Shown: positions 1 through 64,000 of the stretch, one piece after another
How the letters are laid out: the number at the start of each line of letters is the position of its first letter
Position numbering within the stretch: position 1 is the first letter of the stretch
NCBI RefSeq assembly: GCF_003025005.1
Contig: NZ_PVSS01000003.1
Coordinates: forward strand, 186,001 to 250,000
DNA from: Brumimicrobium mesophilum
GTDB taxonomy: Bacteria; Bacteroidota; Bacteroidia; Flavobacteriales_D; Crocinitomicaceae
DNA length: 64,000 nt
Reading direction: 5' to 3'
Made by a program: the position numbers and the translations under genes
The notes under the pieces: generated by a model
The model's database searches: none
The model's input: only the letters and a program-made list of their open reading frames with translations
What the model was told of the DNA's origin: nothing

Positions 1-32
1 GTCATGAATACTAATTTATTTATTTTTGACAT

Positions 33-656
33 ATGAAAAATACAAAGGAGCGCATTTTGGAAACGGCTTTAAATCTTTTTAATTCGGATGGATTGTCACA
101 AGTAACGCTTAGGACAATTGCAGATAAAATGGGAATTAGTCAAGGTAATTTAAACTACCATTATAAAAAAAGGGAGTTTATAATTGAGTCACTGTACTTT
201 CAATTGGTTTCAAAAATAGAGGAGGAGATGTTCAAAAATGATGCAACTGATTTAGGATTAGCAACCCTGTTCAGTATGTCATCATCGATAATGAAAAACT
301 TCTTTGATTATCGCTTTTTTATGCTTGATTTTGTGCAAATTATGAGAGAAAACGAAATCATTAAAGCACATTATTTAGAGTTGTCAAAATCACGTGAAGA
401 GCAGTTTAGTTCATTATTTGATGTATTGATAAGGAAGGATATACTATTAACTGAGACCTTAGAAAACGAATACTTTTTTTTATATAAGAGGTTTGAAATT
501 CTAGGAAATTTTTGGATTTCATCAGCGGAAATTTCAACGCATAAATTGAGTAAAAAAATGATTGTAGAATATTCAGAACTGATAAACCAAGCTATTTTTC
601 CTTATTTAACAGATAAAGGAAGAGGGGTTTATTTTGAACTCAGCAAAAATAGTTAA
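33..656 (+). CDS. TetR/AcrR-family transcriptional regulator
   Basis: Residues 5-55 form a typical TetR DNA-binding domain: an ERILETALNLFNSDG helix, then a helix-turn-helix around TLRTIADKMGISQGNLNYHY. The remaining 150 residues are a helical ligand/dimer domain too divergent to assign an inducer. At 207 residues it has the usual family length. TATTTTTG at 21-28 fits the Bacteroidota -7 box but lies only four bases before the ATG, so if it is used the message would be nearly leaderless. The next gene is convergent, so no operon partner is visible on this side and the target genes cannot be named. Confidence 0.88.
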   Translation: MKNTKERILETALNLFNSDGLSQVTLRTIADKMGISQGNLNYHYKKREFIIESLYFQLVSKIEEEMFKNDATDLGLATLFSMSSSIMKNFFDYRFFMLDFVQIMRENEIIKAHYLELSKSREEQFSSLFDVLIRKDILLTETLENEYFFLYKRFEILGNFWISSAEISTHKLSKKMIVEYSELINQAIFPYLTDKGRGVYFELSKNS

Positions 657-856
657 AATTATATTTTACGGTTTGTATTTATTTCTACTTTGAAATTTTG
701 TGGTAGACCAAGAAGTTTGAATATCAATATTCCGAATATACTCCGTATTTTATGCTTTTAATTGTAGTGAATAAAGACCATAATGATTAGGGTAATTACT
801 ATTGACAAAAAATGACTAGTGCGTGTTATACCATTCCTGAATATAAACTAAGTCTT

Positions 857-3586
857 TTACCTTTCCCATTTATTCACATGTTCTATTTTTTCTTCAAATT
901 GGGCCGCTAGCGATTTCATTCTTGATTTTAATAGCGCTTTTCTACCTTCTAAAGTTCTAGTAAATATTAAATCACAGTTTCCAACATGCTTATTCCAGTT
1001 ATCTTCAAAGTTTTCAGCCATGGCTTTGTTCTTACCTAAAATTTCAGGAACAGAGTGATAATCTTTTTGACTTATGAAAAGAAGTAACTTACTTTTACGA
1101 GTAATCACATATCTAGGATTATCAATTGGTGCAATTATTTCATAAAGAGAGTTTATAAATGTCGATTTTTCGAAAGTTGTACCACCTTCTAAATGACAAT
1201 AAACTGAACCCCATTCATCAACTTTAGATTTAACTTTTAAATCTGAAGATTTAGTATGGACAAGTCCTACTTTTAATAAAGATTGAATTAAAGCCTTACC
1301 AATATTTTGAATATCCTTTGATATGTCACGGTATTTAACAAATAATCTAAATGTTTTAAAAGCTAATCTACCAAATAAAACAATACCTAAAATTCCCACT
1401 ACGATGAGGAAAAAATATAATTCTCGCATAGATTTTATTCCTCTGGCAGCGCGTCCAAAACCTTGTAAAGCTTCTACGCCATAAGCAAGTAATCCAAAGC
1501 CCAATGAAATTAAGAGGTTTGCGATTGTTTTATTAAGGTACATAGACTTAGTGGCTTTGTAATCTCCTTTTTCATTAAATGGAATTTTTATTTCTTCCAC
1601 TAATGTTATTCCAGTTTCTAAAGCCAAGTTCCATCTGTTTTTTAAATCTTCTCGGTCTCCAGCCAAAGCGAACATATTTTTATTTTTCACCTCAATCTCC
1701 TCTCTGTTGTTTAGTTTGTTCGCTAAGTTTAACCGACCAATTCCATTTTCAATTCCCGCATCTTCTTTGAATGATACACCAACAAAGCTTCTGAATCTTC
1801 TACTTAGTAATTCTAGATCTTGGCCACCATTTACTGAAGTTTGATCTAAAGTAGCTAAATGCCAAATGTTACCAGTTTTTGCAGGATTTCCTTTTTGGGT
1901 GCGTATTGCTCTACCACGCATTTGATTTGATAAAACAAAAGACCCAACAAAGCTGGCTAGTATCAAAGAATTGATTGCTGGTGCATCCCAACCTTCTCCA
2001 AGTAGAGATTTTGTTCCTATTAAAACTTCAATTTCACCACCTTGAAATATTTGGGTTACAATATGTATTATACTGTTTTTAATTTGTTCATTTTGATGGA
2101 TTAAGATATAGTTGTTATCATAAGGAACAGGTGATGAGTTGATTTTTGTAATTCCACGCGCATTAAATAAACTTTCAAAAGTTGAATACGCTGATTTTGG
2201 AATAATAATCATTGAACCTGTTAAAACACCTATTTTTTTATTATTGGTATTGTTTCGTCGTAGTTTTTCGAAGATTGGAATAATACCGATTTTGGTTAAT
2301 TCAATATTGTTTTCAACGGAATTGACATAGAACTCTTTCCTAATATAGTCCGTAAGAATTACCATTCGTAAACCTACACCTAACTGATTGTACTCAAAAT
2401 CAACAATTTTACAAATTCCATTTAATTTACTAATACTTGATGTAAGAAAACCCGTAATTCGTTGATTATTAGAAAAATCAATTCGTCTTTTTTCAATGGC
2501 ACCAACTCTTCTAAGTTTGTTTTCTAATTTAAATTTATACTCTTCGTATTTAATAAAATGGTCTTTTTCTTTATAGAGAAAGAAATCTAAAATTGATTCC
2601 ATCCATTTGTAATCAAGTGGTGGAATTTTAAACTTTTTATCTCCAATAATGTCAAGATGTGATAAGGGAATTTCTTTTTCGTTGTGGTTAAGAAAGATTA
2701 TCAAAGCGGAGTAATAAGAAAGATTTGAATAAATCCAATCCAATTTATTTTCAGGATTTCTCCAGATTGGATGATTCTCAATAGCCTTAATTAAGGTTTC
2801 TTCATTCTTTAATTCTTGAAACGTTTTTTCAATATTTTCTCTGAATTTTAGGATTTTTTTATTCTCTTCCTCAGAAGGTAAAGTAAAATAGACGTAATCT
2901 TGATGTGCACACAAATCACCTTCAATCACCAATTCTGGAACTGAAATTTCTGCATCCACCGGACCATTTAATTCAATATAACGTTGCCATTCATTTGGAG
3001 TGACATCATAAGGAGGAGTAGCTGTTAATCCCACAACTATGGGATTCAATTTCTCCTTTACACGCGTTAAGGTTTTCCACCATTCATTCTTTAAATGGTG
3101 GGCTTCATCAACCACAATAGTTTGAATTTTTTGACCTTGTAATCCTTTTACAATTTCATCAAATTTAACATTTAAAGATTCTTCTATTTTACTATGAGGT
3201 ATTTCTGATTCTTCCTCGTCAAGGTTTTCTTCTGTATTTCTCAAATTGTTACATGCTGAATGTAGACCTTGATAGGTTACTACCGTCAGGAATTTTGGAT
3301 TTCTAATATCTCTGGAGATCCAGTCAGGAGTTGTTTGAGTTTGTAGAAATAGTTCGCATAATCTATGAATCCATTGATTTCTAATCGCAAGAGTAGGAGC
3401 TAAAATTAAAGTGGGTTTATTGAGACGAATAGCCACTTCTAAACCTAAAATGGTCTTGCCAGAACCGGGTGGAGCAATTATATGTAAATGCTTATCCAAT
3501 AAATGTTCATCTAATTCAGTGAGAACACGCTCTTGGTATTTACGCCAACTGTATTTGAATTTTATGTCTTTAGGATATTCTTTCAA
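857..3586 (-). CDS. SF2 DEAD/DEAH-type helicase with two membrane-spanning segments
   Basis: A 909-residue superfamily 2 helicase or translocase. Motif I (APPGSGKT) is at residues 38-45, DEAH at 160-163, TATPP at about 189 and GEGWDAP at 530-536. The arginine-finger motif QMRGRAIR is at 555-562, so both RecA-like lobes look intact. The RecA lobes are separated by a long insert (about 210-450). After the helicase core, residues 689-706 and 722-740 are strongly hydrophobic and look like two transmembrane helices, followed by a soluble domain of about 165 residues that I do not recognise. Membrane-attached SF2 helicases are uncommon. A role in defence or restriction-like processing is only a possibility. 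Upstream on the same strand are a small membrane protein (77 bp away) and a reductase gene. Confidence 0.85.
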   Translation of the reverse strand: MKEYPKDIKFKYSWRKYQERVLTELDEHLLDKHLHIIAPPGSGKTILGLEVAIRLNKPTLILAPTLAIRNQWIHRLCELFLQTQTTPDWISRDIRNPKFLTVVTYQGLHSACNNLRNTEENLDEEESEIPHSKIEESLNVKFDEIVKGLQGQKIQTIVVDEAHHLKNEWWKTLTRVKEKLNPIVVGLTATPPYDVTPNEWQRYIELNGPVDAEISVPELVIEGDLCAHQDYVYFTLPSEEENKKILKFRENIEKTFQELKNEETLIKAIENHPIWRNPENKLDWIYSNLSYYSALIIFLNHNEKEIPLSHLDIIGDKKFKIPPLDYKWMESILDFFLYKEKDHFIKYEEYKFKLENKLRRVGAIEKRRIDFSNNQRITGFLTSSISKLNGICKIVDFEYNQLGVGLRMVILTDYIRKEFYVNSVENNIELTKIGIIPIFEKLRRNNTNNKKIGVLTGSMIIIPKSAYSTFESLFNARGITKINSSPVPYDNNYILIHQNEQIKNSIIHIVTQIFQGGEIEVLIGTKSLLGEGWDAPAINSLILASFVGSFVLSNQMRGRAIRTQKGNPAKTGNIWHLATLDQTSVNGGQDLELLSRRFRSFVGVSFKEDAGIENGIGRLNLANKLNNREEIEVKNKNMFALAGDREDLKNRWNLALETGITLVEEIKIPFNEKGDYKATKSMYLNKTIANLLISLGFGLLAYGVEALQGFGRAARGIKSMRELYFFLIVVGILGIVLFGRLAFKTFRLFVKYRDISKDIQNIGKALIQSLLKVGLVHTKSSDLKVKSKVDEWGSVYCHLEGGTTFEKSTFINSLYEIIAPIDNPRYVITRKSKLLLFISQKDYHSVPEILGKNKAMAENFEDNWNKHVGNCDLIFTRTLEGRKALLKSRMKSLAAQFEEKIEHVNKWER

Positions 3587-3663
3587 GTTGTAGTTTGTTT
3601 TCTGATATTAGAATTCAATATTGGAGCTAAATTAATAATTTATTGGAGCTTTCTTTATCCTAT

Positions 3664-4035
3664 CTATCTCTCTTTTGAAATAGTCTTCAATTCAAATCCA
3701 ATTAGAATCGCAATAACCACAAATTCACCAATAAAATAAGATAAGTCTAACTGAGTTAATTTTGGAAAATATTTAATGATGAATACAATCGAAAGTGATA
3801 AGTAAGAACTGTTTAAAAATATTAATATACTTAAAAAAAGTTTCCATTTTGATTTTACAAACTGATAACAGCTCAAAGAATAAATAAACAGACCGAACGC
3901 TATTCCAGACAATAAATAAAGAACATTTTTTGGCATTCGGAAATACTGGTCTAATTGGCCTAAAACCAAAAATAATAGGAGGGATGTTAGTAAAGCTCCA
4001 ATTGCATCAGTGAGGAATAGTTGTTTCGGGTTCAT
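3664..4035 (-). CDS. small four-helix membrane protein of unknown function
   Basis: The 123-residue product is almost entirely hydrophobic and shows four probable transmembrane helices (about 12-28, 37-56, 66-86 and 98-115). Conserved polar or catalytic motifs are not evident and I do not recognise the family. It starts seven bases after the stop of the upstream reductase gene, so the two are probably co-transcribed. The helicase gene follows 77 bp downstream on the same strand. A membrane location is the only functional statement supported. Confidence 0.65.
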   Translation of the reverse strand: MNPKQLFLTDAIGALLTSLLLFLVLGQLDQYFRMPKNVLYLLSGIAFGLFIYSLSCYQFVKSKWKLFLSILIFLNSSYLSLSIVFIIKYFPKLTQLDLSYFIGEFVVIAILIGFELKTISKER

Positions 4036-4042
4036 GAATAGT

Positions 4043-5158
4043 CTAATAACTCTTCCTAAACTTTTTTTCTACCGAAAAATTGATCAAATTCATGAAATTC
4101 TCGTGAACTCCTAAAGTGATGTCTAACTTTAATTGATCTATCAATTTTAAAATTGAATCAGGGTTAAACTGTAAATCAGGAACTGAAATGTATTTCTCAA
4201 ATAAACTTCCCAAAGTTTTGTAGTACAATGTTTCGAAGGTATTTTGATTTTCAGGTTTTTCTTCAACATACTTGTAGGAGTGGATATCAAAAGCTTCTAG
4301 TACATCTCCAACATAATCTTTGTGTAATATTTGTTTAGGATTAACAATGTTTAATTCACCAATTTCTGGATTAAGGAAAGCATATAAAATGGCTTTTGAT
4401 ACAAAATCTACAGGTACAATGTTTAATCCGCTATTTTTATCAATCCAAATTCTGAATTTATCAATTGGTTTATTGGCGTATTTATCTAAAAAAATAGGCC
4501 ACGAATAAAAGACATCATATTTAGGCGTTTCAAAAAAAGGCTTGTCTATTAATCGTCCACATATAATGCTAGGTCTTAAAATCTGAGCAATAATACCTAG
4601 TGAGCGGCAGGTTTCTTTAACAAAACGCTCACTTTCATATTTTGATTGTTCGTAGGGATTTCTGAAGTTCTTAACATCGTAATTTGAAATGTTATCATTC
4701 ACTTTTTGATCTTGAATTCCAAATGAATAGGCTGTACTAATATAAAGAAAGCGTTGAACTGTCTTTGGAAGTTGTTCCAAAAGATGCTTTGTTACCTGAT
4801 AGTTTTGATTGTGAACAATTGTTTTGGAGTCATTTGTATTCAATAGACTTGTTGAGCCAGCGCAATGAATAACAGTATTGAAGTCAAACTGAGTTAGAAT
4901 TTCATTGGAAATTTTAGATAAATCTTCAGAGATGACAGTTATTTTCTCTAAACATTCTTCAATTGTAAACTGATTAAGAAATGCTGGTCGTGATTCATCT
5001 TGAAGAATATCGATCAAACGTTGTTGAGCCGATTTATCATTGTTTCGAATTACTACATATAAGTGATTTACCGATTTTTCAACAAGCGATTTGTGCACCC
5101 ATTCAAAAATAATGTGACTTCCAACAATTCCAGCTCCTCCAGTTAATAGACAATTCAT
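4043..5158 (-). CDS. NAD(P)-dependent reductase/epimerase-like protein (extended SDR fold, NAD_binding_4 type)
   Basis: Starting at the ATG at 5158 (371 residues), the protein opens with MNCLLTGGAGIVGS, placing the TGGxGxxG dinucleotide-binding motif at residues 6-13 as usual for extended short-chain dehydrogenases. The frame stays open 16 codons further upstream, but that would put non-conserved residues ahead of the first beta strand. The catalytic YxxxK is in NPYEQSKYESE. The spacing and the LRPSIICG segment resemble thioester-reductase or fatty-acyl reductase domains (NAD_binding_4) rather than sugar epimerases. The substrate cannot be told. Transcribed with the small membrane protein gene seven bases downstream. 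Confidence 0.75.
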   Translation of the reverse strand: MNCLLTGGAGIVGSHIIFEWVHKSLVEKSVNHLYVVIRNNDKSAQQRLIDILQDESRPAFLNQFTIEECLEKITVISEDLSKISNEILTQFDFNTVIHCAGSTSLLNTNDSKTIVHNQNYQVTKHLLEQLPKTVQRFLYISTAYSFGIQDQKVNDNISNYDVKNFRNPYEQSKYESERFVKETCRSLGIIAQILRPSIICGRLIDKPFFETPKYDVFYSWPIFLDKYANKPIDKFRIWIDKNSGLNIVPVDFVSKAILYAFLNPEIGELNIVNPKQILHKDYVGDVLEAFDIHSYKYVEEKPENQNTFETLYYKTLGSLFEKYISVPDLQFNPDSILKLIDQLKLDITLGVHENFMNLINFSVEKKFRKSY

Positions 5159-5510
5159 AATTTCAGTAAAGTTTTTGCAAGTATAAGCTATTTTTAAGAT
5201 TATCACGATATCTTAATTTCAATCAAATTGAATTCCATTGAAATTCTCAAGTTTATTATTAAATTTTGAATGGTTTGTTTTTTGAGTTTCTACCGTTGAG
5301 CAATAATAATTGGGATAAAGATAAGGGGGTATTAACGCTGTGCGAAATAGGTTAACCCTTGATATCTTTATTAAAGTTTCGAATTTAGAAAAGGTCGATG
5401 TAGAATTTCAATCTAAAATGAATAAGACATTAGTTTTAAAACTTATTTTATTTATTCGTGAGAAGCATTTTATAAAGAGATAAAGAATCAATTTGATAAC
5501 TAAACAATAA
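5159..5510. other. intergenic stretch without a recognised gene
   Basis: AT-rich DNA between the divergent end of the reductase gene and the serA terminator. A weak plus-strand frame from GTG 5340 to TAA 5483 (47 codons) has no recognisable similarity or ribosome-binding site, so I do not call it. I see no repeat or promoter with both boxes here. Confidence 0.5.
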
Positions 5511-5542
5511 TAAAAAAGCGTTCAACCAAAGGAAGAACGCTT
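5511..5542 (-). terminator. Rho-independent terminator of serC-serA
   Basis: Eight-base inverted repeat AAGCGTTC (5516-5523) and GAACGCTT (5535-5542) with an 11-nt loop. On the minus strand it is followed by a T tract. It lies 20 bp after the serA stop. Confidence 0.75.
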
Positions 5543-5562
5543 ATAAATCTGAATTAATCAGT

Positions 5563-6525
5563 TTAATTTTTGAATGTTGCAATAATTTTATCGGCTAACT
5601 CAGTACCAATTCTTCCTTGTGCTTCTGAAGTTGCAGCACCAATATGTGGAGTATTTGCAATTTGAGAATGTTGCAATAAATCTTTTCTAGGAGATGGTTC
5701 ATTTTCAAATACATCTAAAGCAGCAGCTGCTACTTTTCCACTTCTCAAAGCTTCTAATAAGTCATCTTCTTCAATAACTCCTCCTCTTGCAATGTTCATA
5801 ATTCGAACACCGTTCTTCATTTTTTCAAACTCGGATTTCGTTATTACCGCTTTTCCATCTGGTGACTTAGGAACGTGCATAGAGATATAGTCTGCAACAC
5901 CTAATACATCATTTAGATTTGTAGTTGTCTTAATTTTACTTATTACTTGACCTACACCTTCGATAGAGATAGGGATTTCAATTTCTTCTTCATCCAAAGA
6001 GATACCGATAACTTTCATTCCGATTCCTAAAGCATAACTTGCAAGTGCTTGACCAATACGGCCAAATCCAACAATTAATAAAGTTTTCCCCCTTAGTTCA
6101 ACACCTTTGCTGTATTTCTTTTTAAGTCCTTTAAAGTCTTCGTAACCTTTTCCCGGCATTTCTTTATAGGAATCATAAGTTGAACGAGACAAAGAGAACA
6201 AGGATGCCATTGCTAGTTCAGCCACCGATTGGGAGGAAGCTGCAGGTGTATTTTCTACAGTTATTCCTTTACTACGAGCGTATTCTACATCAATGTTATC
6301 CATACCAACACCACCACGACCTATAAATTTCAATTCTGGGCATGCATCAATTAAATCTTTTCTAACTGTTGTAGCGGAACGAACAAGTAAACCAATATAA
6401 TTCTCTTTTCTAATTGTTTCAACTAACTTATCTTGAGGTACATGTTCTGTAACTACAGTAAATCCTGCTCCTTCTAATTTTTCTATACCTTCTGACGAAA
6501 TTCCGTCATTTGCTAAAATCTTCAT
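5563..6525 (-). CDS. serA: D-3-phosphoglycerate dehydrogenase (D-2-hydroxyacid dehydrogenase family)
   Basis: First step of serine synthesis: NAD-dependent oxidation of 3-phosphoglycerate to 3-phosphohydroxypyruvate, cytosolic. The Rossmann motif GFGRIG is at residues 153-158. The expected catalytic triad is present: Arg247 (NIARGG), Glu276 (DVFENEP) and His294 (NTPHIGAAT). At 320 residues it is the short form, without the C-terminal ACT regulatory domain of E. coli SerA, so serine feedback through ACT is not expected. It lies 22 bp downstream of serC in the same direction, which supports the serine-pathway assignment over other 2-hydroxyacid dehydrogenases. Confidence 0.92.
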   Translation of the reverse strand: MKILANDGISSEGIEKLEGAGFTVVTEHVPQDKLVETIRKENYIGLLVRSATTVRKDLIDACPELKFIGRGGVGMDNIDVEYARSKGITVENTPAASSQSVAELAMASLFSLSRSTYDSYKEMPGKGYEDFKGLKKKYSKGVELRGKTLLIVGFGRIGQALASYALGIGMKVIGISLDEEEIEIPISIEGVGQVISKIKTTTNLNDVLGVADYISMHVPKSPDGKAVITKSEFEKMKNGVRIMNIARGGVIEEDDLLEALRSGKVAAAALDVFENEPSPRKDLLQHSQIANTPHIGAATSEAQGRIGTELADKIIATFKN

Positions 6526-6547
6526 TATAATTCTTCTAGTATTTATT

Positions 6548-7597
6548 TTATAGGGACTTCATTATCTTTACAAGTGCCTGAACGCTATTCAATTCTAAAG
6601 CATTGTACATTGACGCACGGTATCCACCTACTGAACGGTGACCTTTTAGCCCAATGATATTACCATCATTCCATAATTTATCGAAACGCTCTTTTTTACT
6701 TTCGTCAGTTAAACGGAAAGTAACATTCATCAATGAACGGTCTTTTACTTCAGTTGTTCCTTCGAAATTTGGATTGTTATCGATTTCATTGTATAACAAA
6801 TCTGCTTTTGCTTGATTCTTATTTGCAATTTCTTCAACACCTCCGTTCTTCAACATGTATTTCAAGTTTAGGTTAGAAACAAAAACTGAAAAAACAGGTG
6901 GAGTATTAAACATGCTGTCCTTCTTGGCATGAACAGCTAAGTCTAAATAGCTAGGGATGTGTAAAGTTGATTTTCCTAAAGCGCTATCTTTAACGATATA
7001 CAAAGTTGCACCAGCTGGACCAAGGTTTTTTTGAGCACCAGCATAAATCAAATCAAATTTTGAAACATCTATTGGTTGTGAAAAAATATCAGAAGACATA
7101 TCACAAATTAAGGGTACGTCAGTTTTTGGAATTGTTTTAAACTGAGTTCCTGCAATTGTATTGTTTGACGTATAATGTAAGAAATCTATATCATCAGGAA
7201 TTTCGTTGAAATCAGGAATATAATTAAATCCTTTGTCTTTAGATGATGCGATTTCTATAGCCTCTAATCCAGCATTTGCACCTTCTTTAACTGCGTTGGT
7301 AGCCCAGGTTCCAGTGTTGATGTAAGCTGCTCTTTTGTGCTTTCCAGCAAAATTATAAGCGGCAATTAAAAATCCCAGACTTGCACCACCTTGTAGGAAT
7401 AGTACTGTATATCCTTCAGGAACATTTAAAGCTTTTTTTACGTTTTCACGAGCTTCTTCCATTACTTTAACAAAATCCGCGCTTCTATGCGAGACTTCAA
7501 GAATAGATAATCCATTAAAATCAAGTACTGCGGCTGCAGCTTCTTTAAAGACCTCTTGCGGTAGAATACAAGGTCCAGCTCCAAAATTATGTTTCAT
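6548..7597 (-). CDS. serC: phosphoserine aminotransferase
   Basis: PLP-dependent class V aminotransferase converting 3-phosphohydroxypyruvate and glutamate to phosphoserine and 2-oxoglutarate. The N-terminus (MKHNFGAGPCILPQEV) is diagnostic, and the Schiff-base lysine is Lys190 in AGAQKNLGPAG. HRSVGGYRASMYNA near the C-terminus is the phosphate-binding region. The length of 349 residues is near the family norm of about 360. First gene of a serC-serA operon. CAAATATG at 7613-7620 (minus strand CATATTTG) is one base off a -7 box upstream. Phosphoserine phosphatase is not in the window. Confidence 0.95.
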   Translation of the reverse strand: MKHNFGAGPCILPQEVFKEAAAAVLDFNGLSILEVSHRSADFVKVMEEARENVKKALNVPEGYTVLFLQGGASLGFLIAAYNFAGKHKRAAYINTGTWATNAVKEGANAGLEAIEIASSKDKGFNYIPDFNEIPDDIDFLHYTSNNTIAGTQFKTIPKTDVPLICDMSSDIFSQPIDVSKFDLIYAGAQKNLGPAGATLYIVKDSALGKSTLHIPSYLDLAVHAKKDSMFNTPPVFSVFVSNLNLKYMLKNGGVEEIANKNQAKADLLYNEIDNNPNFEGTTEVKDRSLMNVTFRLTDESKKERFDKLWNDGNIIGLKGHRSVGGYRASMYNALELNSVQALVKIMKSL

Positions 7598-7680
7598 GTC
7601 GGTTCTTTTTTTTACAAATATGTTAATAAATATGTGTTTTTTGAAAGGATTTATAGTTTAAATTCTAAATAGAATAAATA

Positions 7681-7710
7681 AAAAAAAGAGTCGACAATTC
7701 TGACGACTCT
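7681..7710 (-). terminator. Rho-independent terminator after the Thx gene
   Basis: AGAGTCG (7687-7693) pairs with CGACTCT (7704-7710). On the minus strand the stem is followed by at least seven T. It lies 19 bp past the Thx stop. Confidence 0.75.
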
Positions 7711-7728
7711 AGTTAATTTTTAACTCAT

Positions 7729-8022
7729 TTATTTAGTTTCTTTTTTATCATCAACTTCACTATCTAGCTTTGGTTCTTTTTTTGTTGAAGCCTTGACTTC
7801 AGTTTTCTTTGAAGCAACTTTTGATGTTACTTTCTTTTTATCATTTTTTTCTTCAGCTTTTTTAGATGTAGGTTTTTTTGTGGCTGCAGGAGTAACTATT
7901 TTGGATTCTTTTGTTTTGGCAATTGGAATATTCAAATTTGTACCTGCTTTTTTAGGTCTAGACTTTCCAAATGAACTTCTAAAACGTTTACCTTTTGCTG
8001 TTTTTAAATCACCTCTTCCCAT
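7729..8022 (-). CDS. 30S ribosomal protein Thx (bTHX) family protein with a long lysine-rich tail
   Basis: The first 28 residues (MGRGDLKTAKGKRFRSSFG, then KSRPKK) match the short Thx/THX ribosomal peptide, which in Thermus lies in the 30S head and is widespread in Bacteroidota. The rest (about 30-97) is a low-complexity tail of Lys, Thr, Ser, Ala and, at the end, Asp/Glu, similar to histone H1-like tails. Most Thx proteins I know are only 25-70 residues, so the tail is a notable extension. It may bind RNA or DNA non-specifically. Monocistronic, with its own terminator. Confidence 0.72.
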   Translation of the reverse strand: MGRGDLKTAKGKRFRSSFGKSRPKKAGTNLNIPIAKTKESKIVTPAATKKPTSKKAEEKNDKKKVTSKVASKKTEVKASTKKEPKLDSEVDDKKETK

Positions 8023-8095
8023 CGTATAAAGTATTTAATTATTTAGTTTGCTAAAAATACAAAAAATAGAACATTTAATTGATTAAAGAATAGAT

Positions 8096-8785
8096 TTAAA
8101 TTTCGTTTATAGCAATTCTTCGTAGGAAATCCTTAACTACGCCATTTGGGTTTTTAATAATTTTCTTGCACCATTCAATTTTTAATTCTGTTTGTTCTTT
8201 TTTACTAAGTTTCCAATTAAATTCATTTTGCTTTTCTAATCGAGTTCGAATAGTATTTATGGTTAAAGCTGCAGAAACAGAAATATTGAAACTTTCTGTA
8301 AATCCGACCATTGGGATTTTAACATAATAGTCTGCTAAATCAAGGGCTTTTTCAGAAAGTCCTGTTTGTTCTGTTCCAAATAAAAATGCAATAGGTTCAT
8401 CAATAGGTACATCATTAATGGTAAAAGCATCTGTATGCGGAGTTGTGGCAGCAATTTTATAACCATTTTTCTTTAGAGTTTGAATACAGGTAGTAGTTGG
8501 GTATAGAATGTCGGTGTAGTGATGATGATTTACCCATTGTCCCGCTCCTAAAGCAATGTCTCTGTTTACACTAAAATTGTTGTCTTTTTCAATAACATGT
8601 AAATCTTGGATACCAAAGCAATCACAGCTTCGCATAACGGCACTGGCATTGTGTTCTTGGTATAAGTTTTCAACAACTACCGTTATATGCCTTGTTCTTT
8701 CAGAAGAAATACGCTCGAATTTCTCAATTTTTTCTTTGGTAATGATAGAATACAATGCATTCAATAATTTTTCTTCAACATCCAT
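8096..8785 (-). CDS. TrmH/SpoU-family RNA 2'-O-methyltransferase
   Basis: SPOUT-fold AdoMet-dependent methyltransferase. Motif 1 is ENLYQEHNASAVMRSCDCFG, motif 2 FLFGTEQTGLSEKALDLAD and motif 3 KIPMVGFTESFNISVSAALTI, with the catalytic Arg in AVMRSC and the AdoMet-binding trefoil knot at the C-terminal half. The order and length (229 residues) fit tRNA Gm18 methyltransferase TrmH better than the longer RlmB type. I start it at the ATG at 8785: the frame extends to 8827, but those 14 codons overlap the terminator hairpin of the upstream HU gene. Confidence 0.87.
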   Translation of the reverse strand: MDVEEKLLNALYSIITKEKIEKFERISSERTRHITVVVENLYQEHNASAVMRSCDCFGIQDLHVIEKDNNFSVNRDIALGAGQWVNHHHYTDILYPTTTCIQTLKKNGYKIAATTPHTDAFTINDVPIDEPIAFLFGTEQTGLSEKALDLADYYVKIPMVGFTESFNISVSAALTINTIRTRLEKQNEFNWKLSKKEQTELKIEWCKKIIKNPNGVVKDFLRRIAINEI

Positions 8786-8796
8786 ATTTAAAAGAT

Positions 8797-8822
8797 AAAA
8801 AAAGGGAGCTTTTTGAGCTCCC
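8797..8822 (-). terminator. Rho-independent terminator of the HU gene
   Basis: GGGAGCT (8804-8810) and AGCTCCC (8816-8822) form a seven-pair stem with a five-base loop, followed on the minus strand by seven T. It lies 25 bp past the HU stop and excludes the longest start for the downstream methyltransferase. Confidence 0.85.
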
Positions 8823-8847
8823 ATCAATTTTTTAACTGAATTGCAAT

Positions 8848-9120
8848 TTAGTTAACAGAGCCCGCTAACTCAGAACCTGCTTTAAACTTAACAACTTTTT
8901 TTGCTGCAATTTGAATTTCTTTACCAGTTTGTGGGTTTCTTCCCGTTCTAGCAGCACGCTCAGAAATAGAAAAAGAACCAAATCCGATCAAAGAAAGGCG
9001 ATCACCTTTTTTTAATGCATCAGTAGTTGCGTTAATAAATGCGTCTAAAGCTTTTTTTGAATCTGCTTTTGACAATCCAGCTTCTGAAGACATTGCTTCG
9101 ATCAATTCTGCTTTGTTCAT
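8848..9120 (-). CDS. hup: HU-family DNA-binding protein
   Basis: A 90-residue HU/IHF-type nucleoid protein. MNKAELIEAMSSEAGLSKAD gives the N-terminal helices, GDRLSLIGFGSFSI the beta saddle, and the DNA-intercalating arm carries ARTGRNPQTG with the conserved Asn-Pro. Full length with no insertions. HU bends and compacts DNA non-specifically as a dimer. The gene has its own promoter and terminator, consistent with a highly expressed single-gene unit. Confidence 0.95.
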   Translation of the reverse strand: MNKAELIEAMSSEAGLSKADSKKALDAFINATTDALKKGDRLSLIGFGSFSISERAARTGRNPQTGKEIQIAAKKVVKFKAGSELAGSVN

Positions 9121-9157
9121 AGTTATAGTTTTTTTAATTGTTAAAATTATACTTAAG

Positions 9158-9187
9158 CAAATATAGCGGAATATCCACTATTCACAA
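9158..9187 (-). promoter_or_regulatory. promoter of the HU gene
   Basis: On the minus strand, TTG at 9187-9185, 19 bp, then TATATTTG at 9165-9158, an exact match to the Bacteroidota TTG/TAnnTTTG pattern. The start would fall near 9152, giving a leader of about 30 nt. Confidence 0.65.
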
Positions 9188-9428
9188 GTGTTTGAGTGAA
9201 AAAAAAATATAAAACATTGTAAAAGTTTGATATTTGATTAAAAAATAGTATTCCGATGGACTTTCAATAAGACTTAACATGTCTATTTGAAATTAATTGT
9301 CAAGTGCTACTAGATGTTTTAAGTTGAAAATTTTTTCCAATTGGCCTACTGTTGTACATTATTTGGTAATTATCTTGCGCTCTCACACAATTCTAAAAGT
9401 TCTTATTTACGGAGAGTACTCAATGAAT
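9188..9428. other. remaining HU-fmt intergenic DNA
   Basis: AT-rich spacer between the HU promoter and the fmt stop. I see no gene, strong hairpin or repeat in it. Confidence 0.5.
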
Positions 9429-10385
9429 TTAACTGATTATTTCCCATTCATTTACATTAAATCCTGCTAAAAAGGATACATTATCCAACCTCCTTTTACC
9501 TTCTAACTGAATTTCATTTAACTTTATCGTACCTGTATTAGTATTTAATATCAAATCCTTGTTTTCCTTTTTCAAAGTGTTAGATGAATGTTCTAATTCG
9601 TTTAAAATCTCAGAATGGAATAATTTCAAAGTTTTCTCCTCATTCGTTTCCTTGTTTCTTAATTTAATCCAAGCTGTTGGGTAAGGAGACATCCCTCTAA
9701 TAAAATTGTGAATTCTTCGAATAGGTTGAGTTAAATCAATAAAACAATCTTGTTTAGAAATTTTAGGAGCAGGTTTTAAGTCTCCTTCAATTTGAGGTTT
9801 TGGCTGAGCGTTTCCTAATCGAATCAGTTCAACTGTCTCGAAAACGACTTCAGCTCCTAAAACCATCATGCGGTCATGTAAAGCTCCAGCGGTTTCGTTT
9901 TCACCTATTGATAAGCTTCTACTCATTAACGTTTGTCCGGTGTCAATTTTTTTATCAATATAAAAGGTTGTAACTCCTGTTTCCGTTTCACCATTAATAA
10001 TTGCCCAATTTATTGGTGCAGCACCTCTGTATTGTGGAAGTATTGAACCGTGAAGATTAAACGTACCCATTTTTGGGATTTTCCAAACAACTTTAGGTAG
10101 CATTCTAAATGCAACTACAATAAATAAATCTGGATCGAATGAATTCAGTTCATTAATGAATTCATCATCTTTTAAATTTGTTGGTTGTAAAATAGGTAAA
10201 TCATTTCGAAGAGCACAATCTTTAACCGCACTTCCTTGAAGTTTACGTCCACGACCTGCTGGTCTGTCTGGAGCAGAAACTACTGCTTTTATGTTATATG
10301 ATTCTTTGATTAGTTTCTCTAATATAGTAACCGCAAATTCAGGGGTTCCCATAAAAACGATATTTAAATCCTTCTTCTCTTTCAT
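9429..10385 (-). CDS. fmt: methionyl-tRNA formyltransferase
   Basis: Transfers a formyl group from 10-formyl-tetrahydrofolate to initiator Met-tRNA. The N-terminus NIVFMGTPEFAV and the folate/catalytic segment HGSILPQYRGAAPINWAI (catalytic Asn, His, Asp set) are diagnostic. The C-terminal OB-like tRNA-binding domain is present (KLNEIQLEGKRR). I use the ATG at 10385 (318 residues), which overlaps the stop of the MATE gene in a TAATG junction. A start seven codons upstream is also in frame. The overlap suggests translational coupling to the transporter gene, with no obvious functional link. Confidence 0.93.
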   Translation of the reverse strand: MKEKKDLNIVFMGTPEFAVTILEKLIKESYNIKAVVSAPDRPAGRGRKLQGSAVKDCALRNDLPILQPTNLKDDEFINELNSFDPDLFIVVAFRMLPKVVWKIPKMGTFNLHGSILPQYRGAAPINWAIINGETETGVTTFYIDKKIDTGQTLMSRSLSIGENETAGALHDRMMVLGAEVVFETVELIRLGNAQPKPQIEGDLKPAPKISKQDCFIDLTQPIRRIHNFIRGMSPYPTAWIKLRNKETNEEKTLKLFHSEILNELEHSSNTLKKENKDLILNTNTGTIKLNEIQLEGKRRLDNVSFLAGFNVNEWEIIS

Positions 10386-11716
10386 TAGTATTCTTTTTTT
10401 CGCCAATTAAATAAAGTTAAATATAACAATGATAATCCTCCAATAGATATGAAATATAAATATTCTACAGTCCATATTGCTTCTATGCTCCAATTCCATA
10501 CCTTAATAGTAAAATAAGCATAAATAATATAAGCAATCATTGCAAGGATTTCTATGGCCAAAGAAACTCTTGTGTTGCCTGATCCATTTATAGTTTGAAA
10601 ATATGGTGTGGATATCCCAAATATCAGTATTGAACCAAAAATCATTCTCAATATATAAGCACTATCTTCAATATAAACTTCTACAGGGTTGATAACTGAA
10701 ACCAATTGTTCTGGATAGAGTAATGCCCCATGGAAAATAGCCAATAGAAATAACATAGTTAAAAATTGAATGCGTTTTACCACTCTTGGTATAATAGTTT
10801 TATCCGCAGAGTCCATGTACTGAGCTACGTAGGTTTTAGTGGTGGCGCCAAATCCAAATATGGGCACAAATGCTAAAAAATATATTGCACGTATATTCTG
10901 AGAAACGGTTAGGTCATATGTACTCAATTGTTCAATCCAAGTAAAGAATATTGTCCAGGTAGCCAAAGCAAAGAAGCCTTGAATCACTAATGGCATCCCT
11001 ACGTTTAGTAATCTGCGAAGACTTTTTATTGTGACTTGAAATTTAGAGAAAATTTCATATATCTTTCTTTCTTTAGAACGAAATAATAAAACTAATAATA
11101 CTATTACGGTTAAACCTTCGGAAATAACAGACGCTAAAGCTGCGCCTTTAACTCCCATTGGTTCAATTCCCCAAAATCCAAAGATGAGAAGATAGTCTAA
11201 TATAATATTTGAGGTGGCGAAAAATGCTGTACTCACCATTATTACCCATGTTTTTCCTGTTGCCATAAAGAAACTATTCAACGCCAACATTAGTACTCCC
11301 ATAAAAAAACCATATGAACGCACAGAGAGAAAATCAATTTGTTCCTGAGCTAATTTCTTATTCTTCGAATATCCCATAAGCATGTCACCAATATGATTTT
11401 GAATTAAATAGAAAAATAATATGGCGAAACAAAAGATAATAAATAGGGCCGATTGAAATGTAGAATTTAAAGCTTTACTTTCTCCTTGCCCAATTCGTCG
11501 AGCCATTATAATTTGCGAGGCATCTCCTAAACCAGTTAATCCCATAAACAATGTAACATATATCAACCCAGCATTGCCGCTGGCATCAAAACTTAATGTG
11601 CTATATCTACTTAAAAATGAGGCGTCGGTAATCATTACGATGGACTGTATGAAAGTTCCCAACATTAAAGGTAAGGCAACCTTAAGGATTTGCTTATATG
11701 ATATAGAAAGTTGCAT
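10385..11716 (-). CDS. MATE-family efflux transporter
   Basis: A 443-residue inner-membrane protein with 12 predicted helices and the two-fold repeat of MatE domains. It has a typical N-terminal ALPLMLGTFIQSIVMITDASFLSRY segment and a second-repeat equivalent around LLNVGMPLVIQGFF. MATE proteins export drugs or metabolites using Na+ or H+ gradients. The substrate is not predictable. Its stop overlaps the fmt start by one base. Confidence 0.88.
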   Translation of the reverse strand: MQLSISYKQILKVALPLMLGTFIQSIVMITDASFLSRYSTLSFDASGNAGLIYVTLFMGLTGLGDASQIIMARRIGQGESKALNSTFQSALFIIFCFAILFFYLIQNHIGDMLMGYSKNKKLAQEQIDFLSVRSYGFFMGVLMLALNSFFMATGKTWVIMVSTAFFATSNIILDYLLIFGFWGIEPMGVKGAALASVISEGLTVIVLLVLLFRSKERKIYEIFSKFQVTIKSLRRLLNVGMPLVIQGFFALATWTIFFTWIEQLSTYDLTVSQNIRAIYFLAFVPIFGFGATTKTYVAQYMDSADKTIIPRVVKRIQFLTMLFLLAIFHGALLYPEQLVSVINPVEVYIEDSAYILRMIFGSILIFGISTPYFQTINGSGNTRVSLAIEILAMIAYIIYAYFTIKVWNWSIEAIWTVEYLYFISIGGLSLLYLTLFNWRKKEY

Positions 11717-11736
11717 TTTAAATTTTCAATAAGTCG

Positions 11737-11744
11737 CAAAAATA
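11737..11744 (-). promoter_or_regulatory. probable -7 box upstream of the MATE-fmt pair
   Basis: Minus strand TATTTTTG matches TAnnTTTG and lies 20 bp before the MATE start. I do not see a well-placed TTG -33 box, so this is a half-site call. Confidence 0.35.
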
Positions 11745-11881
11745 ATCATTAGGTTGTTTGATGGACCAGATAAAAGGAAATCATTGAAATTTTTGATGTT
11801 CAATTAATATATCTTTAGGATTCATTAAAAAAGAAAATAGCTATAAATCACAATTAGTGATTTGAGATAGAATAAATGATT

Positions 11882-13954
11882 TTATCGCTTGATAATCTTT
11901 TCTTGTTGAATAATTTCTCCATCTGAAACAAGAATGACTGAATAAACACCACTAGCTAATGGATTCATTGAAAAAGTATATTCATTTAGACCTTTCTTTG
12001 CAACAAGAGTTTCTAATCTTTTTACCAATCTTCCTCCAGCGTCATAGATTTCGAGATATACAGTTTGTACTTCATCAATTTCAAATTGAATTGAAACTAA
12101 ATCAGTTGCTGGGTTAGGATAAACACTTCCTGATGTGTTTTTGTTTGGAGGAATAATATAATTTATTGTGTCGGTACAACCTCTTGCATCTCTTACGATA
12201 CATTGAATTGTGTCGTTGACACATCCACCTTGATATGTGTTAATTGAAGTGAAATCTTCATTGTTCCAAGAGTATTCGAATGGAGGAAGTCCTCCAAGAA
12301 TAGTAGCCTCCGTAGTTACATTGCAAAAGTTATAATCTATGACATTTAGTTTTACTATAATTCTAGAAGTATCGGGACTATAAAGTTGAGCTAAAAATCC
12401 TGAATTTCCACTATTGGCCATGGCTAAAAATCCAAATGAATAAATTTCTCCACTATTGTATTTTCTTTGCAGTCCATAATAATCACCCCATCTCTCGTAT
12501 GTTCCGCTTAGACGATCAACATGGTTTTGTCCAGCTTTAATTTCGAGAACTTCAGAATACTGGCGATCATTATTGCAATAAATTGTAGAATTTCCAGGGA
12601 AATCCACAAAAGATGAATGGTTAAAACCAATTATCACTTCTCGGTCACATTCTTCATTTCCAGACCAAGCAATATTAGGGTATCCAAAATCCTTGTCGGA
12701 ATCTCCAATTATTCTTCCTTTAACAGTTGGAGAGTTAAAGACATTTGATATTAAACCATGATAAATAGAACAGAAGCCAGTAAAAGGATTTATAGTATTA
12801 CTTACAAATTGAATTTCATCATCAATCAGAATTCCACCAAGAACACGTGCATCATTGGTTTGTAAACCACTAGTTGCATCGGATGTATCAGTATCAACTT
12901 GTCTAGCATTTGGTGGAACACCATAAGGAATATCTGTAACTAATGAGTTAATATTTAATGTCCCATTGTTTATTTCTAATAAGAAAATTGTGTCATTTTG
13001 AATGTCGAAATTTCGGTTTGACAATAAAAACTGATTATCTACATTACCGTTGGAGCCTGTAACTAAATGCAAATTTCTTAAGTACTTACCTTCAATAGTA
13101 ATATTGTCATAAAGTACTGCCTGCATATTAATATCTCCAGAATACGCCATAGCTTTATCCATTTCCCAGATAATGGAACCATCAAATCCTGTTTGCCAAG
13201 GCTCATTTGGTACAATTAAATTTCCTGTGAAATAAATCTTATCATTCGTAATCGAAATAGTTGGGAAATCAGTCCATCTATTGTTGTTTAATGGATTTCC
13301 TGGTAAGTTGTATATGTACCATGGGTCTCGCGGGTCATTGCTTGAACTGAAACACATAATTACTTCACTTTTAGAAGGCTCATTATCTTTTAATATTGCT
13401 ACAACAAATCTATCCTCGATTGGGTCATAAGCTATTTTGGGATCGTAATAATGGCTAGCACCTGTTCCGTCAACAAAACCACGAAGTGAAATTTTTTGAT
13501 CTTCAAACAAGGTAGTATCAGAATTTATATCATAAGACCAAAGATAACTGTTCATTGATAAAATCATTACTCCGTTATTTGAAACTGCTAATGTATTGTC
13601 ACTTGGAATTCCAGCGTAAACAGGATATTGAGAACCATTGTACCAACTCATTGGAATAAAAGAATCACCAACGATCGGTTGAAGATTTGATTTAAGATAT
13701 GGAGTTTGATAACTTTCTTTAGAGTCTTTATAAAATTCCTTGCTTAATATTTTTTGATCCATTAAATGTGATCTAGCAGAACTTCCTCCAGGTACTGGCA
13801 TTTCCAAATTATTTACAACTTCAAAATATGGACTTTGCTCTTGAAAATCTGTAATCGTTTTGGATTTATTTATTGAAAATTCTGTTTTTCTATAGTCTTG
13901 ACTAAAAGTGAAATTCGAAAGAATAAGAAAACATAATATTGTAATGAAGCGCAT
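11882..13954 (-). CDS. secreted protein with T9SS type A C-terminal sorting domain
   Basis: A 690-residue protein with an N-terminal signal peptide (MRFITILCFLILSNFTFS). The last 80 residues are a type A T9SS sorting domain (VYPNPATDLVSIQFE, then GVYSVILVSDGEIIQQEKIIKR), which directs export across the outer membrane and is then removed. The middle contains WYNGSQYPVYAGIPSDNTLAVSN and repeated beta-strand stretches of the kind seen in large adhesin-like or propeller proteins. No catalytic motif is visible. The function of the mature part is unknown. Transcribed alone. Confidence 0.85.
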   Translation of the reverse strand: MRFITILCFLILSNFTFSQDYRKTEFSINKSKTITDFQEQSPYFEVVNNLEMPVPGGSSARSHLMDQKILSKEFYKDSKESYQTPYLKSNLQPIVGDSFIPMSWYNGSQYPVYAGIPSDNTLAVSNNGVMILSMNSYLWSYDINSDTTLFEDQKISLRGFVDGTGASHYYDPKIAYDPIEDRFVVAILKDNEPSKSEVIMCFSSSNDPRDPWYIYNLPGNPLNNNRWTDFPTISITNDKIYFTGNLIVPNEPWQTGFDGSIIWEMDKAMAYSGDINMQAVLYDNITIEGKYLRNLHLVTGSNGNVDNQFLLSNRNFDIQNDTIFLLEINNGTLNINSLVTDIPYGVPPNARQVDTDTSDATSGLQTNDARVLGGILIDDEIQFVSNTINPFTGFCSIYHGLISNVFNSPTVKGRIIGDSDKDFGYPNIAWSGNEECDREVIIGFNHSSFVDFPGNSTIYCNNDRQYSEVLEIKAGQNHVDRLSGTYERWGDYYGLQRKYNSGEIYSFGFLAMANSGNSGFLAQLYSPDTSRIIVKLNVIDYNFCNVTTEATILGGLPPFEYSWNNEDFTSINTYQGGCVNDTIQCIVRDARGCTDTINYIIPPNKNTSGSVYPNPATDLVSIQFEIDEVQTVYLEIYDAGGRLVKRLETLVAKKGLNEYTFSMNPLASGVYSVILVSDGEIIQQEKIIKR

Positions 13955-14151
13955 ATTGAATTATTAATTTATACACTAAAATTACATAAATACCTGATAT
14001 AATAAAAACTAAATCCAACAATATGTTAAATATAATTGAATTATAGGAAATTGGTAACCTTTAAAACATAGAAATATAGAATTTAAGTAGAATGTTAGAG
14101 TCAAAAATGGTTCACGCCTGCTTAAATATGAGCTATTAACCTTGAGGTGTT

Positions 14152-14742
14152 TTAGCTATTTTTCCAACCTGAAATGACTTCGTTTGGATCTATCTCAATA
14201 ACTTCCCCTGGTTTCATCTTTCCTAATTCATAATCACCAATTGAGTACCTTACTAATCGCAAAGTTGGGAATCCAGCAGCAGCTGTCATTTTCCTTACTT
14301 GTCTGTTTTTCCCTTCTCTCAAGGTCAAGGATATCCAACTTGTAGGAATTTCCTTTCTAACACGAATTGGAACGCTTCTTTCAGGTAAATTAGGTGGGTC
14401 AATTTTCAAACACGCGGCTTTTGCAACTCTATGCTGTTTTCCATTGTGTTTTATAGATATTGTACCTGAAGCTAATTCTTTGCAAGCCTCTTGAGTTATT
14501 TCATGATCAACTTGAACATAATAGGTTTTAGGTAATTTGTTTTTTGGATCTAAAACACGATTTTTAAATTCATTATCATTTGTCAATAAAAGCAGACCTT
14601 CACTCGTTTTATCTAATCTGCCAATAGGGTATACATCAATTGGAAAATTATATAAATCACCTAATAAACTAGCGTTTTCATCTCCTGTAAATTGAGATAG
14701 CATATCATAAGGTTTAAAAACTGCATAGTACTTTTTTCTCAT
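14152..14742 (-). CDS. pseudouridine synthase, RsuA/RluE type
   Basis: A 196-residue RNA pseudouridine synthase. The catalytic Asp is in VYPIGRLDKTSEGLLLLTND. KTYYVQVDHEITQEA and REGKNRQVRKMTAAAGFPTLRLVR are the other hallmark motifs. It lacks an N-terminal S4 domain, as do RluE enzymes that modify 23S rRNA U2457. The short length supports RluE over RsuA or RluB, but the exact target base needs testing. CAAAAATG at 14762-14769 is one base from a -7 box. Confidence 0.85.
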   Translation of the reverse strand: MRKKYYAVFKPYDMLSQFTGDENASLLGDLYNFPIDVYPIGRLDKTSEGLLLLTNDNEFKNRVLDPKNKLPKTYYVQVDHEITQEACKELASGTISIKHNGKQHRVAKAACLKIDPPNLPERSVPIRVRKEIPTSWISLTLREGKNRQVRKMTAAAGFPTLRLVRYSIGDYELGKMKPGEVIEIDPNEVISGWKNS

Positions 14743-14848
14743 GTGTTATTGAATTAATCTTCAAAAATGATGAGAATTAATTGAAAAATCAATTGCTATC
14801 TTTCAATAATGGCTGATTCTTTTATATTTTTAGCAAAAAGATATTAAA

Positions 14849-15622
14849 ATGGTTCTACAATTCACAAAAGAAAATGGGGTTGCAACATTGAAGTTTAACC
14901 GCCCAGAAAAATATAATAGTTTTAATCAAGAAATGGCATTTGCTGTTCAAAGTGCATTGGATGAATGTAAAAAAGATGATGAGGTCAGAGTTATAGTTTT
15001 AACCGGTGAAGGGAAAGCTTTTTGCGCAGGACAGGATTTAGCGGAGGCGACAGATCCTAATGGTCCACCATTGAAAAATATTGTGGGAGATCATTACAAT
15101 CCAATTGTTATACGCTTGCGTGAAATAGAAAAGCCGGTAATTGCAGCAGTCAATGGAGTTGCAGCAGGAGCAGGAGCAAACCTTGCATTGGCATGTGATA
15201 TCGTGGTAGCAAAAAAGTCAGCAGCTTTTATTCAAGCTTTTGCAGCTATCGGATTGATTCCAGATTCTGGCGGAACATTCTTTTTACCAAGGTTAATCGG
15301 AACTCAAAAAGCATTGGCTTTAATGATGACGGGAGACAAAGTTTTGGCGGAAGAAGCTGAATCGATGAATATGATTTACAAGGCTATAGAAGATGATGAA
15401 TTTGATGCTTATATAGAAAAAATGACTTCTAAAATGGCGAAAATGCCAACAAGAGGTTATGGCTTGACAAAGAGAGCTGTGAATGCATCATTAAACAATT
15501 CTTTAAAAGAACAATTGGCCGTCGAAGAGAAATTGCAAGCGGAAGCTGGATCTACCGAAGATTTTAGAGAAGGAACGCAAGCTTTTCTTGAAAAAAGGAA
15601 AACGGAATTTAAAGGAAGATAA
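14849..15622 (+). CDS. paaG: enoyl-CoA hydratase/isomerase, PaaG-like
   Basis: A 257-residue crotonase-fold protein. The oxyanion-hole segments are AFCAGQDLAEA and AAVNGVAAGAGANLALACDIV. IQAFAAIGLIPDSGGTFFLPRLIG closely resembles PaaG, the phenylacetate-pathway isomerase forming oxepin-CoA, including an Asp in place of the second hydratase Glu. The next gene, 35 bp downstream, encodes a PaaH-like 3-hydroxyacyl-CoA dehydrogenase. The rest of a phenylacetate pathway (paaABCDE, paaZ, paaK) is not in the window, so a general beta-oxidation role is possible. Confidence 0.82.
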   Translation: MVLQFTKENGVATLKFNRPEKYNSFNQEMAFAVQSALDECKKDDEVRVIVLTGEGKAFCAGQDLAEATDPNGPPLKNIVGDHYNPIVIRLREIEKPVIAAVNGVAAGAGANLALACDIVVAKKSAAFIQAFAAIGLIPDSGGTFFLPRLIGTQKALALMMTGDKVLAEEAESMNMIYKAIEDDEFDAYIEKMTSKMAKMPTRGYGLTKRAVNASLNNSLKEQLAVEEKLQAEAGSTEDFREGTQAFLEKRKTEFKGR

Positions 15623-15657
15623 TACAATTTTTTAACGAGAAAATAATATTAGAAGTA

Positions 15658-16821
15658 ATGAGTAAAATAAAAGTTGGTGTTCTTGGTGCAGGAACTATGG
15701 GTGCTGGAATTGCACAAGTAGCTGCACAATCTGGTCACGAAGTTGTGTTGGTTGATGTAAATGAAAAAGCGATTATTTCGGCGAAAGAAAAACTAAATAA
15801 AATCATTGATCGTTTAATTGAGAAGGGAAAATGGACACAAGATTTTGGAGATGATTTATTGGGCAGAATTAAATTTTCCACTGAGATGCAAGATTTTTCA
15901 GGTTCAGGAATGATTATTGAGGCAATTGTTGAAAATGTTGAAGTGAAGCATGCCGTTTTTTCTAAAATGGAGGCTATAGTTGATAAGCATTGTATTTTGG
16001 CTTCGAATACTTCTTCACTTTCAATTGCATCAATAGGTTCGGTTTTAAAGAATCCAGAGCGTATTATTGGAATTCATTTTTTCAATCCAGCACCTTTAAT
16101 GCCTCTGGTTGAAATTATTCCTGCGGTTCAAACGAGTGAAAAAGTAGCTAAAGAAGCAAGAGAAATGGTCGATTCTTGGGGGAAAGTGACAGTTTTAGCC
16201 AAAGACACTCCTGGATTTATAGTGAATAGAGTAGCGCGGCCATTCTATGGAGAAGCTTTACGCATTTATGAAGAAGGAGTTGCTGATTTCGCCACAATTG
16301 ATTGGGCAATGACTGAACTTGGTAAATTTAGAATGGGACCGTTTACATTAATGGATTACATTGGAAATGATGTAAACTATACCGTAACAGAAACTGTTTT
16401 TGCCGCATTTTATTATGATCCTAGATTTAAACCTTCTTTTACTCAGAAACGTCATTCTGAAGCAGGATTTTATGGTAGAAAATCGGGGAGAGGTTTCTTT
16501 GATTATAGTGAAAACGCTATAGCAGTTGAGCCAAATAAAGATGAGGTTTTAGGAAATAAAATTTTAAAAAGGATTTTGGCAATGCTGATAAATGAAGCAG
16601 CAGACGCGGTTTTCTTAAATGTTGCAACAAATGAAGATATCGATTTAGCGATGACCAAAGGAGTAAATTATCCAAAAGGATTATTGAAATGGGCTGATGA
16701 GATAGGTATCGAAAATGTTTTGAATGATTTACAAGAATTGTTCAATGAATATGGAGAGGATAGATACAGACCAAGTCCTTTATTGAAAAAGATGGTTCGA
16801 GAAAATAAAAGTTTTTTTTAG
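15658..16821 (+). CDS. paaH: 3-hydroxyacyl-CoA dehydrogenase, PaaH-like
   Basis: A 387-residue NAD-dependent enzyme. The Rossmann motif GVLGAGTMGAGIAQ is at the N-terminus. IGIHFFNPAPLMPLVEIIP carries the catalytic His, and KDTPGFIVNRVARPF starts the C-terminal domain. A second, partial 3HCDH C-terminal repeat (from about residue 300) makes it longer than the roughly 285-residue FadB2 type. With the paaG-like gene 35 bp upstream it would catalyse the 3-hydroxyadipyl-CoA to 3-oxoadipyl-CoA step, or a beta-oxidation equivalent. It ends next to a palindromic repeat. Confidence 0.85.
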   Translation: MSKIKVGVLGAGTMGAGIAQVAAQSGHEVVLVDVNEKAIISAKEKLNKIIDRLIEKGKWTQDFGDDLLGRIKFSTEMQDFSGSGMIIEAIVENVEVKHAVFSKMEAIVDKHCILASNTSSLSIASIGSVLKNPERIIGIHFFNPAPLMPLVEIIPAVQTSEKVAKEAREMVDSWGKVTVLAKDTPGFIVNRVARPFYGEALRIYEEGVADFATIDWAMTELGKFRMGPFTLMDYIGNDVNYTVTETVFAAFYYDPRFKPSFTQKRHSEAGFYGRKSGRGFFDYSENAIAVEPNKDEVLGNKILKRILAMLINEAADAVFLNVATNEDIDLAMTKGVNYPKGLLKWADEIGIENVLNDLQELFNEYGEDRYRPSPLLKKMVRENKSFF

Positions 16822-16833
16822 CGATGTTTGTAT

Positions 16834-16917
16834 GGCCGATTTGCGTAAAGACGATTTGCAAATCGCCCTTGCGATAGTTGGAATTGTAGGAGATGCAATG
16901 CATTGCACCTCCTACAA
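16834..16917. repeat. palindromic repeat pair between convergent genes
   Basis: Two palindromes. CGATTTGCAAATCG (16852-16865) is perfect and has an additional partial copy at 16835-16844. The second spans 16884-16917, 34 bp around the centre GCAATG/CATTGC, with one mismatch (16893/16908) and arms containing TTGTAGGAG. The stop codon of the TPR gene lies inside it. Such extragenic palindromes resemble REP elements and could act as a bidirectional terminator. Confidence 0.75.
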
Positions 16918-18051
16918 ATTCAACAATACCTTCGCATGTTCACTATAAAAACCACCTTCTTCAATAATCTCTTTCAATAATCTATTTGCCTTGTTTTTCT
17001 TGTTTTGTTCTAAGAATACTCTTGCAGAAAACCATCTAGCTTCTTCTCTAAAATTTCCATATCCTAAAGTATAGGATTTATTTAGGAAGTCAATAGATTC
17101 GCTGAATTGACCTAAGTTAAAGTAGCATAAACCACCATAGAAATTCGCATTAACATCGTTGGGATAAGTTTTTAGAATTGTCAAATAATTTTTGAGCGCC
17201 TCTTTGTATTTTCCTTGACTAAATATTTCAGATGTACTCCTTAAATAATCGATATAAGTTATTTCGGTTGTTTGTAACGAAGGGAATTCTTGCTTGTCTT
17301 CTTTGGATGATTGATTTGCAGGAAGTCCAACATTTAAATCATTATGAACCTTGATTGGTCGACTTCTATATGCTCTGTAATCAACATTTTTTAATTCTGA
17401 TAAATAGACTTCCTTTACAATTTTATAGGATAGGGTGCTTTTGTTTGAATTCGGAATTTTCCCAGAGGATTGAATTGGCAATTGAATATTCTCATTTTGC
17501 GTTTTATCAATCTCTACATCTTTATTTTCTTTATCGGGTACTGGTTCTTCAAGAACTTTTGCCTCAGTTTTCTGGATATCTTGATTCTTTATCAATTCAT
17601 TTGAAGTGATTTGCTTTTCTGGTGAAATGGCAGTGTAAAAATCAATTTCTTGATCACGTACATTCTCAATTTCTTCTTTGTTTTCAAGTTCTTGAACGAT
17701 TTGAGGTTTTTTCTCAACTGCTGAATTGCCTTGATAGGTAAAAATAATTAAAGTCAACATTGTTAAGGTGAATAAAATAAAACTCAAAGTCATTCCTTTC
17801 TTCGTAGTACCTCCCCCATTCGTATTATTTATAAATTCATTCATCTTTTGATCTGTGGCCAACATTCCATTGTGAACAGATGAAGTCGAGTTTTTCCAAC
17901 CTTCTAATGCTTCGTCATTGAATTCGGAACCTGCTGCTTTAGATTCTGTATCATGAGAATTTCCAGCGCCTGACTTATAATCCTCAATTTCTTGACGACT
18001 TAATGGTTTTTTGGGACCGAAAATCCTATTAAGCAGATTTAAAAATATCAT
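16912..18051 (-). CDS. membrane-anchored TPR protein, probable partner of the adjacent sigma factor
   Basis: Residues 1-80 are polar and contain an FNDEALEGWK motif seen in Bacteroidota anti-sigma or TonB-like proteins. About 87-106 is a single transmembrane helix (MTLSFILFTLTMLTLIIFTY). Residues 107-260 are a low-complexity Glu/Lys/Asn-rich linker and the C-terminal 120 residues form TPR-like helices (YKEALKNYLTILKTYPNDVNANFYGGLCYFNLGQFSES). The start overlaps the sigma gene by 23 bp, as expected for a sigma/anti-sigma pair. I see no zinc-binding anti-sigma motif, so the regulatory role is inferred from position alone. Confidence 0.65.
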   Translation of the reverse strand: MIFLNLLNRIFGPKKPLSRQEIEDYKSGAGNSHDTESKAAGSEFNDEALEGWKNSTSSVHNGMLATDQKMNEFINNTNGGGTTKKGMTLSFILFTLTMLTLIIFTYQGNSAVEKKPQIVQELENKEEIENVRDQEIDFYTAISPEKQITSNELIKNQDIQKTEAKVLEEPVPDKENKDVEIDKTQNENIQLPIQSSGKIPNSNKSTLSYKIVKEVYLSELKNVDYRAYRSRPIKVHNDLNVGLPANQSSKEDKQEFPSLQTTEITYIDYLRSTSEIFSQGKYKEALKNYLTILKTYPNDVNANFYGGLCYFNLGQFSESIDFLNKSYTLGYGNFREEARWFSARVFLEQNKKNKANRLLKEIIEEGGFYSEHAKVLLNL

Positions 18052-18601
18052 TTTCTTTTAATTTAATTTTTAAGTTGCGTTTTCCATTCTGAATTGCGCT
18101 TTTTACTTTGTTTAAAGTGAGATTCAGTTTTTCACTCACTTCCTTGTAGGATAACTGTTGAATATAGAATAGTTTGATTGCTTCATCTTGTGGTGGATCT
18201 AATTCTTCAATTGCATTTTCTAATTCTGTTAGTTTTATTTCTTTTAATTCTTTGTCTTCTATTTCATCTTCTTGAGCAACAATTTCCTCATTAAGTTGAA
18301 GGTTGTTGTGCTTTTTCTTTCTCAGGACCATCAAACAACTGTTTTTAGTGAGAACAAAAAGCCAAGATTTAAAGTAAGTTATTTCATGTTTTATTATTTT
18401 ATCTCCTAAGGTCATGAATATTTCCATCACAATATCTTCAGCATCTACTTTGTTTTTTAGATAATTGAGACAAGTCCCCATTACTAGATGACCATAGCGA
18501 TTATAGAGTTCACCGATGATTTTTTTATCATTATTAGACCTGTAACTGATGAGTAACTCAGTGTCTGAATAATTTCCAAATTTTTTCCTTTTAATGTTCA
18601 T
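18029..18601 (-). CDS. RNA polymerase sigma factor, ECF family
   Basis: A 190-residue sigma-70-type factor. Region 2 is ELYNRYGHLVMGTCLNYLKNKVDAEDIVMEIF, including the -10 recognition part. Region 4 is a helix-turn-helix in DEAIKLFYIQQLSYKEVSEKLNLTLNKVKSAIQNGKRNLK. Length and domain order are those of ECF sigma factors. The target promoters are unknown. Its 3' end overlaps the membrane TPR gene, which may control it. Confidence 0.88.
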   Translation of the reverse strand: MNIKRKKFGNYSDTELLISYRSNNDKKIIGELYNRYGHLVMGTCLNYLKNKVDAEDIVMEIFMTLGDKIIKHEITYFKSWLFVLTKNSCLMVLRKKKHNNLQLNEEIVAQEDEIEDKELKEIKLTELENAIEELDPPQDEAIKLFYIQQLSYKEVSEKLNLTLNKVKSAIQNGKRNLKIKLKENDIFKSA

Positions 18602-18854
18602 CTAACTGTTGAGATACTTTAAATAGTAATATTCCATAAATATATTGGAAATATTTTATGTTTAGGTTCTATGATGAAATAAGTATGGATAAGTTCTCTC
18701 TTAAAAAAACCTTTTATAAATTACTGTAACAGATTGTTTACCTTCAATAATAATAAAGGCATCTACTTTTTAAGCTTTTTTAATAGTGATTTATGAGCAA
18801 ATTTGAAAAGTTCTTAGTACTTTGGAATTATTAAAGTTTAATAAATGTAAAGCT

Positions 18855-19058
18855 ATGGAAAAGAAGGAAGAGTTAGAAAAAGAAATCAATGAATTGACTA
18901 ATAAATTACGTGATGAAAAGCCAGCTGTTTATGAACATTTAATGGAATCACCACAAACAATTCCCAATGATCAAAATGAAGAAAGCGATGATTTTATTAA
19001 GTCATTAAAAGAATATAAAGAACAATTAGAACAATTATTAAATAAAGACAAAATATAA
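18855..19058 (+). CDS. small coiled-coil protein encoded ahead of Dps
   Basis: A 67-residue acidic, charged protein with heptad-like leucine spacing (LEKEINELTNKL), so probably a coiled coil. I start at the ATG at 18855. The frame also has a TTG at 18822, but the 11 extra residues look non-coding. It ends five bases before the dps start. I do not recognise the family. A role beside Dps is suggested only by the operon-like spacing. Confidence 0.6.
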   Translation: MEKKEELEKEINELTNKLRDEKPAVYEHLMESPQTIPNDQNEESDDFIKSLKEYKEQLEQLLNKDKI

Positions 19059-19063
19059 CAAAA

Positions 19064-19543
19064 ATGAAAGAATTTAAAAGTTTAGGTTTCGATGCAGAAG
19101 AAACCGAAAGTGTAGTGAATAATTTGAATTTGCTATTAGCTAATTTACATGTGCATTATCAAAAATTGCGTAACTATCATTGGAATGTTACTGGAGGAGA
19201 GTTTTTTGATATCCATGAAAAGACAGAGGAAGAATATACTGAGGTTTTCAATGAAATTGATGAAGTAGCAGAAAGAATCAGAGTTTTTGGAGCAACTCCA
19301 TATAGTCTGATGAAAGATTATTTGGAAGTTTCTGAAATCTCAGAAACAGGCACAGATTTAACTTCTAAAGAAATAGTACAAGAGATTTTAAATGATTATG
19401 AAATTTTATTTTCATTTATGGTCGATACAATTGAAGTTGCAAGAGAAATTGGTGATTTATCAACCGATGGTTTGATTACCGGTTTTATGGCAAGAAGAGA
19501 AAAAATGCACTGGATGTGGAGTGCTTTTAGTCAAGAAGACTAA
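19064..19543 (+). CDS. dps: Dps-family ferritin-like protein
   Basis: A 159-residue Dps/Starvation-DNA-binding protein. The ferroxidase signature HYQKLRNYHWNVTGGEFFDIHEKTEEEY has the conserved His and Glu/Asp ligands, followed by EIDEVAERIRVFGATP. Dps dodecamers oxidise Fe(II) with hydrogen peroxide and store iron, and some bind DNA through a lysine-rich tail. A short N-terminal tail is present, but it is not strongly basic. The downstream hairpin acts as terminator. Confidence 0.92.
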   Translation: MKEFKSLGFDAEETESVVNNLNLLLANLHVHYQKLRNYHWNVTGGEFFDIHEKTEEEYTEVFNEIDEVAERIRVFGATPYSLMKDYLEVSEISETGTDLTSKEIVQEILNDYEILFSFMVDTIEVAREIGDLSTDGLITGFMARREKMHWMWSAFSQED

Positions 19544-19555
19544 TAATATAAACAC

Positions 19556-19586
19556 AAAAATGGCGCTTGAAAAAGCGCCATTTTTA
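19556..19586 (+). terminator. terminator between dps and rpe
   Basis: TGGCGCTT (19561-19568) and AAGCGCCA (19573-19580) with a GAAA loop, an A tract before and a T tract after. The symmetric A/T flanks would let it serve both strands, though the rpe stop is about 100 bp away. Confidence 0.8.
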
Positions 19587-19692
19587 TTGTTATTTTAAAA
19601 TGTGATTGAGGATTGTATAGTTCTAGTTTCTTCACAAATATTACCTTTCGTGAAGAAGAGCAATTTATTTTAATACTTTTTTAAACTTATGT

Positions 19693-20343
19693 TTAAAGAG
19701 CTTTCAGTTTTCCGATAGTTTCTACTGGGTTATCAGATCCAAACACAAAACTACCTGCTACAAGTGCATCCGCTCCTGCATCTACCAATAATTTTCCAGT
19801 TTCTAAATTTACTCCACCATCAACTTCGATTAAAGTTTCTGCTTTGGCTTCAGTAATAATACCTTTTAGCGCTCTTACTTTTTCAACAGCTTGTGGAATG
19901 AATTTTTGACCTCCAAAACCCGGATTTACAGACATGATTAAAACTAAATCAATATCGTGAATAATATCTTTTAATAAATCTACTGGAGTATGAGGATTCA
20001 AAGCAACACCTGTTTTCATTCCTGCTGCTTTTATGCGTTGTAAAGTGCGGTGTAAATGAGGACAAGTTTCGTAATGAACAGTTAATATTTCTGCGCCTGC
20101 TTCTTTGAAGTCATCAATATAATCATCTGGTGTTGCAATCATTAAATGAACATCCAAAGGTTTAGTTGCGTGTTTATGAATTGCTTTCATAACAGGTAAA
20201 CCAAAAGATATATTTGGAACAAATTGTCCGTCCATAATATCGATATGAAGCCATTCAGCTGAACTGCTGTTTAGCATTTTTACATCGCGTTCCAGGTTGG
20301 CGAAATCAGCGGATAATACAGAAGGGGAAACGATTGTGCTCAT
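19693..20343 (-). CDS. rpe: ribulose-phosphate 3-epimerase
   Basis: A 216-residue TIM-barrel enzyme interconverting ribulose 5-phosphate and xylulose 5-phosphate in the pentose phosphate and Calvin pathways. The catalytic and metal residues lie in WLHIDIMDGQFVPNISFG (Asp), VHLMIATPDDYID (His), LIMSVNPGFGGQKF (Met/phosphate) and LIEVDGGVN (Asp). Full length. A -7 box candidate lies 17 bp upstream of the ATG. Confidence 0.95.
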   Translation of the reverse strand: MSTIVSPSVLSADFANLERDVKMLNSSSAEWLHIDIMDGQFVPNISFGLPVMKAIHKHATKPLDVHLMIATPDDYIDDFKEAGAEILTVHYETCPHLHRTLQRIKAAGMKTGVALNPHTPVDLLKDIIHDIDLVLIMSVNPGFGGQKFIPQAVEKVRALKGIITEAKAETLIEVDGGVNLETGKLLVDAGADALVAGSFVFGSDNPVETIGKLKAL

Positions 20344-20359
20344 GTTGTTACTTTTTTAA

Positions 20360-20367
20360 CAAAAGTA
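20360..20367 (-). promoter_or_regulatory. probable -7 box of rpe
   Basis: Minus strand TACTTTTG matches TAnnTTTG. No matching TTG is seen at the usual distance. The transcript would have a very short leader. Confidence 0.35.
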
Positions 20368-20453
20368 ATAAAATCTTGGTCGATGGTACCGAATTTTATT
20401 TCGAAATTTATGTATCGGGCGTTTGCAAAACTCCCCTACATACAAATTTTGAA

Positions 20454-22061
20454 CTATAATTCAACAGTCGGTTCACGGAACAATTTATACAATTTTTCTT
20501 CTTTTTTATAAACGTCTTTGAAAAATTGAACCTGCTGAGTGGAATCGTTAATGCCAGCAGTTTGATAAATAATGGTTACGGGGAACTTTTCGCTTAGAAT
20601 CAAATATGTTTCCTTTTGGTTTTCCTTATAGATATCAACTGAATCAATGTATTTGTGATTTTCTGCCGAAAGTATATCTTGAACTAATTTGAATGGTGAA
20701 TCCGTTCTTACACATCCATGACTAAAAGTTCTCACATCTCTAGAAAAAAGACTTTTATTTGGTGTGTCGTGAATATAAATCGAATTTTCATTTGGAAAAA
20801 GCAGTTTTACAAGGCCTAAACTATTTGTTGGACCAGGTTCTTGTCTAACGAAGAATGGGAAATTTCTAGAGCTGTACTTTTTCCAATCTATACTATCTGG
20901 AACTAAAACATTTTTTTCTCTGTCTAAAATTGAATAATTATTTCTTTTCAAATAACTGCTGTCGGTTTTTAATTTAGGCAGAATTTCCTTGCTGGCAATA
21001 GAGTAGGGCACATTCCAATAAGGACTCACCACAATATATTTCATTACAGAAGTGAAAAGCGGAGTTTGATTTCTTTGTGTTCCAATAATCACTTTTGAAG
21101 TATTTAATACTTGGTCGCCATTATATAAATGCAATAAATAACTTGGAATATTAATTGTGATTAATTTACCACCAATTAATGAGTCGGGTAAATCTCTCAT
21201 TTTGTCTAGTGTAATAACACCTTTGATGAAACGTGAATAGTTTGTCTCTAACAAAGCCTCCATTGTATTTTTACCTAGTTTTGCATCAGTATTTAACCCA
21301 TTCATAAGCTGAAAAGATTGTAATTCTACTTTCAATTGATTTGTATCGGTAATCCTTTCTGGGATAAAATTTCTACTCAATAATTGATTATTTACAAAAA
21401 CGAAAGCCATACTATCTTCAGGCGTTTTTAAGTAAATATTTTCATTGATCTTATTTTCTACTCCATATTTCGAGGTAAATTGATTTAAGGCATAGTGCAA
21501 TTGGATCAATCTCGAATTTTTCTCCTTATATTTTATTAAGTGATCTATCCATGAATCGGAAGTTTTCTTTTCCTTTATAAAATTCAAAAATTGCTCTGGA
21601 GAAATCAATTGTATTCTATTTAAAGAATTATTCTTGTAGTCAATTAAAGTTGTATCCTTTAATGCAAGGAATTCTGCACTTCTTAATACAACCCTAATTT
21701 CTTTGGATTCTAAACTTTCATTTGCTTGAAAAGACACATTTGATAAAAATCCTATGGGCAAATTTAAGGCAATCTCTGAATTCAGATAGTTGAAAAAATC
21801 TTCTATTGAATCGGGCAGTTTTCCATTCTCAATCCATATCGATTTATTGTTTATAGAATTGTAAAATTGGATAGCCCAATCTTTATCTGATTTGCTGATA
21901 TTCAGAGTTTCTATAGTTAAATTATTAATCGTTGTATTTATTTGGCTTGATTTTTCTGTTTCATTTAGTTCCTTTTCATTAATTTCAGCACCCGAGCCGC
22001 ATTTAATGAATAAATGAGTCATTAATATGAACAGAAGTAGAAGTGTAATTTTGTTTTTCAT
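20454..22061 (-). CDS. L,D-transpeptidase (YcbB/LdtD-like), secreted
   Basis: A 535-residue cell-wall enzyme expected in the periplasm. The N-terminus (MKNKITLLLLFILMTHLFIKCG) is a signal peptide, perhaps with a cysteine lipidation site, although Lys before the Cys is atypical. A peptidoglycan-binding-like region spans about 240-275. The YkuD domain is 298-470 with catalytic Cys450 in SHGCVRTDSPF and His431/His448. YcbB-type enzymes make 3-3 cross-links in peptidoglycan or attach lipoproteins. A divergent rhomboid protease gene lies upstream. Confidence 0.85.
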   Translation of the reverse strand: MKNKITLLLLFILMTHLFIKCGSGAEINEKELNETEKSSQINTTINNLTIETLNISKSDKDWAIQFYNSINNKSIWIENGKLPDSIEDFFNYLNSEIALNLPIGFLSNVSFQANESLESKEIRVVLRSAEFLALKDTTLIDYKNNSLNRIQLISPEQFLNFIKEKKTSDSWIDHLIKYKEKNSRLIQLHYALNQFTSKYGVENKINENIYLKTPEDSMAFVFVNNQLLSRNFIPERITDTNQLKVELQSFQLMNGLNTDAKLGKNTMEALLETNYSRFIKGVITLDKMRDLPDSLIGGKLITINIPSYLLHLYNGDQVLNTSKVIIGTQRNQTPLFTSVMKYIVVSPYWNVPYSIASKEILPKLKTDSSYLKRNNYSILDREKNVLVPDSIDWKKYSSRNFPFFVRQEPGPTNSLGLVKLLFPNENSIYIHDTPNKSLFSRDVRTFSHGCVRTDSPFKLVQDILSAENHKYIDSVDIYKENQKETYLILSEKFPVTIIYQTAGINDSTQQVQFFKDVYKKEEKLYKLFREPTVEL

Positions 22062-22137
22062 ATAGTTCGGTTACTTTGTGAAAATAGAGCTTTTTTTATT
22101 AATATTTAGAACCCTTAGGAAAGGTTAACAAACATTT

Positions 22138-22767
22138 ATGAATTTATTAAATTCCCCAGTTACATTAATTATAATTGTAGCTACAGTTTTGTGGTCATTA
22201 CGTGCGTTTAAAGACGCTGAACTTAAATATAAATGGATTTTCTATCCGTATAAAGTAAAAAGAGAGAAGGAGTATTCACGCATAATTTCACATGTTTTTA
22301 TTCATGGAGATACAATGCATCTTATATTTAATATGTTTGTTTTGTTTTCTTTTGGTAGAATAATGGAATATATTTTTGTTGATTATTTTGGTCAAGGCTT
22401 AGGTAGTTTACATTTCCTCTTACTTTATTTTCTAGGTGGATTAGCAGCATCGGTTTGGCCATATTTGAGAAACCAAGATAATCCTAATTATTTGAGTTTA
22501 GGAGCTTCAGGTGCAGTTTCTGCAGTATTATTCGCTTCAATTCTGTGGATGCCAGAAGGAGGGATTTACTTGATGTTCATTCCGTTTGAAATTCCAGCTT
22601 GGTTATTTGGAATTTTATATTTGGGATTTGAATATTATATGAGTAAGAAAGGAGGTTCAGGAATAGCTCATGATGCTCATTTCGGAGGGGCTGTTTTTGG
22701 AATTATTTATGTTTTGCTAATCAACTTCAGCAAAGGACCTGCATTTTTTGAATATATATTTAGTTAA
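22138..22767 (+). CDS. rhomboid-family intramembrane serine protease
   Basis: A 209-residue polytopic protein with a likely six-helix core. Catalytic Ser124 is in LSLGASGAVSAV (GxSG motif) and His181 is in IAHDAHFGGAVFG. The helix 2 signature HVFIHGDTMHLIFNMFVLFSFG is also present. Rhomboids cleave single-span membrane proteins within the bilayer. The substrate is unknown. The class IV aminotransferase gene begins two bases after its stop. Confidence 0.92.
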   Translation: MNLLNSPVTLIIIVATVLWSLRAFKDAELKYKWIFYPYKVKREKEYSRIISHVFIHGDTMHLIFNMFVLFSFGRIMEYIFVDYFGQGLGSLHFLLLYFLGGLAASVWPYLRNQDNPNYLSLGASGAVSAVLFASILWMPEGGIYLMFIPFEIPAWLFGILYLGFEYYMSKKGGSGIAHDAHFGGAVFGIIYVLLINFSKGPAFFEYIFS

Positions 22768-22768
22768 C

Positions 22769-23635
22769 ATGGAAACAAATTTTGTAAATAATAATGGAAA
22801 TTTAATGGAGAATAATGGTCCAACCTTATCTTCAGCAAATCGCGGACATCTATATGGAGACGGATTATTTGAAAGTATTCGGATCCTTAAAGGAAAACCA
22901 ATCAACGTTGAGATTCATGTATTGAGACTTATTGAAGGGATGAATGTCTTGAAGATGAGATTACCAAATTATTTTACCATTGACTTTTTTAGAGAAAAAA
23001 TTGAAGAATTAATTAAAAAATCTCAAATCAATGAAGGTGGGCGAGTACGGTTATCTATTGATAGAGCAAGTGGAGGAACATATAAACCAGACACAAATGA
23101 AGTTACCTACTATATTGAAGCATATCCGATTGAACACAATGAATTTACACTTAACCAAAAAGGATTAGAAGTTGATTTGTATACCGCTGTTCGGAAGCCT
23201 AACAACATTTTTTCAAATTTTAAAACGAAAAATGGTTTGGTTTATGTCATGGGAGCAATTGAAGCCAAAGAAAAAGGTTTGGACGACTTATTAATCACCG
23301 ATGAAAAAGGAAATGTTTTAGAAAGTACAAATTCCAACTTGTTTCTAGTGAGTAATGGTGTGTTATACACTCCCGGATTAGATGAAGGCTGTTTGGCTGG
23401 AACAATGCGAATGACCATCATTAATTTGGCTATTGAAAATAAAGTGAAAGTTTATGAATCAACAATTACCCCACAAAATATTTTAATTGCAGATGAAATA
23501 TTTTTAACCAATGCCATCAATGGAGTAGTGTGGGTAAGTGGATATAGAACGAAAAGATACATGAACAATAACTCCAAATTGTTTGTTAGTCTTCTCAACA
23601 ATCATTATTCAAATAAAACAATAGAAAAGGAATGA
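22769..23635 (+). CDS. aminotransferase class IV protein (PabC/IlvE fold)
   Basis: A 288-residue fold-type IV PLP enzyme. YGDGLFESIRILKGKP is the N-terminal signature, the PLP lysine is in SNFKTKNGLVYVM, and VLESTNSNLFLVSNGVLYTPGLDEGCLAGTMR carries the phosphate-binding residues. The ATG at 22769 is preferred over a TTG at 22748, which would lie inside the rhomboid gene. The family includes 4-amino-4-deoxychorismate lyase, branched-chain aminotransferase and D-amino-acid aminotransferase. The size and motifs favour the lyase group, but I would not assign a symbol. It overlaps the next gene by 4 bp. Confidence 0.8.
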   Translation: METNFVNNNGNLMENNGPTLSSANRGHLYGDGLFESIRILKGKPINVEIHVLRLIEGMNVLKMRLPNYFTIDFFREKIEELIKKSQINEGGRVRLSIDRASGGTYKPDTNEVTYYIEAYPIEHNEFTLNQKGLEVDLYTAVRKPNNIFSNFKTKNGLVYVMGAIEAKEKGLDDLLITDEKGNVLESTNSNLFLVSNGVLYTPGLDEGCLAGTMRMTIINLAIENKVKVYESTITPQNILIADEIFLTNAINGVVWVSGYRTKRYMNNNSKLFVSLLNNHYSNKTIEKE

Positions 23636-24165
23636 AAATAATAGGTTTTGCAGGAAGTAACAGTTCTCAATCGATTAATAAGCAATTGGTTCAATTTACA
23701 CTGGATCAAATAGAATCGATTGAAACAGAATGGGTAGATATTACGGATTATGCATTACCCGTTTTTGGGGTGGACTTAGAGGAAGAAGAAGGCTATCCAG
23801 ATAATATTAAAAAGTTTCTAGACAAAATTCAAAGCGCTGATGGATTAATTGTTTCATTGGCTGAGCACAACGGTTCTTATACCGTAGCAGCGAAAAACCT
23901 CTTAGATTGGTGTTCAAGGTTTCAAACTAAGTTTTTTAAAAATATCCCGATGCTTTTAATGGGAACTTCACCCGGAGGTTATGGAGCTAAGAATGTTCTC
24001 GGAGCAGCTGAACAACGTTTTCCTAAGTTTGGAGCTAACCTAATTGCAATTTATTCTTTACCATCATTTAATGATAATTTCACACCAGAAACCGGGATTA
24101 TTGATTTAGAGTTAAAGAAAGAACATGAAAAGTGTGTTGAGCAGTTGATAAATACTATTTCTTGA
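23632..24165 (+). CDS. NADPH-dependent FMN reductase family protein
   Basis: A 177-residue flavodoxin-like protein. The N-terminal FAGSNSSQSINKQLVQF is the FMN phosphate-binding loop, and LIVSLAEHNGSYTVAAKNLLDWCSR is the conserved substrate/flavin region of the family (compare azoreductase YieF/ChrR: PEYNxSxPGxLKNAIDW). It probably transfers electrons from NAD(P)H to quinones or other acceptors. The start overlaps the aminotransferase stop by four bases, so the two are translationally coupled. Confidence 0.82.
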   Translation: MKIIGFAGSNSSQSINKQLVQFTLDQIESIETEWVDITDYALPVFGVDLEEEEGYPDNIKKFLDKIQSADGLIVSLAEHNGSYTVAAKNLLDWCSRFQTKFFKNIPMLLMGTSPGGYGAKNVLGAAEQRFPKFGANLIAIYSLPSFNDNFTPETGIIDLELKKEHEKCVEQLINTIS

Positions 24166-24183
24166 TTTTGACTATTGTTTTTT

Positions 24184-24296
24184 GGGGGTATTTTTTGAGT
24201 ATTGTCTGTTTTTTGTTGATTTACCCCTAATTTTTTTGAGTATTTCAAAAAAAATAAATTTTTATAAAAATCTTTCGATTGAAAATTCTATTTTTG
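24184..24296 (+). promoter_or_regulatory. glutamine synthetase upstream region
   Basis: TATTTTTG at 24289-24296 is a -7 box match 20 bp before the glnN start. Upstream, a 12-13 base direct repeat (TTTTTTGAGTATT, near 24191 and 24233) is combined with an inverted GGGGTA/TACCCC pair (24185-24190 and 24222-24227). These could be binding sites of a nitrogen regulator, but this is speculative. Confidence 0.35.
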
Positions 24297-24315
24297 TCCA
24301 AACAAAATTAGAACT

Positions 24316-26499
24316 ATGTCATCTGTTAGAAAAAGTGCGTACCAAGATGTTTTACATCGTGAAGTAAAAAAGTTCGAATGGACTGGGAAAATTTCGGAGA
24401 AATTCGGAGAAAATGTTTTTTATGAAGATAAAATGCGTGAATACCTTCCAGAGCAAGCTTATAAATCTATTAAAAGTGCAATTCAACACGGTACAAAGAT
24501 TGACCGTAATATTGCAGATGTAGCAGCTTCAGCAATGAAGGAATGGGCTTTAGAAAAAGGAGCAACACATTATACACATTGGTTTCAACCTTTGACAGGA
24601 GCAACAGCAGAGAAACATGATGCCTTCTTTAAACCAATCGCACCAGGTCGTGCAATTGAACAGTTCAGTGGAGATTTATTAGTTCAACAAGAACCAGATG
24701 CTTCTTCTTTTCCGAATGGAGGGATTCGTAATACTTTCGAAGCAAGAGGTTATACAGCATGGGATCCATCTTCCCCAGCATTCGTAATAGACAGCACTTT
24801 ATGTATTCCAACAATTTTCATAGCTTATACAGGTGAAGCTTTGGATTACAAAATGCCTTTGTTGAAAGCATTAAACGCAATTGATAAAGCAGCTGTTGAT
24901 GTTTGTAAGTATTTTGATAAAAACGTATCTAAAGTAATCGCAACTCTAGGTTGGGAACAAGAATATTTTTTAATTGACAAAGCATTTTTTAATGCGCGTC
25001 CAGATTTGATGATGACAGGACGTGTTCTTTTTGGGCATCCACCAGCAAAAGGTCAACAATTAGATGATCATTATTTTGGTTCTATTCCAGCGAGAATTAC
25101 GAATTTCATGCGTGAGTTCGAAATGGAAGCTATCCGTTTAGGTATTCCAGTTACTACTCGTCACAACGAAGTTGCGCCAAATCAATTTGAATGTGCTCCA
25201 ATTTTCGAAGAATGTAATTTAGCGAATGACCACAATTTACTATTGATGGATTTATTGGAAAAAGTTGCAAGAAGACATGATTTTAGAGTTGTTTTACACG
25301 AAAAACCATTTCCAGGATTAAACGGATCAGGTAAACACAATAACTGGGCTTTAGCTACAGATACTGGGGTTAACTTATTGTCTCCAGGAAAAAATCCAAA
25401 AAGTAACTTACAGTTCTTAACGTTTTTGGTAAACACATTAAAAGCGATTCACGAACATTCAGATATGTTGAGAGCTTCAATTGCAAGTGCATCAAACGAT
25501 CACCGTTTAGGAGGTCACGAAGCACCACCAGCAATTGTTTCGGCATTTATTGGTTCGCATTTAACATCTTTGCTTGATGATCTAGAAAAGAACATCAAAG
25601 CAGGTAAAATGACACCAGCTGATAAAACAGAATTAAAATTAAATATTGGGAAAATTCCACAAATCTTGTTGGACAATACCGATAGAAATAGAACTTCTCC
25701 ATTTGCATTCACAGGAAACAAATTTGAATACCGCGCTGTGGGTTCATTAGCAAACTGTGCACAACCAATGATTACAATCAACACGATTATTGCGAGACAA
25801 TTGCAATTGTTTAAAGTTGCTGTTGATAAAAGAATTGAAGATGGAAACGGGAAAGATGAAGCAATTCTTAAAGAACTTCAAAAATTAATTAAAGAATCAA
25901 AAGATATTCGTTTTGAAGGAAACGGTTACGGTGAGGAATGGGTTATTGAAGCAGAGAAAAGAGGATTGAGTAACCTTAAAGATACACCAAGTGCATTGAA
26001 AGTATGGGAACGTCAAGACGTGATCGATGTTTTCGAAAAAATGGAAGTATTTACAAAAAGAGAATTACTTGCTCGGCAAGAAATTGAATACGAAAAATAC
26101 ATCATGCGCATTCAAATTGAATCGCGTTTGATCAGTGATTTAACTCAAAACCACGTAATTCCAGTAGTTGTAGAGTACCAAAATAAATTGATCCAAAACA
26201 TTCAAGGACTTCAATCAGTTCTTGGTGATGAAGCAGGTCAAGGAACAACAGCTCAAAAAGGAATTTTGATTGATTTGTCTATGCACATGAACAAAATGCA
26301 AGAATTTTCTCGCACAATGTTAGAAAACAGAAAGCAAGCCAATAAAATTGAAGACATCGCTGAAAGAGCAGAAGCATACCGCGATACGGTAAAGGTTTTC
26401 TTTAGTCAGATTTCGTATCACACAGATAAATTAGAAATTTTAGTTGATGATGAGATGTGGCCTTTCCCTAAGTTGAGAGAGATGTTATTTACAAGCTAG
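24316..26499 (+). CDS. glnN: glutamine synthetase type III
   Basis: A 727-residue ATP-dependent ammonia-assimilating enzyme, dodecameric in this class. Its length is typical of GSIII, about 250 residues more than GSI. The active-site region includes CAPIFEECNLANDHNLLLMDLLE, then GLNGSGKHNNWALATDTGVN, with RNRTSPFAFTGNKFEYRAVGS providing the conserved Arg and Asn-Lys-Phe-Glu residues. VGSLANCAQPMITINTI is a hallmark of the type. GSIII is common in Bacteroidota and cyanobacteria. The start ATG follows a -7 box by 20 bp. A terminator follows at 26673. Confidence 0.96.
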   Translation: MSSVRKSAYQDVLHREVKKFEWTGKISEKFGENVFYEDKMREYLPEQAYKSIKSAIQHGTKIDRNIADVAASAMKEWALEKGATHYTHWFQPLTGATAEKHDAFFKPIAPGRAIEQFSGDLLVQQEPDASSFPNGGIRNTFEARGYTAWDPSSPAFVIDSTLCIPTIFIAYTGEALDYKMPLLKALNAIDKAAVDVCKYFDKNVSKVIATLGWEQEYFLIDKAFFNARPDLMMTGRVLFGHPPAKGQQLDDHYFGSIPARITNFMREFEMEAIRLGIPVTTRHNEVAPNQFECAPIFEECNLANDHNLLLMDLLEKVARRHDFRVVLHEKPFPGLNGSGKHNNWALATDTGVNLLSPGKNPKSNLQFLTFLVNTLKAIHEHSDMLRASIASASNDHRLGGHEAPPAIVSAFIGSHLTSLLDDLEKNIKAGKMTPADKTELKLNIGKIPQILLDNTDRNRTSPFAFTGNKFEYRAVGSLANCAQPMITINTIIARQLQLFKVAVDKRIEDGNGKDEAILKELQKLIKESKDIRFEGNGYGEEWVIEAEKRGLSNLKDTPSALKVWERQDVIDVFEKMEVFTKRELLARQEIEYEKYIMRIQIESRLISDLTQNHVIPVVVEYQNKLIQNIQGLQSVLGDEAGQGTTAQKGILIDLSMHMNKMQEFSRTMLENRKQANKIEDIAERAEAYRDTVKVFFSQISYHTDKLEILVDDEMWPFPKLREMLFTS

Positions 26500-26672
26500 T
26501 GTTTTGCTATAAAGTTTCAAATACGTCGTTTTGCTCGTATTAAATTTCAATCACTTATATAAATAAGCTCATGAAATTAAAAGGTTCACAAGAATAGTCT
26601 TTGTAACTTTCTATGCAAAACTCAGAATAATGTTTGAATAAAAGGTTTATAGAAACTAGATATTGGAATAGA

Positions 26673-26706
26673 AGCAGAGGTACTTAGGTATTTCTGCTTT
26701 TTTTTT
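26673..26706 (+). terminator. Rho-independent terminator of glnN
   Basis: AGCAGAGGTAC (26673-26683) pairs with GTATTTCTGCT (26688-26698) over 11 pairs with two G-U, loop TTAG, followed by eight T. It lies 174 bp past the stop. Confidence 0.75.
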
Positions 26707-26901
26707 GGCTGCCATTATCTGTCTACAATTTCAAGATTTTTCATGAATTTGCTACCTTGTCTATTTTAAAAAGGAGCTTCTACTGTCGCTCTTTTAAAAA
26801 TGACAAATGTGCAATTCATTTCATCATGCTTTCCATTTCCATCAGGGCAGAAGAGGAGAATCCCTTTTGCCTAATCGCTGAATCCTAATTATACCAGACT
26901 G

Positions 26902-26933
26902 CTAGCCGTTTATAACGGTTAATAAACGACTAG
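26902..26933. repeat. 12-bp inverted repeat with alternative inner hairpin
   Basis: CTAGCCGTTTAT (26902-26913) and ATAAACGACTAG (26922-26933), one mismatch, 8-nt spacer. An alternative smaller hairpin CCGTT/AACGG lies at 26906-26918. It has no T tract and no obvious neighbour gene role. Confidence 0.5.
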
Positions 26934-27044
26934 TTTTGAACATTTTTTATCAAACTAAGCAGATGCTCGTTTAATAGTATTCAACTTGTTATCCGAAAAC
27001 GAGAATTTTACTTAATTTGCAAGGCATAAAGAGAATTTAAGAAT

Positions 27045-27485
27045 ATGACAATCCAAGACTACATCGACAACATTGCAGAAGATAAAAAAGAAGCTTTCCT
27101 CAAACTACAAAAAACCATTCAAGATAATATTCCAAAAGGATTTGAAGAAACCGTCATCTATAAAATGGTTGGATATGTGGTGCCAAAAGAAACTTATCCT
27201 GCAGGTTATCATTGCGACACTTCATTGCCGTTGCCTTTTATTAATATCGCAGCCCAAAAGAATTTTATAGCCGTTTACCACATGGGGATTTATGCGAATC
27301 CAGAATTACTTGCTTGGTTCGTTGAAGAATATCCAAAACACGCCAAAACAAAACTTGATATGGGAAAAAGCTGTATTCGTTTCAAAAAAATGAATGATGT
27401 TCCATATGAATTGGTTGGTGAATTGATGAAGAAAATGACTGTAGAGGATTGGATTGGGATTTATGAAGGAGCAGTGAAGAGGTGA
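27045..27485 (+). CDS. DUF1801 domain-containing protein
   Basis: A 146-residue protein with the DUF1801/YdhG-like fold: YIDNIAEDKKEAFLKLQKTIQDNIPKG, an aromatic VIYKMVGYVVPKET, then IAAQKNFIAVYHMGI and DMGKSCIRFKK, with a central WF. The function of the family is not established. It is full length. The preceding 545 bp is mostly non-coding and the LemA gene follows 157 bp downstream. Confidence 0.8.
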   Translation: MTIQDYIDNIAEDKKEAFLKLQKTIQDNIPKGFEETVIYKMVGYVVPKETYPAGYHCDTSLPLPFINIAAQKNFIAVYHMGIYANPELLAWFVEEYPKHAKTKLDMGKSCIRFKKMNDVPYELVGELMKKMTVEDWIGIYEGAVKR

Positions 27486-27642
27486 GCAATTGTGATCATA
27501 TAAGATTATACATTTTAATCCTCATTCCAAGCCTTAACTTTGATTTACTAATGGAAATATGGCATCAATTCTGAAATTAGAAATGAATTTTGAATAAAGA
27601 AAAGACCTATCCACATAAAAACAAAATCCTTACTTTTACTTC

Positions 27643-28188
27643 ATGTATTTTATTATTTCTTTCTCCACGCTGATTGTAATTCTCCTTATTCTTACATGGA
27701 TTATCTACAATCGACTCATTACTGCTCGTGAATCTGTAAAGGAAGCACTTTCAGGAATTGATGTTCAACTCAAAAAGCGTTTTGAATTAATTCCTAAACT
27801 TGTGGAAATGGTGAAGGGATACAGCAATTATGAAGCTGATTTGTTTAAGAAAGTAACTTCAATGCGCTCTTCAAAAGATAATGAAATGTTGCAGAAAGAG
27901 AAAGAGGATGCAGGATTGAACTTGGTGAGTCGCTCGATTAAAGTCACTTTTGAAAATTATCCACAGCTTAAAGCAAATGAGAATTTTTTGGAATTGATGA
28001 AGGAACTTACAAAGGTGGAAGATGAATTGGCGATGTCGAGAAGATATTTGAACGGAACTATTCGGGACTTTAATACAAAAATTGGAATTTTTCCAAATAA
28101 TATATTAGCAGGACCCTTCGGATTTAAAGAACGTTCTTTTTACGAGATTGAGTCTTTTGAACGTGAACCACAAAAAATATTCGAATGA
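27643..28188 (+). CDS. LemA family protein
   Basis: A 181-residue protein with one N-terminal transmembrane helix (about 2-24, IISFSTLIVILLILTWIIY) and a long coiled-coil helical body (ARESVKEALSGIDVQLKKRFELIPKLVEMVKGY). LemA proteins sit in the inner membrane with the helical domain outside, and often associate with DUF2207 proteins, as here. The stop overlaps the next start by four bases (ATGA), so the two are coupled. Confidence 0.88.
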   Translation: MYFIISFSTLIVILLILTWIIYNRLITARESVKEALSGIDVQLKKRFELIPKLVEMVKGYSNYEADLFKKVTSMRSSKDNEMLQKEKEDAGLNLVSRSIKVTFENYPQLKANENFLELMKELTKVEDELAMSRRYLNGTIRDFNTKIGIFPNNILAGPFGFKERSFYEIESFEREPQKIFE

Positions 28189-29897
28189 GACATTTATTAC
28201 TACTTCTGACCTGTTTTTTATTGTGCTCTTTTACCTTATTCGATAAGGAAGAGAAGATTTATGCATTTCATAGTGATATTCAAATCCAAAAGGATGGAAG
28301 CGTTTTAGTAACCGAAAAAATTGATGTTCTTTCCCTAGGGAGAGATATAAAGCGAGGAATTTATCGTGATATTCCGTTGAATTTTAAATTGCCAGGTGGT
28401 AAAGTGCGCCAATTGCTGACTATTCAAAGTGTAAAGAAAAGTGGAAGTCCAGCGAATTTTAAAACTGAAAATATAAAAGGTGGAATTCGAATCTATATTG
28501 GTTCTGAAGATACACGCTTGTTCAATGGACGACATTCTTACGAAATTACTTACTTACTTGATCGTACGGTTTTTTGCAATGATAACAATTGTCAAGTAAT
28601 GTGGAAAGTAAATGGTAATCATTGGGGGATGAAAATAGATTCTTTATCTGCCACGATTTCCACACCAAATAATACCGGTATTCAAGATTACAATGGATGG
28701 ATAGGTGAATACGGAGCCACGGATGAAAAAAACTTCCAATCTGAATCAATATCGACAAGTAAGCGTTTGTTTACGGCTACTGAACTTGAGCCACAGAGTA
28801 ATTTAACTATCCTTGTAGCTTTCGATAAAGAAGTCATCTCTGAAATTCCTTTCACAACAAAAATGACTTACTTTTTTCGTGATCATGCTTTAGTAATAAT
28901 AGGGGTAACCGGTTTATTGATTTCCTTTTTGGTCAACTTTATTTTGTGGTTGAAACATGGAAAAGACCCAAAGAAAGGAACAATTATTCCGCAGTTTTAC
29001 CCACCAAATAACTGGAGTCCTGCGGAGGTCTTATTTTTGATGAATGAAGGAAAAGAGGATGAAAATATGTTTGCAGCTCAACTTCTTCAATTGGCAGTAA
29101 AAGGCCATATTATAATAGAGAAGGAGGGTTCGTCTAGAAAAGCAGAAAGTTTTAAAATTATTAGAACCAATAAAAATTCTAAAAAGCAAAAATTAAATGA
29201 AGTTGAAAAAGGTTTTTTGAAAGCACTTTTATTGAATGATGATTCTATTTTCATTAGAAAAAAGTACAATCCTCAGGTGTCTAAAGCCCATGGATATTTA
29301 ATTACGCATATAGAAAATAAACAAGCAGGACTTTATTTCAACAAGAACAGAAAACTATTTTTACCTCAATACATTTTTCCTGTACTCACAATTGTTGGAA
29401 TGATCATCGCATTTAATTATTTCGAAGGATTTGGATTAATTATTCCATTGCTTGGGGCGATAATGCTCATCATGAATCTTGTTTTTATGCGTCTTTTCTA
29501 TCAACCCACTCAAGAAGGACGTAAAAAATTAGATCACATTTTAGGTCTTGAAAGATTTATAAAATATGCAGATGAACAGCGCATTAATGCCGTGAATAAA
29601 CCCGATATGAATTTTGATTATTTCGAGAAAAACCTTCCGTATGCCATAGCTTTTGGAAAAGCGGATGAATGGGGAAAGAAATTCCAAGCGCAAGAAATTG
29701 AAGCGAAATTTAAGTCGAGTAATTATTATGTGAGTGGTTATTCTTACGCAAGTTTAGGCTATTTCAGCGCACTTTCGGCAGCTTCTGCAACGGCTTCAGT
29801 TGCGCCATCAGCTGCTGGTAGCTCTGCTGGTGGATTTTCTGGTGGTGGAGGTTTTTCTGGTGGCGGCGCTGGAGGAGGAGGTGGTGGCGGCTGGTAG
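28185..29897 (+). CDS. DUF2207 domain-containing membrane protein
   Basis: A 570-residue protein with an N-terminal signal peptide (MRHLLLLLTCFLLCSFTLF), an extracytoplasmic beta-rich DUF2207 domain (KIDVLSLGRDIKRGIYRDIPLN is its hallmark), a transmembrane helix at about 230-255 and a helix pair at about 398-435. The last 45 residues are a Ser/Ala/Gly-rich tail ending GGGGGGGW. This is the usual partner of LemA. The function of the pair is poorly defined, with links to membrane stress and export. It overlaps lemA by four bases. Confidence 0.85.
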   Translation: MRHLLLLLTCFLLCSFTLFDKEEKIYAFHSDIQIQKDGSVLVTEKIDVLSLGRDIKRGIYRDIPLNFKLPGGKVRQLLTIQSVKKSGSPANFKTENIKGGIRIYIGSEDTRLFNGRHSYEITYLLDRTVFCNDNNCQVMWKVNGNHWGMKIDSLSATISTPNNTGIQDYNGWIGEYGATDEKNFQSESISTSKRLFTATELEPQSNLTILVAFDKEVISEIPFTTKMTYFFRDHALVIIGVTGLLISFLVNFILWLKHGKDPKKGTIIPQFYPPNNWSPAEVLFLMNEGKEDENMFAAQLLQLAVKGHIIIEKEGSSRKAESFKIIRTNKNSKKQKLNEVEKGFLKALLLNDDSIFIRKKYNPQVSKAHGYLITHIENKQAGLYFNKNRKLFLPQYIFPVLTIVGMIIAFNYFEGFGLIIPLLGAIMLIMNLVFMRLFYQPTQEGRKKLDHILGLERFIKYADEQRINAVNKPDMNFDYFEKNLPYAIAFGKADEWGKKFQAQEIEAKFKSSNYYVSGYSYASLGYFSALSAASATASVAPSAAGSSAGGFSGGGGFSGGGAGGGGGGGW

Positions 29898-29973
29898 GAA
29901 AAATAATTTGAAATTAATTATTCATTACTATACTATTCTTTGTCTTTCATCGTACTAATATAAACGACTACTT

Positions 29974-31443
29974 ATGTATAGATACTTTTCAATCATTTTC
30001 ATTTTTGTTTCGGCTTGTAATTTTACTATTAGTCAAGACACACTTTTTACGAACATTTATTTCGAAGTAGATTCTCATTCAGCTAATTCTAAGGAGTTGT
30101 TAAAAATAGATAGTTTATTGTCAAAAACTAAGGAGATTAAAAAGGTATATCTTTCTGGACACACAGATAGCGATGCATCTGATAGTTATAACATAGACTT
30201 ATCTAAAAAGCGCGTGAACAGCATCAATCAATATTTAAAAGGAAAAGTAAATATTCCGATTCAGTCTGATTATTTTGGAGAACAAAAACCAGCTTTCTCA
30301 AATGAGGAGGAAGGTGGAAAGAAAAACAATAGGAGGGTGGAGGTTATGCTTATTCATGATAAACCTACCACTCCAATTAAATCAAATACTTTAACGCTTC
30401 AAGATGTTTACGATGAATTATCGGTTGAAACACAAAATATTCGCATTCGAACTGATAGAGATACAATTCTAATTTTAAAGGAAGGTTCAGTGATTCAAAT
30501 CAATGCCTTTACTTTTGACACGCCTTCACAATTTGCAAATGTTGAAATCAAGGAAGTGTATTCTTTTGTTGGTATGATTGGCGAAAGATTGAGTACTACA
30601 TCTGATGGTAGGATATTGGAGACAGGCGGAATGATGAAGATAACAGTTTACAATGAAATGGGTGAAAAAATTGAAGCTCAGAAAAATATCAATATTTTCA
30701 TGCCAACCACAGAATTTAAGGAAGATATGGAACTCTTTTATGGCGAACATGACTCGCTTCAAACGATGAATTGGGAATTAAATAATGGCTCTTCAGATGC
30801 AAGAGGAGCTATTTTCTTTCCAAGTGGTATTTTTTCAAATACATCTTTAATACCTCCTATAGGCCAGGAGGAATGCAAGTTCTTCTTTTGTAAGATTGAG
30901 CGTGGTTTAAGATTTTTCGGAAATATTTTTTCAAGAAGAAATCGTTTTCAGGGACCTGAGCTTAGGTTTGTCTACAATGACTCTATTCAAAGATTAATGG
31001 ATAGTTTGGGTATAAATAACGTTTATGAATTACAAAATGTTTTGAGAAATCAGAGAGTTGAACAGGGGGAAGGTTCATCAGCAGATCTTGGTTTTTATGG
31101 GTTTAGCACTTCAAGGTTGGGTTGGATAAATTGTGATAGATTTAGAAATTACTCTCCATTGATCACTATGAAAACCGATTTAGATGTTTCAAGTGAAAAA
31201 TTTACAACCCTAGTATTTAAAGAAGAAAAGTGTTTGCTTCCGGCGAGCAGGCTTGGTGGGAAATTTGGATTTTCAAGTATTCCAACCAAAAAACCAGTTT
31301 ACTATGTAGTCATGGAAACAAAGAATGATAAAGTTCTTTTATCTATCGTGGATACGACTACTTCAATACAAGCACCAGAAACCAAATTTGAAGAAATTGA
31401 ACTGAGTAATTTGAAAAGCAGATTGCTGAAACTTGAAGAATAA
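29974..31443 (+). CDS. OmpA-like domain protein with domain at N-terminus
   Basis: A 489-residue protein with a signal peptide (MYRYFSIIFIFVSACNFTIS). The OmpA-like peptidoglycan-binding domain is at about 25-128: FTNIYFEVDSHSANS, KKVYLSGHTDSDASDSYN, then KKRVNSINQYL and NNRRVEV. Usually this domain is C-terminal. Here it precedes a 360-residue region of beta character that I do not recognise. No C-terminal T9SS domain is seen. It probably sits in the periplasm or outer-membrane inner face. Transcribed alone, 76 bp after the DUF2207 gene. Confidence 0.78.
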   Translation: MYRYFSIIFIFVSACNFTISQDTLFTNIYFEVDSHSANSKELLKIDSLLSKTKEIKKVYLSGHTDSDASDSYNIDLSKKRVNSINQYLKGKVNIPIQSDYFGEQKPAFSNEEEGGKKNNRRVEVMLIHDKPTTPIKSNTLTLQDVYDELSVETQNIRIRTDRDTILILKEGSVIQINAFTFDTPSQFANVEIKEVYSFVGMIGERLSTTSDGRILETGGMMKITVYNEMGEKIEAQKNINIFMPTTEFKEDMELFYGEHDSLQTMNWELNNGSSDARGAIFFPSGIFSNTSLIPPIGQEECKFFFCKIERGLRFFGNIFSRRNRFQGPELRFVYNDSIQRLMDSLGINNVYELQNVLRNQRVEQGEGSSADLGFYGFSTSRLGWINCDRFRNYSPLITMKTDLDVSSEKFTTLVFKEEKCLLPASRLGGKFGFSSIPTKKPVYYVVMETKNDKVLLSIVDTTTSIQAPETKFEEIELSNLKSRLLKLEE

Positions 31444-31706
31444 TCAGTATTAGAATTTAATGATTCTATAAATAAAACTTCAACGATTCTTTACAACCAT
31501 TTCAGATTTAAAATAGAATTATAAATAAAATAAACTATCCAAAACTTTAGGAATCACAGATTGATTATCAATTCTTCTTTGGAATTTTCGCACAAACATT
31601 TGCGATAAACTCAGCGCGAGAGCGGTTAAATTTCTTTATACTTTCCCGAAATCTTCTTAATTATTTTGTATATTGATCTCATTATTAACTTTTAAAGAAA
31701 CACACT
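31444..31706. other. intergenic spacer before the dodecin gene
   Basis: A 263 bp AT-rich stretch. No gene, terminator or complete promoter is visible. Confidence 0.45.
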
Positions 31707-31907
31707 ATGGCAGTATTGAAAGTAATTGAAGTTTTAGCAAACTCAGAGAAAAGCTGGGAAGATGCAACGAGAAAAGCAGTTAAACATGCATCCAAGAGTG
31801 TTAAGAATATATGTTCCGTTTATGTTAACGAGCAAAGTGCATGTGTAGAAGATGATGAAGTAACCGAATTTAGAGTGAATGTAAAAATCACTTTTTCAGT
31901 TGATTGA
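31707..31907 (+). CDS. dodecin family protein lacking the flavin-stacking tryptophan
   Basis: A 66-residue protein with dodecin topology: VLKVIEVLANSEKSWEDATRKAVKHASKSVKN, then a strand NICSVYVNEQSACV and a final FRVNVKITFSVD. Dodecins are dodecameric flavin-binding proteins in which Trp stacks on the isoalloxazine. At the equivalent position (NVVWAEV in Halobacterium) this protein has Ser37, while the nearby Gln43 is kept. Flavin storage is therefore doubtful and another ligand or a structural role is possible. Monocistronic. Confidence 0.82.
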   Translation: MAVLKVIEVLANSEKSWEDATRKAVKHASKSVKNICSVYVNEQSACVEDDEVTEFRVNVKITFSVD

Positions 31908-31977
31908 TGGAAGGGGGGAAGGATATTTTTAAAGCTGTCAAATCATAAATATGACGGAAAGTTATTTTGTGGATGTA

Positions 31978-33018
31978 TCAAACCTTGATCTTATCATTGT
32001 TAACGTCATTGTCATAACCTTCCAAGGCTCTTTTAAGTTTTCTTTTGATTCTATTCTTTAAATATCTAGGTTTTAAGACCTTAATGGAATCACCAAATCC
32101 TAGAATAAGTCGGTCGAATTCAAAGTTAAGATGAACTTTTAAACTGATAATCACACTTCCATCTTGTAATCTTCCAACTACTTTTTGGGAATGATGAAAT
32201 GGTTTGGTGATAACATAAGGTGCATTAGGTCGGTCTATTTGGAGTTCAATTTCCTGTAATTGATCATCATTTAGAACTGTTACACCTATTGTGTTTTTGT
32301 AAAATTCATCACCATTAAAATTCTCGTTTAAATATGGGGTATCTAAATTGTATTCAATATTTGTAATTCTGTCGAGTGCAAGTGTCAAAATTTGTTTTTG
32401 TTTTGCCTGACGTCCAACAAGAAACCATCGGTTATTAAACTGTTTAAGGATATAGGGATGAAAAACATAGTCCGAAGATGCTCTCGCTTTAAAAGATTGA
32501 TAAGTAATGTTCAGACATATTTTCTTTAATATTGCTTGATAAAGAGTGTCTAAGTATTGCAATCCTTTTAAGTTTTCATTTTTATCCAAATGAATAATGG
32601 CAGGCTGAGTGGTTTTTTCAGTATATATTTTGTCCTCTAGGCGTTGAATAATTCCATCTAATTCTGAAAAAAGTGAGAAATCTTTGAATTGTTTTAGCAT
32701 TTCAACTGTTTCAGATAGTACATTCATATCTGTTTCAGTAAGTGGAATATTCGTTATTGAAAAATTTTCATCTTCGTAACGATAATACTTTTTATCATAC
32801 ACTACAATTGGTGCGTTGTAGCCTAATTTATCAGTTCGCATTAACTGAATATCAAGTTGAACACTTCTTTTACTCACATTGATATCACGTCCTTCATATT
32901 CATTTAGAGCATCAGAACAAGCGTCAATTAAATCCTCTAGAGTCCATTTTCTATATTTATTTTGTAAACATTTGTCGATAGTCTTATACCGAATAAGTGC
33001 ATTTTTGTTCTGAGCCAT
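31978..33018 (-). CDS. WYL-domain transcriptional regulator, divergent to rtcB
   Basis: A 346-residue protein with an N-terminal winged helix-turn-helix (about 5-75: KTIDKCLQNKYRKWTLEDLIDACSDALNE, then SKRSVQLDIQLM) and a WYL ligand domain at about 165-240 (SDYVFHPYILKQFNNRWFLVGRQAKQ), where the Trp-Phe-Leu triplet is the WYL signature. A C-terminal WCX-like extension follows. WYL regulators often sense nucleic-acid or nucleotide signals. It is divergent from rtcB with 84 bp between the start codons, so it is the prime candidate to control that module. The activating ligand is unknown. Confidence 0.85.
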   Translation of the reverse strand: MAQNKNALIRYKTIDKCLQNKYRKWTLEDLIDACSDALNEYEGRDINVSKRSVQLDIQLMRTDKLGYNAPIVVYDKKYYRYEDENFSITNIPLTETDMNVLSETVEMLKQFKDFSLFSELDGIIQRLEDKIYTEKTTQPAIIHLDKNENLKGLQYLDTLYQAILKKICLNITYQSFKARASSDYVFHPYILKQFNNRWFLVGRQAKQKQILTLALDRITNIEYNLDTPYLNENFNGDEFYKNTIGVTVLNDDQLQEIELQIDRPNAPYVITKPFHHSQKVVGRLQDGSVIISLKVHLNFEFDRLILGFGDSIKVLKPRYLKNRIKRKLKRALEGYDNDVNNDKIKV

Positions 33019-33084
33019 TTCACTAAATTAAAATTAAATTTTAACTACGCATAATGATTGCGCAGTATCTTCCAATATTTGTAG

Positions 33085-34530
<1,446 letters not shown>

Positions 34531-34539
34531 TTATTAAAA

Positions 34540-34600
34540 TTCTGTCTACGTACTTACCTTGCGCATTAAGATCCAATCTTTGTAATGTCGAAGGACAGAA
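34540..34600 (+). other. short inverted repeat between rtcB and the tRNA-like gene
   Basis: TTCTGTC (34540-34546) and GACAGAA (34594-34600) can pair around a 47-nt spacer that holds a small hairpin (AAGAT CCA ATCTT). They lie 18 bases before the tRNA-like gene, so could be a processing or attenuation structure. A seven-base match in AT-rich DNA is not strong evidence. Confidence 0.3.
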
Positions 34601-34617
34601 CATTATTTTAATATTTA

Positions 34618-34774
34618 GAGGCAGTAGCTCAGCTGGTAGAGCAGGTCAGTTTTTAAATTACTCATTTACTTTTGAGATACTTACTTATGAAAGAGTCAAA
34701 TAGTAGTTTTGGGTCAATAAAAACTTACTTCAACATTCCAGTCCAGGACGTGGGTTCGAATCCTACCTGCCTCA
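34618..34774 (+). tRNA. tRNA-like gene with 101-nt anticodon arm (intron-containing or decoy tRNA)
   Basis: Acceptor stem GAGGCAG (34618-34624) and CTGCCTC (34767-34773) gives seven Watson-Crick pairs, followed by discriminator A. The D arm is GCTC AGCTGGTA GAGC (34627-34642). The T arm is GTGGG TTCGAAT CCTAC (34750-34766, one G-U pair), with a five-base variable loop. CCA is not encoded. Positions 27-43 should take 17 bases but span 34644-34744, 101 bases. A U run at 34650-34654 would supply anticodon UUU (Lys-like) in either register. If an intron follows position 37, it is about 84 nt. The two ends then pair only as G-C, G-C, U.U, C-G, so the mature stem looks weak. It may be a spliced tRNA, a pseudogene, or a decoy or sensor RNA. 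Confidence 0.75.
34644..34744 (+). other. expanded anticodon arm/putative intron of the tRNA-like gene
   Basis: Inside the insert, GTTTTTA (34649-34655) can pair with TAAAAAC (34718-34724), holding the putative anticodon U run in a helix, as introns of eukaryal and archaeal pre-tRNAs often do. A smaller hairpin CTCA/TGAG (34661-34664 and 34673-34676) lies within. GGTCA occurs at both 34644-34648 and 34712-34716. The insert is too short for a group I or II intron, and no canonical bulge-helix-bulge could be drawn by hand. Confidence 0.45.
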
Positions 34775-34796
34775 CTTTTAAGTCAAGGTCAAATTT

Positions 34797-37046
34797 ATGA
34801 AAACTAATGTAATAAAAGTAGCCATTCGAAAAAATGCAATCGTAATTCAAAAGGATTGGATCACGGGTGATATAGAAACACAAATCAACGAAACAACAAG
34901 CGAGTTTTTAGCAAATTGTGCGAAATTGGGTTACACTTTTTCTGAGGAATTATTGTATGAGGTTAACCGTATTTCTCCATTACGCAAATTAGAAATATTT
35001 AATATATTGAAAGAGGTTTCAGGTGTAAATAAAAACTGGACACCTTTGGTAAAACAATGGGATATCTCAACTAATGAAACCATTATTGATCATATCATAA
35101 CATGGTTTTCTAATGTTTTTCATTTGAATAATGGAACTAAACTGCCATGTGGACACCTAATACCAGAAAATACATTTCCAATTGAACACTATAATGGTTG
35201 TCCATTTTGTGGAACTCCTTTCCAATTTGATGAGTTGAATTATACTACTAGTGAAAACAAGTTGAAAATTCTTGAATTGTGGACAGAAAATGATTTGAAA
35301 AATGAATTAAAATCTCTTTTAGAATCTCCAGTCGTTCTTGATGCAACCCAAGTTGATGGTCTTAATATTTTAATTCACCATTTTGGAGTCTCTAATGAAT
35401 CAAAAGTAAAAATTAAAGAAACTTTAATGATTGTTATTGATGCTTTAGTTGAAAGTAATCAATTGGAATTGGCTGGACAGTTTTTCAAAACCCCAACAGA
35501 TATCCTTCGATACTTATGGTTCAAACATACTGGTTTATTGCAAATTATTGAACCTAAAACAATCGTTAACCGAATGAAAAGGAATGCTTCGAATTTGTAT
35601 TGTCAATTAGATAAAAGTTCTGAGGTGAAAATAAAAGCGTTGTCCGATTTAAAATTGAAATTCAATAGATCAGAATGCAGAATGTATGCCAATTGGTTAA
35701 ATAATTTGAGTTTGGATATTCCTGAACAATGTGAAAATATGCATTCTAAAAGAGGTATTTGGGTAAGGGTAATTCGAGCGTTGAGATTAACAGAATTCAG
35801 TAAGAAAAAAGGCTTTGAAAACTTGGCCGAATTACTTGATCTTTTCTACACTGGACAATATGAAGTTTGGCAAGGAAAAGTGAATCATTTCAAATTAAAA
35901 ACTGACGCAGCTCAAACTTTCGCATTGTTAAAACAAAGACCTGGTTTGTTTGCAAGATCGTTATTCTCAACAATGTTGTGGTTTGGTCCAGATGTTACAA
36001 TCCAACATTTCAAGGAGATTTTAAATCAAGTTCCTTCTCGTTTAATTTTTACTTTAAATATGTATGCGGATTTGTATTTTGATAAAAATGCTTCAAGAAT
36101 GGTAAAGCCACTTGGTGGAATCAGCAAAAGAATTGAGGTCAATAAATTACTTTGTTTATATAGTGATGACGAATTGAAAAGAATGCAATCACTTATTCAA
36201 GATTTGAGTTTTGCAGCAATTAAAAGTAAATTACAGAACGCGAAAACGACATGTAAAACGATGTACATTGATAATGAGTTATTTAACATTCCTTTTGCTA
36301 TTGGCGACAGAACAGATCATATTCAAGATTTGCAAGGCGCTTTGATGGGAACAAAGTTTAAGGTCGCAGGAGAAAATGTTCGTTTATTTTTACAATGGGG
36401 AGAAGGTTTACCAGCTCAGCATCTCGACATGGATTTGAGTTGTAATGTAGCTTATGAAAATGAGAGTGATTTTTGTTCATACTCTCGACTTACTATTCCA
36501 GGATGCCAGCACAGTGGAGATATTCAGAATATTCCTAATAAAGTTGGAACGGCTGAATATATCGATGTTAATTTGAATAAATTGACAAATTTAGGAGCAA
36601 AATATGTTAGTTTTACTTGTAATTCATATACAAATGGAAGTTTAACACCGAATTTAACAGTGGGCTGGATGAACAGTGAATTTCCAATGAAAATTTCACC
36701 AAGTGGAGTTGCTTATAATCCAAGCTCCTTACAACATCAAGTTAGAATTAAGCAGTCACTTACCAAAGGGATGGTATTTGGAGTTCTCGATGTTGTTTCA
36801 AGAGAAATTATTTGGTTAGAAATGCCTTTTGATGGGCAAATTGTTCAAAATCTCGACGTTTCGGGAGTAGAAACTTTGACGAAAAAGCTGGATGCTAAGT
36901 TAAAAATTGGAAATTTATTAAAATTGAAATCTGAAGTTCAAAACTTAACTATTGTTCAAACTCCAGAAGAGGCCAATGAAATTTATGATATGCAATGGGC
37001 AATGAATACTTCGGAAGTGAGTAAAATGTTTTTAGATAAAAAGTAG
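34797..37046 (+). CDS. uncharacterised protein with putative zinc site and TerD-like C-terminal domain
   Basis: A 749-residue protein. Residues 115-142 contain a Cys-x-His followed by Cys-x2-Cys (C118, H120, C135, C138), a likely zinc-ribbon or RING-like site. Residues 150-500 are mainly helical with no recognised domain. About 525-700 resembles TerD: LFLQWGEGLPAQHLDMDL, FCSYSRLTIPGCQHSGDI and EYIDVNLNKLTNLGAKYVSFT match the acidic calcium-binding strands and the HSGD motif (H572-D575). It starts 22 bp after the tRNA-like gene, in the same direction, and is probably the last gene of the rtcB unit. No catalytic motif is seen. A structural or RNA-binding role is inference. Confidence 0.75.
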   Translation: MKTNVIKVAIRKNAIVIQKDWITGDIETQINETTSEFLANCAKLGYTFSEELLYEVNRISPLRKLEIFNILKEVSGVNKNWTPLVKQWDISTNETIIDHIITWFSNVFHLNNGTKLPCGHLIPENTFPIEHYNGCPFCGTPFQFDELNYTTSENKLKILELWTENDLKNELKSLLESPVVLDATQVDGLNILIHHFGVSNESKVKIKETLMIVIDALVESNQLELAGQFFKTPTDILRYLWFKHTGLLQIIEPKTIVNRMKRNASNLYCQLDKSSEVKIKALSDLKLKFNRSECRMYANWLNNLSLDIPEQCENMHSKRGIWVRVIRALRLTEFSKKKGFENLAELLDLFYTGQYEVWQGKVNHFKLKTDAAQTFALLKQRPGLFARSLFSTMLWFGPDVTIQHFKEILNQVPSRLIFTLNMYADLYFDKNASRMVKPLGGISKRIEVNKLLCLYSDDELKRMQSLIQDLSFAAIKSKLQNAKTTCKTMYIDNELFNIPFAIGDRTDHIQDLQGALMGTKFKVAGENVRLFLQWGEGLPAQHLDMDLSCNVAYENESDFCSYSRLTIPGCQHSGDIQNIPNKVGTAEYIDVNLNKLTNLGAKYVSFTCNSYTNGSLTPNLTVGWMNSEFPMKISPSGVAYNPSSLQHQVRIKQSLTKGMVFGVLDVVSREIIWLEMPFDGQIVQNLDVSGVETLTKKLDAKLKIGNLLKLKSEVQNLTIVQTPEEANEIYDMQWAMNTSEVSKMFLDKK

Positions 37047-37050
37047 AATT

Positions 37051-37084
37051 GAGGAAATGAACTTCATTTCCTCAGTTCTTTTTA
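37051..37084 (+). terminator. terminator of the rtcB/TerD-like unit
   Basis: GAGGAAAT (37051-37058) and ATTTCCTC (37066-37073), extended by GAA and TTC around a single C, followed by TTCTTTTT. It starts four bases after the stop. Confidence 0.75.
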
Positions 37085-37101
37085 TAAGAAATTTAGTTCC
37101 T

Positions 37102-37761
37102 TTAACTCGACTCATTTACAGTCAGCTTTCTTTCTCGATTAATCAATATATAAATATAAACACTGATCAAAGAAGAAAAGAAACACCACACAGAAAGCAC
37201 ATGATTCTCATAAAAATAAAGTGTAATTGCGTAAGATGTAGCGATGAAAACACCCAACAGCCACATGCGCTTTACGTTGGAGAAAAACAACGATAGAATT
37301 GTCGCAACAGCATATAAAATAGCACCATATTCATAAATTTTTTCGGGATAATCATTATGATATGCGATGTGGTGATCTAAAATTTTTGCTTCCATATTGT
37401 AAGCAATCAGGAAATAGGCGAGGGCAGCACTCACTAAAATTCCAACACCTGCCAATATTTTTTGAATGAGTTTTCTATCACTTTTTTTATCTAACATCAG
37501 CACACCAAAAGGAACTATAAAAGGCCAAATAATTTGAGCAAAGAAAATAAAGACATAGGTGGACATCCGTTGTAAAGCAATTTGATCAGGGGCGGGAAGA
37601 GTTAACCACAATACTCCTTCAGCAAGTTGTTGAACTCCAAATACTAAAGGGATACTAGCAAACCACAATTGGCGTTTATGGGTTGTTTTTTTAATTGTCG
37701 CAACTCCTATCACAGTTAAAACTGACCCTGCTATAAAACTTGCTTCTGCTGAAAAACACAT
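37102..37761 (-). CDS. DUF6629-like membrane protein
   Basis: A 219-residue integral membrane protein of seven or so helices. The N-terminal MCFSAEASFIAGSVL motif is characteristic of a family I remember as DUF6629. It has no known function. The motif LAEGVLWLTL is conserved in my memory of the family. Its stop is 56 bp past the convergent TerD-like gene, the terminator lying between them. It has no evident operon partner. Confidence 0.68.
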   Translation of the reverse strand: MCFSAEASFIAGSVLTVIGVATIKKTTHKRQLWFASIPLVFGVQQLAEGVLWLTLPAPDQIALQRMSTYVFIFFAQIIWPFIVPFGVLMLDKKSDRKLIQKILAGVGILVSAALAYFLIAYNMEAKILDHHIAYHNDYPEKIYEYGAILYAVATILSLFFSNVKRMWLLGVFIATSYAITLYFYENHVLSVWCFFSSLISVYIYILINRERKLTVNESS

Positions 37762-38059
37762 ATTTGTTTATTAATTAATAGAATATTCAATAATTGAATT
37801 TGAAAAATAGGAATTATTATTTATTTCGGCTGAATGAGCTATGGTGTTTAACTATCTTTTGGAATTGAACTGATTAATTTGCACGGATAATTTCTTAAAT
37901 TACCTTTGTCCAAAAAAAATACAGTGGTTGTTTCAAATTTCAAGTATCACGAAAAAAAGACAAGCTCCTTCGAAATTACCTGATACAAGTTCAATCAATG
38001 ACTTTACTACAACAGGATTTTACTAAAATCATTTCTCGAAATAACGAATCAATAAAAAA
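37762..38059. other. intergenic region holding an orphan plus-strand promoter
   Basis: Contains a good promoter at 37878-37908, whose downstream sequence has only short frames (for example ATG 37998, 40 codons, running into the 3' end of the T9SS gene on the other strand). No recognised product. Confidence 0.4.
37878..37908 (+). promoter_or_regulatory. orphan promoter matching the Bacteroidota consensus
   Basis: TTTG (37878-37881), 19 bp, TACCTTTG (37901-37908). Both boxes match. No recognised gene follows on this strand, so it may drive a small RNA, an antisense transcript or a lost gene. Confidence 0.5.
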
Positions 38060-40777
38060 CTACTTCAATACATTTATATACCCCATTTTTGTTTTCTTCT
38101 CTGCGGAATCACATTCGTAATATTCTACTTTGTATATATAAGTGTCGCTTTGGACAACAAGATTACCATAAGTTCCGTCCCAAGCTCCATTTGGATCATA
38201 AGATTCAAACATAATTTGGCCCCATTTATTATAAATTACTAGATGCTCAAAAGTAAAGTTATCGCCATAAACTCTGAATTGATCATTTACACTGCTGTTG
38301 TCAGGAGTAAATGTATTCGGAGCGTATAAAGCGGCCTCGCATAAAACTGTAACATAAATTGAATCAGAATCAATACAACCGAATTCGTTCATTACTGAAA
38401 CAAGGTATTGACCTTCCTCATCAACTAGAATTGTATTTGAGCTTTCTCCCGTAGACCAAGTTATGTAATCAGATGAAGAGAGGTTGTTTAATTCGATTTC
38501 AAAATCTTCACCAATATAAATTGAGACATCTTCCCCTAAATTAACATTTGGAGATTCATGTACAGTTACAAATAAAGTATCAGTTTTTGTACATCCATTG
38601 TTTACAGTATAAACATATTCATAATTTCCAGGAGATAGTGATGAAGGAATAAAATTGTTTCCTTGTATAACTTGAGCGCTGTTTACTCCAGACCATGTTC
38701 CTCCAGCCGGACTAGTTGTTATATTTCCGTTTTCATTATTACAAAGTGATAAGTTTTCGGTTACATCAACATTAAAATCAACAACCGTGATTTGAATAGA
38801 GTCGGCGATTATGCATGCTCCTTGTGGTGTGTAAAAAATTGTGAACACCCCAACACTATTTAATGCAGGATCGAAAAAAGTATTTCCACTTATATCACTT
38901 GGAGAAAAACCAGACCATGTACCTGTATTTGGAGAAACTTGAAGCTGTATAGGATTATCCTCAAAACATAGAATCATATCGTTATTAGTAATCGTAGCTG
39001 TTATTGCGGGTATTACAAATATTACTAATGTGTCCTCTTCCACACAAATGTTATTGGTGTAAAAATATACTTCAATATCTCCAGATAACCCAAGCGGATC
39101 AAATATTCCGTTTTGTGCATCAATAATTCCATTACCAGACCATAGTCCCTGAACGCCATTCGCATCAAAGATTACGGGTACATCTGACTCGCATAGTGTG
39201 TCAGGACCTGTTAAGTTAACGGCTGACACTTGATTCACAGTAATTGAAAATGTTAATGTATCAAAGCAAACATTGTTGTCAATATTAATACTTACTTGTG
39301 TATTAGTGGTTCCAATAAAAAGCGGATCAGGGCAATTTGAACAAGAAAAAGATGAAACTGGCAGCCATTCATAATTCAGAGTTGGATCAAGATTGTATTG
39401 AAGTGGGGTTCCATCGCAAATGGTTGTATCTGAAAGAGAAGGAATATTAAAAGGACAAGGACAGAATTCATCTTCAATTAAAGTTGTGACATCGGTGACT
39501 GTCATTGAAACGTTTGTCGCTACACCGATATCTGTTATACCTAATGTAATAGGCATAACTGAAGGGGTATGAAAAGCTTCTAATAGAATAGAATCTACGC
39601 AATATGAATTAGGTAAACCATCAATTACTTGGAAAAGCATATTTGTATTGTTGGCTGCATTTGAATAATTGTTAGTTAAAAATGTTTTATTTTGAGTGGG
39701 AGAATAGACAAAACCTTGATTAGTATACTCTTCAATTTGTTGATCGTATTCATCTCCAATTGATTTTGTGTAAAGGGTAGTCCCTAAACTATCAACTCCT
39801 ATAAGAGTCATCTGCTTATCATTTGGATTTGTCAAATCTGAATTCATATACATAACGAAATGGTTATTATCTATAATTTGAACTGTAGAACCATGATCAA
39901 AATTTGTCCCACCGTAAGTTTTAAACCAAACCAAGTTTAAACTTGTATCAAACTTTGCGATGAAAGCATCTCTGTTTCCTTGACCAAAAGACTCAGTTCC
40001 TCCAGAAACAACATATCCAATCGCTGGATCAAAGTCTAAATCAGTCATCATGTCAAAATCTGTTCCTCCAAATGCAACCTGATTTAAAATATTTCCAAGG
40101 TTATCAAATTTTACGAACAATGCATCTCTGTTGCCGGGACCTAGGTTTTCACTATTCATGTTTACCATTATTTCACCATTTGGAAGCGGTATAATGTTCC
40201 AAACGTGGTCGTTTAAAACATCTCCAAGAATTTTAGACCAAACAATATTACCGTTCATGTCTAATTTAGTTACCATGCCATCAGATGAACCGAAAAATGA
40301 TCCATTTGTTCCGATACCTACATAAATTGAACCGTCAGGATGTTCTATTAATCCACGTGTAGCTTCTATACTTCCACTAGGATCTCCAATTTCTTTTTGC
40401 CAAATTACATTACCTAAAGATGTTAACCTCATGAGTACACCTGATCGTGACTGAGTTAATGAATTTGACCTAAACGCCAATAATATATCTCCATTAACAG
40501 TCTCATAAATATTTAAGGGAAGGCCTTCTTCATTCCCAGGAAGACCATAAGCCTTACTCCAAATGATTCCTCCAATAGGTGTTAATCTTGTAAGGATGAT
40601 ATCTTCCCCTCCAGCGCCAAAAGATGTTGTTATTCCTCCAATAATAATGTCATTATTTGCACATTCAATAATTACTTCACCTCGGTCATTTTGAGCACCA
40701 CCAAAAACTTTGGTAACATTTTGTGAAAATGAAAAAGAAAAGATAAAAATGGAGGCAATTAGTAATATAAATTTCAT
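38060..40777 (-). CDS. secreted protein with T9SS type B (gliding motility-associated) C-terminal domain
   Basis: A 905-residue protein starting at the ATG at 40777 (signal peptide MKFILLIASIFIFSFSFS; the longer frame adds seven non-signal residues). Residues 20-350 contain repeats of the type KANGxxxDEG and VVSGGTESFGQGNRD, like a delta-60-like beta-propeller. The middle is a series of Ig/PKD-like beta domains with CDGTPLQYNLDP. The last 90 residues, from NTFTPDNSSVNDQFRVYG to the final TKMGYINVLK, are a gliding-motility-associated T9SS type B domain. It is probably exported to the cell surface. The function is otherwise unknown. Confidence 0.85.
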   Translation of the reverse strand: MKFILLIASIFIFSFSFSQNVTKVFGGAQNDRGEVIIECANNDIIIGGITTSFGAGGEDIILTRLTPIGGIIWSKAYGLPGNEEGLPLNIYETVNGDILLAFRSNSLTQSRSGVLMRLTSLGNVIWQKEIGDPSGSIEATRGLIEHPDGSIYVGIGTNGSFFGSSDGMVTKLDMNGNIVWSKILGDVLNDHVWNIIPLPNGEIMVNMNSENLGPGNRDALFVKFDNLGNILNQVAFGGTDFDMMTDLDFDPAIGYVVSGGTESFGQGNRDAFIAKFDTSLNLVWFKTYGGTNFDHGSTVQIIDNNHFVMYMNSDLTNPNDKQMTLIGVDSLGTTLYTKSIGDEYDQQIEEYTNQGFVYSPTQNKTFLTNNYSNAANNTNMLFQVIDGLPNSYCVDSILLEAFHTPSVMPITLGITDIGVATNVSMTVTDVTTLIEDEFCPCPFNIPSLSDTTICDGTPLQYNLDPTLNYEWLPVSSFSCSNCPDPLFIGTTNTQVSINIDNNVCFDTLTFSITVNQVSAVNLTGPDTLCESDVPVIFDANGVQGLWSGNGIIDAQNGIFDPLGLSGDIEVYFYTNNICVEEDTLVIFVIPAITATITNNDMILCFEDNPIQLQVSPNTGTWSGFSPSDISGNTFFDPALNSVGVFTIFYTPQGACIIADSIQITVVDFNVDVTENLSLCNNENGNITTSPAGGTWSGVNSAQVIQGNNFIPSSLSPGNYEYVYTVNNGCTKTDTLFVTVHESPNVNLGEDVSIYIGEDFEIELNNLSSSDYITWSTGESSNTILVDEEGQYLVSVMNEFGCIDSDSIYVTVLCEAALYAPNTFTPDNSSVNDQFRVYGDNFTFEHLVIYNKWGQIMFESYDPNGAWDGTYGNLVVQSDTYIYKVEYYECDSAEKKTKMGYINVLK

Positions 40778-40924
40778 GGCGCAAATGTAACGAAACAACG
40801 ATTAATTAAGTTGCGTACTTTTATTATTGTTTCAAATAAAATTTGAATTAATATGAACAGTTTTAAGTTGAAAAACAGATGGATAGAACTTTGTAATCAA
40901 ACTATTTGTTTAGTAAAATAAAAT

Positions 40925-40954
40925 AACCCTCAAGATGTTAAATTCTTGAGGGTT
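40925..40954 (-). terminator. terminator after the MoxR/VWA operon
   Basis: AACCCTCAAGA (40925-40935) and TCTTGAGGGTT (40944-40954) form 11 pairs. On the minus strand it is followed by ATTTTATTTT. It lies 50 bp past the last stop of the operon. Confidence 0.7.
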
Positions 40955-41004
40955 TGATAAATTCATATATTATGATTGCAAAGTAAATTTCAAATAATTA
41001 TAAA

Positions 41005-41379
41005 TCAGCGATTAAGGATTAAGTCCGTACACCTGTTCAATACAATTTGAGTTATTCGTCGATTAATCTCTTTACTGAAATCTAAATATTTGTTGTACTC
41101 TTCTAACGTAAAATGACCAATCACCATTCCATTGATTTCTCTTTTGAACGCTTGATTTTTGGAAAACAAATCAGCCAAGGCTTTCTCTTTTTTCGTGTCG
41201 GGTAACTGATCCAATTGAATTTTAGACTTTTTCAATTGGTTCTTAAGATGTGCTATTAACAAATCACTTTGCATTTTAATGATTGGCCGAATAATTTTAT
41301 TTTGAAAATCTTCCGCAGGAGAAGAAATTCCTTCCAAAATTTCATCAGGTAAATATGGACGTTTATTTTTAGTTTTCAT
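41005..41379 (-). CDS. small helical protein of the MoxR/VWA operon, function unknown
   Basis: A 124-residue, highly charged, alpha-helical protein (IIKMQSDLLIAHLKNQLKKSKIQLDQLPDTKKEKALADLF). I do not recognise the family. It overlaps the end of the MoxR gene by 11 bp, so co-translation is expected and a role with the ATPase/VWA pair is likely. No enzymatic motif is visible. Confidence 0.65.
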   Translation of the reverse strand: MKTKNKRPYLPDEILEGISSPAEDFQNKIIRPIIKMQSDLLIAHLKNQLKKSKIQLDQLPDTKKEKALADLFSKNQAFKREINGMVIGHFTLEEYNKYLDFSKEINRRITQIVLNRCTDLILNR

Positions 41380-42853
41380 AAAATGAGCCTACTATTTCAT
41401 CAAAAAAACTTGTGCTTTGTTCACGTTTTCTTTTCGCTAAAAGTTTATATTCTACCATCCCCCACAGCATTAATTCTTTAAGAAAAATGCGTTCGTTTTC
41501 TGTACCTGAAGATATAAACTTGTCCAATGCCTCTTCCAAAGGTTTGATTTTATTCATTTGTTCCGCATGTTTTTGGTCCGCTGAATCATTTTTTAATTCG
41601 AAATCATTGGATTCCATAAACCATTGAACAATAGCATCGAATTCATCCGAAGATCCTGGTTTTTTCAATTTCTTAATGGAACGAAACAACGAATTAAAAG
41701 TCGTTTTTACTGCAGAGCCAATTAGTTCATTGGCTACGTTTTCTATTCCTAGTTGTTCTCCTTCATAAACCAGTTCTACTTTTCCAGTAATTGCCGGTGT
41801 GATGTTTTCGAAGTCTGACATTCGAACAGTGGTTTTGCTTTGTCCATTCTTTAACATTCTCAATTCTGCTGCTGAAACTAGATTTTCATACATCGAAATA
41901 CTCATTCTAGCAGAAACCCCACTGTTGGCATCGATATACGGAGATTTTCTTGCTTCAAAGACAATTTGTTCTAATAGTGTTTTGGCTGTTTCAGGAACCA
42001 AAATGTTTTCATTCTTCACATCCGAAATAACCTCTTGTTGAGTAATTTTCTTAGCAATTTCAATCGATTTAGGATAATGCGTTAAAATTTGAGAACCAAT
42101 TCTGTCCTTCAATGGTGTTACAATACTTCCACGGTTGGTATAATCTTCTGGATTAGCTGTGAAAATGAAGTTTACATCCAACGGCAAACGCATCTTGAAT
42201 CCACGAATTTGAATATCGCCTTCTTGAAGAATATTGAAAAGTGCCACTTGAATTCGCGCTTGTAAATCTGGGATTTCATTTATTACAAATATACTTCTGT
42301 TTGCTCTCGGAATCATTCCATAATGAATCACACGTTCATCAGCATAACTTAACTTCAGTGTAGCCGCTTTAATTGGGTCAATGTCTCCTATTAAGTCTGC
42401 TACAGTAACGTCAGGTGTTGCTAGCTTTTCATAAAACCGGTCATTTCTATGCAACCATTCTATTGGTAAGTTTCCACCTTTGTCCGCTTTTTCTGAAATT
42501 CCGAAATGAGAAATAGGGCAGAAAGGATCGTCATTTATTTCTGAACCTTTGATAATTGGGATATATTCATCCAATAAATCCACCATAGTTCTTGCAATCC
42601 GTGTTTTTGCTTGACCTCTTAAGCCTAAAAGGTTAATGTCATGCTTTGAAAGTATTGCGGATATAATTTGTGGAATCACAGTGTCTTCATAACCAATAAT
42701 TCCTTCGAATATTGGAGTTTTGTTCTTTAGTTTCTCGATGAGGTTACCACGCAATTCATCTTTTATAGAACGCGGAGAATATCCTGAATTCTCAAGTTCA
42801 CCGTAAGTCTTAATTGATGTGAGATCTATTTCTTTATTTGTATTTTGGCTCAT
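41369..42853 (-). CDS. MoxR-like AAA+ ATPase
   Basis: A 494-residue AAA+ ATPase of the MoxR/magnesium chelatase class. Walker A is GLRGQAKTR (77-85, a variant of GxxGxGKT with Ala), Walker B is FVINEIPDL, and there is a sensor region TANPEDYTNRG. An arginine finger is likely in the LKDRIG segment. MoxR ATPases act as chaperones with VWA proteins to activate or assemble complexes, often with metal. The VWA gene lies upstream (2 bp gap) and a small helical gene overlaps downstream, forming a three-gene operon. Confidence 0.88.
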   Translation of the reverse strand: MSQNTNKEIDLTSIKTYGELENSGYSPRSIKDELRGNLIEKLKNKTPIFEGIIGYEDTVIPQIISAILSKHDINLLGLRGQAKTRIARTMVDLLDEYIPIIKGSEINDDPFCPISHFGISEKADKGGNLPIEWLHRNDRFYEKLATPDVTVADLIGDIDPIKAATLKLSYADERVIHYGMIPRANRSIFVINEIPDLQARIQVALFNILQEGDIQIRGFKMRLPLDVNFIFTANPEDYTNRGSIVTPLKDRIGSQILTHYPKSIEIAKKITQQEVISDVKNENILVPETAKTLLEQIVFEARKSPYIDANSGVSARMSISMYENLVSAAELRMLKNGQSKTTVRMSDFENITPAITGKVELVYEGEQLGIENVANELIGSAVKTTFNSLFRSIKKLKKPGSSDEFDAIVQWFMESNDFELKNDSADQKHAEQMNKIKPLEEALDKFISSGTENERIFLKELMLWGMVEYKLLAKRKREQSTSFFDEIVGSFYEN

Positions 42854-42855
42854 AG

Positions 42856-43989
42856 TTATTTTATATTTCGTTTTTTATTTTTCTCGTAATCTTCAAAAAT
42901 CATTTGGCCTAATCCTTTTAAGCCAGTGTAAAATGCTTTACCAAGATTTGCTTCAGTAAATTCTTCTACAAAAGATTGTAAATAAGGGTCTTGAGCAATC
43001 ATAAAGGTCGTAATTGGAATTCCTAATTTTCTAGCTTCTTTAGCCTTGTTCATACATTTCCCTGTAATGTAAGGATCTAAACCATTACTGTTTTTGTAGT
43101 ATCTTCCATCTGGTAAATTCAAGCAACTTGGTTTACCATCGGTAATCATAAATATTTGACGGTTTGAATGTTTCTTTCGACGTAAAATGTTCAAAGCTAA
43201 ATTTAATCCTGCCACTGTATTTGTATGGAAAGGACCAACTTGAAGGTAAGGTAAATCTTTGATTGCTATTGGCCAGGCATCATTTCCAAAAACGATAATA
43301 TCTATACTGTCCTTGGGATATCGAGTTTTTATTAATTCAACCAACGCCATAGCGACTTTTTTCGCAGGAGTAATTCGATCCTCGCCATATAAAATCATAC
43401 TGTGGCTGATGTCAATCATCAATACAGTACTCATTTGGGCGGAATGATGTGTATCATTTACGACCAAATCCTGTTCTGTTAATCGAAAATCATCAATTCC
43501 GTTATTCGTAAATGCATTTTTAACACTTTCTGTAATTGCTATCTGATCTATACTATCTCCAAAAGAATATTTACGCATTTCTCCGGTTGTGTCCTGTCCG
43601 GCACCGGTGTGTTTTGTCTTGTGATTACCTTTGCCAGATTTTTTTAATTCACCAAATATCTGATTTAAAGCACGTTTTCGAATTACTTGCTCTGTTTTGG
43701 CTGTAATAACGAAGCCTTTTCCATCAGGTTTGTCATCATCGTCTTTGATATAACCGTGTTTCTTTAAATCTGCAATAAAATCTTCCTTGGTGTATTCCTC
43801 AGTATATAAGTTGTAATCTTGATTCAATTGATCCATCCAATCTAAGGTCTCATCGATATCGCCTGAAGTATGGACAATTAACTCTTGAAATATCTCAAGC
43901 AAGCGTTCAAATGGAGATTTCTCATCTTCTTCGAATTTAGTGAATGTGTATCCTGAATCTCTCAAAGAGATTTTGTTTTCGTTTGTCAT
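42856..43989 (-). CDS. VWA-domain protein, partner of MoxR ATPase
   Basis: A 377-residue protein. The N-terminal half is helical and charged. The C-terminal half is a VWA domain with MIDAS residues D193-x-S195-x-S197 (DISHSM), Thr in HTNTVAG and Asp in ITDGKPS. Such proteins use Mg2+ in the MIDAS to bind partner proteins. First gene of the MoxR operon. The related RavA-ViaA and CbbQ-CbbO pairs suggest chaperone function, but the client is unknown. No signal peptide, so cytoplasmic. Confidence 0.88.
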   Translation of the reverse strand: MTNENKISLRDSGYTFTKFEEDEKSPFERLLEIFQELIVHTSGDIDETLDWMDQLNQDYNLYTEEYTKEDFIADLKKHGYIKDDDDKPDGKGFVITAKTEQVIRKRALNQIFGELKKSGKGNHKTKHTGAGQDTTGEMRKYSFGDSIDQIAITESVKNAFTNNGIDDFRLTEQDLVVNDTHHSAQMSTVLMIDISHSMILYGEDRITPAKKVAMALVELIKTRYPKDSIDIIVFGNDAWPIAIKDLPYLQVGPFHTNTVAGLNLALNILRRKKHSNRQIFMITDGKPSCLNLPDGRYYKNSNGLDPYITGKCMNKAKEARKLGIPITTFMIAQDPYLQSFVEEFTEANLGKAFYTGLKGLGQMIFEDYEKNKKRNIK

Positions 43990-44196
43990 TACTTTTTCAT
44001 TTGATAAAAGTCAAATATTATTACTATGAAGTAACAACAAAATAGTGATTTAGTTTAAAAATTACATCAAGAATTAATGGGAATTCCTTTATTGAAAATT
44101 ATGTTATTGAATTTTCAGAAGATTATTATATCAGTCAATTCAGCAACTGATTTGGGAATAATTTTAGTTTCTTTTTAGCTAAACACAAAAAAATCT

Positions 44197-44204
44197 TAGA
44201 TTTG
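44197..44204 (+). promoter_or_regulatory. probable -7 box of the amine oxidase-like gene
   Basis: TAGATTTG matches TAnnTTTG, 85 bp before the start. The TTG partner is not seen at the usual distance. Confidence 0.3.
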
Positions 44205-44289
44205 CCGCAAATATTGTCATTAATATTATATTCTTAAATTGCATATTTTTCAAATCGCAAACTTTCTTTTAGAATAAACTAAAGATAAC

Positions 44290-45513
44290 ATGATTAAAAC
44301 TAAAGTAGGGATTATTGGTGCTGGATTAACTGGTTTAGTAGCTGCCAAAGAGCTTAATAAGAAAGGCTTTCAAGTGTCTATTTTTGAAAAGTTGAATCAA
44401 GCAGGAGGGAGAATGCGCACTGAAACTATCGATGGCTGGAATTTAGATGTTGGTTTTCAAGTTTTATTAACGTCATATCCATATTTAAAAAAGCATATTG
44501 ATTTATCAAAAATTAATTTACTTAATCTAGAATCAGCAGCAACAATTTTCAGAAATGGTAAAACCACGGAAGTTGGTGATCCGTTTAGAACAAAAAATAT
44601 TCTTTGGAAAACAATTTTTTCGGACATTGGCGGGTTTGGAGATAAGAAGCTTATTTATAAGCTAAAGAAGCAAGTGGATGGGCAATCTATCTCTGAAATA
44701 TTTAAAACGGAGAGTATAAGTACTTTTGAGTTCTTAAATGAATATGGTTTTTCTGAAACGATTATTGATCGTTTTTTTAAGCCCTTTTTTGGAGGGATAT
44801 TCTTAGAAAATGATTTATCTACTTCTTCTAGAATGTTTTTATTTACTTTTAAAATGTTTGCTAGCGGAAAGGCGAAAATTCCAAAAAATGGTATAGGGAC
44901 TATAGCGCAACAGATAGTTTCAAAGCTAGAACGAGTTAACTTCCATTTCGAAAGTGAAGTTGTAAAAATAGAAGATCAAACCATTTACTTAAAAAATGGG
45001 GAATCCGAATCGTTTGACTATGTAATAAATACTATTCCTAACTATCAGAATCGCAAAGATTCTGGTCAATGGCAAGAGTGTTATAATTTATATTTTGAAC
45101 ATAAATCACCTGCAATAATTTCTCAACCTAGGATTGGATTAAATGCAAATCCTGATAGGCTAATTAATAATATTTTTTACCCTAGTATTCATCAGAATTT
45201 AAAAATGCATAAGGGGAAATCATTAATTTCCATAACGGTTTTAAATTCACAAGGCTTAAGTGAAAAGGACCTGGCGAAAAAGGTAGAGAAGGAGTTAGAA
45301 TCTGATTTTAATATTCCAGAACCACGTTTGGTGAAATTATATTATATACCTTATTCCTTGCCAATAAATAAGCAACCAAAAAATTATGTGGCCTTTGATT
45401 ATTCAGCCAAAACTTTTGAGGTAGGAGATTTTTTATTGAATGGATCTCAAAATGCAGCTTGTAAAATTGGAGGATTGATATCTAAGCATATACTTGAGGT
45501 TAAGGAATTATAG
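44290..45513 (+). CDS. FAD-dependent amine oxidase-like protein
   Basis: A 407-residue flavoprotein. GIIGAGLTGLVAAKELNKKG is the FAD-binding Rossmann motif, FEKLNQAGGRMRTE continues with the GG-R signature of flavin amine oxidases and protoporphyrinogen oxidase-like proteins. The C-terminal FEVGDFLLNGSQNAACKIGGL is the second FAD-contacting motif. The substrate is not predictable: amine, carotenoid-like and protoporphyrinogen-like substrates are all possible. It is transcribed alone. Confidence 0.8.
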   Translation: MIKTKVGIIGAGLTGLVAAKELNKKGFQVSIFEKLNQAGGRMRTETIDGWNLDVGFQVLLTSYPYLKKHIDLSKINLLNLESAATIFRNGKTTEVGDPFRTKNILWKTIFSDIGGFGDKKLIYKLKKQVDGQSISEIFKTESISTFEFLNEYGFSETIIDRFFKPFFGGIFLENDLSTSSRMFLFTFKMFASGKAKIPKNGIGTIAQQIVSKLERVNFHFESEVVKIEDQTIYLKNGESESFDYVINTIPNYQNRKDSGQWQECYNLYFEHKSPAIISQPRIGLNANPDRLINNIFYPSIHQNLKMHKGKSLISITVLNSQGLSEKDLAKKVEKELESDFNIPEPRLVKLYYIPYSLPINKQPKNYVAFDYSAKTFEVGDFLLNGSQNAACKIGGLISKHILEVKEL

Positions 45514-45536
45514 AGTATTGGCCTAAATTTTATTTA

Positions 45537-46349
45537 CTAAAAATCCTTACCCATGAAAGACCTCATTTCGTTTACTTGATTTTGAATGGACTTTACTGAT
45601 TTTAATAAATCATTATCTGAAATAGTAACTTCTGGTAAATCATGTGAAATGTAATTAACAAACTTCCAAATTTCGATTACGTTATTTATATCAATCAAAT
45701 ATGGTTCATATAGTGGGTTTGTAGAAGATAATTGAATGAAATTTTCTCTTCCAGCTATTTTATTAACAACTTTAAATACTATTCCATCCTCCTTTGTTAT
45801 TATGATGTATGGATGATTGTTTTTGATGGTTTCCCAATTTTGAACATATTCAGCAACAACATATGACCCAGAAGAAACGGGTGGCATACTATCACCGAAG
45901 ATTGGAAAAGAACGGTATTTTCTATCTTTTTTTAAAAATGGTAATTGAAAAGTTGGCAATACTTTGATATAATCAGGGTCTGCATATCCCGAGGTATAAC
46001 CAGCACTTGCTTTTTGGGGAATCATTTCAATAATATCTTCATTAGTTTCGGAAACCATTGAAGTTAAAACACGTAGTTTTCTCCCTTTAATGTCTGAATA
46101 TACTCCCTTTTCAATAGCCTCCCAGTCACTTTCTGATAGCTCTGCTAGATTTTTCTTAAGTAAATCATCCATTGGAATACGGTAAAACGTACTTATTTTT
46201 ACCAAATTTTCTATTCCCGGTTCTGCAACTCCATTTTCATATCCAGAATAGGATGATCTGGTCAAACTTAATTCTTGAGCAACATCTTCCTGTGATTTCT
46301 TGCGATTTTTTCGGAGTAACTTTAAGTTCGAAGATAAATAAATTTCCAT
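45537..46349 (-). CDS. XRE/LexA-like repressor with S24 peptidase domain
   Basis: A 270-residue regulator. An XRE helix-turn-helix spans 6-62 (NLKLLRKNRKKSQEDVAQELSLTRSSYSGYENG). The C-terminal S24 domain holds Ser154 (FGDSMPP) and Lys193 (VFKVVNK), with a plausible self-cleavage site Ala116-Gly117 (KASAGY). Such proteins work as LexA or CI-type repressors cleaved on DNA damage (with RecA) or other stress. It has a promoter upstream at 46380. TACGTA palindromes further upstream are possible operators. Confidence 0.87.
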   Translation of the reverse strand: MEIYLSSNLKLLRKNRKKSQEDVAQELSLTRSSYSGYENGVAEPGIENLVKISTFYRIPMDDLLKKNLAELSESDWEAIEKGVYSDIKGRKLRVLTSMVSETNEDIIEMIPQKASAGYTSGYADPDYIKVLPTFQLPFLKKDRKYRSFPIFGDSMPPVSSGSYVVAEYVQNWETIKNNHPYIIITKEDGIVFKVVNKIAGRENFIQLSSTNPLYEPYLIDINNVIEIWKFVNYISHDLPEVTISDNDLLKSVKSIQNQVNEMRSFMGKDF

Positions 46350-46379
46350 GATTAGGTATTTAGGTGTTTATATTTTAAT

Positions 46380-46411
46380 CAAATGTACGAAAATATTATA
46401 AGCAATTACAA
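46380..46411 (-). promoter_or_regulatory. promoter of the S24 repressor gene
   Basis: Minus strand TTG (46411-46409), 21 bp, TACATTTG (46387-46380), a full match. The transcript would start near 46374, about 25 nt before the ATG. Confidence 0.6.
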
Positions 46412-46432
46412 TTTTAAAATTTTATTTCTTCA

Positions 46433-46442
46433 AATACGTATT
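46433..46442. promoter_or_regulatory. candidate operator AATACGTATT
   Basis: A perfect 10-bp palindrome, about 20 bp upstream of the -33 box of the repressor gene. TACGTA recurs at 46550-46555 and ACGTA/TACGT arms at 46813-46829. These are plausible binding sites for the XRE/S24 protein by position only. Confidence 0.35.
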
Positions 46443-46710
46443 AGATACTTTACTGTTTGTTTTATACTATGGTATGAGTTTAGGATAAGATGAGTATTTT
46501 CAATTAACAGGATCATTCAAGAATTTCTATTTTTCTTATTATTTATTAGTACGTAATCATGATTAGTGTTTCATATCCTCATTTTGTCAATGGAGCGTCT
46601 CCTTTATTGAACAAAATATTTTTTTTATTCACTATTAGTCAACGTGAAAAATTCCGATAAGGGGTAATAATTATTACGGCTATATGAAAATTGTTTGTAA
46701 ATGAATTTAG

Positions 46711-46727
46711 GCATATAATATATATGC
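46711..46727. repeat. 17-bp palindrome
   Basis: GCATATA-ATA-TATATGC: seven-base arms with a three-base centre. Could be an operator or a hairpin. Confidence 0.4.
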
Positions 46728-46812
46728 TGTTAAATAAATAGTCGTATTTTTGGTTAATATTTAATCAAAAATAATTACTTTCGTATGAGTTTTGAATAAA
46801 TCGATGGATATC

Positions 46813-46829
46813 ACGTAAAAAAAATACGT
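46813..46829. promoter_or_regulatory. ACGTA-N7-TACGT inverted repeat upstream of the UVR gene
   Basis: ACGTA (46813-46817) and TACGT (46825-46829) around an all-A spacer. It overlaps the expected -33 region of the promoter with -7 box 46840-46847, as an operator would. Confidence 0.35.
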
Positions 46830-46839
46830 TCTTCAATTC

Positions 46840-46847
46840 TAACTTTG
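46840..46847 (+). promoter_or_regulatory. -7 box of the UVR microprotein gene
   Basis: TAACTTTG matches TAnnTTTG, 28 bp before the ATG at 46876, with the transcript likely starting near 46853. Confidence 0.4.
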
Positions 46848-46875
46848 TAAATGAAATATGGATATCATATTTTAA

Positions 46876-47043
46876 ATGAAAACCCACAAAAATTATTATG
46901 CCATGAGTAAAAAAGAAATAGAGTGTCAAATAGTAGCTTTGGAGAAAGAAAAATTAGAAGCTATTAAAATTCAGAATTATGCACATGCAGCTTTAATGCG
47001 TGATAAAGTGAGAGAAATGATGTATAAATTGAGAGATTTGTAA
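46876..47043 (+). CDS. 55-residue UVR-motif microprotein
   Basis: A short gene, MKTHKNYYAMSKKEIECQIV... ending LRDL. The segment LEAIKIQNYAHAALMRDKVREMMYKL fits the UVR (UvrB/UvrC) motif, a helical hairpin of the pattern AIxxQNYxxAAxLRDKIxxL. UVR motifs mediate protein contacts in nucleotide-excision repair proteins, and in some Clp ATPases and adaptor proteins such as McsA. As a stand-alone protein it may be an adaptor. An internal ATG at 46903 would make 46 residues; the -7 box spacing favours the longer form. Just upstream of CtlX with no clear operon. Confidence 0.68.
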   Translation: MKTHKNYYAMSKKEIECQIVALEKEKLEAIKIQNYAHAALMRDKVREMMYKLRDL

Positions 47044-47173
47044 AAGTGGATAGTATTTGATCAGTTATTGCCCAATTAGATCTAAAAGAATTAGAATGAA
47101 TATTGGAAAAAACCAAATTGGTAATAATTATTAATTAACTTATTTTAATACCTTGTAGGCTAAATAATAAGTT

Positions 47174-48100
47174 ATGAAACAAACAACTAACCAATTAATG
47201 ATGATTCGCCCCGTGGCTTTTCGAAAAAATGAAGAAACAGCGGAGAATAATTTTTTTCAACAAGATATTGAAGGCACACCTGAAGAAATTAATCTTGCAG
47301 CTCAAAATGAATTTGATGGACTCGTTCAAAAGTTAAGAGATTATGGAGTTAAAGTTCATGTTTTCGACGATATTGCTGAAAACAATTCTCCAGACTCTGT
47401 CTTCCCAAACAACTGGGTATCCTTTCACGAAGAAAAAACAGCAATTCTATATCCATTATTTGCTGTGAATAGAAGGGTAGAACGAAGAGAAGAATTGATA
47501 TGTCAAATTGGTGACACGGAATATGTCATTATCATAATTGTATCTGATTACATAGGGAATGAAGATGATAATAAGTATTTGGAAGGCACAGGAAGTTTAG
47601 TTTTAGATAGAGGAAATAAAAAAGTTTACTGTGGACTGTCTGAACGATCACACGAAAGTTTAGTTCATGAATTTAGTAATGATCAAGGCTATACTCCAAT
47701 TGTTTTTGTGGCCAATCAAACTGTAAATGGTATGCGTAAACCAATTTACCATACAAATGTGATGTTGTCGATTGCTGAAACCTTTGCAGTTGTTTGTTTA
47801 GAGTCTATTGATGATATAGATCAAAGAAATATAGTTATTCAAAACTTAACTAATGACGGAAAAGAAATAATTGAAATTTCAGAAAGACAAATGCACTCGT
47901 TTGCTGGGAATATGTTGCAGGTTGAAAGTGAAAATGGTAGTAAAGCTATGGTAATGAGTGAACAAGCTTACAGTAGTCTAACAGAAAGTCAAATCGTAAG
48001 TATAGAAAGCCACTGTGATATTTTATTTAGCGATCTTACAACTATTGAAACTTTAGGAGGAGGTAGTGCCAGATGTATGATGGCGGAGGTGTTTTTATAA
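47174..48100 (+). CDS. ctlX: citrulline utilization hydrolase CtlX-type (amidinotransferase fold)
   Basis: A 308-residue protein of the arginine deiminase/amidinotransferase superfamily. SPDSVFPNNWVSFH near residue 75 is the substrate-binding segment, RQMHSFAGNMLQVE carries the catalytic His, and the catalytic Cys is Cys301 in GGGSARCMMAEVFL. These are the hallmarks of CtlX. It hydrolyses citrulline or a related guanidino/ureido compound. CtlX is the closest remembered family. The isolated location gives no further clue. A TACCTTGT sequence before the start is one base from a -7 box. Confidence 0.82.
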   Translation: MKQTTNQLMMIRPVAFRKNEETAENNFFQQDIEGTPEEINLAAQNEFDGLVQKLRDYGVKVHVFDDIAENNSPDSVFPNNWVSFHEEKTAILYPLFAVNRRVERREELICQIGDTEYVIIIIVSDYIGNEDDNKYLEGTGSLVLDRGNKKVYCGLSERSHESLVHEFSNDQGYTPIVFVANQTVNGMRKPIYHTNVMLSIAETFAVVCLESIDDIDQRNIVIQNLTNDGKEIIEISERQMHSFAGNMLQVESENGSKAMVMSEQAYSSLTESQIVSIESHCDILFSDLTTIETLGGGSARCMMAEVFL

Positions 48101-48224
48101 ACCTTTCTTTTTATCCTAAATAAAAATAATTATTAATCAAGTAAACGAATTAAAAATAATATAGAATTGACACTAAGTTAACATGTTTAAAAATATTTAT
48201 TAATTATTGGATTATTATTCGTGA

Positions 48225-48250
48225 TTGAATAAAAAGTTTTACTACCTTTG
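48225..48250 (+). promoter_or_regulatory. promoter of the candidate small RNA
   Basis: TTG (48225-48227) and TACCTTTG (48243-48250), spacer 15 bp (shorter than the usual 17-23). The start would be near 48257. Confidence 0.4.
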
Positions 48251-48256
48251 TTATGA

Positions 48257-48335
48257 TTTAGGTGGTTAGGTTAGGTTGATTAGTAAGAGGGAATATGGAC
48301 GCTCGTCCAATTCCCTCTTACGCTTTTATAGAGTT
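48257..48335 (+). ncRNA. candidate small RNA with a 17-bp stem
   Basis: A roughly 80-nt transcript predicted from the promoter at 48225-48250. It starts GATTTAGGTGGTTAGG and carries a long hairpin: GTAAGAGGGAAT (48283-48294) and ATTCCCTCTTAC (48310-48321), plus TGGAC/GTCCA with loop GCTC, one bulged A at 48295. The stem is followed by GCTTTTAT, a weak terminator tail. It lies alone in a long intergenic region. The layout is like that of structured RNAs predicted in Bacteroidota (6S or Flavo-1 kind), but I cannot test the class. Confidence 0.5.
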
Positions 48336-48959
48336 TTCAATTTCTCACTATTACTAGATTCTAAAACCCATTTCTTTTATTTGTTAACAATTTATTAATT
48401 TAGCTTGGCAATAATCATCATCTTTTGACGCTTATTTTGAATTTTTTAGTAAAAATCTATCCGATATTTTAGTAGTAAAATATTACCTTCAAGCCAATGA
48501 GTTTATTGGTCAGTAAAACTTTTGAATAACATTCGCTTTTCAATAAGGAGGAGAATACCTGGTGAATCAGATTAATGCAAGAAATAGGAGTTTTAATTGA
48601 AATGATGGGCTATTAGAATTGTAAGCACATCAACTCAATGGAAAGAGCATTTATAACTCATTTAATAGAATCAGAATACCCAACTTATAATGTTTCAACG
48701 GCTTACAATTTAAGTTTAATAAAAAGAAAACAATTAGAAACTGAAAGCTTCTTTACTTTTATAGGCTATTGATAATTTTCTAGATACTCATTATATGCTT
48801 ACATGGTTTATATGCTTTGAATAACTTCATGTAGGCTTAGCACTTGAAAAGAAAATGATTGAGAAGCTTTATTCTTAAATTACAATAGGGTAGAACTAAT
48901 CAAAATTTAAATTGTAATTTGATTTAAAATACGCACAGATTAATGTCATTTGGGATAAA

Positions 48960-50009
48960 CTACTGCTTTTTAGTTTTTAAAATAAAAACAACGAAAATCA
49001 ATGCAAGGGCTAATATTATTAAAATAAGAATAGAGTTATCAATCCATGGTAAATAATCTTTCTGACCCTTTTTTTTCGGTGGTGGAGTATAACTTGATAT
49101 TGAACTTGAATCTATTTCAGACTTCTCTTTGAAATTTGTTTTGATTTGAAAACGATTGTTGATTACCTTTCCAAATTTGTGTTTAAAACTTATGGGTATA
49201 AAGTTTTTCTCACTCATTTCATCGTTGATATTATTATACTTTTCAGCTAAATATAAATCATTGGTATAGTAATGACGAGATGCAGAATAATAAAAATGTG
49301 CATTGGTGATATAGAAATATTTTTTTTGAAAATCTCCCATTTCCTCAAATGCTTGAGATAAAATATAGTCATTCCCATCATGAAAAGTTGTGAAATACCT
49401 TAAGGCTGAATCAATTGCGAAAGCGATACTCACTAATTTGTTGTTTTGTGGTGATTTATCTCGATTAAATTCTTCTAAGGATGGATCTTTCAAAATTGTA
49501 AAAATGGAGGTGGAATCTTGAATGAATGTTTTTTGTTTTGATTTTTGATAGGCATTTGTTAAATCTGAAACAGCGGACTTAATGCTGTATATCATTGATT
49601 TATCATCTGAAATGGTCCTAGAATTATAATTTTTCAACATTTCGAATCGATCTAAATGCTGTAATGTTGTTCTGTAGAGCATTTGCGCGTGAGGTTCTTG
49701 AATTGTATCAATATTCAATCTTGCAAAAATACTTAATGCCAATTCATATTTTTCCAAATGTACATTTTCATAAGCGTAAAAAAGACTATCTGATCCAACC
49801 CATTCACTTGTTGGTAGTTTTAAAATCTCCTCAAATTTAATTGTCATATAAAGTGGAGGAGTAGGCTGTCTATGGTATTTTAAAACATTAAAAAGATAGG
49901 TGCTTTCTTGTTTTGGTGGATTTTTATAATCAATTTTCTGACTCAAAACAAATGTCGTATTAATGAATAATACGCATGTGAGAATTGTGTATTTTATTAT
50001 GTTTTTCAT
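48960..50009 (-). CDS. uncharacterised protein with signal peptide and C-terminal membrane helix
   Basis: A 349-residue protein. N-terminal signal peptide (MKNIIKYTILTCVLFINTTFVLS), a helical TPR-like middle (FYAYENVHLEKYELALSIFARL) and a single C-terminal transmembrane helix at about 324-345, followed by KTKKQ. It is therefore likely bound to the inner membrane with most of the protein in the periplasm. The start overlaps the stop of the DUF4159 gene by four bases. I do not recognise the family. Confidence 0.7.
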   Translation of the reverse strand: MKNIIKYTILTCVLFINTTFVLSQKIDYKNPPKQESTYLFNVLKYHRQPTPPLYMTIKFEEILKLPTSEWVGSDSLFYAYENVHLEKYELALSIFARLNIDTIQEPHAQMLYRTTLQHLDRFEMLKNYNSRTISDDKSMIYSIKSAVSDLTNAYQKSKQKTFIQDSTSIFTILKDPSLEEFNRDKSPQNNKLVSIAFAIDSALRYFTTFHDGNDYILSQAFEEMGDFQKKYFYITNAHFYYSASRHYYTNDLYLAEKYNNINDEMSEKNFIPISFKHKFGKVINNRFQIKTNFKEKSEIDSSSISSYTPPPKKKGQKDYLPWIDNSILILIILALALIFVVFILKTKKQ

Positions 50010-50665
50010 TCTAAACCTCCATTAATTAGTGCAAATTGTAAAATGTTAAGTCCCATTTTTAAAGATTTCTCATGGTTTTCTTGTGTATCGCTATGAACAG
50101 AAATATCTTCCCAACCATCTCCCAAATCGGTTTCATAGGTGTAGAGTAAAACCAGCCTTCCTTCAATAAACACCCCAAAAGCTTGAGCACGATTTCCGTC
50201 ATGTTCATGAATTTTGGGTAATCCATTGAAATTAAATTTTTGTTTGAATAAAGGGTGATCAAAAGGTATTTCTACCATTTTTAAATTAGGGAATAACTTT
50301 TCTATTTCAGGACGGATGTATTGATCCATGCCATAATTATCATCAATGTGTAAAAATCCTCCACCAATAAGATAATTCCTCAAATTTTCTCTTTCAGAAT
50401 TGGAAAACACAACATTCCCGTGTCCCGTCATATGAACAAATGGATATGTGAATAGGAGAGGAGAACCAACATCTACATATGGAACTTCTGGATTAATGTT
50501 AGCATTTAATTGCTGGTTGGCAAATTCCACAAGGTTGGGCACAGCGGTTGGATTAGCATAAAAATCTCCACCACCATTATATTTTAGAACAGCCAATTGA
50601 TAACTGCCTTGTCCAAAAGCAATTGACAGCATAGAAAATGATAAAATACTCAATATTAATTTCAT
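50006..50665 (-). CDS. DUF4159 domain-containing secreted protein
   Basis: A 219-residue protein with a signal peptide (MKLILSILSFSMLSIAFG) if started at ATG 50665. The longer frame to 50704 overlaps the rsmE gene and lacks a signal. The YQLAVLKYNGGGDFYANPTAVPNLVEF and FVHMTGHGNVVFSNSERENLRNYLIGGGFLHIDDNYGMD segments are typical of DUF4159. The fold resembles a glutamine-amidotransferase-like flavodoxin-like domain. The function is unknown. It overlaps the next gene by four bases. Confidence 0.75.
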   Translation of the reverse strand: MKLILSILSFSMLSIAFGQGSYQLAVLKYNGGGDFYANPTAVPNLVEFANQQLNANINPEVPYVDVGSPLLFTYPFVHMTGHGNVVFSNSERENLRNYLIGGGFLHIDDNYGMDQYIRPEIEKLFPNLKMVEIPFDHPLFKQKFNFNGLPKIHEHDGNRAQAFGVFIEGRLVLLYTYETDLGDGWEDISVHSDTQENHEKSLKMGLNILQFALINGGLE

Positions 50666-50675
50666 AATTGGACTT

Positions 50676-51404
50676 CTAACGTTCTTCAAAAAATAACTTA
50701 ACATTCATACATGCATAAACTCCAGCAGTTTCTGTCCTTAAACGTGTTTTACCCAAAGTTACGGCTTGATATCCATTTTCGAGTGCTTTTTTAACTTCAT
50801 TTAAGGTAAAGTCTCCTTCTGGTCCGATTAAAATTGGGGTGTTATGGCTAATCCAATTGCTTGAATCTCGTTTTAATTGCTTATGAATTGAAGTATTTCT
50901 TTCTTCTTCTTCATAACAATGAGCGATCAATCCATTCGGGTGTTTCGTTATAAATTCATCAATGGTTGTCAATTCGTTTAACTTCGGAATAAACAATCGT
51001 TTGGATTGCTTCATCGCCGAAACCAGAATCTTTTGAAATCGCTCATTTTTGATTTGCTTGCGCTCGGCATTTTTGCATAAAATCGGAGTGATTTCATGGA
51101 TTCCTAATTCTGTGGCTTTCTCTAAAAACCACTCAAATCGGTCATTGTTTTTAGTGGGAGCAATTGCAATATGAATATGATGTTCATCTTGTTTTTCTTT
51201 TTGAAACCCCATTTTCTTTACCACCACTGCTTTTGGTGCGTTATTAGTAATTTCTCCTGTAAAGACTACGCCTGTTCCATTTACAATTTCCATTTGATCA
51301 CCAACAATCATTCTTAAGACCTTTGAGGCATGTCTAGATTCATCCGGTGGTAATGTAACCTGATCCTGATCTAAAGTTGCGATATCAATATAAAATCTTC
51401 TCAT
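50676..51404 (-). CDS. rsmE: 16S rRNA (uracil(1498)-N(3))-methyltransferase
   Basis: A 242-residue SPOUT-class methyltransferase. N-terminal PUA-like domain with SRHASKVLRMIVGDQMEIVNGTG, then the knot: KNNDRFEWFLEKATELGIHEITPI and LIGPEGDFTLNEVKKA, TLGKTRLRTETAGVYA. RsmE methylates U1498 of 16S rRNA in the 30S subunit. Normal length. In an operon with holA (9 bp upstream) and the DUF4159 gene. Confidence 0.93.
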   Translation of the reverse strand: MRRFYIDIATLDQDQVTLPPDESRHASKVLRMIVGDQMEIVNGTGVVFTGEITNNAPKAVVVKKMGFQKEKQDEHHIHIAIAPTKNNDRFEWFLEKATELGIHEITPILCKNAERKQIKNERFQKILVSAMKQSKRLFIPKLNELTTIDEFITKHPNGLIAHCYEEEERNTSIHKQLKRDSSNWISHNTPILIGPEGDFTLNEVKKALENGYQAVTLGKTRLRTETAGVYACMNVKLFFEER

Positions 51405-51413
51405 CTTAATAAA

Positions 51414-52406
51414 TTAATGCATTAAAAGGTAAATCAATTCTCGGAGTAAATCAGAATCACTTCCTGGTCCTCGGTTTATCCCTTTACTTTTTAAATCGTA
51501 CTCTTGGAGTGTTGAAATATTCTTGGCAATCTTTTTAGGATTGTATATACGTTTGGCTTGTAAAACTTCTTTTGCTGCTGGATAACTCATCTTTAAGGCA
51601 GACATTAATCCGTTAATATCACTGGCATTCGAAAAATGAGCTTTCATTAATCTTTCGTGAAACCCAAATAACAATGGAATTAATTGCGTTATATGTGCAG
51701 CTTTAGGGTTCTGCTCAAAATAATTGATGATTTTGTTGGCTTTCAAAATGTCTCTAGAAGCCAAAGCATTAGTTAATTCAAATGCGTTGTAATCCTTAGA
51801 AATCCCAATGTTTTCTTCAATATGGACTTCACTAATTTGAGTTCCTTTTTCGAGAACTAACATAAGTTTCTCGAGTTCCTTTGCTATTTTTCCTAAATCA
51901 GCTCCTAAAAATTCCACCAAAAGCATAGTCGCTTTTTGATTGATAGAATACCCTTTCTCTTTTAAGTAAGTAATAATCCATCCATCAACTTGATTCTCGT
52001 AAAGCTTCTTACTTTCAAAAATAACCCCGTTTTTCTTTATGGATTTAAAGTATTTTTTTCTTGAATCGGCTTTCTTGTGTTTATGAGCTAAAATCAAAAC
52101 TGTGGTAGGTGAGGGCTTCTCAAAATAAGCTTCCATCATTCCCCAATCTTTTACATCTTGCGCCTCTTTCACAATAACCAACTGGCGTTCTGCCATCATA
52201 GGGAATTGCTTAACTTGCTCTTGGAGCTTCCCCATATCGGCATCTTTTCCATATAAAACGGTCAAGTTAAAATCACGTTCGCTCTCATCTAAAATATATT
52301 TAGTTGCAGCTTCAGTAATTTGATCAATATAGAAAGACTCGTCCCCATGGATTAAATACAATGGATTCGGAGTTTTATCCTTAAACTGTTTTATAATTTC
52401 TTTCAC
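51414..52406 (-). CDS. holA: DNA polymerase III delta subunit
   Basis: A roughly 330-residue clamp-loader subunit. LYLIHGDESFYIDQIT is the N-terminal P-loop-like hallmark of HolA, FNLTVLYGKDADMGKLQEQVKQFPMMAERQLVIVKEAQDVKDW is the rest of domain I, and the C-terminal collar helices follow. The start is not certain: no ATG is in frame. GTG at 52406 (VKEIIKQFKDK) is the best choice and gives the usual N-terminus; a TTG at 52442 is possible. It loads the beta clamp in replication. First gene of the holA-rsmE-DUF4159 cluster. Confidence 0.86.
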   Translation of the reverse strand: MKEIIKQFKDKTPNPLYLIHGDESFYIDQITEAATKYILDESERDFNLTVLYGKDADMGKLQEQVKQFPMMAERQLVIVKEAQDVKDWGMMEAYFEKPSPTTVLILAHKHKKADSRKKYFKSIKKNGVIFESKKLYENQVDGWIITYLKEKGYSINQKATMLLVEFLGADLGKIAKELEKLMLVLEKGTQISEVHIEENIGISKDYNAFELTNALASRDILKANKIINYFEQNPKAAHITQLIPLLFGFHERLMKAHFSNASDINGLMSALKMSYPAAKEVLQAKRIYNPKKIAKNISTLQEYDLKSKGINRGPGSDSDLLRELIYLLMH

Positions 52407-52533
52407 GCTAATTTGAATCAATATGGGTTTAAAATAACACAAATTTTGCTTGTTAACCTTCGTTTTTATGGCAAAATTTATGTTTGTGAATATGTTGCGT
52501 TTGACAGTGAACGGATCTCTCTTTTGAATTGTT

Positions 52534-52613
52534 GCCTTCGACAGGCTCAGTCAACGGGATTCCTTTTTCGGCGACTGAGCCTGTCGAAGGCTCAGTAAAA
52601 AGCTGTCGAAGCC
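52534..52613. repeat. inverted repeat of CTTCGACAGGCTCAG type
   Basis: GCCTTCGACAGGCTCAGTC (52534-52552) is perfectly repeated in inverse at 52573-52591 (19-bp arms, 20-nt spacer). A third partial copy AGCTGTCGAAGCC is at 52601-52613. This is a REP-like extragenic palindrome found repeatedly in several Bacteroidota genomes. A spurious short frame (RLSLSKA type) is produced on it. Confidence 0.85.
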
Positions 52614-52644
52614 ACCGAAAACCACCTATTCTAATCCCAACGAA

Positions 52645-54033
52645 TTAATAGTTTTCTAAGAAATTGTTCAATAACCTCACCCCAGTTCCAGTTCCACCTT
52701 TTCCTTTATAATTATCAGTTGAACCTAAAAATGCTGGTCCAGCAATATCTAAATGAATATAAGGCGATTTTACAAAGTGCTCAAGGAATTTTCCTGCAGT
52801 AATACTTCCTGCATATTTTCCACCCAGATTTTTAAGATCGGCAATTGAAGATTTCACTTCTTCTGCGTAATCGTCCCAAAATGGCATTTGAGCTAATCTC
52901 TCATGCACATTGTAACCAGATTTGATTAAATCATTGATAATCTTTTGATCAGCATTCCCCATTACACAAGCTCCTTTCTGTCCAATCGCAGCTACCGCAG
53001 CACCTGTTAAAGTTGCTGCATCAATTACCAATTCAGGCTCTAATTCATTTGAATAAGCCAAAGCATCCGCCAAAATCATTCTTCCTTCAGCGTCAGTGTT
53101 CAAAACTTCAACCGTAGTTCCGTCATACATTGTAATCACATCACCTGGAACATAAGCATTTCCACCAGGACGATTATCCGTTGCTGGAATGAGCGCAATT
53201 ATGTGTAAATCTAACTCATTCATTGCTGCTGCGTAGATCGCTCCAGCCATGCAAGCTGCTCCTCCCATGTCACTTTTCATGATGTCCATTGAACCAGAAG
53301 TTGGCTTTATACTCATACCTCCAGTATCGTAAACAACACCTTTTCCAACTAATACAATTGGTTTTTTATTTTTAGGATTTTTTGGTTTGTACTCTGCGAT
53401 TGTAAATGTTGGCTCATCAACTGAACCTAAATTTACTGCCAACAATCCACCCATTTTTAATTCCTCAATCTTCTTTTTGTCGAAAACTGTCACTTTTAAA
53501 TTATCTACACTTTCAAAAGATTGAATTTCTTTCGCTAATTGCGGTGCTGTTAAATAGGAGAGTGGTTCATTTACCATGTCTCTTGACCAATAAACGGCTT
53601 TCGTAGTGTTATTTAATCGACTAATTTCTTTTTCTTCAAAGTCATTCAATAAATTGATTTCACTTAATTGATAACGTTTTTTATCTGCATCTTTAAAATA
53701 CTTTAAAAACTGATAATTTGATAAAGCCAATCCTTCAGCAACTGCTAGTGAAGCAGTTTTGTTTCCAGAAATAAAAATTTCCTCGGCTGATTTCGCGAGT
53801 TTAGTTCTAATTTCATGTCCAGCAACACGCATTTTCTCTAAATTATCATTCGATTTTACGAAGAAAATAAATTGTTCACCTAACTTTAAATAATCTGATA
53901 TATCATCGGAAGCAATGAATGATTTAGCGTTTTCATCGACAATTGCAGGAACTCCTTCAACAGTTTTGAATTCATTACCGATTATAAATATTATATGTCC
54001 TTCTTTAGAATATGATTTACCTTGTTTGATCAT
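52645..54033 (-). CDS. leucyl aminopeptidase (M17 family)
   Basis: A 462-residue cytosolic metallo-aminopeptidase. VLVGKGVVYDTGGMSIKP and MKSDMGGAACMAGAI bind the two zinc ions (Lys, Asp residues). EVLNTDAEGRMILADALAYSN is the NTDAEGR signature with catalytic Arg. The C-terminal ends with a normal M17 domain. It removes N-terminal amino acids, Leu preferentially. A full promoter precedes the gene. Compared with PepA (about 500 residues) the N-terminal domain is slightly shorter. Confidence 0.93.
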   Translation of the reverse strand: MIKQGKSYSKEGHIIFIIGNEFKTVEGVPAIVDENAKSFIASDDISDYLKLGEQFIFFVKSNDNLEKMRVAGHEIRTKLAKSAEEIFISGNKTASLAVAEGLALSNYQFLKYFKDADKKRYQLSEINLLNDFEEKEISRLNNTTKAVYWSRDMVNEPLSYLTAPQLAKEIQSFESVDNLKVTVFDKKKIEELKMGGLLAVNLGSVDEPTFTIAEYKPKNPKNKKPIVLVGKGVVYDTGGMSIKPTSGSMDIMKSDMGGAACMAGAIYAAAMNELDLHIIALIPATDNRPGGNAYVPGDVITMYDGTTVEVLNTDAEGRMILADALAYSNELEPELVIDAATLTGAAVAAIGQKGACVMGNADQKIINDLIKSGYNVHERLAQMPFWDDYAEEVKSSIADLKNLGGKYAGSITAGKFLEHFVKSPYIHLDIAGPAFLGSTDNYKGKGGTGTGVRLLNNFLENY

Positions 54034-54059
54034 TGTTTTGATATAAATTTTTTGTTTCC

Positions 54060-54090
54060 CAAAAGTAACACATTTGAGAGATTATATCAA
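54060..54090 (-). promoter_or_regulatory. promoter of the leucyl aminopeptidase gene
   Basis: Minus strand TTG (54090-54088), 20 bp, TACTTTTG (54067-54060), a full match, with a start near 54053 and a short leader before ATG 54033. Confidence 0.6.
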
Positions 54091-54172
54091 TAATGAATGA
54101 CGAAGTGCTGCGGAAAGAATTCATTGTTCTCCAATATCCTTCATACTTTTTTCATCATAATTATTATCTTGT

Positions 54173-54180
54173 TACTTTTG
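54173..54180 (+). promoter_or_regulatory. probable -7 box of the BCCT transporter gene
   Basis: TACTTTTG matches TAnnTTTG, 78 bp before the start. No TTG at the right distance. Confidence 0.3.
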
Positions 54181-54257
54181 AAATTTGAGATGAAAATATC
54201 ATAAGTTGAGGGGAAGTATGCCCACAAAACTCAATTCGATTAAATAATAAAAGTTTT

Positions 54258-56273
54258 ATGAGTAGTAAGCTGAAGTTACAATCCACTTTAAGTAAAGGAA
54301 TTTTTATTCCTAGCATGGTATTTATTATTGGTGTATGTTTACTTTCTGCTATTTTTCCAGAATTTACAATATCCATACTCGACTTTATAAAAAGTTACAT
54401 ATTTAAGAATTTATATTATGTATTTGTATGGTCCGTGACTGCATTTGTGTTGTTTTTGATCTTTTTACTTTTTACGAAATATGGAAACATAAAATTAGGA
54501 AAGAATAATAGCAAACCGGAATATTCTTTTTTCTCGTGGATTTCCATGCTTTTTGCTGCGGGAATGGGAATTGGTTTGATGTACTTTAGTGTAGCCGAAC
54601 CAATGCAGCATTACACACACGATGCATTTTCTGAAAACACACCCTTTCAAAGGGCAAATGATGCACAGCTCTTTACATTCTTTCATTGGGGCGTTCATGC
54701 TTGGGCTATTTACGGAGTAGTTGGATTATCACTTTCTTATTTTGCTTATCGTTATCGCTTGCCTTTATCTTTACGCAGCTGTTTTTATCCACTTTTGAAA
54801 GATAGAATTAAAGGAAGGTGGGGAAATGTAATTGATATATTTGCTTTATGCAGTACTTTCTTTGGAATTACAACAACTCTAGGTTTTGGGGTTTTACAAT
54901 TGAATTCAGGGCTTGAAAAATTCAACGTGGTTCCTGATACTAGTTTCTTTTATCAAGCATTAATTGTTATTGTCCTAGTTTCAATTTCAGTTTTTTCAGC
55001 AGTAAGTGGTTTAGATAAAGGCGTTAAGATTTTAAGCCGTATCAATATTATTAGTGTTGTGGTACTTTTATTATTTGTTCTTTTTTTAGGTCCATCGGTT
55101 TATTTAATTGGAACTTTTACTGATGGACTCGGTAACTATGTTTCAAATTTTTTCGACCTTACATTTTCCACTTACGCCAGTGAAGAGGCCAAACAGCCAT
55201 GGTTTTTTGATTGGACCATTTTGTATTGGGCATGGTGGATTTCATGGTCTCCTTATGTAGGAATATTTATTGCAAGAATTTCTAAAGGACGAACCATAAG
55301 AGAATTTGTTTCAGCAGTATTGATTATTCCAACCTTGTTTAATTTTATTTGGATGTCCGTTTTTGGAAACAGTGCGATTTGGTTTGATCAAAATATAGCC
55401 AATGGTGCATTGAGTTTACTTGCTGGTGATCCAGACGTGTTGATGTTTAGCTTTTTAGAGTATTTACCATTATCAGAAATTACGAGCTTTTTAACTTTAG
55501 CAATAATTATTATTTTCTTTGTTACATCTGCCGATTCTGGGATATTCGTAATGAATGGAATTGCCACTAAAAATGCAGTTTCTTCTCCTAAATGGCAAAT
55601 TGTTAGTTGGGGAGTTTTACTCGCCTCGTTAGCATTAATGTTATTGCGGGCAGGAGGACTACAGGCATTGCAGTCCATGACCTTAATTACTGCCTTACCC
55701 TTTGCAATAATAATGCTTCTGTTTATAGTAAGCTTTGTCAAGGCCTTAATTATTGATCAAAACTATTATGAACGTAATTACTCTGTTTCAACAGTTCCGT
55801 GGTCAGGTCAATCATGGAGATCAAGACTTGAACAAATTATTTCATTTAGTGATAAAAATACAACGAATAGTTATATCGAAAAGACTGTAATACCTGCATT
55901 TGAAAGCTTGCATAAAGAGTTTTTAGAGAATGGTGTGAATGCCAAGCTTAATTATTTTGAAGATCCTAAAAAGATTGAAATTGAAGTTGAATATGACTTA
56001 ATCAATAACTTTATTTATGGAGTCAAAAATGAGTCTAAACTTGTATCCGATAGTCTGATGAATGAGCAAAACTTAAATGCTGTTGAAAATAATCGTGTTT
56101 ATTTCCCAAAGTCATATTTTGGCGATGAGCGAGAAGGTTATGATGTTCAACTCTTTACCGAAAATGAATTGATTTCAGATATTTTAAAACATTATGAGCG
56201 ATTTTTAGTCATTGTTTCGGACGAAAAAAATAAATTGTTTGCAAGTCGTAACGGAAATAAAAAAATGAAATAG
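54258..56273 (+). CDS. BCCT-family transporter (betaine/choline/carnitine)
   Basis: A 671-residue membrane protein with 12 predicted helices. SWISMLFAAGMGIGLMYFSVAEPMQHY and a TILYWAWWISWSPYVGIFIARISKGRTIREFV segment (Trp-rich motif WAWWISW) are diagnostic of BCCT proteins. The C-terminal about 160 residues are hydrophilic, probably the regulatory tail as in BetP. It imports osmoprotectants such as betaine or choline, driven by Na+ or H+. Substrate not certain. Confidence 0.9.
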   Translation: MSSKLKLQSTLSKGIFIPSMVFIIGVCLLSAIFPEFTISILDFIKSYIFKNLYYVFVWSVTAFVLFLIFLLFTKYGNIKLGKNNSKPEYSFFSWISMLFAAGMGIGLMYFSVAEPMQHYTHDAFSENTPFQRANDAQLFTFFHWGVHAWAIYGVVGLSLSYFAYRYRLPLSLRSCFYPLLKDRIKGRWGNVIDIFALCSTFFGITTTLGFGVLQLNSGLEKFNVVPDTSFFYQALIVIVLVSISVFSAVSGLDKGVKILSRINIISVVVLLLFVLFLGPSVYLIGTFTDGLGNYVSNFFDLTFSTYASEEAKQPWFFDWTILYWAWWISWSPYVGIFIARISKGRTIREFVSAVLIIPTLFNFIWMSVFGNSAIWFDQNIANGALSLLAGDPDVLMFSFLEYLPLSEITSFLTLAIIIIFFVTSADSGIFVMNGIATKNAVSSPKWQIVSWGVLLASLALMLLRAGGLQALQSMTLITALPFAIIMLLFIVSFVKALIIDQNYYERNYSVSTVPWSGQSWRSRLEQIISFSDKNTTNSYIEKTVIPAFESLHKEFLENGVNAKLNYFEDPKKIEIEVEYDLINNFIYGVKNESKLVSDSLMNEQNLNAVENNRVYFPKSYFGDEREGYDVQLFTENELISDILKHYERFLVIVSDEKNKLFASRNGNKKMK

Positions 56274-56466
56274 TAAGTTTTCTTAATGAATCACTTAGTT
56301 TTTAACTTTTTATTCTTTTAATGGTAATCACTCTTTCAGTTTCATTTGTTTTTCATATTCCTCTATGACTATAAACTATTTAATGAAGAATTTACTTTTC
56401 ATTAGAAAGTAGAATATTTTATTACTTTAATGAGAGACTTCTTAAAATCAAGCGGATTTTAAATTA

Positions 56467-57276
56467 TCAATTTCCATAACTCCAAATCAAAGCTTTCTCC
56501 TTGGTAGCTCGGAAAATTGTATGGTGTTTTTCTTTGGGCTCATCCGAATAAGTCCATTTCAAATTTTTTGGTGCCATGTTTTGTAATTTGTCTTCCAATT
56601 GATTTGTGAATTTAGAAATGTCGGGAGCATCAGAACCTGCAAACCAAAGTTTTTTAGGTCGATCTGGAAAATCGCTCATTAATTTTTCGGTATTTTTGAC
56701 TAAGTAATTGTCATTCCACCATAAAGAAGGATCCATGGCAATATAAATATCAAATGCTTCTGGTTGTAAAAAGAATGTTTCCATTACAAATAATCCAGAA
56801 AGTGACTCTCCAATCAATCCCCTTTTATCAGAAACCCTGTATTTTTCTCCAATTTCATCAAATAGTTCGTTTGTTATAAACGCTCTAAAATCTTTCGCTC
56901 CATCACTTAAAGGACAATAAATTGAATCTTTCATATTTTCAGAAAAACCGGTCAAATCTCTTCTGCGTTCTGTGTTTTCAATTCCTACAAGAATAAGTGG
57001 TGGTAAACTATCTATTTCTATGAGTTTAGCGAGCGTATTTGCAATATGTGGAAAGTCTTCCATGACAACACCGCCATCGGCCATGTATAAAACAGGGAAT
57101 TTATCTTTTGTAGAATCATAATTTGGCGGCAACCAAACATTAATCACTCTGTCTTCACCAATTTGGGGAGCATTTAACGTGAAAGTATCATGTATCGGAA
57201 CAGGATCATTGTATTGCACTTTTGTTGCGCAACTTGTCAGAATCAAAATAATGCTAAATAGGAAAAGTAGTTTCAT
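56467..57276 (-). CDS. lipoprotein esterase, alpha/beta hydrolase (esterase D/IroE-like)
   Basis: A 269-residue enzyme started at ATG 57276 (MKLLFLFSIILILTSCATK: lipobox LTSC, lipidated Cys 16). The frame extends 11 residues more, which would spoil the signal. The nucleophile Ser is in GLIGESLSGLFVMETFF and the oxyanion region is VLYMADGGVVMEDF. The Asp/His of the triad are likely AGSDAP and KEKHHTIFR. It may hydrolyse siderophores or esters. The substrate is unknown. An incomplete frame on the opposite strand begins just next to its start. Confidence 0.8.
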   Translation of the reverse strand: MKLLFLFSIILILTSCATKVQYNDPVPIHDTFTLNAPQIGEDRVINVWLPPNYDSTKDKFPVLYMADGGVVMEDFPHIANTLAKLIEIDSLPPLILVGIENTERRRDLTGFSENMKDSIYCPLSDGAKDFRAFITNELFDEIGEKYRVSDKRGLIGESLSGLFVMETFFLQPEAFDIYIAMDPSLWWNDNYLVKNTEKLMSDFPDRPKKLWFAGSDAPDISKFTNQLEDKLQNMAPKNLKWTYSDEPKEKHHTIFRATKEKALIWSYGN

Positions 57277-57281
57277 GTTTT

Positions 57282-57437
57282 TTGAATAAATATAGAAAGA
57301 AATATTCAAATGATGTGGAAGTAGGTTTTAACAGTTTTAATAAAACAGAAATATCTAAATTTTTCATCCAAGCGACTTTAGATGAAAAAGAAAATAAAGT
57401 CAAATTGAATGCTTTAAGAGCAACTCGTAATGAATAA
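57282..57437 (+). pseudogene. possible gene remnant (51 codons) upstream of a hairpin
   Basis: The plus-strand frame from TTG 57282 to TAA 57435-57437 reads NDVEVGFNSFNKTEISKFF, then IQATLDEKENKVKLNALRA, TRNE. The codon use looks coding, but no ATG start or promoter exists and I do not recognise the product. A hairpin with a T tract follows at 57478. It may be the 3' end of a lost gene, or chance. Confidence 0.25.
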
Positions 57438-57465
57438 TGTTTTAAAATATTTTTATTATAAAAAC

Positions 57466-57507
57466 TAAACCCGTTCTGACTAACAAGTCAGAACGGGTTT
57501 TTTAATT
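57466..57507. terminator. strong hairpin, terminator on either strand
   Basis: AACCCGTTCTGACT and AGTCAGAACGGGTT form 14 pairs around an AACA loop. On the plus strand it is followed by TTTT and on the minus strand by a T-rich TTTAGTTTTTAT. It probably ends the M42 peptidase gene (minus, stop at 57584), and could also end the plus-strand remnant. Confidence 0.7.
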
Positions 57508-57583
57508 ACTAATAAATAATATCTTCCTGTTGAATTTAGTTTCCGTGAGCTTGCACCTCATTGTCTAAATCAAAACCTACTTT

Positions 57584-58663
57584 TTAAGTAAAATATCTAA
57601 AATCTTGGTTATTTTCAATCTTTTTAATTGATGCCAAAATCAAATTAATCGTATTTTCAACATCTTCTTCGTGAGTCATCTCTACGGTTGTATGCATATA
57701 GCGAATTGGCAAAGAGATTAAAGCAGAAGGTACTCCATCATTGCTGTACGCAAAAGCATCTGTATCTGTTCCCGTTGCACGAGAAGCGGCTTGACGTTGG
57801 AATGGAATTTTTTCACTATCTGCTGAATTAATTATCAGTTTCAGTAAATTGTTATGAACAGCAGGACCATAGGTTAATACTGGACCCAATCCACCTTTAA
57901 AATCACCATGTTCTTTTTTATCAATAAGTGGAGTCCCGGTATCATGACAGACATCAGTGATAATTGCCACATTAGGTTTAATTTTTTGCGCAATCATTTG
58001 TGCCCCACGTAATCCTATTTCTTCTTGAACAGAATTTACAATGTATAATCCAAATGGAAGTTCAGTTTTCGACTCTTTTAACAATCTCGCTACCTGAGCA
58101 ATCATAAAACCACCAATTCTGTTATCTAATGCTCTTCCAACATAGCGGTTATTGTTCAAAATCATGAAATCATCTTCAAAAGTAACTACACAACCAACAT
58201 GAACACCTAATTTTTCAACCTCCTCTTTCGAACTACAACCACAGTCCAAAGTGATATTTTTTAAACTCGGTTTTGGATCTTCGTCATGACGTGTATGAAT
58301 CGCTGGCCATCCAAAAACAGCTTTTACAGTTCCCTTATCTGTATGAATATTTACACGTTTCGAAGGTGCAATCATGTGGTCTGAACCTCCGTTTCTACGA
58401 ACATAAATGAATCCTTCATCCGTAATATAATGTACAAACCAAGCAATTTCATCTGCATGGGCTTCAATAACAACTTTGTATTCCGCTTCAGGATTTATAA
58501 CACCTACCACTGTACCATAGTTGTCAACCATGTAATCATCGATGTAAGGTCTAATATATTCTAACCACATTTTTTGTCCTGGAGATTCAAAACCAGTTGG
58601 AGAGGCATTATTTAAGTATTTTTCTAAAAATTCTTTACTTTCCTCCGTTATTGCTTTACTCAT
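57584..58663 (-). CDS. M42-family aminopeptidase/glutamyl aminopeptidase-like protein
   Basis: A 359-residue metallopeptidase. The zinc ligands and catalytic residues lie in VVIEAHADEIAWFVHYI (His/Asp), VGRALDNRIGGFMI (Asp bridging both metals), QEEIGLRGAQMIAQ (Glu pair) and TDVCHDTGTPLI, with the final His in MHTTVEMTH. Members such as PepA of lactococci or TET form tetrahedral dodecamers and remove amino-terminal residues from peptides. Cytosolic. A terminator hairpin follows. Confidence 0.9.
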   Translation of the reverse strand: MSKAITEESKEFLEKYLNNASPTGFESPGQKMWLEYIRPYIDDYMVDNYGTVVGVINPEAEYKVVIEAHADEIAWFVHYITDEGFIYVRRNGGSDHMIAPSKRVNIHTDKGTVKAVFGWPAIHTRHDEDPKPSLKNITLDCGCSSKEEVEKLGVHVGCVVTFEDDFMILNNNRYVGRALDNRIGGFMIAQVARLLKESKTELPFGLYIVNSVQEEIGLRGAQMIAQKIKPNVAIITDVCHDTGTPLIDKKEHGDFKGGLGPVLTYGPAVHNNLLKLIINSADSEKIPFQRQAASRATGTDTDAFAYSNDGVPSALISLPIRYMHTTVEMTHEEDVENTINLILASIKKIENNQDFRYFT

Positions 58664-58873
58664 CTTTTAATTTAATTTTTTTCTAAAGATAAAAAATTAA
58701 ATAATTACGAATCGTTCAATTGCGAATTACGAATTCAAAAAATATAAACATTTGTTGTTGAAATTCTATTTAGGAAAACAACGAAATGCTTTTAACTCTT
58801 TATTAGTACAAAATTCGTAATTTCCAAATTCGTATTTCATAATTGTCTTCTCGCATTCCTAATTAGTTTTTGT

Positions 58874-58881
58874 TAAATTTG
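58874..58881 (+). promoter_or_regulatory. -7 box upstream of the rhodanese operon
   Basis: TAAATTTG matches TAnnTTTG, 26 bp before ATG 58908. A TTG at 58843-58845 is too far (28 bp), so a partial match. Confidence 0.35.
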
Positions 58882-58907
58882 CCGAGAATTTATTTTGATT
58901 GAAACTG

Positions 58908-59222
58908 ATGAAAGATATAACTGTACAAGAACTCGCTGAAGCATTAAAGCATGATATTAAGTTTACGTTGATAGATGTGCGTGAAAATTATGAATACAAC
59001 ATTGGAAACCTTGCATGCAAGCATATTCCCATGGCAGATATTCCTACACGTGCTTCTGAACTTGATTGTGAAAAAGAGACTTATGTTATGTGTCGTTCAG
59101 GAAAACGAGCAGCAGCAGTTGCTAATTTCTTAAAAACTAATCATAACTTTTCTAAAATAGGGATTGTAATCGGTGGAGTAGAGGCATATGTCAATGAAAT
59201 TGATCAATCAATTGAAATATAA
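58908..59222 (+). CDS. rhodanese-like domain protein
   Basis: A 104-residue single-domain rhodanese. VRENYEYNIGNLACKHIPMADI is the N-terminal part and the active-site loop is TYVMCRSGKRAA, with catalytic Cys62 at the expected site for persulfide transfer. The start is ATG 58908; a TTG at 58899 would add three residues. It overlaps the DUF368 gene start by one base (TAATG). A sulfur-transfer or trafficking role is likely, the acceptor unknown. Confidence 0.88.
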   Translation: MKDITVQELAEALKHDIKFTLIDVRENYEYNIGNLACKHIPMADIPTRASELDCEKETYVMCRSGKRAAAVANFLKTNHNFSKIGIVIGGVEAYVNEIDQSIEI

Positions 59223-60163
59223 TGGAAAAAAAATCTAGGTCACTTCCACAATTATCCGGGATTACTTTACGAGGAATGGCAATGGGAGCAGCAGATGTTA
59301 TTCCAGGTGTTTCTGGAGGAACAATCGCTTTCATTACTGGGATTTATGAAGAATTGATAGGTAGTATTAGTAATATTAACCTTGCGGCGTTCAGAAAACT
59401 GAAAAATGAAGGTCTTTCTCCTTTTTGGAAACATGTAAATGGTAATTTTTTCGTTGCATTACTTCTAGGAATTGCCATTAGTGTTTTATCATTGGCGCGA
59501 GTTGTAACCTATTTGTTGGATGAATTTCCCGTTTTACTTTGGGCATTTTTCTTTGGATTAATTGTAGCAAGTGCTCAATTAATTATGAAAACGATCACCA
59601 AATGGGACATTAAAACTGTTATTGGTTTAATCTTGGGAACCGTCATTGCTGCATACATTTCTACTGTTCATGTCACGGCGAGTGGGGGAGAATCTTGGTA
59701 TATCGTCCTCAGTGGAGCTATAGCAATCTGTGCCATGATTTTACCTGGTATTAGCGGTTCTTTTATTTTAGTCTTACTGGGTTCTTATGCTTTGGTAATT
59801 GAAGGTTTAAAAAATTTAGACTTTACCATTATCGGGCTATTTTGTTTAGGTTGTTTAATTGGAATCCTATCATTTAGTCGACTCTTAAAATACTTGTTTG
59901 AAAACTTCAAAAACTTGGTTCTAGCCATTCTTTCTGGGTTTTTAATTGGTTCTCTTTTAAAGATTTGGCCTTGGAAAAATCAAATAGGAGATGCTCCAAT
60001 TGTTGTTCATTCTGATGGAAAAGAGGATTGGATGATGGCCAATGTGATGCCGGACAATTTTATTGGTGAGCCACAAATTCTTTATGTTGTGCTATTGGCG
60101 CTCTTCGGATACCTTTTGGTTTACTTATTAGATAAATTCGGGAATAAATCGGAAAAAGTATAA
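59222..60163 (+). CDS. DUF368 domain-containing membrane protein
   Basis: A 313-residue polytopic membrane protein with about nine helices. GMAMGAADVIPGVSGGTIAFITGIYEEL is the DUF368 hallmark, with a second motif AICAMILPGISGSFILVLLGSY. Related proteins have recently been linked to undecaprenyl phosphate recycling, which would put it in cell-wall lipid carrier traffic. Start overlaps the rhodanese stop (TAATG), and the aroE gene follows 2 bp later, so one operon. Confidence 0.88.
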   Translation: MEKKSRSLPQLSGITLRGMAMGAADVIPGVSGGTIAFITGIYEELIGSISNINLAAFRKLKNEGLSPFWKHVNGNFFVALLLGIAISVLSLARVVTYLLDEFPVLLWAFFFGLIVASAQLIMKTITKWDIKTVIGLILGTVIAAYISTVHVTASGGESWYIVLSGAIAICAMILPGISGSFILVLLGSYALVIEGLKNLDFTIIGLFCLGCLIGILSFSRLLKYLFENFKNLVLAILSGFLIGSLLKIWPWKNQIGDAPIVVHSDGKEDWMMANVMPDNFIGEPQILYVVLLALFGYLLVYLLDKFGNKSEKV

Positions 60164-60165
60164 GT

Positions 60166-60918
60166 ATGAGTCAGAAAGACATTAGAAAATTCGGATTATT
60201 AGGTAAAACTCTTGGACATTCATTCTCTAAAAGTCATTTTGAGGAAAAATTTGAAACTGAAAAAATTGATGCCAGTTTTGAAAACATTGAATTGGCTGAT
60301 GTTCATGCTTTAGAAATTTGGATGAAAGGTGCTCACGCTGAATTTCAGGGTGTCAGTGTTACAATTCCTTACAAAACAGCTGTAATACCATTTCTAGATG
60401 AGTTAAGTACTGAAGCAAAAGAAATAGGCGCGGTGAATTGTATTCATTTCAGAGATGGAAAATCTATTGGTCATAACACCGATGCTTTTGGTTTTGGTCA
60501 ATCAATAAAACCTTTCTTGCGTAATATTCATGAAAGAGCCCTAGTTCTAGGAACTGGTGGAGCCTCAAAAGCTGTGGCTTACACTTTAGAAAATCTAGGA
60601 ATAACTGTTGGTTATTTGTCTAGAACTCCAAAAGAGGATGAAATGATTTTTGGGTACGATCAAGCCAGTGATTTAATGGTGAAGTCTTTTCCAATGATTG
60701 TTAATTGTACGCCATTAGGATCTGCTCCTAATGTAAATGAAAAACCAGCTTTTCCAATTGATTTAGTCGGAGAAGACCATTTCGTGGTAGATTTGATTTA
60801 TAATCCTTCTGAGACTTTATTCTTGAAAATAGCACGAGAAAGCGGAGCTGATACTTTGAATGGTTTATCTATGCTTAAACAACAAGCGGCAAAAGCTTGG
60901 GAAATTTGGAATAGTTAA
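60166..60918 (+). CDS. aroE: shikimate dehydrogenase
   Basis: A 250-residue NADPH enzyme reducing 3-dehydroshikimate to shikimate. FGLLGKTLGHSFSKSHFEEKF contains the shikimate-binding Ser, FQGVSVTIPYKTAVIPFLDE holds the catalytic Lys and GHNTDAFGF the Asp. The cofactor loop is VLGTGGASKAVAYTL. SMLKQQAAKAWEIW closes the family pattern. Length is slightly shorter than the 272-residue E. coli AroE. Third gene of the rhodanese-DUF368-aroE operon. Confidence 0.94.
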   Translation: MSQKDIRKFGLLGKTLGHSFSKSHFEEKFETEKIDASFENIELADVHALEIWMKGAHAEFQGVSVTIPYKTAVIPFLDELSTEAKEIGAVNCIHFRDGKSIGHNTDAFGFGQSIKPFLRNIHERALVLGTGGASKAVAYTLENLGITVGYLSRTPKEDEMIFGYDQASDLMVKSFPMIVNCTPLGSAPNVNEKPAFPIDLVGEDHFVVDLIYNPSETLFLKIARESGADTLNGLSMLKQQAAKAWEIWNS

Positions 60919-61032
60919 TCTTAAATAAGAAAACGCTATACACTGCTTTAAGCTTGTTTTTAACATCTTCCCATAGATTCTATGAACCAATGTCTTACAG
61001 ATACTCCAGGTTATTACTGAAGAGCGTATGAA

Positions 61033-61437
61033 ATGAAATTAATGAACGAAATATACCAATGGCTGACATCAAAACACACGCTATATATTCGTTTGTTCAA
61101 GGATCGTGTTGAAATAAAACATTTAGAAGGTGGTAAAAGTTTAGTTCGATTATCACATCAGCCTTATTCAAATAATAGGCTAATTATTGCGGATTATGAA
61201 GCAGCGGAAGTTTTCTTGATAGGTGTAATCAAAGAACTTTTATATCCTCCTAATTTGTTTTTTGATAAGGGTTTAAGGATTATTTTGCAGCCTGTGGATT
61301 CTGAAATCACCGAAATATCAAGTTCTGAAAGTAGAATTTATAGAGATTTTGCACAACAAATTGGAGCAAGAGAAGTTTATTTATGTTCTCATCAAGAAAT
61401 TATGACGGATGATGAAATATTGAAATTCATAGGTTGA
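61033..61437 (+). CDS. small MreB-like/rod-shape-related protein
   Basis: A 134-residue protein. The segment SEITEISSSESRIYRDFAQQ then IGAREVYLCSHQ resembles MreB around [27 protein letters not shown], and ADYEAAEVFLIGVIKELL and LIIADYEAA also fit the fold. The phosphate-1 and ATP-binding Gly-rich loops are missing, so it cannot be a full actin-like ATPase. It may be a subdomain-only relative, perhaps an MreB regulator. The assignment rests on one motif. Confidence 0.55.
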   Translation: MKLMNEIYQWLTSKHTLYIRLFKDRVEIKHLEGGKSLVRLSHQPYSNNRLIIADYEAAEVFLIGVIKELLYPPNLFFDKGLRIILQPVDSEITEISSSESRIYRDFAQQIGAREVYLCSHQEIMTDDEILKFIG

Positions 61438-61559
61438 AATGTCTTTAGGCACAATTGGAACTCACACCTTTTTCTTAACTTCGCTATAACTTTATAAGAG
61501 TGGATTGATTTCAAATGATCAATTATTTTAATTAGAACATATTAGTAAATATATTTCCT

Positions 61560-62189
61560 ATGAATATTCTAAAATCCTATATTAGGGAAGGCGAGCATCA
61601 AACGCAAGATTTCAAATTTAGAGTTGACGACGCTAAGAAAATTGCCAGAACCCTTGCCGCATTTGCTAATACAGATGGTGGTAGATTATTAATTGGAGTT
61701 AAAGACAATGGGAAGGTTGTTGGTGTCAATCCGGAAGAAGAGTTCCATGTAATTCAAGGAGCGGCATCACTTTATTGCAAGCCAGAATTGACAGTGAAAA
61801 CACAAATCATGCAAGATGATCATAAGTTAGTCCTTGAAATCACGGTGGATGAAGTAGCTAATAAGCCAGTTAAAGCATTGGATGATGATGGTGTTTGGAA
61901 GACTTATGTGAGAAGAGCCGATCATACTTTGTTAGCGAGTAAAATTCTTATCGGTGTTTGGAAAAAGCAACGTACAAAAACTTCAACTCCTCAAACTTTC
62001 GATAAAGACGAGCAATTAATTTTAAATACAATAAAAGATGCCGGGGAGATTACTTTGAGTAAACTCTATCGTATAACAAAACTTAAAAAGTCATTCATTG
62101 ATAAATTACTCATTTTATTCATTACTTGGAACGTAGTGAAAATAAATATTTCTCCTGGCGGAACTTACTTTTCAATCAGAGAGGAGTAG
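61560..62189 (+). CDS. AlbA_2/Schlafen-like ATP-binding domain protein
   Basis: A 209-residue protein. EGEHQTQDFKFRVDDAKKIARTLAAFANTDGGRLLIGVKDNGKVVGVNPEEE is the AlbA_2 (divergent AAA-4) domain, which in related proteins binds DNA or RNA. The C-terminal 60 residues (DEQLILNTIKDAGEITLSKLYRITKLKKSFIDKLL) look like a winged-helix. It is probably a regulator. Closed by a strong bidirectional terminator. Confidence 0.8.
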   Translation: MNILKSYIREGEHQTQDFKFRVDDAKKIARTLAAFANTDGGRLLIGVKDNGKVVGVNPEEEFHVIQGAASLYCKPELTVKTQIMQDDHKLVLEITVDEVANKPVKALDDDGVWKTYVRRADHTLLASKILIGVWKKQRTKTSTPQTFDKDEQLILNTIKDAGEITLSKLYRITKLKKSFIDKLLILFITWNVVKINISPGGTYFSIREE

Positions 62190-62249
62190 AAACGAATTCT
62201 GAGTAGTTTTTTAGTCTTCTATTCTTTATCGGAAACAGAAAATTACATC

Positions 62250-62283
62250 AAAAAAAAGAGCCGCAATTGCGGCTCTTTTTTTC
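62250..62283 (+). terminator. bidirectional terminator between the AlbA_2 and MscS genes
   Basis: AGAGCCGCAATTGCGGCTCT (62257-62276) is a perfect palindrome with A tract before and T tract after. Both convergent genes can use it. Confidence 0.85.
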
Positions 62284-62305
62284 TAGTTTTATTTTGAAAC
62301 AGAAA

Positions 62306-63154
62306 TTATGCATTTCCATCTACATGAACATCCATCTGTGGGTAAGGAATAGATAATCCATCGATTTCTTGATCGAATTTTTGATAGATCAATTCATTAA
62401 CATACCAGTGAATATCCCAATAATCTTCTTTTTTAGACCAAACACGAACAGTTAAATTAACTGATGAATCTCCTAAAGAACCTAATTTTACAAATGGTGC
62501 AGGATCTTGCATTACCTTAGGGTGGCTATTTAAAATGTCTAAAACAGTTTGTTTTGCCAGTTTTAGATCTTCACCATATCCAAATCCAAATGTGAAATCT
62601 ACACGACGTGTTGGCTGCATACTGTAGTTTGTAATATTTCCATTGTATAAAGGACCATTAGGAATAATAATCGTTTTATTGTCTGGAGTTGTCATTACTG
62701 TGTGGAAAATTTGAATTTCGTTTACAGTACCAGATTCTCCTTGACACTGAATATAATCGCCAACTTTAAATGGTTTGAAAATTAATAACATAACTCCTCC
62801 TGCTAAATTGCTCAGCGTTCCAGAGAAAGCCATACCTATTGCTAAACCAGCGGCACCCAGTATTGCAATGAAAGATGTCATTTCGATTCCAACTTGAGAA
62901 AAAACAGTAACTATTGTAAGTACTTTTACTAGTCCACTTACCAATCCTCTCATGAAAGTAATCAAACCTGCATCTGATCCTTTTTTCTCAAGAATTTTAA
63001 CGACCATTTTACTGAAGAACTTAGCTAATCTCATCCCAACAATGAAAATTACAATTGCAATTAATAGGTTTAATCCTATTTCAGTTAGTGTCGCCCAAAT
63101 ATCGTCTTGGGTAAATCCAAAGTATTTTTCTTTGTCTAGTATTTCTTTATCCAT
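62306..63154 (-). CDS. MscS-family mechanosensitive ion channel
   Basis: A 282-residue small-conductance mechanosensitive channel. Three predicted transmembrane helices: about 24-45, 65-86 and a pore-lining TM3 at 95-120 (GAAGLAIGMAFSGTLSNLAGGVMLLIF, with the Gly/Ala pattern of MscS). It is followed by KPFKVGDYIQCQGESGTVNEIQIFHTVMTTPDNKTIIIPNG, the MscS beta domain, and the C-terminal alpha/beta domain. Length similar to the 286-residue E. coli MscS. Releases osmolytes on hypoosmotic shock. Confidence 0.94.
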   Translation of the reverse strand: MDKEILDKEKYFGFTQDDIWATLTEIGLNLLIAIVIFIVGMRLAKFFSKMVVKILEKKGSDAGLITFMRGLVSGLVKVLTIVTVFSQVGIEMTSFIAILGAAGLAIGMAFSGTLSNLAGGVMLLIFKPFKVGDYIQCQGESGTVNEIQIFHTVMTTPDNKTIIIPNGPLYNGNITNYSMQPTRRVDFTFGFGYGEDLKLAKQTVLDILNSHPKVMQDPAPFVKLGSLGDSSVNLTVRVWSKKEDYWDIHWYVNELIYQKFDQEIDGLSIPYPQMDVHVDGNA

Positions 63155-63193
63155 AATTTAAAAAAGTATTGATTTATTAATTTAATTTAGACA

Positions 63194-63201
63194 CAAATAT
63201 A
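63194..63201 (-). promoter_or_regulatory. probable -7 box of the MscS gene
   Basis: Minus strand TATATTTG matches TAnnTTTG, 40 bp before the ATG. No clear TTG partner. Confidence 0.35.
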
Positions 63202-63235
63202 CGATTTTTATTGTGTTCACATAGGATATTACGCC

Positions 63236-63994
63236 ATGATATTGATATTGTCTAAAGTTATTTACTTCATAATTACACCTTTCACTTGGTTATTAATTGG
63301 GATTTTAATTTGGTTTTTTGCTAAGAAAAAGAAGCTAAAACATTTTGCAAAAGTGGCTACAATAGTAATCGCCTTTTTCTTTTCTAATACCATAATTTAC
63401 AAAGAAGCACTTCGCCTGTGGGAAGTACCTGCAATAAATAAAAGTGAAATTTCTAATCATGATGTCGGAATTGTTCTTGGCGGTATGTTTGAATACGATA
63501 ACAGTGTCGATCGATTAAGTATTAGAAGAGGAGGTGATCGAATTTGGCAAGCCATTGACTTGTATAAGACAGAAAAAATCAAGAAAATATGTATTGTTGG
63601 AAAACACGGTAGTGTGATTGATAAAGGCCTTGATGAAGCTATCCAACTGAAAGACCAACTCGTTTCATGGGGTATTCCAGAAATCGATATTATCACAGAA
63701 ACAGAGTCTAGAAATACCCACGAAAATGCTAAATTTACTGTCGCTTTAATGCAACAAACTTATCCGCATTTTGAGTCCTTTCTTTTAATTACTTCTGCTC
63801 GACACATGAAAAGAGCAAAAGCTTCTTTTGATAATGAGGAAATGACAGTAACACCATTTTCTACAGATCAATATGTTGGAAAAAAGCGTTATTATCAATG
63901 GGATGAATTTATAATTCCAAGTGCTGACACATTTACCGGATGGTTTGGATTGATTAAAGAAGTGGTTGGATATGTTGGGTATTCTATTTTCTAG
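63236..63994 (+). CDS. YdcF/ElyC-family protein (DUF218)
   Basis: A 252-residue protein with two N-terminal transmembrane helices (about 4-28 and 36-54). The DUF218 domain follows: DVGIVLGGMFEYDN, DRLSIRRGGDRIWQAIDLYKTEKIKKICIVGKHG, ETESRNTHENAKFTVALMQQ and FLLITSARHMKRAKASF. The motifs GG, ESRNTxEN and TSxxHxxRA match the family (ElyC, SanA, YdcF). ElyC affects peptidoglycan precursor lipid supply. The exact role is unclear. Complete within the window. Confidence 0.85.
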   Translation: MILILSKVIYFIITPFTWLLIGILIWFFAKKKKLKHFAKVATIVIAFFFSNTIIYKEALRLWEVPAINKSEISNHDVGIVLGGMFEYDNSVDRLSIRRGGDRIWQAIDLYKTEKIKKICIVGKHGSVIDKGLDEAIQLKDQLVSWGIPEIDIITETESRNTHENAKFTVALMQQTYPHFESFLLITSARHMKRAKASFDNEEMTVTPFSTDQYVGKKRYYQWDEFIIPSADTFTGWFGLIKEVVGYVGYSIF

Positions 63995-64000
63995 TGATGA

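What the first reader, a model, noticed from the sequence alone, without database searches (positions are those of the whole stretch)
34618..34774. A tRNA-like gene with an 84-nt insert in its anticodon arm, next to an RtcB RNA ligase
Seen directly: perfect 7-bp acceptor stem, intact D arm and T arm, but 101 nt in place of the 17-nt anticodon arm. RtcB is the ligase for tRNA halves (established), and the two genes are on one strand, 87 bp apart. Bacterial tRNA introns known to me are group I or II; this insert is too short for either. The internal GTTTTTA/TAAAAAC pairing hides the likely UUU anticodon, as in protein-spliced introns of other domains. The mature anticodon stem would, however, be poor (one U.U and one A.A mismatch), so an alternative is a decoy or sensor tRNA that RtcB or a nuclease acts on.
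Basis: partly seen in the sequence, partly recalled or inferred. Interest (0 to 1): 0.93.

Follow-up and report, generated by a model that had tools for sequence, protein, structure and literature searches.

The report
Inside-out Y RNA resembling split tRNA
What looks like a transfer-RNA gene with an insert is best read as a small noncoding RNA of the Y-RNA kind whose start and end have moved to the tip of its tRNA-like part, sitting beside an RNA-repair ligase and probably serving a new partner protein instead of the usual Ro60.

Summary
In detail: window 34618-34774 matches Rfam tRNA (42.9 bits) with a long anticodon arm, between an RtcB gene and a RING-type protein gene. The splicing reading is not supported. 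All 79 relatives with >=600 nt upstream of the RING gene hold 3-7 copies of GGUCAA-N7-UUAY; the 7 nt pair with a strand followed by N-AUUAYC. In 61 of 82 tRNA-like copies this element interrupts the anticodon stem between nt 28 and 29; anticodons vary, and the window copy has lost its anticodon loop.

In 13 Ro60 (TROVE) loci of Bacteroidota, operons of the same make-up (WYL in 9, RtcB in 11) carry Y RNAs with a similar 7-nt helix-UACUUC layout, including YrlA, a circularly permuted tRNA mimic. Permuting the window-type RNA gives a model scoring 46-61 bits in 8 of 13 of these loci; unpermuted it reaches 37, and the permuted model reaches 30 on ordinary tRNAs. So I read it as a circularly permuted YrlA-type Y RNA with a free acceptor end. 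Its likely partner is the RING/TerD-like protein in place of Ro60. The RNA's identity is fairly well supported; the partnership is inferred.

The parts
34618..34774 (+). tRNA-like RNA: circularly permuted YrlA-type Y RNA (acceptor, D and T arms of a tRNA; Y-type stem in place of the anticodon arm)
   Evidence: Rfam tRNA 42.9 bits; model R2 99.6 bits (the window copy was one of its 28 training rows); conserved in relatives
34618..34624 (+). acceptor stem, 5' strand (pairs with 34767-34773; discriminator A at 34774, no encoded CCA)
34627..34642 (+). D arm GCUC-AGCUGGUA-GAGC
34644..34645 (+). GG = tRNA nt 27-28, pairs with CC 34743-34744
34646..34731 (+). Y-type insert: A-S' (34648-34655), N-AUUACU (34656-34662), loop, GGUCAA (34712-34717), S (34718-34724), UUACUUC (34725-34731)
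   Evidence: covariation in relatives
34732..34744 (+). remnant of the anticodon stem-loop (shortened in this species, no 7-nt loop with U33)
34750..34766 (+). T arm GUGGG-UUCGAAU-CCUAC
34559..34582 (+). candidate promoter/operator: TTGCGCA plus AATCTTTG, resembling TGCGCAA..TTGCGTA..AATCTTTG blocks upstream of the RNA in relatives; assigned by eye
   Evidence: sequence; not tested
34797..37046 (+). RING-type protein (distant relative of the MXAN_6230/SCO0854 family, C-terminal half like proteins annotated TerD); proposed RNA partner; starts 22 nt after the tRNA-like
   Evidence: NF041916 E 5e-37 (127.5 bits, cut-off 600) and Prok-RING_4 24.3 bits (cut-off 27), both below cut-off; TerD annotation of 4 of 19 plasmid hits
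33103..34530 (+). RtcB-like RNA ligase
   Evidence: PF01139 E 1.5e-36
31978..33018 (-). WYL-domain regulator, divergent from rtcB; homologues sit in RING loci and Ro60 loci

Best explanation
The feature is a noncoding RNA of the bacterial Y RNA family, YrlA type, in circularly permuted form. In ordinary YrlA the 5' and 3' ends form a stem that holds Ro60 and the tRNA-like domain is closed at its acceptor end. Here the Y-type stem is closed by a loop and the ends lie at the acceptor stem, so the RNA reads like a tRNA with an insert in its anticodon stem. Shown by sequence: the permutation match to YrlA, the shared helix-UACUUC layout, covariation, arrays with further Y-type hairpins in relatives, linkage to the RING-type gene. 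Inferred: that the stems are homologous rather than convergent; that the RING/TerD-like protein encoded 22 nt downstream binds the stem (GGUCAA / AUUACC in place of the Ro60-type GGUGCYGUAG / GUUGCCC), as Ro60 does; and that the tRNA-like part tethers that protein to a tRNA-handling factor or tRNA fragments during RNA damage, alongside RtcB repair. RNase P and Z may trim the ends and a CCA end may be added.
For: 79 of 79 RING loci with >=600 nt upstream have 3-7 copies of the loose 5' motif, each locus with at least one paired hairpin, 66 with a permuted copy; 5 such motifs in 1.39 Mb control. Element genomes are RING genomes: 10 of 10 in 395, 7 of 7 in 100. Covariation, hairpin (26 rows): 60 double-changed cells vs 19.1 shuffled, 0/500; whole tRNA-like (28 rows): 63 vs 17.4, 0/500. 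Ro60 loci: Rfam YrlA in 10 of 10 searched (28.5-39.6 bits, all under gathering 69); helix-UACUUC layout, 43 copies in 11 of 13. TTACTTC is the 2nd most enriched 7-mer upstream of RING (28 chosen loci); TACTTCG 1st and TTACTTC 9th downstream of TROVE (13 loci). Permuted model R3 46-61 bits in 8 of 13 Ro60 loci; unpermuted R2 at most 37.0 there; R3 on 47 of the 60 tRNA-bearing loci held at most 29.7. L251's Ro60-linked YrlA has the same GCA-CUUUUAA-UGC-CC arm after UUACUUC. Kin of the window's WYL and RtcB in both operon types. Own genome lacks TROVE.
Against: No expression or binding data. R1 (hairpin element) does not find the Ro60-linked elements (best 13.2 bits), so convergence of the stems is possible. 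R3's score comes largely from the order T arm-acceptor-D arm: in its best hit (L253) UUACUUC and the helix align poorly, so it tests the permutation more than the stem. R3 misses L254, is weak (33-38 bits) in four other Ro60 loci, and three of the eight strong loci (L258, L260, L261) are close relatives. In one search a paired strand with the expected 3' motif was found for 26 of 43 copies (one looks spurious). RING and TROVE proteins show no homology (hhalign 0.1%). In one search one measure is not above shuffles (pairs with double change 8 vs 6.8, 126/500), and shuffles ignore relatedness. The window keeps a single copy; 7 of 83 loci gave no full tRNA-like (one of them has no upstream sequence). 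RtcB is in the fetched flank of only 42 of 80 RING loci.
Confidence: 0.75

Rival explanations
1. A tRNA gene with a small intron in the anticodon stem (28|29), cut by an unknown endonuclease or ribozyme and ligated by RtcB.
For: 61 of 82 tRNA-likes have a perfect 5-bp anticodon stem and U33 once the insert is removed; RtcB adjacent in the window; all 18 RING genomes tested have RtcB.
Against: Anticodons vary (UUU 36, UCU 18, seven others once each) and 21 of 82 copies including the window lack a fully intact arm; in L251 the same interruption is the end-bearing stem of a Ro60-linked YrlA; the element also forms free-standing hairpins; no candidate endonuclease was looked for.
Confidence: 0.08
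2. A decoy or sensor tRNA: an anticodon nuclease cuts the retained Lys/Arg-like arm, and cutting within the RING mRNA leader changes RING expression until RtcB mends it.
For: Retained UUU/UCU arms; position in front of the RING gene; damaged tRNAs switch on the rtcBA operon in Salmonella and YrlA was suggested as a competitive inhibitor of the nuclease (PMC7790460, passages).
Against: The window copy has no intact anticodon loop, so at least here it cannot be that bait; the same paper detected no YrlA fragments.
Confidence: 0.12
3. A leader element only: the RNA regulates translation of the RING gene in cis (autoregulation) and has no separate life as an RNP.
For: The array lies directly in front of the RING start codon in loci read by eye; linkage to RING.
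Against: Similar arrays lie downstream of TROVE genes, in several loci between TROVE and rtcB, so a leader position is not general.
Confidence: 0.15

Closest known systems
YrlA, bacterial Y RNA (Rfam RF02553; Salmonella rsr-yrlA-rtcBA)
   Same: tRNA-like D, T and acceptor arms; the anticodon side runs into a protein-binding stem; RNA-repair operon with RtcB; YrlA units of Bacteroidota Ro60 loci share the helix-UACUUC layout
   Different: YrlA has its ends at the stem and a closed acceptor (aligns to tRNA with a circular permutation: PMC11472068, passages); here the ends are at the acceptor, the stem is closed by a loop, and the neighbouring gene is RING/TerD-like, not TROVE
Ro60/Rsr (TROVE) operons of Bacteroidota
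   Same: homologous WYL regulator in 9 of 13, RtcB in 11 of 13, Y RNA arrays of up to five by pattern
   Different: TROVE protein with no detectable similarity to the RING protein; RNA lies after TROVE rather than before the protein gene
Anabaena trn operon with co-regulated rtcB under TrcR (PMC10272220; abstract and passages)
   Same: some RING loci also carry extra tRNA arrays beside rtcB
   Different: repressor is ribbon-helix-helix, not WYL; no Y-type RNA mentioned in the passages read
Intron-containing tRNAs spliced by endonuclease plus RtcB (Archaea, animals; recalled)
   Same: insert in the anticodon arm, RtcB
   Different: not a decoding tRNA by the evidence here; insert is a Y-type stem

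Membership tests
Bacterial Y RNA, YrlA type | tRNA-like domain with D, T and acceptor arms | tested here: met
Bacterial Y RNA, YrlA type | tRNA-like domain in YrlA order once circularly permuted | tested here: met
   R3 vs R2 and tRNA control
Bacterial Y RNA, YrlA type | Y-type stem on the anticodon side laid out as in Ro60-linked copies (7-nt helix then UACUUC) | tested here: met
   pattern was written
Bacterial Y RNA, YrlA type | 5' and 3' ends pair to form the stem; acceptor closed by a loop | tested here: not met
   ends at the acceptor; permuted topology
Bacterial Y RNA, YrlA type | Ro60-type stem sequence (GGUGCYGUAG / GUUGCCC in these Bacteroidota) | tested here: not met
   GGUCAA / AUUACC instead; R1 does not cross-match
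Bacterial Y RNA, YrlA type | binds Ro60/Rsr | not testable with these tools
   own genome has no TROVE match; 17 of 18 RING genomes have none
Intron-containing tRNA | removal of the insert restores a decoding tRNA with a stable anticodon identity | tested here: not met
   window arm degenerate; anticodon varies among relatives, though 61 of 82 copies do restore a full arm
Intron-containing tRNA | excision and ligation in vivo | not testable with these tools
   needs RNA data
RtcB operon | RtcB gene adjacent | tested here: met
   window yes; RING loci 42 of 80 within the fetched flank

The most novel reading that the evidence does not exclude
A Ro60-independent Y RNP: a RING/TerD-like protein has taken over the Y RNA of an RNA-repair operon, and the RNA has been turned inside out so that it regains a free tRNA acceptor end that could be trimmed, CCA-tailed and perhaps charged, which YrlA with its closed acceptor cannot be.
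Probability: 0.45. Interest if true: 0.87.

Novelty: new variant of a known kind. Interest (0 to 1): 0.75.

Why it matters
Y RNAs are known as partners of Ro60. Many Bacteroidota operons in which an unrelated protein stands where Ro60 would be, while the RNA keeps a helix, a UACUUC motif and a tRNA mimic, would give a natural test of what the stem and the tRNA-like domain each do, and would suggest that the RNA, not the protein, is the constant part of the machine. A circular permutation that restores a true tRNA end makes direct predictions about processing and charging. It also warns that intron-aware tRNA finders report such RNAs as Lys, Gln or Thr tRNAs with introns.

Tried and rejected
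Rejected: group I/II intron (insert too short; no Rfam intron match in the 4.5 kb). Rejected: tRNA-Lys (the UUU lies in the helix; two normal genes exist). Considered and left: self-cleaving ribozyme (no Rfam ribozyme family at the element; no cleavage site to argue from). RING and TROVE as homologues: no support. RING protein against solved structures: nothing meaningful. One Variovorax and one Streptomyces plasmid with distant RING relatives have no element, though in Variovorax rtcR is nearby. The first protein-only scan of genome contigs found nothing; the alignment scan found 462 relatives, of which only the best 80 were kept and examined. R1 cross-search of Ro60 loci failed. RING relatives: none in viral contigs, five distant ones in the phage collection. 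Selections I made: A1 uses 26 of 33 hairpin units listed; A4 uses 28 of the 82 tRNA-likes (copies over 165 nt and second copies in L109 and L126 left out, and most near-identical Flavobacterium copies); R3 uses 17 of 28 A4 rows; the R3 control uses 47 of 60 tRNA loci held (those left out mostly overlap ones kept). Literature: searches listed no paper on this RNA; the library holds open-licence papers only, and two key Y RNA papers and an RNA-repair survey are not held, so 'not in print' is not established.

Full report
WHAT IS THERE. The window stretch 34618-34774 is a tRNA by covariance model (RF00005, 42.9 bits, E 6.3e-7) with a long insert. Plain ARAGORN misses it; with introns allowed it reports tRNA-Lys(ttt) with an 82-nt intron. 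It lies 87 nt after an RtcB gene and 22 nt before a 749-aa protein that is a distant relative of the MXAN_6230/SCO0854 RING family. Upstream and divergent is a WYL regulator. The RING assignment is below the curated cut-offs (24.3 vs 27 bits Pfam; 127.5 vs 600 NCBIfam), but all 32 members of alignment A3 match Prok-RING_4 at E<=1, and C118, H120, C135 and C138 are invariant. Its C-terminal half resembles proteins annotated TerD (4 of 19 plasmid records with a match).

RELATIVES. Whole-genome searches found the RING protein in 2 of 59 relatives (own genome included) and 11 of 395 Bacteroidota genomes (own genome included). A scan of named genomes gave 462 relatives, of which the best 80 were kept: Flavobacterium, Crocinitomix, Fluviicola, Saprospiraceae, Cytophagales, Dysgonomonas, a Chlorobi MAG and others. 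The region upstream of the RING start holds a recurring element: GGUCAA, 7 nt, UUACUUC, and elsewhere the reverse complement of the 7 nt, one nucleotide, AUUAYC. Of 80 loci 79 have at least 600 nt upstream, and all 79 hold three to seven copies of the loose 5' motif ([AG]GTCAA-N7-TTA[CT]: 5 copies in 39, 4 in 26, 3 in 8, 6 in 5, 7 in 1); each has at least one copy with its paired strand as a hairpin, and 66 have one in the permuted arrangement. The same motif occurs 5 times in 1.39 Mb downstream, both strands counted. The 7-bp helix covaries (26 rows: 60 double-changed cells vs 19.1 in shuffles, 0/500; the number of pairs with a double change, 8 vs 6.8, is not above shuffles, 126/500; shuffles ignore relatedness). 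Read by eye, several hairpin loops contain a T arm (GGUUCGAAUCC) and a GG-bearing D-loop-like piece. One copy, in reversed topology, forms the insert of the tRNA-like.

THE TRNA-LIKE. With fixed rules I found 82 tRNA-likes in 76 of 83 loci (83 = 80 named loci, the window, L003 and L109; one of the seven without, L176, has no upstream sequence). In 61 of 82 the insert separates tRNA nt 28 from 29 and the rest of a perfect anticodon stem-loop with U33 follows: typically GG-[insert]-ACA-CUUUUAA-UGU-CC. The anticodon is UUU in 36, UCU in 18 and seven others once each. The other 21, the window among them, lack a fully intact arm; in the window nt 39-43 are AGUCC and no 7-nt loop fits, and L113 has a 4-nt loop. 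Alignment A4 of 28 chosen copies supports the helices (98.3% of cells paired; 63 double-changed cells against 17.4 shuffled, 0/500); the D stem, GG/CC and a few other pairs never vary and say nothing either way. Two rows (L116, L179) have indels in the element and were left out of the permuted set.

LINK TO THE PROTEIN. Model R1 (hairpin element) found 10 of 395 genomes at E<=0.001 and all 10 are among the 11 RING genomes; the eleventh is the window genome, whose single copy is permuted and not found by R1. In 100 genomes of the window's family it found seven, and all seven have the RING gene beside it. RING proteins on plasmids of Hymenobacter, Segatella and Prevotella (43-52% identity, one record each) still have the element; one Variovorax and one Streptomyces record (22-24%) do not. 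RtcB is in the fetched flank of 42 of 80 RING loci (12 of 80 at >=60% identity to the window's; where found in the Flavobacterium loci it is a 27-29% relative downstream), WYL in 56 of 80; some flanks are short. All 18 RING genomes tested have RtcB somewhere. So the RNA's constant companion is the RING gene, not RtcB.

LINK TO Y RNA. A search for TROVE (Ro60) found it in 13 of 198 Bacteroidota genomes, not in the window's own. The 13 TROVE loci have similar neighbours: WYL in 9 of 13 (43-60% identical to the window's), RtcB in 11 of 13 (61-63% in five, 28-32% in six). Next to TROVE, Rfam recognises YrlA in 10 of 10 loci searched, all below gathering score (28.5-39.6 bits vs 69), and Deinococcus Y RNA in three. 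The core there reads GGUGCYGUAG-[7 nt]-NUACUUCG ... [7 nt']-NNNN-GUUGCCC: 43 copies in 11 of 13 loci by pattern, up to five per locus, with a paired strand and 3' motif found for 26 of 43, one of them probably spurious (this pattern was written after seeing the sequences). An unsupervised 7-mer count gives TTACTTC rank 2 upstream of RING (28 chosen loci) and TACTTCG rank 1, TTACTTC rank 9 downstream of TROVE (13 loci). AGGTCAA and AATTACC rank 1 and 5 at RING and are not in the TROVE list; TGCCGTA ranks 4 at TROVE. T- and D-arm words are shared too, as expected of tRNA mimics.

THE PERMUTATION TEST. YrlA is known to superpose on tRNA with a circular permutation (PMC11472068, passages), with a basal stem for Rsr and D, T and acceptor arms (PMC8394870, passages). 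If the window-type RNA is YrlA with its ends moved, permuting it should yield a YrlA detector. I built R2 (as is, 28 rows) and R3 (permuted, 17 of those rows). On 13 TROVE loci R3 scored 60.7, 59.6, 51.3 (three closely related loci), 50.0, 46.3 and 46.0 bits in eight loci, 33-38 in four, and nothing at E<=0.01 in L254. R2 reached 37.0 at best, on an ordinary tRNA gene. R3 on 47 tRNA-bearing loci reached 29.7 at best. In L252 and L253 Rfam YrlA and R3 call the same unit. In L251 the Ro60-linked unit reads UUACUUC-GCA-CUUUUAA-UGC-CC-GGGUC, the same anticodon arm at the same place. Limits: R3 is carried largely by the order T arm-acceptor-D arm; in L253 the UUACUUC and helix align poorly. R1 does not find the Ro60-type elements (13.2 bits at best), so homology of the stems rests on layout and shared words, and the proteins are unrelated by profile comparison.

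HOW IT MOST LIKELY WORKS. Shown by sequence: an RNA with a conserved stem, a tRNA mimic and close linkage to the RING gene. From print: a review states that the basal stem of YrlA holds Rsr and the tRNA-like domain reaches PNPase (PMC8394870, passages); a research paper says these roles have been studied only in Deinococcus, and that the Salmonella operon with RtcB is switched on by damaged tRNAs (PMC7790460, passages). Inferred: the RING/TerD-like protein takes Ro60's place, recognising GGUCAA/AUUACC and UUACUUC at fixed distance across a 7-bp helix, and the tRNA mimic recruits a tRNA-handling factor in RNA quality control. 17 of 18 RING genomes lack TROVE (G345 has both) and 0 of 13 TROVE genomes have this RING protein (the tool warns that an empty search alone proves little, and co-absence is weak evidence at these frequencies). 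The open acceptor end is the main mechanical difference: it can in principle be trimmed by RNase P and Z and receive CCA.

NOVELTY. New variant of a known kind. I found no paper on it in nine searches of an open-licence library that lacks main Y RNA papers; prior description elsewhere is possible.

Noticed in passing
L105, L110 (same place as L104), L112 (same as L107), L119, L122, L132, L147, L171, L179, L189 (same as L108), upstream of the element array: Arrays of up to eleven extra tRNA genes (Ser, Cys, Pro, Tyr, Gln, Leu without a long variable arm, His, Phe, Arg, Glu and others). By eye those of one genome (G468) differ clearly from its ordinary tRNAs but resemble those of another genus (G505); compare the stress-induced trn operon of Anabaena.
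   Followed up: partly
L104 3615-5431: Two RlaP-type nucleotidyltransferase genes (PF10127) between rtcB and the tRNA array.
   Followed up: no
L248 (Variovorax plasmid): A distant RING-family protein close to rtcR, the RNA-repair activator, in a betaproteobacterium.
   Followed up: no
L250 (phage contig MT835874.1): A distant relative of the RING protein on an unverified phage contig, downstream of four tRNA genes.
   Followed up: no
L132 and L122 (tRNA-like): A second, nested hairpin element inside the loop of the insert, seen by eye, giving tRNA-likes of 233 and 229 nt.
   Followed up: partly
window 37045-37079: Near-perfect inverted repeat between convergent genes, probably a terminator; Rfam calls it a microRNA below cut-off.
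   Followed up: no
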